This document shows, one piece after another, positions 1 through 26,373 of a stretch of DNA of 26,373 nt. Each line of letters starts with the position of its first letter. The stretch's first letter is position 1. The stretch comes from a virus, in the IMG/VR virus record IMGVR_UViG_3300013372_003560, positions 1-26,373 of that record; one strand, given 5' to 3'. A program made the translations under genes and the position numbers. The notes below the pieces were generated by a model. That model was not told the origin of the DNA and did no database searches. It saw only the letters and a program-made list of their open reading frames with translations.

Positions 1-764
1 AGGAAGCCATGGGCATCGCCGGGCAGCCCACCTTGTTCAGCTCCATGTCTCTGCGGGGCAACTGTGACGATCACTCCCGCCTGCTCCCCCGGCTCAGCGA
101 GTTCTTGAGCGACCGCAAGAGCAACGACTGGGAGGCCATCTTCCTGGACCCGTTGTACAAGATGCTCCACGGTTCAGAGTCCGACCAGGAGTACATCGCG
201 GCCCTCGTGGACAGCATCGAGCGGTTCGGTGATCGCCACAACGCCGCGACGATTTACGGGGCCCACTACGCTAAGGGCGACGCGTTCGCCAAATCACCCA
301 TGGACCGCATCGCTGGCAGCGGGGTCATCGGTCGAGACGCGGACACCCTCGTCATGGTCACCAGAATGCCTGATGATCCGAATGTTTTCGTCCAGGACAC
401 AATCGTGCGTAATTTCGCGCCAATGCCACAGCGCAACCTGAGGTATGTCTACCCCCTCATGAGGCACGAACCCAGCCTCTCGTGCCAACCTCACGCAAAT
501 GAAGGGGTATCTGTGAAGCCTGCTGCAGTCAGGCAGGTGAAATCGAACGTCCCGTCGCCCGTCGTGGTCGCCAACGTCCTCCGCGGGCTGGGGGGGGAAG
601 CCCCGGCGGGGGACCGGATGTCCACGGCTCTGGTCCACAAGGTGAAGGAAGCGTGTTGGGGGGTCTCCCGCGATGCCGCCCTACAGGCCGTCAACCTCGC
701 CGAGGGAATTACAATTGAATACACCGGGACAAAATCCAATAAAGGCACTTATGTCCTCAAATGA
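1..764 (+). CDS. RepA-like (AAA_25-type) replicative helicase/ATPase, 5' truncated
   Basis: This is the C-terminal part of a RecA-fold ATPase of the RepA/AAA_25 kind, a hexameric helicase or primase-linked ATPase used in phage and plasmid replication. Counting from the first ATG at 9, a Walker B-type strand AIFLDPLYKM (D47) is visible. It is followed by GAHYAKGD (H86 region) and the family-typical GSGVIGRDADTLVMVTR near residues 103-119. The Walker A motif would lie upstream, outside the window. The frame stays open to base 1, so the ATG at 9 is unlikely to be the true start. The last 80 or so residues look like a winged-helix or linker tail (ALVHKVKEACWGVSRDAALQAV) ending in TYVLK. It is the only replication gene visible and sits just before an AT-rich repeat region. 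The family call is from recognised motifs; the helicase role is inferred. Confidence 0.7.
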   Translation, partial: EAMGIAGQPTLFSSMSLRGNCDDHSRLLPRLSEFLSDRKSNDWEAIFLDPLYKMLHGSESDQEYIAALVDSIERFGDRHNAATIYGAHYAKGDAFAKSPMDRIAGSGVIGRDADTLVMVTRMPDDPNVFVQDTIVRNFAPMPQRNLRYVYPLMRHEPSLSCQPHANEGVSVKPAAVRQVKSNVPSPVVVANVLRGLGGEAPAGDRMSTALVHKVKEACWGVSRDAALQAVNLAEGITIEYTGTKSNKGTYVLK

Positions 765-794
765 ACACCATTCACGAAACGTACGGAATGTGAC

Positions 795-851
795 AAATCT
801 CCTCCCCCCCTGCGGGGGGGTTTAATCCCCCCGTAGGGGGGGAGGGATTTT
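795..851. terminator. Nested G/C-run hairpin, possible terminator
   Basis: Two arms, 795-820 and 827-851, are near reverse complements around the loop TTTAAT (821-826). Each arm is itself a mini-hairpin: a C7 run, TGC, then a G7 run in the left arm, and a C6 run, GTA, then a G7 run in the right arm. The whole can fold as one stem of about 24 bp or as two short G:C hairpins. It lies 31 nt after the helicase stop and ends in ATTTTC, so termination at the end of the replication operon is the simplest role. It lacks a long U tract. Several G-runs close together also leave quadruplex formation possible. Confidence 0.55.
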
Positions 852-859
852 CACGTTAC

Positions 860-1050
860 GTTACCTGTTGATGATCAAGGAGTTACAGAAAAAAGAGAAA
901 AAAAGACAGCCGGGTTGCTAAGCCATTAAAAATCAATCAGTTATAAAAGTAGTGGCGGAAAAGGCATCCGGGTAACTAATTAGTTTACAACCAACCACTT
1001 ACAGAAAAACATGGGTTTTTAGTTCAAAAGCACAGCACCTGCCGACAGAC
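860..1050. other. AT-rich repeat region, candidate origin or control region
   Basis: No credible gene lies here. By hand count, 901-1020 is about 62% A+T, against roughly 35-40% in most of the window. It contains a degenerate 20-bp direct repeat at 903-922 and 961-980 (shared core CCGGGTnnCTAA, 15 of 20 identical), an exact 11-bp direct repeat TTACAGAAAAA at 883-893 and 999-1009, and a perfect 12-bp palindrome AACTAATTAGTT at 974-985. Iteron-like repeats, a palindrome and low duplex stability just after a RepA-like helicase fit a replication origin. They would also fit a promoter/operator region for the genes to the right. Confidence 0.4.
903..980. repeat. Degenerate direct repeat pair, CCGGGTnnCTAA core
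   Basis: Copies at 903-922 and 961-980 start 58 bp apart. The consensus is AAGRCAKCCGGGTWRCTAAK. The second copy runs into the palindrome AACTAATTAGTT at 974-985. They could be binding sites for an initiator or a regulator. Confidence 0.5.
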
Positions 1051-1089
1051 GACAGTGAACACCTCTATGAACACCCAAAAAAGAAGGCC

Positions 1090-1312
1090 ATGGACACACA
1101 AACCGCGGTCAAGCTCGACGCGAAAGTCGACGCGAAACGCATGGAAACGGGTCTCGTTTGCCTCCGATTGCGGGACCGATGACAACGGCCAACCGCTCGA
1201 GGAGTGCGGGCTCTGCGGGGATTCCTACGCCGACTGTGCCTGCCCCTGGCCAACCCAGGACGACTACGAGTACACCACCATTAAGGGGATCCTCTACGCC
1301 CGCCCGGCGTGA
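1090..1312 (+). CDS. Small Cys-rich protein, reading frame apparently broken by one base
   Basis: The C-terminal half (about 1152-1312) reads as a natural small phage protein. It carries ECGLCGDSYADCACP, a CxxC plus CxC cluster that could bind zinc, and ends GILYARPA. In that frame the open reading extends up to an ATG at 1055, but the residues upstream (Arg/Ser/Thr-rich) look like non-coding translation. A better N-terminus lies in the other frame from the ATG at 1090: MDTQTAVKLDAKVDAKRMET, preceded by AGAAGG. Removing one G from GGG at 1149-1151 would join both halves into a protein of about 74 aa. The gene is therefore either disrupted, mis-sequenced, or starts at 1055 as a plain 85-aa ORF. 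The function is unknown. Confidence 0.45.
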
Positions 1313-1420
1313 CCCCCCTCCGGGAGACGGCCCCAGTGGCATGAACTGCCAGAGGGTGTTGCGGCTTGCACCCCCCGCAGCCTCCTTATAGTTCGAAGCT
1401 CTTGGGTATAGTGTGCATGG

Positions 1421-1457
1421 CCGCCGTCTCCTTCGCAGGGGGGCGGCGGTTTTTTTA
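1421..1457 (+). terminator. Strong rho-independent terminator
   Basis: CCGCCG (1421-1426) pairs with CGGCGG (1444-1449). The stem continues inward through TCTCC/GGGGG pairs around a short loop (TTCGCA region) and is followed immediately by seven or more T (1450-1456). This is a textbook intrinsic terminator on the + strand. It separates the small Cys-rich gene from the packaging/head module. Confidence 0.85.
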
Positions 1458-1464
1458 TGTGCTG

Positions 1465-1484
1465 ACCCCTAGATCGCTAGGGGT
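1465..1484. promoter_or_regulatory. Perfect 8-bp inverted repeat, hairpin or operator
   Basis: ACCCCTAG, loop ATCG, CTAGGGGT. It lies directly after the terminator and 45 nt before the first gene of the packaging module. No T-run follows, so an operator or an mRNA 5' hairpin is more likely than a terminator. Nothing else supports a specific role. Confidence 0.35.
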
Positions 1485-1497
1485 GATCTTTCATTGA

Positions 1498-1530
1498 ATG
1501 GGTATCAGCCTCCGGCGATAATTCACCCAT
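1498..1530 (+). promoter_or_regulatory. Inverted repeat overlapping the start codon of the next gene
   Basis: ATGGGTATC (1498-1506) can pair with GATA (1517-1520) and CCCAT (1526-1530), leaving a 5-nt bulge and a 10-nt loop. The right arm includes the first two bases of the ATG at 1529. It could hide the start codon in mRNA. This is structural inference only. Confidence 0.25.
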
Positions 1531-1750
1531 GTGGATGAAGTCCCTGTGGCATGATCGGATCCACTACATCGTGGACGAAAAAGCCATCTGCAATGGCGCC
1601 TACTGGATCGCGTCCGTCCCCGCTCAAGGTTATGAAAACCAATGCCCCCAATGCATCCGGCGACTCAAAAGCGACGCCCAAGCAATCGCCGACAGCCAAG
1701 CCGCGCAAGCTGATCGACCCGACAGTCCCTCTGAGGTCGGCACGACATGA
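1529..1750 (+). CDS. Small CPxC-motif protein
   Basis: This 73-aa protein starts MWMKSLWHDRIHYIV; an alternative start is the ATG at 1535. It has a Cys at AICNG and a QCPQC motif near residues 38-42, a possible partial zinc knuckle, then an Ala/Gln/Asp-rich tail. It overlaps the terminase small subunit gene by about 119 nt in another frame, so its C-terminal third is constrained by two proteins. The N-terminal 45 residues look like a true protein, more so than the competing frame there. It is the first gene of the packaging/head module. The function is not recognised; a nearby Cys-rich small gene (1090-1312) suggests a family of accessory small proteins. Confidence 0.6.
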   Translation: MWMKSLWHDRIHYIVDEKAICNGAYWIASVPAQGYENQCPQCIRRLKSDAQAIADSQAAQADRPDSPSEVGTT

Positions 1751-2189
1751 GTCCTTCGCGCAGTATGTCGCTGTAGGGGCGACCGACGCCGAGGCATATC
1801 GTCTCGCCGGGTTCAAGGGAGTCCACAGCGACAAGCGGGCGGCTGAGGTCAGGGTGAAACAGGGGGTGAGAGAGCGCATCGCCCACATTCGAGCCCAGGC
1901 CGCCAGTGTGAGTGCCATGACCAAGGAGCAGGCGCTGCAGTTTCTGACCGACGTCATCATGACGCCGGTGGGAATGGTCAACGAGCGCAGCGTCCTGGCC
2001 CAGGAGGTCACCAGGACGAGCGTGGGCGGTGTCACGACCGAGAAGGTCCGGATGCCAGGGAAGATCGAAGCCATCAAGATTCTCGGGAGCTGGTGTGGAT
2101 GGGAGAGAGGGACCGAGGCCGAACGGGCCGCGGCCAACGCCCTGGGTGGAGTGGCTGAGATGGTGGCCCGGATCCGCGCCCGAAAGTGA
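1632..2189 (+). CDS. terS: Terminase small subunit
   Basis: This 185-aa protein would recognise phage DNA and direct the large subunit in packaging. After a basic, low-complexity N-terminus (about 35 residues), the sequence RHESFAQYVAVGATDAEAYRLAGFK matches the helix-turn-helix pattern of small terminases. It is followed by helices (VKQGVRERIAHIRAQAA) and EALQFLTDVI..MPGKIEAIKILGSWCGW, also typical of the family. The frame is open up to an ATG at 1551, but that stretch reads as a shadow of the 1529 gene, so the ATG at 1632 (AAGG just upstream) is preferred. The stop overlaps the start of the large subunit (TGATG). Confidence 0.8.
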   Translation: MKTNAPNASGDSKATPKQSPTAKPRKLIDPTVPLRSARHESFAQYVAVGATDAEAYRLAGFKGVHSDKRAAEVRVKQGVRERIAHIRAQAASVSAMTKEQALQFLTDVIMTPVGMVNERSVLAQEVTRTSVGGVTTEKVRMPGKIEAIKILGSWCGWERGTEAERAAANALGGVAEMVARIRARK

Positions 2190-3778
2190 TGTACGAGCTC
2201 ACCCTAGAGGAGATCGAAGAGTGGGACCGCCGGGCAGCGTCTGACCGTCCGATGGATGAGGCGCTAGGTGACCCGGTCTGGAGGCTGACCAATCTCTACA
2301 CCTGTTCCAATCCGAACGGGGAGAAGGTCAAGTTCGTGCCGACCCCGGAGCAGCGCATCGTCATCTGGTCGATCCACACCCGGGGGTGGCGCCGTCTCCT
2401 GATCCCGAAGGCCAGGCAGCTGGGAATGTCACTGGTCCTCTGCCTCATCGGCCTGGACCTGACGGCATTCACCGAGGGGTACAAGGCCGCGCTCGTCGAC
2501 AAGTCTGAGGACGACGCCAAGAAGAAGCTGCGAGAGAAGGTCCGCCTGGCATGGGAGGCCATGGACCCGGCCATCATCACCACTCTGCCCACCACTTTCA
2601 CGACCGGCAGCGTCATCTTCGGGGCGGGGGCGACCGCGTCCAGCTATGAGGCTGACGTGAGCTTCCGCGGCGGCACCGTCCAGTTCCTCCACATCAGCGA
2701 GTGGGGCGAGATCCAGATGAAGCAGCGCGAGCGCAGCCGAGAGATCAGGGACGGTTCGCTCCCGGCCGCAGAGCAGGCCCAGGACGGCATCATCGTCGTC
2801 GAGACGACCTGGCATGGCGGCCTGGATGGTGAGCTGGGCCCCTACGTCCGCGAGGCCCTGGACACCCCAGAGAATGCAAAGGGGCCACGTTCCTGGCGGA
2901 TCCTGTTCTTCCCGTGGTGGTCGTCTCCTGGCTATTCCACCAGCCATGGGTACCAAGACCCCGACAGCCGGGTTTACTTTGAAAAGCTCGAGTATCAGGG
3001 CATCCAGCTCACTGAGCAGCAGCGCAACTGGTACGCCAGCGAGCGCCGGACCCGGGGCAGCCGGGCCATGCGGTCACAGTTTCCTTCGGTGATGGCCGAG
3101 TGCTGGGAGTCAACACCTGAGGGCGTCATCTACGGATCGTTCCTGGAACGGGCCCGGTCAGAGGGACGCATCCTCTCTTTTCTCCCCGACGGCCGACATC
3201 TGGTCCACTCTGTCTGGGATCTGGGGCACCCTCTCAACACCGTCACCTGGCTCGTCCAGGTCACGCCGGCAGAGATCCGGATCATCGACGTCATCATGGA
3301 CCTGGACATCGACCTGGCATCCAGGGCAGCCCTCCTCGCCGCCAAGGGGTGGCAGTACGGCAGCCATTTCCTGCCACATGACGCAGGGGTCAGGCAAAGC
3401 TCCGGGCTGTGTCAGGCCGACGAGTTCCGGCGCCTTCTCAAACCCATCGGGGGGAACGTCCGTGTCGTGCCCCGGGTCACTGACGTCTGGCATGGCATCA
3501 ACTCTCTGCGCCTGTTGTTCCCGCGTCTGGTCTTCCGTCACCCGGAGACGCAGCCTGGCCTGGACCACCTCGGGCGATACCATGCCATCACCGAGAGCAG
3601 CACCGGGGTGGCCCGTGACGAACCCGTCCACGACAAGTACAGCCACGCCGCCGACGCCCTGCGTCAGCTCGCTCAGGCCCTCGACGGTCACATGATCAGC
3701 GGGGGGCACGCTGTCGCGCCGGCCCTCAAGTTAAACGCGCCCTCTGCCATGATCGTCCGGGCCCGCTCTCGCCTATGA
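2189..3778 (+). CDS. terL: Terminase large subunit (ATPase and nuclease)
   Basis: This is the packaging motor. It has an N-terminal ATPase that translocates DNA and a C-terminal RNase H-like nuclease that cuts the concatemer. The visible motifs (529-aa numbering) are a deviant Walker A KARQLGMS (74-81), Walker B FLHISEWGE with E171 as likely catalytic acid, and nuclease acids in HSVWDLGH (D344), LPHDAG (D398) and HDKYSHAADALR (D482/D489). The length is usual for the family. The ATG at 2189 overlaps the small subunit stop; a GTG at 2186 would add one residue. The next gene overlaps its stop by 4 nt (ATGA). Confidence 0.93.
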   Translation: MYELTLEEIEEWDRRAASDRPMDEALGDPVWRLTNLYTCSNPNGEKVKFVPTPEQRIVIWSIHTRGWRRLLIPKARQLGMSLVLCLIGLDLTAFTEGYKAALVDKSEDDAKKKLREKVRLAWEAMDPAIITTLPTTFTTGSVIFGAGATASSYEADVSFRGGTVQFLHISEWGEIQMKQRERSREIRDGSLPAAEQAQDGIIVVETTWHGGLDGELGPYVREALDTPENAKGPRSWRILFFPWWSSPGYSTSHGYQDPDSRVYFEKLEYQGIQLTEQQRNWYASERRTRGSRAMRSQFPSVMAECWESTPEGVIYGSFLERARSEGRILSFLPDGRHLVHSVWDLGHPLNTVTWLVQVTPAEIRIIDVIMDLDIDLASRAALLAAKGWQYGSHFLPHDAGVRQSSGLCQADEFRRLLKPIGGNVRVVPRVTDVWHGINSLRLLFPRLVFRHPETQPGLDHLGRYHAITESSTGVARDEPVHDKYSHAADALRQLAQALDGHMISGGHAVAPALKLNAPSAMIVRARSRL

Positions 3779-4134
3779 CCCCGCTCGACATCGCCTTCCA
3801 GGTCTACCTCAACCACCCAACAAAGCGCAACTTTGGTGAGGACCTCGCCTCTCACCTGCGTCACGGCTGGGTCTTCGGGACACCCTCTGCTCTTGTCCTT
3901 GGCCGGCCGGTCCCCCGGGACGCTGACCCGGCCCTCATCGTCTCCGCGGAGCATGCTTTCCCACCTGAGGACTGCGATTGCTGGCACATCTGGCTGGGCG
4001 TCGGCGCCTGGCAGCCCATCCTCCTGCAGAGTCTGCCCTACGTCTTGCCCTGGATGTCATGGGAGCGGCGCTTCCGTCTCCGGTTCCACCGAACGTCATC
4101 GGTCCTTGCATTTGCTCGCCGGGGACCCCTCTAG
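3775..4134 (+). CDS. Conserved-looking phage protein of unknown function
   Basis: This 119-aa protein starts inside the terL stop (ATGA), so it is probably translationally coupled to it. It begins MTPLDIAFQVYLNHPTKRNF and has a central acidic/aromatic stretch AFPPEDCDCWHIWLGVGAW. It then has a hydrophobic segment SLPYVLPWMSWERR and a basic tail FRLRFHR. The HAFPPEDCDCWHIW pattern and third-position GC support it as a real gene. I do not recognise a domain. Its position between terL and portal suggests a packaging or head role, but that is only context. Confidence 0.65.
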   Translation: MTPLDIAFQVYLNHPTKRNFGEDLASHLRHGWVFGTPSALVLGRPVPRDADPALIVSAEHAFPPEDCDCWHIWLGVGAWQPILLQSLPYVLPWMSWERRFRLRFHRTSSVLAFARRGPL

Positions 4135-4139
4135 TTCTG

Positions 4140-4412
4140 ATGGCCAAAGGAGGAAGTCAGGCGGCAATTGCCGAACAGAGAAAGTCCCGCAAGCAGTCGA
4201 ACGCGCTCGCCGCGCGGTCTCAACGCGACGCGCGCATCCAGTTCAACAAGACCTTCAAGGCCCAACAAGCTCAAGCGGCCGAGATGAGTCGGCTCTCCAG
4301 GGTGACGCCGACAGGATCCGAATCCAGCCGAGACATGGCGTCCGCTGCTGACGAGATCGCGCGCGCCGCCGGGCGGAAAACGTCTGCCAGCAAATTCCGT
4401 TACGGTACATGA
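4140..4412 (+). CDS. Small basic protein upstream of portal
   Basis: This 90-aa protein, MAKGGSQAAIAEQRKSRKQS onward, is rich in Lys, Arg, Gln, Ala and Ser. It is probably mostly helical, and its stop overlaps the portal start (ATGA). The ATG at 4140 is chosen because residues upstream in this frame (to 3978) are shadows of the preceding gene. A short basic protein between terminase and portal would fit a DNA-binding or head-assembly helper. The function is unknown. Confidence 0.65.
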   Translation: MAKGGSQAAIAEQRKSRKQSNALAARSQRDARIQFNKTFKAQQAQAAEMSRLSRVTPTGSESSRDMASAADEIARAAGRKTSASKFRYGT

Positions 4413-6061
4413 CATCAGCCTCCGACCTAATCAACGAGGCCAACGGTCTCCGCACGCACCACTCCGCCATGCGGAGCATCTGGGACGAGGCGGCACGCCT
4501 GGCGTCTCCTGTGACCTCGGAATACCTGGTCAACGACGCCACGGCCCCTCCTCTCATCCGTCAGCTCTCGGCCATCGCCGTGGAAGCTAACCGCGACCTG
4601 GCCTCTGGGCTGATGTCCTGGGTGATCCCTGAGGCGGGCAACTGGTGGAAGTGGGAACCGGTCCGGTCTCTGCGCAACCGCGAGGGCGTCAAACGGTGGC
4701 TCCACGAATGCTCCGAGATCGCGCATGACATCCTCCGGGGCAGCAACTTTTACATCGAGGCCTACTCTTACCTGCTTCAACGCAACACGACCGGCACGGC
4801 AACCATCTGGATGCGGACCCGGGAGGAGACGGACATCATCAACGGGACATGGGACGATGACAGTCCGCTGACCTTCGAGACCTGCCCAGCCTCCGACATC
4901 CTGGTCGCAGAGGATGCGCGCGGCCGGATCAACCGGTGGTACCGGACCGTGACCCTCTCAGGCCGACAGGCGGTCGAGGAGTTCGGTGACAAGGCCCCGG
5001 CGCATGCTCGGGCCCACGCATCCACTCCAGGCAAGGAGGAGCACCGCTCCGAGTATTTGCACTGCATCTACAAGCGGCGCCAGGCTGAAGGCAAGACAGC
5101 CCAAGAGTCCATGCCCTGGGCTTCGGTCTGGGTCTGCCCTAAGTCCAAGACGATCCTGAAGAGCAGTGGCTACGCCAGGCAGCCGATCTTCACGGCCCGG
5201 TGGGAGAGATGGAGCCGCCGGTCACCCTACGGGATCAGCCCGGCGCAGATCGCCCTGGGTGAGATCCGGGGCTACAATTATTTTGAGGCCCTGCTGACCA
5301 CGCTCGCCGAGGTCACTGTTGAGCCGCGCGTCCAGGTCCCGACCGAGCATGACTCTGTCATCGACCTCGGCCCTGGCGGGGTGACCCGGGTCATGAGTCC
5401 AGACGCCGCTCCAAAAGAGTGGGCGACCCAGGGGCGACTAGACTGGGGCCTGGAGTTCCTGGCCACCAAAGAGAAGCGCATCAACAGCATTTTCCTGCGC
5501 GACGTGTTCGCTCAGTTTTCCACACTGGATGACGGGCAGCGGACCGCCTACGAGATCAGCAAGCGCCTCGTGGAGAAACTCTCCCGGGTGGCCCCGGCCA
5601 CGGGGATGCTGACCAGCGACTTCTTCAACCCGATGCTGGAGAGCCTATTTCACTGGGCCTACACCACCGGGCAATTCCCGCCGGCGCCGGCCGATGCGTG
5701 GGTGGTCGACGCGCTGGGGCGTCCCGAGATGCCTTTCCCTGAGGTCATCCAGACCAACCGCCTGAGCCGCGAGCAAAGCGCCGAGACAGAGCAGGCCATC
5801 GTCCGGATCATGACGACCCTGCAGCCAATCGCGGCGCTGGTCGGGCCTGAGATTTACGATTCTATCAACATGGACAGGGTGCCGCAGGCGCTGGCCATCG
5901 AGGCCGGCCTGAAGTCGGACCTTATTCGCAGCCCGGAGGAGATCGAGGCGGTGAAGACGTCCCGCGCTCAGCAGCAGCAGCAGCAGCAGATTGCTGAGGC
6001 CGCCATGAAGAACCCCGAAGCAGCAATGGGCATCGCTCAATCCATGGGGATGACGCAGTGA
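4409..6061 (+). CDS. Portal protein (T7 gp8-type head-tail connector)
   Basis: This 550-aa protein would form the dodecameric ring at the capsid vertex through which DNA enters and leaves and to which the tail attaches. The length and sequence pattern match the podovirus head-to-tail connector family: an N-terminal helical part ending in LASGLMSWVIPEAGNWWKW, then FETCPASDILVAEDARGRINRWYRTVTLS, a central SPYGISPAQIALGEIRGYN, and the RLDWGLEFLATKEKRINSIF segment. The C-terminus holds a Q7 tract from (CAG)7 at 5969-5989, then AMKNPEAAMGIAQSMGM. It sits between terminase and scaffold, as expected. Confidence 0.88.
   Translation: MTSASDLINEANGLRTHHSAMRSIWDEAARLASPVTSEYLVNDATAPPLIRQLSAIAVEANRDLASGLMSWVIPEAGNWWKWEPVRSLRNREGVKRWLHECSEIAHDILRGSNFYIEAYSYLLQRNTTGTATIWMRTREETDIINGTWDDDSPLTFETCPASDILVAEDARGRINRWYRTVTLSGRQAVEEFGDKAPAHARAHASTPGKEEHRSEYLHCIYKRRQAEGKTAQESMPWASVWVCPKSKTILKSSGYARQPIFTARWERWSRRSPYGISPAQIALGEIRGYNYFEALLTTLAEVTVEPRVQVPTEHDSVIDLGPGGVTRVMSPDAAPKEWATQGRLDWGLEFLATKEKRINSIFLRDVFAQFSTLDDGQRTAYEISKRLVEKLSRVAPATGMLTSDFFNPMLESLFHWAYTTGQFPPAPADAWVVDALGRPEMPFPEVIQTNRLSREQSAETEQAIVRIMTTLQPIAALVGPEIYDSINMDRVPQALAIEAGLKSDLIRSPEEIEAVKTSRAQQQQQQQIAEAAMKNPEAAMGIAQSMGMTQ
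5969..5989 (+). repeat. (CAG)7 trinucleotide repeat in the portal gene
   Basis: Seven CAG codons give a Q7 run in the disordered-looking C-terminal tail of the portal protein. It is a likely site of length variation between relatives. Confidence 0.9.
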
Positions 6062-6065
6062 AATC

Positions 6066-6305
6066 ATGACCTCATTCGAGCAACTCCTCAACATCTTCAC
6101 CACACCCCAGGCCGCTGAGTTCGCAGGCGACTGCCGGGACATATTCAACAGCCCTGCAGGCCGTCGCGTCATGGCCCGTCTTGTTGGCGCCCGCCACCCG
6201 ATGGGATTCCCTCGAGGGGCGACCGTGGAGGAGACCATGATCGCAAACGGGCAGCGTGAAGTGGTGGCGACCCTTTTCCGTTACTCTCAGGACACAAAGC
6301 TATGA
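6066..6305 (+). CDS. Bbp19-like small virion-associated protein
   Basis: This 79-aa protein follows the portal by 4 nt. The pattern CRDIFNSPAGRRVMARLVG, followed near the C-terminus by ANGQREVVATLFRY, resembles the Bbp19 family of small podovirus proteins named after phage BPP-1, which also sit next to portal and scaffold genes. The match is by remembered pattern, not search. The role in the particle is not known. Its stop overlaps the next start (ATGA). Confidence 0.6.
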   Translation: MTSFEQLLNIFTTPQAAEFAGDCRDIFNSPAGRRVMARLVGARHPMGFPRGATVEETMIANGQREVVATLFRYSQDTKL

Positions 6306-6529
6306 ATGAAAATAAACCAACGCGCCAACCTAAACAGACCAACCCGACCGGCCCAGCGGTCACGTCTGAATCCAAGCCCCAGGCGCCCGTCGAGGCCGTC
6401 CAACCTGAAGCGACCCAGCCCCCAGCAAACAACCGGGATGGGTTGAGTCACACCGCGGAAGCAGGAGTCGCCGACTATGGGGTCTCTCTCGACGTGATCG
6501 GGTCCCGTCAGAACACCGCCTGGAAATAA
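6302..6529 (+). CDS. Small Pro/Gln/Thr-rich protein
   Basis: This 75-aa protein starts MNENKPTRQPKQTNPTGP. Its first two thirds are low complexity (Pro, Gln, Thr, Lys) and probably disordered. A more ordered end carries VADYGVSLDVIGSRQNTAW. It overlaps the previous gene by 4 nt and is 3 nt from the scaffold start, so it belongs to the head operon. No family is recognised. Confidence 0.6.
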   Translation: MNENKPTRQPKQTNPTGPAVTSESKPQAPVEAVQPEATQPPANNRDGLSHTAEAGVADYGVSLDVIGSRQNTAWK

Positions 6530-6532
6530 TTT

Positions 6533-7387
6533 ATGACTGAAACACCACCACCCCCAGCGACGCCTGACGCGACGCAACCTACACAACAATCGTCCATCTT
6601 CGTGGACGACAACCTCACCTTCGCGCCTGACTGGCACAAGCGGCTGCCCGAGGAGTTTCACGGGACAGTTGAGGGGGCCCAGAACCTCCTGGGCCTGGTG
6701 ACCCGACTCAAGGGGTTGCGCGACAAGCAGGCCAACCCTGGCAGCTCACTGTCCCTTCCTGGAGACAAGGCAACAGACGCCGAGCGCCAGGAGTTTAGAG
6801 CGGCCGCTCTCAAGCACCTCGGGGTCCCAGACAGCCCGGAGGGGTACGACCTCTCGGCGCCGGAGGGATTCGAAGCGGACGCCGAGTTGGTCAAGGAAAT
6901 CAGCGCCATCATGCCCAAGGCAGGCGTCACCAAGGACGGAGCCAAGCTCATCAGCGACACCTACAACGCGATCCTCTTGAAGAGGGCCGAAGCTATCCGG
7001 GCTGAGGACGCTCAGGTGCGCGAAGCTGAACGCGTCGAGCTGGCGGGCGAGTACAAGGACCGGATCAACACGGTCGTCGCCCAGGCCAAGCAGGTCGCCC
7101 GGGATGCTGGATGGCCAGAGGAGTCAATGGACCCGACGAGCGAGTCGTTTGTCGGCGCCAAGCCTTTCCGCCTGATCCAGGGGCTACTCTCCCGGATCGC
7201 GAAGGCTGAAGGGGTGGACCGCACCGGGGGTGACGCCACCCGTGCCACCTCACGAGATCGGTCGTGGGCGGAGCGAGTGATCGCAGGCAAGGAGCCCGAG
7301 TCGGCCGCGTATAACAACAAGAACGACCCGGACAACAAGCGGATCTGGGGCGAGGTCCTCGAGGCCTTTAAGCACAAAGCCGGGTAG
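6533..7387 (+). CDS. Scaffolding (capsid assembly) protein
   Basis: This 284-aa protein would guide capsid shell assembly and then leave or be degraded. It lies directly before the major capsid gene, as in most podoviruses. It has an acidic, Pro-rich N-terminus and then a FAPDWHKRLPEEFHG motif typical of phage scaffolds (W, LP and 'distance' region). A long helical part with charged repeats follows (LLKRAEAIRAEDAQVREAERVEL), ending in a basic C-terminus IWGEVLEAFKHKAG, the kind of end that binds coat protein. The ATG at 6533 is preceded by AT-rich AAATAATTT and no Shine-Dalgarno. Confidence 0.75.
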   Translation: MTETPPPPATPDATQPTQQSSIFVDDNLTFAPDWHKRLPEEFHGTVEGAQNLLGLVTRLKGLRDKQANPGSSLSLPGDKATDAERQEFRAAALKHLGVPDSPEGYDLSAPEGFEADAELVKEISAIMPKAGVTKDGAKLISDTYNAILLKRAEAIRAEDAQVREAERVELAGEYKDRINTVVAQAKQVARDAGWPEESMDPTSESFVGAKPFRLIQGLLSRIAKAEGVDRTGGDATRATSRDRSWAERVIAGKEPESAAYNNKNDPDNKRIWGEVLEAFKHKAG

Positions 7388-7396
7388 CCGTTGGCC

Positions 7397-7415
7397 CAAG
7401 GGCGATTTTCCCTTG
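7397..7415 (+). terminator. Weak hairpin after the scaffold gene
   Basis: CAAGGG (7397-7402) pairs with CCCTTG (7410-7415) around CGATTTT. It lies about 10 nt after the scaffold stop. There is no T-run after the stem, so it may be an RNA-stability or processing element instead of a terminator. Confidence 0.3.
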
Positions 7416-7458
7416 CAATGAAAAAGTCGGGACCCCCCTGTACATAATACATCCGGTC

Positions 7459-7557
7459 ATGGCCCGGCTCATGCCGCTCGTCAATCACGACCCCCCATGG
7501 ATTAAGACGACCCCCGCCAAGGGGCCTCTCGTTAAAGACTGGTACGGTGTAACTTAA
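7459..7557 (+). CDS. Possible 32-aa micro-protein upstream of capsid gene
   Basis: An ATG at 7459 opens 32 codons ending in TAA at 7555-7557, just 20 nt before the capsid start. It begins MARLMPLVNHDPPWIKTTPA and ends VKDWYGVT. Codon third positions are mostly G/C up to the last few codons, as in neighbouring genes, and the composition looks protein-like. No Shine-Dalgarno motif is seen. It could equally be a chance reading frame in the leader of the capsid mRNA, or a leader peptide affecting capsid expression. Confidence 0.35.
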   Translation: MARLMPLVNHDPPWIKTTPAKGPLVKDWYGVT

Positions 7558-7577
7558 TTGTACAACCTGACTTTTTT

Positions 7578-8513
7578 ATGGCAGATGGTGGTATTGTAGT
7601 GTCGGTGCCCGATAATATCCGGGCACATTTTGCAACCCAATGGGGAGAGGCTGTCCAGCAGATGGACGCGCAACTCTCCAACACGATGGAGCTCGAGAGC
7701 CGCTGGACGGCCAAGGACTTTTATTTCGACGACGTTGAGGCGTTCGAATGGCAGGAGGAAACCGGCCGTCACGAGTCCACAAACCCGACCGAGGTCGAGC
7801 TCTCCAAGATCCGTGGCACCAAGCGATACATGAAGGTCGCCAAGATCTTCGGTCGCCGGGACAACGAGTGGCTCCAGACTATTGGCACCCCTCAAGGGGA
7901 GGTCATGAACGCCATGAAGGCGGGCTTCATGCGCCAACTCGACACGCGCTGCATCACAGCCGCGAGCGAGGGCAAATACGCAGGGCCTGAGAATGCTCAG
8001 ACTCTGATCACCTTCCCCGCTGGTAACGTCATCGCCCACAACTTCGTCATCACGGGGACCGCTGTGAATAGCGGGTTCACGCTGCCGAAGCTGTTCGAGG
8101 TGGAGCGCCTAGCGCGTGCCAACGACGTCGACTTCGACGCCGAGGAGTTCTACCTGGTGATCGGACCACGGCAGGTCATGGACATGATCACTCATGTCAC
8201 TGCAGCTGGTAACGACATTTATGCGAAGATGTTAGCCGACTGGCTCAACAACCGGTCCAGCAAGCTGCTGGGCATCTTCAATGTCATCGTTTCCAACCGA
8301 CTTGAACTCGTCAGTGGAACCGACAGCTATCGCCGCTGCGTGGCCTACACCCGACGAGCCTTCTCCAAGGCGCCCGAGACCCACACCACGGCCATCGACG
8401 TCTTGCAGGGCAACTCTCACTCTATCCAGATCGCCGGCTACGGTGAAATGGGGGTTGTGAGACGGTACGACAAGCTGTGTTACCACATTCTCTGTGACGA
8501 GACACTGCCATAA
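7578..8513 (+). CDS. Major capsid protein
   Basis: This 311-aa protein forms the icosahedral shell and is expected to be the most abundant virion protein. Support: it lies directly after the scaffold gene, it has the size range of podovirus HK97-fold coat proteins, and the pattern is right. It has an N-terminal helix with HFATQWGEAVQQMDAQL, an FYFDDVEAFEWQEETGRHE extended stretch, RYMKVAKIFGRRDNEW, and the later FYLVIGPRQVMDMITHV and ILGIFNVIVSNRL-like region seen in these coat proteins. The start ATG follows CTTTTTT with no Shine-Dalgarno. It is flanked by a 190-nt leader and a clear terminator (8528-8565), so it appears to have its own transcript end. Confidence 0.82.
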   Translation: MADGGIVVSVPDNIRAHFATQWGEAVQQMDAQLSNTMELESRWTAKDFYFDDVEAFEWQEETGRHESTNPTEVELSKIRGTKRYMKVAKIFGRRDNEWLQTIGTPQGEVMNAMKAGFMRQLDTRCITAASEGKYAGPENAQTLITFPAGNVIAHNFVITGTAVNSGFTLPKLFEVERLARANDVDFDAEEFYLVIGPRQVMDMITHVTAAGNDIYAKMLADWLNNRSSKLLGIFNVIVSNRLELVSGTDSYRRCVAYTRRAFSKAPETHTTAIDVLQGNSHSIQIAGYGEMGVVRRYDKLCYHILCDETLP

Positions 8514-8527
8514 CCAGCGCATTTTTA

Positions 8528-8565
8528 GCGTCTTGGGTGGTTAGACACCCAAGGCGCCTTCTTTT
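8528..8565 (+). terminator. Rho-independent terminator after the capsid gene
   Basis: GCGTCTTGGGTG (8528-8539) pairs with CACCCAAGGCGC (8546-8557) across loop GTTAGA, with a single T-G wobble, giving a 12-bp stem followed by CTTCTTTT. It lies 14 nt after the capsid stop and would limit readthrough into the tail genes. Confidence 0.85.
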
Positions 8566-8588
8566 GACTCTCACTTTTTCAATTTTTT

Positions 8589-9053
8589 ATGCCTCAATTT
8601 AATTCTGCTTATACCGCCCTGACTGTGCGTGCCCAAGGGGCCAGCACCACGGGCTTCCCTAACGCGACCGACGTCCAACGAGAGCGCCGCATGGCGCGCG
8701 ACTCGTACACGACCACGGGGACCGAGGTGAACAACGACACCATCCTGTTCAAGCTCAACTTACCGGTGGGCAGCATCGTCAACATCGAGGACTGTCGTCT
8801 CGTCTTTGGCGCGGCTGGCACGTTCAACGCGTCGGTGACTCTCCAACGGGTGCGGGCGGGCGTGGCAACCTCTCTGTCCACGGCTCTCGCCACGACCGCG
8901 GCGGCAGTTGGGGTCTTTGCCCGGGCCGCGATTACGCCGCAAACACCATCAATTGCTGGGGATACCTTCCAGCTTTTGATCACGCCCTTCACCAGCGCCA
9001 CGGTAGGCAAGGTGATCGGCCTCGAACTGGCCTACGACGCCCCGCTCCTCTAA
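8589..9053 (+). CDS. Small beta-rich virion protein, possible capsid decoration protein
   Basis: This 154-aa protein is rich in Thr, Ala, Val and Ser, with alternating hydrophobic residues that suggest beta strands: DTILFKLNLPVGSIVNIEDCRLVF, SVTLQRVRAGVATSL, DTFQLLITPFTSATVGKVIGLELAY. It has no signal peptide or membrane segment. Its location between the capsid and tail tubular genes suggests a head decoration, cement or completion protein; no family is recognised. Its start follows AATTTTTT, like the capsid gene, without a Shine-Dalgarno. Confidence 0.65.
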   Translation: MPQFNSAYTALTVRAQGASTTGFPNATDVQRERRMARDSYTTTGTEVNNDTILFKLNLPVGSIVNIEDCRLVFGAAGTFNASVTLQRVRAGVATSLSTALATTAAAVGVFARAAITPQTPSIAGDTFQLLITPFTSATVGKVIGLELAYDAPLL

Positions 9054-9056
9054 GCG

Positions 9057-9812
9057 ATGACTCAGACAGGCATCGCGAATCTGGTGCTCTCGCACCTCGG
9101 CTCCGCCCCGGTCACCAGCATCAATGATGCGACCCCGGAGGCGGAAGCCATTCGTGATGCCTGGGAGGCGGTCAGGGACGGGTTACTCCGAGCTCATCGG
9201 TGGAATTTCGCCAAAGCCCGCGCTCAGCTGACTCCGGTCGTGCTGGGCGAGAGCTTTGCTCTCCCAGCTGACTGCTTGAGGGTGGTCCGAGTCAACGGGC
9301 TCGAACAGTCCGGGACACTCGGCGAGGGGGCTGAGATCGAGGGGCGCACCTTGAGGGTCGCCTCGACTGCCTGTGAGATCGTTTATCTGCGCATCATCCC
9401 GAATCCTCAGGACTGGGATGCGCTTTTCACTTTGGTCTTCGCCTATGAGCTGGCCTCCGCCGCTGGTCCCAGGATCGCTGGAGGGTCACAGTCACTCTCT
9501 GAGGCCATGCGCAGCAACGCGGCCACACAGCTGCGGGTTGCCATTGCAGCCAACGCCATCGAGACCCGTCCGACCGTGGTCCGCGCCATGGACGGCAGCC
9601 GCTACTACGCCGCCGTGAACAATGTCCTGACCACGAGATCGACCGATCCGGCCTCGACCGTGACCCTTTCAACCACCGCGACAACAGCCGCCCCCGCCGC
9701 GCAACCTGTCATCAGCTACGTGGTCGGGGCCGACGGGGCGACCTACGAGAAGACGACGCTGCCGAACGGCGCCGAGTTCTTCAAACCTGTCTTCCTCTCG
9801 ATCCCTTCATGA
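9057..9812 (+). CDS. Tail tubular protein A (T7 gp11-like)
   Basis: This is a ring protein joining the portal to the tail nozzle. The N-terminal half follows the family pattern closely: IANLVLSHLGSAPVTSINDATPEA, then DAWEAVRDGLLRAHRWNFAKARAQL, then LPADCLRVVRVNG, and the region around DALFTLVFAYELASAAGPRI. At 251 aa it is longer than T7 gp11 (about 196 aa). The extra is a Thr/Ala-rich C-terminal linker plus ISYVVGADGATYEKTTLPNG. It lies upstream of protein B, with one fibre-like gene between them. The stop overlaps the next start (ATGA). Confidence 0.88.
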   Translation: MTQTGIANLVLSHLGSAPVTSINDATPEAEAIRDAWEAVRDGLLRAHRWNFAKARAQLTPVVLGESFALPADCLRVVRVNGLEQSGTLGEGAEIEGRTLRVASTACEIVYLRIIPNPQDWDALFTLVFAYELASAAGPRIAGGSQSLSEAMRSNAATQLRVAIAANAIETRPTVVRAMDGSRYYAAVNNVLTTRSTDPASTVTLSTTATTAAPAAQPVISYVVGADGATYEKTTLPNGAEFFKPVFLSIPS

Positions 9813-11638
9813 TGAAATTGCGCTCTTCTCTCCTGGTTGTCTTGATGCCAACCCTCGCCTCAGCGGACGAGGTGCTGCTCAACTGGCGAGAGGACACCGG
9901 AAACTGGATTGGCAAGCGATTAACCACAGTGCCTGGGCAATTTCTGTCCTTTGACGTGAACGGGGTGCCGACTGTCGCGGCCTTTGCCGGAGGGACGGGC
10001 GATGTCGTCGGTCCTGCCAGCGCAACCACTGGAGCCTTTCCTCTCTTCCTCGGTTCGACCGGGAAGGTGATCTCTGACTCAATTTACACGCCAGGCTACG
10101 TGCTCAGCCGGGCCAATCATTCCGGCACCCAGGCGGCGACCACAATCACCGGTCTGGCCACTATTGCGACTTCAGGCAGTGCAACTGACCTCTCGACCGG
10201 CAGCCTCGCTGACGCTCGACTGAGCGCGAACATCCCGCGATTGGCTTCGGCGAATACGTTCACGGCGGCCATCCAAACTATCTCCAACGCCAACCTCCCG
10301 GCCCTCGTCGTCAATTCGACTGGCGGGACAAACAAGGCGGCCGCTTTTGCCGCGGGGGCCGGGGCATCCATTATCTCCTTCGACACCTCCGGGGCTTTCG
10401 GCATCGGGTCGGCCACGAAGGCGAACGTGACCACGAACCCTGGCGGCGGCCTAGAGACCTACCGCGTCTGGATCGATGGAACGACCGGCAACGTCGGGAT
10501 GGGGAACACGGCGCCATCACAGAAGCTGGACGTGACGGGCACCGTGAAGGCCACAAGTTTTTCTGGCGACGGGTCAGCTCTCACGGGTGTCGTCACAGGC
10601 CCGGCCTCCTCGACCGATAGCAACCTAGTCGTGTTTAACGGTGCCACAGGTAAGATCATCAAGGAGTCGGCTGTCCCTCTCGCAACCATGCGGTCAGCCA
10701 GCACCGCCTTCACTGGGGGCACTCTGCCAGCTGCGCAGCTCCCGGCGAGCGTGCCAATTCTGTCCAGCGCCAACACCTTCACAGCGATCCGCAATACCTT
10801 TAGCAACGGATCTATTCCATCTGTGGTGGTGTCGTCCACAGCGGTGGGAGGCAAAGCCGGGGCATTGATCGCTGGCGGTACCCTGGCCGGTTGGACCTTC
10901 GACGAAACGGGCGACTTCGGAATTTCCACTGCTCCCAATGCGACGATCCTGACCAACGCCGGAGGCGCTGGCACCTATCGATTCTTCATGACTGGGTCCA
11001 ATGGGTTCATCAGCCTAGGTAACGGGACGACTCCCGCCACTCAGCGGCTGGATGTGAATGGAAACGTCAAAGCGACCTCCTTCATCGGATCCGGGGCCAG
11101 CTTGACCGGCATCACCCGGACTGGGGTGCGGCGGACTGAATACGTCAGGGCAGGCCAAATGCTCCCGCGCACTACCGCTGGGGCTGCCCCTGCGACGGTT
11201 GAACTAGCGACCAATGACATCATGCAGCAGTCCCTGGACTTCGACCAAACGGTCGAGGAAGGGGTCGGCTTCTGGGTCACGTTGGACTCCGCCTGGAATC
11301 TCGGAACGCTGACAGCCAAGGTGCATTGGACGGCCGCGGCCGGGGCTGGCACTGTGAAGTGGGATGTTTCAGCCAGGACGTTTGCGGACGACGACGCCAT
11401 GGATCAGGTCCTCGGCACCGAGCAGACTACCGGGGCTGACACCCTGCTCCTGATCGGGGACATGCACATCACGCCGACCACACCGGCTCTCACGGTGGCA
11501 GGGGTCGCCGCAGCCAACCGGCCCATCTACTTTCAGATCGCCCGCGACGTGGCGACCGACACTCTGACCGCCGATGCCCGCCTGCTCGGCGTGACTATCG
11601 AGTACACCGAATCCGCAACCGAGCCCGTCGCCCAATAA
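9809..11638 (+). CDS. Fibre/adhesin-like protein with N-terminal signal peptide
   Basis: This is a 609-aa protein. Residues 1-19 look like a Sec signal peptide: Lys3/Arg5, hydrophobic LLVVLMPTL, and an ASA cleavage site before D20. Two long repeats follow (about 65-260 and 261-434). Each starts with a GPAS..GKxIxxS element, contains a SANTFTA segment, and ends in a tail-fibre motif: KLDVTGTVKATSFSGDGSAL in copy 1 and RLDVNGNVKATSFIGSGASL in copy 2. The last 170 or so residues form a different, beta-rich domain (FDQTVEEGVGFWVTLDSAWN, KVHWTAAAGAG) that could be the receptor-binding tip. It is inserted between tail tubular A and B, where T7 has no gene. The start may be the ATG at 9809 or 9812. 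The fibre assignment rests on motifs; the export signal is unexpected for a virion protein. Confidence 0.7.
   Translation: MMKLRSSLLVVLMPTLASADEVLLNWREDTGNWIGKRLTTVPGQFLSFDVNGVPTVAAFAGGTGDVVGPASATTGAFPLFLGSTGKVISDSIYTPGYVLSRANHSGTQAATTITGLATIATSGSATDLSTGSLADARLSANIPRLASANTFTAAIQTISNANLPALVVNSTGGTNKAAAFAAGAGASIISFDTSGAFGIGSATKANVTTNPGGGLETYRVWIDGTTGNVGMGNTAPSQKLDVTGTVKATSFSGDGSALTGVVTGPASSTDSNLVVFNGATGKIIKESAVPLATMRSASTAFTGGTLPAAQLPASVPILSSANTFTAIRNTFSNGSIPSVVVSSTAVGGKAGALIAGGTLAGWTFDETGDFGISTAPNATILTNAGGAGTYRFFMTGSNGFISLGNGTTPATQRLDVNGNVKATSFIGSGASLTGITRTGVRRTEYVRAGQMLPRTTAGAAPATVELATNDIMQQSLDFDQTVEEGVGFWVTLDSAWNLGTLTAKVHWTAAAGAGTVKWDVSARTFADDDAMDQVLGTEQTTGADTLLLIGDMHITPTTPALTVAGVAAANRPIYFQIARDVATDTLTADARLLGVTIEYTESATEPVAQ
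10001..11113 (+). repeat. Two diverged tandem repeats of about 175-195 codons in the fibre-like gene
   Basis: Residues 65-260 and 261-434 of the fibre-like protein align in order. Shared landmarks are VVGPASATTG / VTGPASSTDS, LASANTFTAAIQT / LSSANTFTAIRNT, PALVVNSTGG / PSVVVSSTAV, and the closing LDVxGxVKATSFxGxGxxLTG. The DNA copies are clearly diverged, so the duplication is old. Confidence 0.8.
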
Positions 11639-11639
11639 C

Positions 11640-13985
11640 ATGGCCCGCCGCCTCATCAATTCCTTCACCTCTGGCGCCTTGTCGCCACTGACGGTGGGGT
11701 TGGTCGACCTTGAGGGCACCACGAAAGGGTGCCGGATCCTCGAGAATTTTCAGGTGCTGCCCTCCGGGGGTGTCGCTCGCCGTCCTGGCCTAGTCCATCG
11801 GCAGACCGCGCACACCGGGACGCCCATCATTATCGCTTTCAACTACAGCGCGACTGACGCGTTCCACCTCGAGCTCGGTGACGGGTACCTGCGCATCATG
11901 CGCGAGGACGGCACGCTGGTCATCACCCCCTCAACGCCCCCCGTTGGGGCGGTTTCCCTGGCGGGCACCCCGTTGCGCTACTCGGCGCCGTGGACCCAAG
12001 CTCAGCTTGAATCCCTGCAGTGGATCCAGGTCAACAACCTGCTCCTGATCCTCCACCAGGGCGTCCATCCATACCAGCTCCTGCGGGTCTCTGACACCGA
12101 CTGGAGGCTGACCGAGGTCGTCTGGAAGTTTCCCCCGCTGCGAGACCTGAACGTGACCACCACGACGCTGGCCTGTTCAGTGACAGGGACAGCTGCGACC
12201 GGCACCATGACGGCCAGCACTGCGCTCTTTAACGCGGGCCACGTTGGGTCGACCTGGGAGGTACGTCACATCCGGACCGCGCCCAGCGAGAAGCTGCTTT
12301 TCCCTGGCACGGCCACGGCCGGTATCTACTCGGCCACGATGCGCATCATCGGGAAGTGGGAAGTGTTCTCGGTGGGCGAATGGGCCGGGACGCTCAGCCT
12401 GGAGCAGGAGATCTCCTCCGGGGTGTGGGAAACGGTGCGGACCTGGCAGTCCGAGAAAGATTACAACGTCCAAACCAGCGGCCAGGTCGACGCCGAGACC
12501 ACCCTGCGGCTCAAGTTTGTCGGGGTCGGAACCATCGTGGGGTCGCCCACTCTGGCTGCTCCTAATCCGCGGGCCCAGCTGACCGCGGTCGATCCAGCCG
12601 TTAAAGGGTTGGTGAAGATCACGGGCTACACATCGCCGACGGTGGTCAACATCCAAGTGATCCGGGCCTTGCACGACGTCACGCCGACCACTCGGTGGGC
12701 TGAGGCTGCCTTTTCAACCTATCGAGGGTTTCCTCGGGCGGCCTGCTTCCACGATCAGCGGTGGGTCCTCGGGGGCGTCCCGTCCCAGCCTCTCACCGTC
12801 TTCGGGTCGGTCACGTCGGACCTCTTCAACTTTGAGCGCACCGGGCTGGAGGATGGCGCCTTTGTCTGGGAGCTGGCCGCGACCGAGTCCTCTCCCATCG
12901 CCTGGATTTTCAGTCAGAACCGGGGCCTCATCATCGGGACCGAGGCCGAGGAGTGGGTCATGCAGGGCAGCGAAGGAAAAGCGATCTCGCCGACAAGCAT
13001 CGATGCCCAGCGCAAGACCAACTACGGATCCGACCCACAGCGCGTGGTCCTGGCTGGCAGCAGCGTCCTTTACGTCCAGGCGGGTGGCTATGCTCTGCGG
13101 GAATATGTGTTCGATTTCGCGACCCAGAACTACGTCTCTCCCGACATCCTGGAGCTGGCCGACCACCTCGTCGGCGGTGGGATCAAGTGCGTCGCGTTTT
13201 CCAAGAAACCGATCCCCATCGTCTACGTCGTGACGAACGACAACAAGCTGCTGTCCTGCACCTACCGCCGGGCAGAGGGGGGTACCCTTGTGGCATGGTC
13301 TGAGCACACCACTGACGGGGAGTTCAAGTGGGTCTCAGTCCTGTACAACGAAGGCGATGCGGACTCGGTCGTCTGCGTCATTCGACGGGACGGGGTCGCC
13401 CGCATCGAGGAGCTGTCGCCTGACCATTTACGCCGGACCAAGAACGCCACGACTCCGCAGGACCTCGTCCACCTGGACGCGGCTGTCGTCACCCAAGGGG
13501 ACGCCATCAGCCTGGTCTCCGGCCTGAACCATCTTGTCGGGAAAGAGGTCCGCATTCTGGGTGACGGGGCCGAGCACCCGGCCCAGACCGTCCCTGCCTC
13601 TGGCAGCATCACCCTCGAGTATCCAGTCGACATCGCCATCGTGGGACTCCCGTACCTCTCTCGTCTGCAGCCGATGCCGTGGGAGCTCTCGATGGATGAC
13701 GGCACCTCCGCCGGGAGGAAGACCAAAGCCGGTCCCCTCTCTCTGCTCTTCTTCCAGACGGGCGCCTGCCAGTGGCAGGACGCCCCTGACGCGAAGGTGT
13801 ACGACCTCCCATTTCGACGGAACGAGGACGCCATGGACTCCTCAGTCCCGCTATTTTCTGGCTGGGCCAAGGTCGCCATCTCGGCCAGTTTCCGGGACAC
13901 CATCGACCTTACCCTTTCCACTGATGCCCCTTTGCCCTTGATTGTACTGGCGTTGTCCACCACTCAAAACGTGTATGGATCATGA
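11640..13985 (+). CDS. Tail tubular protein B (T7 gp12-like)
   Basis: This is the nozzle protein of the short tail; several copies form the distal tube. The N-terminus has the family signature: SFTSGALSPLTVGLVDLEG, then GCRILENFQVLPSGGVARRPG. Further typical pieces are FHLELGDGYLRIMREDG, QSLQWIQV-like LESLQWIQVNNLLLILHQGV, and later GFPRAACFHDQRWVLGGVPS with a GLEDGAFVWELAATESSPI stretch. The length of 781 aa is close to T7 gp12 (about 794). The start at 11640 lies 1 nt after the preceding stop with no Shine-Dalgarno. The next gene begins inside its 3' end. Confidence 0.92.
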   Translation: MARRLINSFTSGALSPLTVGLVDLEGTTKGCRILENFQVLPSGGVARRPGLVHRQTAHTGTPIIIAFNYSATDAFHLELGDGYLRIMREDGTLVITPSTPPVGAVSLAGTPLRYSAPWTQAQLESLQWIQVNNLLLILHQGVHPYQLLRVSDTDWRLTEVVWKFPPLRDLNVTTTTLACSVTGTAATGTMTASTALFNAGHVGSTWEVRHIRTAPSEKLLFPGTATAGIYSATMRIIGKWEVFSVGEWAGTLSLEQEISSGVWETVRTWQSEKDYNVQTSGQVDAETTLRLKFVGVGTIVGSPTLAAPNPRAQLTAVDPAVKGLVKITGYTSPTVVNIQVIRALHDVTPTTRWAEAAFSTYRGFPRAACFHDQRWVLGGVPSQPLTVFGSVTSDLFNFERTGLEDGAFVWELAATESSPIAWIFSQNRGLIIGTEAEEWVMQGSEGKAISPTSIDAQRKTNYGSDPQRVVLAGSSVLYVQAGGYALREYVFDFATQNYVSPDILELADHLVGGGIKCVAFSKKPIPIVYVVTNDNKLLSCTYRRAEGGTLVAWSEHTTDGEFKWVSVLYNEGDADSVVCVIRRDGVARIEELSPDHLRRTKNATTPQDLVHLDAAVVTQGDAISLVSGLNHLVGKEVRILGDGAEHPAQTVPASGSITLEYPVDIAIVGLPYLSRLQPMPWELSMDDGTSAGRKTKAGPLSLLFFQTGACQWQDAPDAKVYDLPFRRNEDAMDSSVPLFSGWAKVAISASFRDTIDLTLSTDAPLPLIVLALSTTQNVYGS

Positions 13986-14388
13986 AGTCCAAACCCACGC
14001 ATTTGGAACCGAACCGGACGACAAGGATGTCGTGTCTGCGTGGTATGCCGAGCACCGGCATGGAGCAATTTTTCCAACGACAGTTCTCCCCCCACATGGA
14101 GTAGTTGCCAGCGTTTATGGGGAGCGACTGGCAGCTGCGTGGGTGTATCTGTCGTTCGGAATAGGCGTGGCACACATCCATTGGGCGGTGGGGAAACCGC
14201 GAACGGCTCCCAAGCTGTTGGTGGCGGCTTGGCGGGCAGTGTTCCGCGGGATTGAGGATGTGTGCCGCGCTCACAACTGTTTCGTCATTTTCTGTAACGC
14301 GCGTCCCGATGTGGCCCATGGGCTTCGGCGCGCTGGGTTCGAGTCAATCGAGCCCCAAGTGTTCACCTACAAAGTCCTCACGCAATGA
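13975..14388 (+). CDS. T7 gp13-like protein with GNAT acetyltransferase-type fold
   Basis: This 137-aa protein lies exactly where T7 gene 13 lies, between tail tubular B and the first core protein, and has nearly the same length (T7 gp13 about 138 aa). The sequence shows a GNAT-like order: a start with the polar stretch EPDDKDVVSAWYAEHR, the strand pair GVVASVYGERLAAAWVYLSF, a helix KLLVAAWRAVFRGIEDVCR, and a C-terminal strand-helix NCFVIFCNARPDVAHGLRRA followed by GFESIEP. The clear glycine loop for acetyl-CoA binding is not evident, so it may be structural only. The start at ATG 13975 overlaps the previous gene by 11 nt; an upstream ATG at 13942 is less likely. GC is lower here (about 55-58% in two 60-base lines) than in neighbours. 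Confidence 0.7.
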   Translation: MDHEVQTHAFGTEPDDKDVVSAWYAEHRHGAIFPTTVLPPHGVVASVYGERLAAAWVYLSFGIGVAHIHWAVGKPRTAPKLLVAAWRAVFRGIEDVCRAHNCFVIFCNARPDVAHGLRRAGFESIEPQVFTYKVLTQ

Positions 14389-15083
14389 CCGCTTCTTCTC
14401 TAGCCATTGCTGGCCTGGCCTCGTCCGTCGTTGGCACAGGCGTCAGCTATTTTTCTAACCTCAATGCTGCTTCCGCGCAGAAGGACATCGGGGTCGCCAA
14501 TGCCCAGATGGCCGCCGATGCCGCCCGCAATCAAGCGGCGCAGCAGCAGATGGCGCTCAAGTTCCAGAAGCTGCAGCAGGAATCTCTGGCGCAATCCACC
14601 AGCATCCAGGCCAATGCTGTCCTGTCCTCGGCAGAGGCGGCGACCAACGCGGCCCAGAGCAACATCCGGCGCCAGCGTCAGCAGTTCGAGGCCCTTGTGG
14701 CTCAGCAGTACGCGTCCCTGGGGAGGTCTGGCGTCTCGACGACGACGGGCAGCCCGATTGATTTACTGATGGAAAACGCGGCCGCCGAGCAAGAGCAGGA
14801 GATGCTCATGCGCGATGAGGATGAGGACCGCCGTCGCCAGGCATTGCGCGAAGCTGTCTCCCTCCAGAGCAACAGCGTGACGGCCGGGATCAACAGCAGC
14901 CTGCTCAGCCTGGAGTCATCCGCGGCCGGGATGAGAGGCAAGATGGGGGTGTCTCAGTCCCGCATCGACGCCGCGTCCGCGACCGCCTCGGCTCGAGGGA
15001 TGCGCTCGGCCGCGGCCGGAAACCTCATGAGCGGCCTCGGGTCATCCGCTACCGACGCGTACAAATTCTTCAAAAGCATCTAA
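14385..15083 (+). CDS. Internal virion (core/ejection) protein, T7 gp14-like
   Basis: This 232-aa protein starts ATGA-overlapped with the gp13-like gene. The N-terminus SLAIAGLASSVVGTGVSYF is hydrophobic and glycine/alanine-rich. A long helical, Ala/Gln-rich segment with coiled-coil character follows (about 30-110: QAAQQQMALKFQKLQQESLA and beyond), then SLGRSGVSTTTGSPIDLLME, then an acidic EQEQEMLMRDEDEDRRRQAL helix. This layout (hydrophobic N-terminus, Q/A helices, GxSxxxGS turn) is typical of gp14-type proteins that enter the host outer membrane on ejection. The next gene starts in its stop (TAATG). Confidence 0.75.
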   Translation: MTASSLAIAGLASSVVGTGVSYFSNLNAASAQKDIGVANAQMAADAARNQAAQQQMALKFQKLQQESLAQSTSIQANAVLSSAEAATNAAQSNIRRQRQQFEALVAQQYASLGRSGVSTTTGSPIDLLMENAAAEQEQEMLMRDEDEDRRRQALREAVSLQSNSVTAGINSSLLSLESSAAGMRGKMGVSQSRIDAASATASARGMRSAAAGNLMSGLGSSATDAYKFFKSI

Positions 15084-16687
15084 TGGCCACCCTCACCAAA
15101 CTCCAGCGCGCCGAACGTAGGATCCCAACCTCCGCTGGGCTCGACGTCATTTCACAGTCGGGCGCCGCGGCCGGGGCGGTCAAATTCGACCCCCAAGGGA
15201 TGGGTGTCCAGGCTCCGCAAATCAACGTCCGCGGGTTCCTGGATGAGGCGCGTGGAGCGGCTGTCATTGGGCAGGGCATCCAGCAGGTCGGGGGCGCCAT
15301 GTTCAAACTGGCCGAGGAGCAGGCTCAGGCTGTGGCTCTCCGCCAGAAGCTGGACTTTGAATCCCAACTGGGGAGCATCGAGACAGAACTTGCGACAGGG
15401 ATCACGGCTGAGCCTGATGAGCTGAAGTGGGGGACGATTCTCGAGGGGGGACTGGAAAAAGCGAAGATGACACTGGAGGCCCAGCCCATGGCCGGGATCG
15501 CCAAGCAGGAGTCGATGGCAGCCCTCAGTCGGTGGGAGAAGCAGCAGCGCCACAACATCACCATCCAGCAGGCGCGCCGGTCGTTTGATCGAGTGCGTGA
15601 GGGAATCTCGGCGCGGGTAACGCAACAGATGACATCCCGGAACTGGGACGGAGTAACCGCGGACCTGCAGGCGCCCGAGGTGGCGAAGTACATGGGAGAG
15701 GACTGGGCGGCGACCCAGCAAAGTCAGCTGGCCAAGACCATGGAAGCTGACGCGGAGAAAACGCGTTACGATCAGAATTTCACCGAGCTCACTCAAGACC
15801 CGGACACCTGGCTGGAGGCAAACAGCAAACCATGGGACGACAATGCTCCGATGTGGCAGCGACTGACCAACCAGGCGCAGGCCCGCAAGGGTGAGATCTC
15901 CTCAGGTGCTGTCGACGCGGTCCTGGACGACATCATGTCCGGCCAGATCACGCACCCAGGAGAGATCGATGTCCTGACCGACCCGGGTCTCACGCCTGCC
16001 CTTCGCGAGAAGCTCAAGGCCGACGTCTACAAGTACGACAAGGTCCAGTCCGACGTGGAGAAGGCGGAGAATGGCGAGCGCAACTGGCTCGACATGTGGA
16101 AGCGCGTTCGGGCTTGGCCCGGGGGCAGCTCCGACAAGGCCGCCCTTGAGTACTACGACATGATGAGGGACACCCGGTATGGGGTGCCAGACGACCAACA
16201 AGGCAAGATCTCGGAGCTGCTGTACCGCAAGATGGGACTGACCAAGTCCCCGTCTCCTGAGCCTGAGGTCATGCAGGCGGCGGACAAGATCATTGATCTG
16301 TACTACAACACCGGCGTTTTCAATCAGGGGAAACCCATAAAGACAAAGAACCCGGACGGCACCGAGGTTATTGACCGGGCCGCAGTGGAGAAGTCCGCTG
16401 GCATCGAGGGGCGGCTTCGCCAGGACCTGCGCCGTTATCTCATCCAACACCCGGAGGATGCCGACCCAGTCCGGATCCAAGGCGTCATCCAGCAGCTGCT
16501 CCCATCGACCGTCCGGGCTCACACAACGATGTCCATGGATTCATTTTACCGGGCCCCGAAACCACCGGCGACTCCCGCCCAGACAGAATCTCAATTTAAT
16601 CAGCAGGTCGATTCCTTGGGCCTCCCTCTGAACAGGGACGGCGAGGATCCAATCGACGCAAACCTGCTCCCCCAAATCCCGAACTAA
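15083..16687 (+). CDS. Internal virion (core/ejection) protein, T7 gp15-like
   Basis: This 534-aa, mostly helical protein, rich in Gln, Glu and Lys, lies between the gp14-like and giant gp16-like genes. It contains VRGFLDEARGAAVIGQGIQQ near residues 50-70, then long helices (LAEEQAQAVALRQKLDFESQ), a middle part with repeated W/D-rich turns, and a Pro-rich end. No enzyme motif is evident. Length is shorter than T7 gp15 (about 747 aa). It is expected to form part of the internal core and the trans-periplasmic ejection tube; this is from gene order. It shares 1 nt with the next gene (TAATG). Confidence 0.7.
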   Translation: MATLTKLQRAERRIPTSAGLDVISQSGAAAGAVKFDPQGMGVQAPQINVRGFLDEARGAAVIGQGIQQVGGAMFKLAEEQAQAVALRQKLDFESQLGSIETELATGITAEPDELKWGTILEGGLEKAKMTLEAQPMAGIAKQESMAALSRWEKQQRHNITIQQARRSFDRVREGISARVTQQMTSRNWDGVTADLQAPEVAKYMGEDWAATQQSQLAKTMEADAEKTRYDQNFTELTQDPDTWLEANSKPWDDNAPMWQRLTNQAQARKGEISSGAVDAVLDDIMSGQITHPGEIDVLTDPGLTPALREKLKADVYKYDKVQSDVEKAENGERNWLDMWKRVRAWPGGSSDKAALEYYDMMRDTRYGVPDDQQGKISELLYRKMGLTKSPSPEPEVMQAADKIIDLYYNTGVFNQGKPIKTKNPDGTEVIDRAAVEKSAGIEGRLRQDLRRYLIQHPEDADPVRIQGVIQQLLPSTVRAHTTMSMDSFYRAPKPPATPAQTESQFNQQVDSLGLPLNRDGEDPIDANLLPQIPN

Positions 16688-19600
16688 TGCGCAATCTCCT
16701 TCGTGACGCTGAGGACGCCACCCTCGACTTCGACTCCTGGCACGCCTCGCTCCCTGATGACTTCCGGTCCAGCATCGGCTACCAACTGCAACTGGCCCCA
16801 GACAAGGAGGCAGAGAAGAGAAAGCTCGCGTCCACGATGTGGCTGAGCGCGCAGACCGGGCTGAGCTTGGGCGACGTCAACGAGAGGTACGAGGAGGCTA
16901 AGGGCACCTGGGCCGCTAAACAGGAGCTGCCGAATGACCAGTGGCGAGATGAGGCCACGTTCCAGAGCACTCTCAAGAGCAAGGTGGCCGACTTCAGGAA
17001 CGAGCGCATCCTGGTCGAAGATCTGTCCTCGCAGGCACGGCGGGCGGCCTTGTGGGATGGCAGCAAGCTCCCCGTGGAAAACCGTCCAGAGATGTCCGCC
17101 TGGCGCAGGGCGAAGGCATCAGATCCTGGCTACAAGCCCGACAAGGCCAGCCGGTACGAGGTCGCCTTCGCCGACCAGTATCACAAGGAGCGCGAGCGTC
17201 TGGCCCCTGTGAGCAAGGTGCTCAATGACACCTGGTCGTTCCTCTACGACCCACGAGAACCCACGCCCATCGAGATCTATGATCTGTCGAAGACTGTGGC
17301 CGACCTCCCCCGGGACCAGCAGGACACCGTGCTCGCTGGCCTGGCCGAGCGGGCAAACATGCTGACCGAGGAGGAGCGGGACACCTATCTGCAGCGATGG
17401 GGGAAGGCGTTTAGTCGAGGGCTGGATTCACTGGGATCCGCCACCATCCTCAAGCAGCCGATGCGCATGGCCGCTGACGCAGCAGAGAAGGCTGACCAAC
17501 TGTCGGAGGGGATCGGGATGGGCGGCACTGGGGGCGTTGCCTGGGCGCAGAAGCAGCGCCGGGTGGCCAACATCATGGGCCGTCTCAGCGCCCTCCGTGA
17601 AGAACGGATCGACCCCAACCAGGGGGACAACCTCCTCGAGAAGATCGGGCTGGGGGTAGCCGGTTCTGTTCCAGGCCTCGGCATGGCGGTGGCCATGACG
17701 CCCTTCTCCCTCTATCCTTTGATGGCCGACCAGGCCTACACCGAGCTTGAGAAGTCCTTCCGGGAGTCAGGGATGGATGAGGACAAGGCGGACCGGTACG
17801 CAAACGACATCGCTCCCTTCGCCGGGGCCGCTATGACCGCCCTGGAGCAGGTGACTTTCGGATTTGCTAAAGGGCCCCTGGCCGAGGTGCAGCGCCAACT
17901 CATCCAGCGGCTCGCCAACAGCGCGGCCGTGACCCGTTTCGGGGCAGCCCTCGGGGTGGAGACCCTGGAGCAATTCGGCCAGGAGATCGCGCAGGACAGC
18001 GCGCCGGTCATCTTCGCCGAGGCAGCTCGCATGATGGGCGCTGATATCCCGGATCAGAAGGTCATCGACCGGGTCATGCAGGCGACCACGCCTGAGACAT
18101 TCGGGGTGTCCATCGTCTTCGCCTTGGGCGGCGGCGGGGCCATGCCACAGGTCGAGCAGACCCGTGCCCTGCAGGCTCTAGGATTCCAACCAGAGGCCAT
18201 CGAGGCAGTCCTGGCCGCGGACACCATCCCCGCCAAGCAGGAGGCCTATGCCGCGGGCCTGGAGACAGCTACGCCGTCGCAGGAAGGACAGGATGCGTTG
18301 GCTGCTTTCGCCGAGGCAGAAGCCGCCGCCGAGGAGGAAGCCAACCGCCGGGCAGGTATTCGGGGGATCTCACGGGACTCGGAGGGTTGGTGGGTCAATC
18401 ACCGAGACGGGACACGGACCAAGAGCAGCAGCGCGGAGGCGGCCATCGCCCTGCGTGACGACATCGGTCACGCCCAGGACCTGGCTGTCGCAGAGCAGGC
18501 GGTCCGGATCGCCGACTGGATGGCGGAGAAGGACCCTAAACTCACCCAAGTTTTCGACAACGCGGCCCAGGTTGCGACGGAGGAAGGGGCATTCCTCCTG
18601 CGTCCAGGCGAGGAGCCCCTGCTGATCCCGATGAGCGAGCAGGCGTCGGCAGAACTACAGGCAGAGCTCAATCGTCTGCGGGCGCAGGAAAGCGACCCCG
18701 GGCTCATGGCCTCCATCCTGGGCGACAACATCGTGACCTGGAAGGATGGCATCCGCGATGACGCCGGGGCCATCGTCGAGAGCACCGTCACCCGCAACCT
18801 GAAGGGCGGCACAATCCTGACCCAGTTGCATGAGCGCATGGAGTCGCGTTTTGAGGCATTGATCGGGAGCCAGCGCATGACGACAGACGAGGTCGTCCAG
18901 GCCATCCGCCTGCTCGAATCCGCCACCGGCACCAGAATGCTGGGGGACGTTTTCAGCGCGACCGATCTCCGGGAGACCGCCATCGAACTCGCCGTCGCCG
19001 ACGTGATCGGTCGGCGCAAGGATGGCACCCGCGTCCAGGCAGGCTCGCTCTCTCAGGCGGTCAAGGCTGAGGCCATGAAATCCCCCGAGCAGAGGAATGC
19101 TTTGGGCAAGCTGGGCGACTTCCTGCGTGCCGTCCGGGCTCACGTCATGGCAACCATCCGGACTGCCGCGGCCATCGTCAAAGCTCGCCGCAGTGGGAAG
19201 CTGAAGGACGGCGACGAGTTCTCCTCCTTCGTGGACCGGCTGCTGGGGACCGACGAGCAGAAGGCGTATGACGCTCAGGTCGTGACCACGGCCGAGGACC
19301 TCGCGAGATCCAACGTCACGGCAGCCCGTAATCTGGATCTGAAAGACTTGCGTGACCGAATCAAGCAGTCGATGTCGCTTGGCAGCGTGCACCCCTCGTT
19401 GAAGGAAAAACTTCCAGGGCTCAAAGGCGCCAAGTTTGAAAATCTTCCGCGGGTTCCAGACGAACCGAAGGAGAACAACGTGCAGAAGACGATGGAAGCA
19501 ATCGACACAATCGTCTCCGCCATCGGAAATCCCCTGGAGTCGATGCAGAAGTGGGGCGCCTTCGTGCGCGCCATCATGGGGAAAAAACTAGGCGGCAAGG

Positions 19601-22600
19601 ATACGGACTTCCTCGTCGCCCCTGAAAGGGCGCTGATGTACTCGAGGGGAGAGGGGTTTGAGTTCGTGACGGATTCCTTGGTGAAACGCCCGGAGTACGT
19701 CGCGGCCCGGGAACAAGGTCTTGCCGATGGGGCGCAGATGCTCGCCAACTTTAGAGAGGGCACCCTGAAGCGTGCGGACCTCGCTGGCCTGTTTGCCTGG
19801 GGACTAATGTCCCGGGGGGTTGGGGCGTACATTCAGGAAGGGGCGTATCTGTCACTGCACCGTGACGGACTGATTGAGAAACTCGAAGATGCCTTCAATG
19901 GAAAGCTCACTCCGGATGAGATCAATACGTGGGCGAAGAAAGCAATCAAAGGGGGGCCAGGGGTCTCGGCGTCACAGAACGCCATGATCCTGGGAGAGCA
20001 GGTCCGGGCGCTGATGTCTGACGTGGATGGGAGGCCTGCTATCGACGTCATCCTCGATGCGTGGAAGTCTGACATGACCGGCCCTAAGCTTCGGCGGTTC
20101 GTGCGTTCCATCTTTCACTCAGACCGGCCATCTCTCCAGATCCAGAACAAGGTGCTGTCGTTCATGATCCTGGTCTCGGGGCGGCCCGATGTCCTGGTCT
20201 TGGATCGGATCCAGTTTCGTCACTTGTGGGGCGGGTCGGTGATCGATAAGTCCCTGGACGATCTAGCGAAGAAGGTTCAAAAAGCGAAGGCTGTGACCGC
20301 CAAGCGGTACGGGAAAAACAGTGAGGAGGCTCGCCTGGCGGAAGAGACCTCAGACGACCCGACGAACATCTATGACGCCCTGCCTCTCTTCGATGATGAC
20401 GGGTCATTCAAATTCGCGAAGAGGAAAGACAAGCTGAAAATCGCAACCCAGGGCATCGCCGGAGCGGGGGATGGGGTGCAGGGTATGGCGCTTTATGAGG
20501 TGCTCGAAAGAGGGCTGACCGATCAAGTGCGCGCGGCTTATGATGCGGCGGGGATTAGTTACCCAGGGGTTGGGGCGTTCCACTGGGACTCCTGGCTTGT
20601 CACCTCTCAGCAGGCGATTAGTCACCCAACTCTCAAGGTGGTGTCGGGGGAAGATCTCTCACCGGGAGTCGGGGTCCAACAGGGGAAATTCACCCAGAAC
20701 GACTACGGCATGGTGTTCCGGCTCGACGGCAACTACGCCAGGGAGTTCTTGACCGAGCCGGGGACTTGGGTGATTATCGACAAGGCCAACATCGGCAAGT
20801 ATCAGAAAAAACTGGTCGACAAGGCAATAGGTCGCAGCATCCCCCTTGAAAAAGATGAAACCGGAAACGAACGCACCCGCCCCTGGACTGAAAGCCTCAG
20901 CCCAGAAGAGCGCGTCCGCTTCGACCAGTTCCTCGAATCCCTCGGCGAACGCACTACACCCATTGGAACTCCTCTCGATGAGGGGCGGCCCGATGACGGG
21001 GGACAGCGATCTGGACCCAGCAACGATGCCGGTCAATCCCTCGTGGATGTCATCGGACGAATTGAAGCGGCGGGCGGTCGTCTCCTTGCTACAAAGGGGA
21101 TTGGCGAAGACCAGGGAGGAGGCGGTGCAGATGTTCGAGGACGAGTGGGAGTAATCACCGTCGAGGACTTTTCGCGCATTGCCGGGGCCAACAAGCGGTC
21201 CCACAAATTTGGGACCTCGGTCGACGTCTACGAGCCGAAGGGTTACGATGGGTATGACCTCTTAGTTGTCGAGAGGGACGGAGAAACGGCCACTGCTAGT
21301 ATCTCGCCGAGCGGGGAGATCGGCGCTGTGACAAAGTCAAAAGACGGCGGCCCCGACATGGTCTCCCAGGTCTTCCAAGCAGCGGTCGCTGCCGGGCGCG
21401 TGAGGTGGCTCAACGGGTTCGACACCGTCCTCCCGGGTATCTACTCCGACCTGGGGTTCAAAGCCGAGGCGCGCCTCCCTTTCAACGATGAGTACGCCCC
21501 TGACGGTTGGGATTTCGACACCTACAAAAAGTTTAATGCTGGCCGCCCCGACGTCGTCTTTATGAGGTACGTGGGTGAACCACAGACGTACCAACCCGGC
21601 GATGGGGTGATCGTCGAGGACTACGATGCCGCCGCCGCAATCGTGACGACGAAGGCAACCACCGGGTTCTCCCTAACCCGCGCCATGACACCGGCTCAGG
21701 ATGCGGAGTACGCTTCCGCCGAGGCGCGGGGCGACAAGGAGGAGGGGCAGCGGATAACCAATCAAGCAGCAGAACAAGCAGGAGGAGTTCGCCTCTACAG
21801 AGGTCATTCATCAGGCGACAGGTTGGACACAAAAGTAGCCACCCCAACATTTACCCCAAATCGAATCGTCGCCGAGGAGTATGCTCGGCAGAATCGTGGG
21901 GATGGGGTCGGTGTGGTCACCGATAGCTTTGTTTTCATCAAAAACCCATACGAGTTCAAAGACCCAACAGGGGCTATCACCAAAACCCAATTCAGCGGGT
22001 TCCTCAACGACCTAGGTTTTGACAGTCAAAAAGTTGATGGGTTTGGAACAGAAGTTGAGTGGATGGAAGATGGAGACCCCACCGATTGGGATAACGCATC
22101 AACCGGTGCTTATACGGACTTTTATCCTCTCGCGAATAGTACGGAGGTGACGAAAGCTGCCAGCGAGGCTGGATATGATGGGTTTGTGTACCATGGGATT
22201 TTCTTTGGGGAAGAAGATCAAGAGGGCGCATTTAGTGAAGAGATGCCCCTTGAATACAGGCCCTTCTCGCGCTCCCAAGTGAAGTCGGCCGACCCCTTCA
22301 CCTACGATGCCGACGGCAAGCTGATCCCTTTGTCTCAGCGGTTCAACCTGGGCGACGAGAGGATCAGCTTCTCCCTCTCCTCCCGACTGGACGGTGTGGC
22401 CGATGCGCTGAACAACCGCAAGGCGGATCCAAAGCAGCGGCGTGAGTGGTTCGAGGCTGCCCGGGAGCAAGTCACCGGGATGGCCCGCGCGATGCGCTAT
22501 AACGACTCTCTGACGACGACCAGCCCCTGGATGGAGATGGCTCACGGGCGGGAGATGGCGGCTCTGCGCCGACGTCACAAGGCGGAGCTGGCTGCATTCG

Positions 22601-25560
22601 TGGCGTCTCAGCCATCGACGGCCGAGGAGCATGCTCAGAAGGTGGAGGCCCTGAAGGCCGCGCACGAGTATGACCTGGAAGCAGCCAAGCAGGACGGGTG
22701 GGATGCGACCCGGCGCGATGCTCTGAAGCAACGGCAGCGGGTCGAGATGGAGAAGCTCAAGGGACAGGGGGTCGCCGCTCGCCTGGGCAACAGTGCCGAC
22801 ATCGCCAAGAATCGGGCGGCCCTCGTGAAGGGCCACCAGCGCGAGCTGATGACGATGCAGTCCAAGCACCGCCAGGAGCGGGGTAGGGAGGCATCTAAGC
22901 TCTCAGCTGAATCCAACCGCAAGGAGATGCTGCGGGCGCTGTCGACTCTGGATGCCATCCTGATGCAGTTTCCCTCGGAGGTGCGCGGGAAGGTGGGTGG
23001 CTTCACCAAGCTCGCCGGACTGACCACAACCCAGGCCCGCGAAGATTTCCTCCGCCAGCGGATCGAGAGGCTCGATGAAGTCCTCGAGACCTATCTGCGG
23101 CGCGAGTACACCACCGACATGCGCAAGCTGCTCGACCGGGCGGCGCCGAAAGGGGTCGCTGGGATGAAGCCCAAGGGCTTCGACCCGGACACCCACCGGC
23201 TCCTCCAGGCCGTGGAGAAGGCGATGAATCAAGACCGGGTCGCCGTCGATGGGCGCATGGCTGACCTGGACTCTCAGATCAACTCCGGCGTCCTGACCCC
23301 AGAGGAAGAGGCTCTAGCGATGCGCGAGCATGAGCTCATCAACCTAGCCGGCGACTGGAGCAAGGCTGACTCGAGCCGCATGGCAGCTGCCCTGGAGGCG
23401 ACCGAAGAGACCTATGAGGCCGGCCGGCTGGCATGGGCCCAGAGGCAGGCCATCCTGCGGGCCGAACGGGGCCAGTTGGGGGCAGCTTTAATGACAGCCA
23501 CGGGGCGTCTGGGCACGCCAGAGGAACGCCAAGTCATGGAGGCGGCGGACAACACGCGCCGGGGCGTCTTCAAGAAGACCCTGCTGAGCCTTTCGAGTTT
23601 CGAGGAGGTGATGCGCTTTGCATTCGGCGACGTGCCTGAGGTGAGCGAGGTTGTCGACCGCGAGAGGGCCGCGGCCAACCAGTACGAGGACGCCGTCCAG
23701 AGCCTCGGCAATGATATTGACGCACTATTCGCCCGCCTGGCCGGGGATGCCCTGGCAGGTGAGCGGCTGCGTTACAAGCTGAGTCAGCCGAGCGTTACGA
23801 CAGGCAACTCCTGGGGGACGCTCTCTGAGCTCCAGGTCATTCAAGGGTTGTTGATGTGGAGGCAGCCCGACGGGCAGCGCCACATGGCACAATACCAGAT
23901 CAATGATGCCTGGATCAAGAACGTCGAGGGGCAGCTGAGTCCGGAGGCCGTGGAGGTTATGACTTTTATCAGCCGCCGATATGCTGACGAATACGCCATT
24001 CTCAACCCCGTGTTTCGGGAGGCGATGGGCGTCGACCTACCTCACAACAAACTCTACGCGCCACTCACAGTCACCCCTCAGCAGGTCCAGCCTGGGCAGG
24101 TGGTCGACCCTGTGACCGGCAACGCCATGAGTGGGGCCTCTTTGACCCCTCCGAGCTTGAGGACCCGTTCGATGGTGGCGACCGCTGAGCCGCAATTTCG
24201 CGACGCCCTGGCGACGCTCATCGGCCACAACCGCCAGATCCAGCACTGGATGGCTTACCAGGCCCTGGTGCGTGACCTCAATGTTGTGATCGGTAACCGC
24301 AACCTGCTGAACTCGGTCGAGGCCCGCGGCGGGGAACAGGCTCGCAAGCTCCTGCTCAACTGGGTCCAGATCCTCTCGCAAGGGGGGAACCGGGACGCGG
24401 CGGCCGGTGATCAATTGACAGAACTGATGCGGGGCTACACCGGGCGCTTCGCCCGCATGGCGCTGGTCGGCCGGGTTGGGACGCTGATCATTCAGTCGAC
24501 GCAGTTGGCGGCAGCGGCAGCAGTCATGCCGACCGGGGCCTACGTCGTCCGTTTCGGCAAACTCCTGGCCGGGCAGATGTCCTGGCGTGCCGCTCTCGAC
24601 AGCGACTTCATTCGCCGCCGGGTGGCTCAGGCGCCTCCCGTGGTCCAGCAGGCCATGGAGGGTCTGCGCAGCAGGCAGCCTAACAAAATCAAGCATGCGG
24701 CCCAACGCCTGGGGATGCTGATCTCCGGCGCCGATGGTCTCTTCACCGCGGGGACTTACGCGATTGTTTTCGACTACCAGCGCCAGGAGCTCCTGGCCGC
24801 GGGGGTGAACCCGGGTGATGTCGATGCTCTGGCCCACCAGGAGACGGAGCGGATCGTCGAGCGCGTCGCTCAGCCGACTCGGTTGGCCACGCGCAGCTAC
24901 TTTGAAAATGTGACGACCAACCCTCTCGCGAAGCTGGGCTGGGCGTTTGCCTCCGAGGCCCGTCAGAAACTCGCCCTGGCGAAGTGGGCGGCGGCCAACT
25001 CGGTCACCGATCCCGCTCGGGCCGCCCGGGCTGCGTTCGTGGTTTGGGGTGCGGGAGGTCTCATGGCCGCCATCATCCGCAATGCCTGGCGCGATGCGCG
25101 CGATGATGATGATGACGAGACCTTCGACGACAAACACTGGGGCCTCAAGCGGCTGACAATCCAGACGCTCGCGGGGCCGCTCAATGGGGTCCCTCTGTGG
25201 GGAGATGCGGTCGAGGCCCTCGTCAATGCGGTCGGCAAGCAGCCCAACCTGGGCGACTCCAAAGTCAGCGCCGTGGCCAACGCCTGGCCAGCCGTCAAGC
25301 GACTGTCCACGCTCGAGACCTTCAGCGACGACGAGCCCGTCGAGCAGACTCTGCGGGATGCTGAGTCGTTGTTGGGGATGCTCGGGGTGTTCAACGAGAC
25401 CGCGGCCAGCGCGACCTCTCTCTGGCATGTCCTGCGTGATGGGACGGCCATCGTCGACGGCCTCAACCAGGACGAGGAGGAGGAGAAGACGGCGACCGAG
25501 CGGATGCAAAAGCAGCGCGTCAAGGAGGCGAAGGAGGCCAGGAAGGGGTCGGAAAATTGA
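16687..25560 (+). CDS. Giant modular (polyvalent) ejection protein, T7 gp16 position; possibly two genes
   Basis: The ORF has 2957 codons and starts TAATG-coupled to the gp15-like gene. It occupies the gp16 slot but is over twice the length of T7 gp16 (about 1318). In order: a helical N-terminus; a Gly/hydrophobic segment near 320-370 (GVAGSVPGLGMAVAMTPF); a QLHERMESRF helix (H715) with an incomplete metallopeptidase-like HExxE; a segment around 990-1310 resembling HhH DNA glycosylases (KVLSF..SGRPDVLVLDRIQFRHLWG, D1173); a GNAT-like segment about 1487-1650; an ADP-ribosyltransferase-like module about 1667-1890; a charged coiled coil about 1948-2075; and a C-terminal region with hydrophobic stretches near 2591-2630 and 2782-2800 typical of large polyvalent phage proteins. 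No lytic transglycosylase was recognised. The coding signal leaves this frame at about 20998-21154, so a split into 16687-21154 and 21145-25560 is possible. Domain names are from pattern recognition. Confidence 0.75.
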   Translation: MRNLLRDAEDATLDFDSWHASLPDDFRSSIGYQLQLAPDKEAEKRKLASTMWLSAQTGLSLGDVNERYEEAKGTWAAKQELPNDQWRDEATFQSTLKSKVADFRNERILVEDLSSQARRAALWDGSKLPVENRPEMSAWRRAKASDPGYKPDKASRYEVAFADQYHKERERLAPVSKVLNDTWSFLYDPREPTPIEIYDLSKTVADLPRDQQDTVLAGLAERANMLTEEERDTYLQRWGKAFSRGLDSLGSATILKQPMRMAADAAEKADQLSEGIGMGGTGGVAWAQKQRRVANIMGRLSALREERIDPNQGDNLLEKIGLGVAGSVPGLGMAVAMTPFSLYPLMADQAYTELEKSFRESGMDEDKADRYANDIAPFAGAAMTALEQVTFGFAKGPLAEVQRQLIQRLANSAAVTRFGAALGVETLEQFGQEIAQDSAPVIFAEAARMMGADIPDQKVIDRVMQATTPETFGVSIVFALGGGGAMPQVEQTRALQALGFQPEAIEAVLAADTIPAKQEAYAAGLETATPSQEGQDALAAFAEAEAAAEEEANRRAGIRGISRDSEGWWVNHRDGTRTKSSSAEAAIALRDDIGHAQDLAVAEQAVRIADWMAEKDPKLTQVFDNAAQVATEEGAFLLRPGEEPLLIPMSEQASAELQAELNRLRAQESDPGLMASILGDNIVTWKDGIRDDAGAIVESTVTRNLKGGTILTQLHERMESRFEALIGSQRMTTDEVVQAIRLLESATGTRMLGDVFSATDLRETAIELAVADVIGRRKDGTRVQAGSLSQAVKAEAMKSPEQRNALGKLGDFLRAVRAHVMATIRTAAAIVKARRSGKLKDGDEFSSFVDRLLGTDEQKAYDAQVVTTAEDLARSNVTAARNLDLKDLRDRIKQSMSLGSVHPSLKEKLPGLKGAKFENLPRVPDEPKENNVQKTMEAIDTIVSAIGNPLESMQKWGAFVRAIMGKKLGGKDTDFLVAPERALMYSRGEGFEFVTDSLVKRPEYVAAREQGLADGAQMLANFREGTLKRADLAGLFAWGLMSRGVGAYIQEGAYLSLHRDGLIEKLEDAFNGKLTPDEINTWAKKAIKGGPGVSASQNAMILGEQVRALMSDVDGRPAIDVILDAWKSDMTGPKLRRFVRSIFHSDRPSLQIQNKVLSFMILVSGRPDVLVLDRIQFRHLWGGSVIDKSLDDLAKKVQKAKAVTAKRYGKNSEEARLAEETSDDPTNIYDALPLFDDDGSFKFAKRKDKLKIATQGIAGAGDGVQGMALYEVLERGLTDQVRAAYDAAGISYPGVGAFHWDSWLVTSQQAISHPTLKVVSGEDLSPGVGVQQGKFTQNDYGMVFRLDGNYAREFLTEPGTWVIIDKANIGKYQKKLVDKAIGRSIPLEKDETGNERTRPWTESLSPEERVRFDQFLESLGERTTPIGTPLDEGRPDDGGQRSGPSNDAGQSLVDVIGRIEAAGGRLLATKGIGEDQGGGGADVRGRVGVITVEDFSRIAGANKRSHKFGTSVDVYEPKGYDGYDLLVVERDGETATASISPSGEIGAVTKSKDGGPDMVSQVFQAAVAAGRVRWLNGFDTVLPGIYSDLGFKAEARLPFNDEYAPDGWDFDTYKKFNAGRPDVVFMRYVGEPQTYQPGDGVIVEDYDAAAAIVTTKATTGFSLTRAMTPAQDAEYASAEARGDKEEGQRITNQAAEQAGGVRLYRGHSSGDRLDTKVATPTFTPNRIVAEEYARQNRGDGVGVVTDSFVFIKNPYEFKDPTGAITKTQFSGFLNDLGFDSQKVDGFGTEVEWMEDGDPTDWDNASTGAYTDFYPLANSTEVTKAASEAGYDGFVYHGIFFGEEDQEGAFSEEMPLEYRPFSRSQVKSADPFTYDADGKLIPLSQRFNLGDERISFSLSSRLDGVADALNNRKADPKQRREWFEAAREQVTGMARAMRYNDSLTTTSPWMEMAHGREMAALRRRHKAELAAFVASQPSTAEEHAQKVEALKAAHEYDLEAAKQDGWDATRRDALKQRQRVEMEKLKGQGVAARLGNSADIAKNRAALVKGHQRELMTMQSKHRQERGREASKLSAESNRKEMLRALSTLDAILMQFPSEVRGKVGGFTKLAGLTTTQAREDFLRQRIERLDEVLETYLRREYTTDMRKLLDRAAPKGVAGMKPKGFDPDTHRLLQAVEKAMNQDRVAVDGRMADLDSQINSGVLTPEEEALAMREHELINLAGDWSKADSSRMAAALEATEETYEAGRLAWAQRQAILRAERGQLGAALMTATGRLGTPEERQVMEAADNTRRGVFKKTLLSLSSFEEVMRFAFGDVPEVSEVVDRERAAANQYEDAVQSLGNDIDALFARLAGDALAGERLRYKLSQPSVTTGNSWGTLSELQVIQGLLMWRQPDGQRHMAQYQINDAWIKNVEGQLSPEAVEVMTFISRRYADEYAILNPVFREAMGVDLPHNKLYAPLTVTPQQVQPGQVVDPVTGNAMSGASLTPPSLRTRSMVATAEPQFRDALATLIGHNRQIQHWMAYQALVRDLNVVIGNRNLLNSVEARGGEQARKLLLNWVQILSQGGNRDAAAGDQLTELMRGYTGRFARMALVGRVGTLIIQSTQLAAAAAVMPTGAYVVRFGKLLAGQMSWRAALDSDFIRRRVAQAPPVVQQAMEGLRSRQPNKIKHAAQRLGMLISGADGLFTAGTYAIVFDYQRQELLAAGVNPGDVDALAHQETERIVERVAQPTRLATRSYFENVTTNPLAKLGWAFASEARQKLALAKWAAANSVTDPARAARAAFVVWGAGGLMAAIIRNAWRDARDDDDDETFDDKHWGLKRLTIQTLAGPLNGVPLWGDAVEALVNAVGKQPNLGDSKVSAVANAWPAVKRLSTLETFSDDEPVEQTLRDAESLLGMLGVFNETAASATSLWHVLRDGTAIVDGLNQDEEEEKTATERMQKQRVKEAKEARKGSEN
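19400..20850 (+). other. Giant-protein segment resembling HhH DNA glycosylases
   Basis: Residues about 905-1388. The stretch IQNKVLSFMILVSGRPDVLV followed by LDRIQFRHLWGG, with D1173, resembles the helix-hairpin-helix glycosylase pattern in which a Lys/Ser-rich helix, a G-x-P-D turn and a catalytic Asp before an xRxxG helix occur together. GAFHWDSWLVTSQQAISH (from F1298) follows at the distance where related phage/plasmid proteins have a Trp/Gln-rich helix. The match is weak and rests on motif memory. It could be an unrelated polyvalent-protein domain. Confidence 0.3.
20966..21154 (+). other. Coding-like segment in the +1 frame inside the giant ORF
   Basis: In the +1 frame relative to the giant ORF, codons up to TAA at 21152-21154 have G or C at the third position in 49 of 58 cases (hand count from codon ATG AGG GGC). 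The giant frame has only about 47% there. The peptide reads as a natural C-terminus: DSDLDPATMPVNPSWMSSDE, then LKRRAVVSLLQRGLAKTREE and AVQMFEDEWE. Deleting one G from the G5 run at 20998-21002 links it smoothly to the giant protein N-terminal part (GTPLDEGRPDDG-DSDLDPA). Confidence 0.6.
21145..21655 (+). other. GNAT-like segment of the giant protein
   Basis: Residues about 1487-1656. Strands DLLVVERDGETATASISPSG are followed by GGPDMVSQVFQAAVAAGRVR, then LNGFDTVLPGIYSDLGFKAE, ARLPFNDEYAPDGWD and PDVVFMRYVG. The ending, 'L..IYsdLGFk..aR.pFndeyaP..W', is a recurrent acetyltransferase-fold ending in polyvalent phage proteins. Enzymatic activity is not demonstrated by the sequence. The GTG at 21145 is a possible independent gene start, overlapping a stop in another frame. 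Confidence 0.5.
21685..22353 (+). other. ADP-ribosyltransferase-like module of the giant protein
   Basis: Residues about 1667-1889. It opens with MTPAQDAEYASAEARGDKEE, the recurrent linker helix before ART domains in polyvalent proteins. Then come GGVRLYRGHSSG (R1702/R1705/H1707, first NAD-binding strand), TFTPNRIVAEEYARQ (Y1732), AGYDGFVYHG, EYRPFSRSQVKSADPFTYD (E1856), and a closing RFNLGDERISFSL, also a standard module end. The canonical YHG is replaced by YRG, so assignment to the H-Y-E or R-S-E class is uncertain. Such enzymes would modify host proteins after ejection; that is inference. Confidence 0.55.
22529..22910 (+). other. Charged coiled-coil segment of the giant protein
   Basis: Residues about 1948-2075 are a run of heptad-like helices rich in Glu, Lys, Arg, Gln, Ala and regularly placed His: GREMAALRRRHKAELAAF, KVEALKAAHEYDLEAAKQ, RVEMEKLKGQG, GHQRELMTMQSKHRQERGRE. 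It separates the enzyme-like modules from the C-terminal region and may be a spacer or an oligomerisation helix. Confidence 0.65.
24440..25440 (+). other. C-terminal large polyvalent-protein region with membrane-like segments
   Basis: Residues about 2585-2918. Hydrophobic ALVGRVGTLIIQSTQLAAAA and AAFVVWGAGGLMAAIIRNAW flank YFENVTTNPLAKLGWAFASE; the second is followed by an Asp-rich DARDDDDDETFDDKHWG and TIQTLAGPLNGVPLWGDAVE. This order is a hallmark of the C-terminal region of large polyvalent phage proteins. The hydrophobic helices suggest insertion in the host inner membrane during DNA entry; inferred. Confidence 0.55.
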
Positions 25561-25590
25561 CTTTTAAGGCGGCGTCTCGCTCTGTTAGAG

Positions 25591-26373
25591 ATGTCCGTCT
25601 CCAGCGAGGTCACCAACGTCACGTATTCAGGAAACAACTCGGCGACCATCGAGTATCCCGTACCTTTCCCAGTCACTGACGGATCTCAGATCCGGGTCGG
25701 TATCCAGGTCCCTGGGGCTGCCTTCTCACAGAGCCCTTCCTGGGCCTACACTGTCGTTGTGGGGCCGTCCGGCACCTTCAGCGTGACGACCGTCAACCCG
25801 GTGGCCGAGACCTCCACGGTCGTGATCTGGCGTGAGATACCAGCAACCCAGCCGGTCGAGCTCCCTTTGGCAGGGCGACTCCCCTCAACTGCAATCGAGA
25901 GCGGCCTAGATCGCGCCACGATGCAGATCCAGGAGCTCAAGTCGACCCTGAGTCGGGCCATCAAAATGGACTATTCAGCCAGCCCGCAAGCGGATGTGTC
26001 GCCAGTCCCGAACGCGTTGTTCGGGTTTGATGCGAATGGAAATTTTGAACCGGTGACGGCAGCCCGGGTGCGCGAGCTGGCCCAGCTCGAGGGCAACGGA
26101 GCCAATGCCACGTCGACATGGGTGAACCCCGCGGCGCGGCCATCTACTGTCCCACAATTTACCGGGCAGATCGGGATCCAGCGGTCAGACAAGTCGGCCT
26201 GGACAGCTCTGTCCACGACCGCAGGCGATTGGACGCCTGCCACATTGCCCTATGAAACGGTGACGACCGAGGCGGAGCTGCTGTTGGCCATCGCGAGTAG
26301 CCGGATCATTCGGATCCGCGGGATGATCACGTTGACGAGCTCACTGATCATCACGACCAACGATGTGACGCTC
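25591..26373 (+). CDS. Tail fibre/tailspike with T7 gp17-type N-terminal domain, 3' truncated
   Basis: The frame opens at ATG 25591, 30 nt after the giant gene stop, and stays open for 261 codons to the window end. The N-terminus is the podovirus tail-fibre anchoring domain that binds the tail: VTNVTYSGNNSATIEYPVPF, then a YTVVVGPSGTFSVTTVNPV strand pair, then IWREIPATQPVELPLAGRLP followed by STAIESGLDRATMQIQELKS, which is the family hallmark. After a linker, residues about 220-261 (TVTTEAELLLAIASSRIIRI, then TLTSSLIITTNDVTL) look like the first turns of a right-handed beta-helix, as in polysaccharide-degrading tailspikes. The product is therefore probably a tailspike, but the catalytic region is outside the window. 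Confidence 0.85.
   Translation, partial: MSVSSEVTNVTYSGNNSATIEYPVPFPVTDGSQIRVGIQVPGAAFSQSPSWAYTVVVGPSGTFSVTTVNPVAETSTVVIWREIPATQPVELPLAGRLPSTAIESGLDRATMQIQELKSTLSRAIKMDYSASPQADVSPVPNALFGFDANGNFEPVTAARVRELAQLEGNGANATSTWVNPAARPSTVPQFTGQIGIQRSDKSAWTALSTTAGDWTPATLPYETVTTEAELLLAIASSRIIRIRGMITLTSSLIITTNDVTL

Follow-up and report, generated by a model that had tools for sequence, protein, structure and literature searches.

A hidden small gene inside a giant phage gene, located just before a predicted GNAT-fold domain

Polyvalent proteins of phages are giant multidomain proteins of virion type, and a GNAT family found in them typically neighbours an ART domain in the same polypeptide (Iyer et al. 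2017, PMC5512222). The GNATs and ARTs of these proteins are proposed to have conflict-related roles on proteins. In the MuF polymorphic toxins, a virion-associated effector domain is paired with a small ORF, which follows 89.4% of the muf toxin genes and is thought to give immunity (PMC5576092). The Rpn genes-within-genes encode an intragenic small product that restrains the protein it is encoded within (PMC10327210). The products of the lambda spanin genes Rz and Rz1 work together (PMC5295617). In that pair, one gene is embedded in another frame of its partner gene. In this study, we found a 53-codon small gene (smORF) written over the DNA of one very large phage protein gene in the +1 reading frame. 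Relatives of this smORF sit at the same place, just before an acetyltransferase-like domain, in about a hundred phage contigs, and they are unannotated in the annotated records checked.

The window, that is, the whole stretch of DNA analyzed, is the 26,373-nucleotide IMG/VR virus record IMGVR_UViG_3300013372_003560. It carries a T7-like late region with a tail protein of phrog_376 (E 4e-134), a weak match to an internal virion protein family, and a tail-fibre N-terminus. The 2957-aa giant ORF lies between the last two, where podoviruses carry large internal or polyvalent proteins. The features discussed below are as follows.

16687..25560, plus strand: giant ORF, 2957 aa, polyvalent virion-type protein, read straight through the smORF
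19369..20964, plus strand: upstream conserved module of the giant protein (residues 895-1426)
20980..20985, plus strand: GAGGGG, SD-like site 7 nt before ATG 20993
20993..21154, plus strand: overprinted smORF, 53 aa, MTGDSDLDPATMPVNPSWMSSDELKRRAVVSLLQRGLAKTREEAVQMFEDEWE, +1 relative to the giant ORF, stop TAA 21152-21154, start codon chosen by analogy and SD
20998..21002, plus strand: G5 run inside the smORF, with no evidence of error or slippage
21145..21639, plus strand: domain of the giant protein with a predicted GNAT fold (phrog_2563 family)
21850..22293, plus strand: ART-PolyVal-like domain of the giant protein
22927..25464, plus strand: C-terminal module of the giant protein (residues 2081-2926), 43% identical to the relative locus L002

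An earlier note on this sequence had reported that, between about 20966 and 21154, the third-position G/C signal lies in the +1 frame (49 of 58 codons) and not in the giant frame (about 27 of 58). This observation was confirmed. Over 58 codons from 20965, GC3 was 27/58 in the giant frame and 48/58 in the +1 frame, and the stop TAA at 21152-21154, the GTG at 21145 and the G5 run are as the note described. The codon-likelihood preference for the +1 frame (+0.176 per codon) exceeded that of all 1400 comparison windows in the other genes (maximum -0.033). However, synonymous reshuffling of the giant protein showed that the high +1 GC3 is expected from its Gly/Asp/Arg-rich composition (47.0 expected, P = 0.34), and the open +1 frame is also largely what this composition gives (P 0.48); the depressed giant-frame codon score is the unusual part. 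In addition, giant residues of about 900-1850 (about 19387-22237) form a stretch of unusual codon usage and lower GC3 (about 0.66 in the sampled part against 0.77 elsewhere). This stretch matches the modules that differ between relatives and looks like a mosaic segment. Low giant-frame GC3 and the lowest giant-frame codon scores of the whole gene occur at 21754-22236, inside the ART-like region, where no +1 gene is claimed. The depressed giant-frame GC3 and the codon-level +1 preference remained unusual under local codon usage (P = 0.0003 and 0.016, respectively, over 54 codons from 20989). We also considered that the low GC3 might reflect only a foreign insert, but although the mosaic segment is real, it does not explain the conserved +1 family described below. 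Thus, the decisive evidence comes from relatives and not from GC3.

The note had offered two genes, a frameshift, or an overprinted gene as readings, and its interpretation was partly supported: the overprinted gene is right, whereas two genes split by an extra G in the G5 run are not supported. Alignment of both sides of the spot to relatives, which had been named beforehand as a check, showed that giant residues 931-1345/1422 and 1498-1651 both have homologues within single ORFs in five loci (L029, L030, L032, L042, and L081, of which the first three are near-identical). The two parts are joined there by a Gly/Arg-rich, poorly conserved linker, similar to the Gly-rich stretch that the note had found odd. 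The locus L002 joins homologues of residues 759-866 and 2081-2926 in one ORF. The locus L085 is 53.6% identical over residues 895-1426 (E 5e-176), stays in the giant frame through a Gly-rich linker, and runs directly into the C-terminal module, lacking the smORF, GNAT and ART regions. At 3726-3962 it has about 240 nt where the window has about 1.96 kb, and the window-side breakpoint lies near the smORF start. A match of the +1 peptide in the +1 frame of L085 is a shadow of in-frame homology, because L085 has a +1 stop soon after and lacks the GNAT domain. The giant frame was open across the smORF in 57 of 59 loci found by smORF sequence. GTG 21145, which the note had read as a possible second start, is not a conserved start, since relatives have almost no giant-frame start codon from 40 nt before to 60 nt after the smORF stop, so the downstream part is not an independent gene. 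In L034 and L035 (9645-10513), two samples that agree, the giant ORF ends inside the smORF and the GNAT domain becomes a separate 191-aa ORF, while the near relative L031 keeps it fused.

The domain that follows the smORF is predicted to have a GNAT fold. The AF2 model of 21145-21630 had a pLDDT of 96.2. Foldseek alone gave no match at E<0.001, but a second comparison with PDB structures by VIA-align gave Z 11.6 to the GNAT protein PA4794 (3pgp), and the top rows were GNAT acetyltransferases. In addition, phrog_2563 was matched by 53 of 54 family members. The acetyl-CoA loop of the window's domain looks degenerate by eye, so catalysis is unproven. The region at 21850-22293 matched Pfam PF18760 (ART-PolyVal) with E 1.9e-5 and 25.9 bits, below the curated cut-off of 31.2, and it is therefore called ART-PolyVal-like only.

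Scanning 80 loci that carry the GNAT domain showed, in most of them, a +1 ORF ending 20-160 nt before it with a helical C-terminus of the type PGLTREEAxxMAxxFGF. An HMM built without the window had one significant hit among the six-frame ORFs of the window, the +1 ORF in question (E 9.7e-5; next 0.18). Over all loci, it hit 82 of 110 with the domain, always on the same strand, always in the +1 frame and always 20-161 nt upstream of the domain, including loci fetched with a different query and not used for training. Several of the 28 misses have a similar but more diverged ORF by eye, but L007-L011 and a few others do not. The GNAT domains of L007-L011 lie in giant ORFs and are among the closest to that of the window, so the smORF is dispensable in some phages. 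The window's smORF is one of the most diverged, with an HMM score of only 18.6 bits and a bias of 5.9, and its C-terminus lacks the usual GF. Direct searches with it found nothing, because it is diverged and short. Searches of Pfam and PHROGs with the smORF families gave only scattered weak matches.

The substitution pattern of relatives is what selection on the +1 frame produces. In 15 pairs of relatives, substitutions at giant codon positions 1/2/3 were 208/114/467 upstream, 236/164/190 in the smORF, and 289/179/959 downstream, so that the share of position 3 was 32% in the smORF versus 59% upstream and 67% downstream (Fisher p of 8e-16 against upstream and 2e-33 against downstream for positions 1 and 3). 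For example, the counts for L067/L073 were 9/2/0 in the smORF versus 4/3/27 downstream. The drop in the position-3 share begins 70-80 codons before the smORF stop and ends at the stop. The pairs are not all independent lineages, so the p values are indicative, but the effect appeared in most pairs separately, including L005/L006, the subtype nearest the window; the window copy itself has no close relative and forms no pair. A few pairs (L016/L017, L018/L027), whose starts are uncertain, showed the effect weakly.

SD-like sites precede 22 of 31 assigned smORF starts, against 13% for other ATGs in that frame (p = 2e-13), although this number is somewhat flattering because starts were chosen partly by eye with SD in view. 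The window agrees with this pattern, with GAGGGG seven bases before ATG 20993.

The linkage between the smORF and the GNAT domain was also tested from the smORF side. Two scans with smORF alignments alone gave 59 loci examined, of which 55 have the GNAT domain in the giant frame 24-47 codons after the smORF stop. Two of the four exceptions are cut by contig ends, and the other two (L198, L199) lack the domain. In L199 (1296-3953), another sequence stands in its place and the conserved smORF C-terminus is lost, which provides a natural test of the link. The isolated Limnohabitans phage DC33 (PQ492659.1) has the same arrangement, with a 71-aa smORF, whose putative start lies at about 27781 on the minus strand of the record, within its 3125-aa protein. 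This phage is filed under Inoviridae in the record, yet it is a 39-kb dsDNA phage with an icosahedral head and a short tail. Three Microbacterium phages have a near-invariant 47-aa +1 ORF, with 3 differences in 54 codons between Caron and Barnstormer, before the same domain inside another virion protein gene, that of the minor capsid protein. Its relation to the main family is by position and shape only, as the HMM did not hit the Caron locus. The small ORF is not annotated in the records of DC33 or the three Microbacterium phages. Two standalone GNAT genes of Streptomyces phages gave no smORF HMM hit.

Taken together, our results show by comparison that a small gene is overprinted in the +1 frame on the linker just before the GNAT-fold domain, that both frames are used, and that the two elements are linked. 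It is strongly indicated, though from sequence comparison and not from expression data, that ribosomes start the smORF independently at its own SD and ATG on the late mRNA while the giant frame is read straight through. We put a probability of about 0.85 on the overprinted gene being real in this window, and for the family as a whole we are near certain. We infer that its product might be a small helical partner of the adjacent GNAT domain, most likely an inhibitor, immunity factor or assembly chaperone that would keep the effector harmless in the producing cell or help load it into the virion. This role is tentative, since it rests on linkage and analogy alone, binding and neutralization of the domain are inferred, and the AF2 model of the smORF family is weak (pLDDT 67). 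The smORF and the GNAT domain are inferred to move between virion proteins as one cassette. It is possible, but no more than that, that they represent a widespread class of gene-within-gene pairs in tailed phages, in which an out-of-frame small protein neutralizes or chaperones the acetyltransferase-like domain of the very effector that encodes it until injection.

The alternative that survives best is that the smORF is real but unrelated in function to the GNAT domain, for example a minor virion protein or a regulator of late translation. This remains a possible reading, given that the partner role is not based on binding data and that GNAT loci without the smORF exist, and the linkage could partly reflect synteny frozen by the overlap. 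However, the linkage is tight in both directions and is also seen in an unrelated virion protein, the smORF C-terminus is lost where GNAT is replaced, and the smORF HMM found nothing at the two standalone Streptomyces phage GNAT genes. It is unlikely that the window's +1 ORF is a decayed relic carried along with the GNAT cassette and no longer expressed. Its diverged and short sequence, the absence of the GF end and the lack of a smORF in some phages would fit such a relic, but its codon use favours the +1 frame (P about 0.016), and the SD and ATG are present; the open frame by itself is weak evidence (P 0.28 by chance over 54 codons). Still less likely is a programmed frameshift, in which part of the ribosomes would slip from the giant frame into +1 and make a truncated product ending in the smORF C-terminus. 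The frame is always +1, as this would require, but the constant frame follows from descent of a fused arrangement, relatives have their own start codons with SD-like sites and N-termini conserved within subgroups, and the selection signature begins about where the start codons lie, so that slippage at the G run, which the note had proposed, is unnecessary. A sequencing or assembly indel in the G5 run, giving two genes of about 1489 and 1471 aa as the note had suggested from the frame switch and the overlap of GTG 21145 with the stop, is strongly disfavoured by the uninterrupted relatives, the lack of a conserved start at the smORF stop, and the membership of the +1 ORF in a separate conserved family.

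Overprinted genes are already known, but conserved out-of-frame genes nested in structural genes of dsDNA phages are rarely documented, and gene finders tend to suppress them. This family, its out-of-frame placement inside virion effector genes and its pairing with a GNAT domain were not found in Pfam, PHROGs or the papers searched, which were open-access only, so an earlier report elsewhere is possible. The family occurs in many phage contigs (82 found from the domain side and 59 from the smORF side, overlapping sets with some redundant contigs) and in cultured phages whose records omit it. It offers a handle on the open question of how phages that package enzymatic effectors in the virion protect the producing cell or load the effectors.

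Compared with the described systems, the giant protein resembles the polyvalent proteins in being a multidomain virion-type protein with a GNAT domain next to an ART-like one, but a search of that report (PMC5512222) for overlapping or small ORFs found no nested gene. Similar to Rz/Rz1, a gene is embedded in another frame of a putative partner gene, although the spanins are lysis proteins with no shared context. RpnS is the C-terminal domain of RpnL, translated separately, whereas the smORF is out of frame and unrelated in sequence to its host protein. Finally, the small ORF of the MuF toxins lies downstream and separate from the effector gene, while the smORF described here is overprinted upstream of the effector domain, inside the same gene and in another frame.
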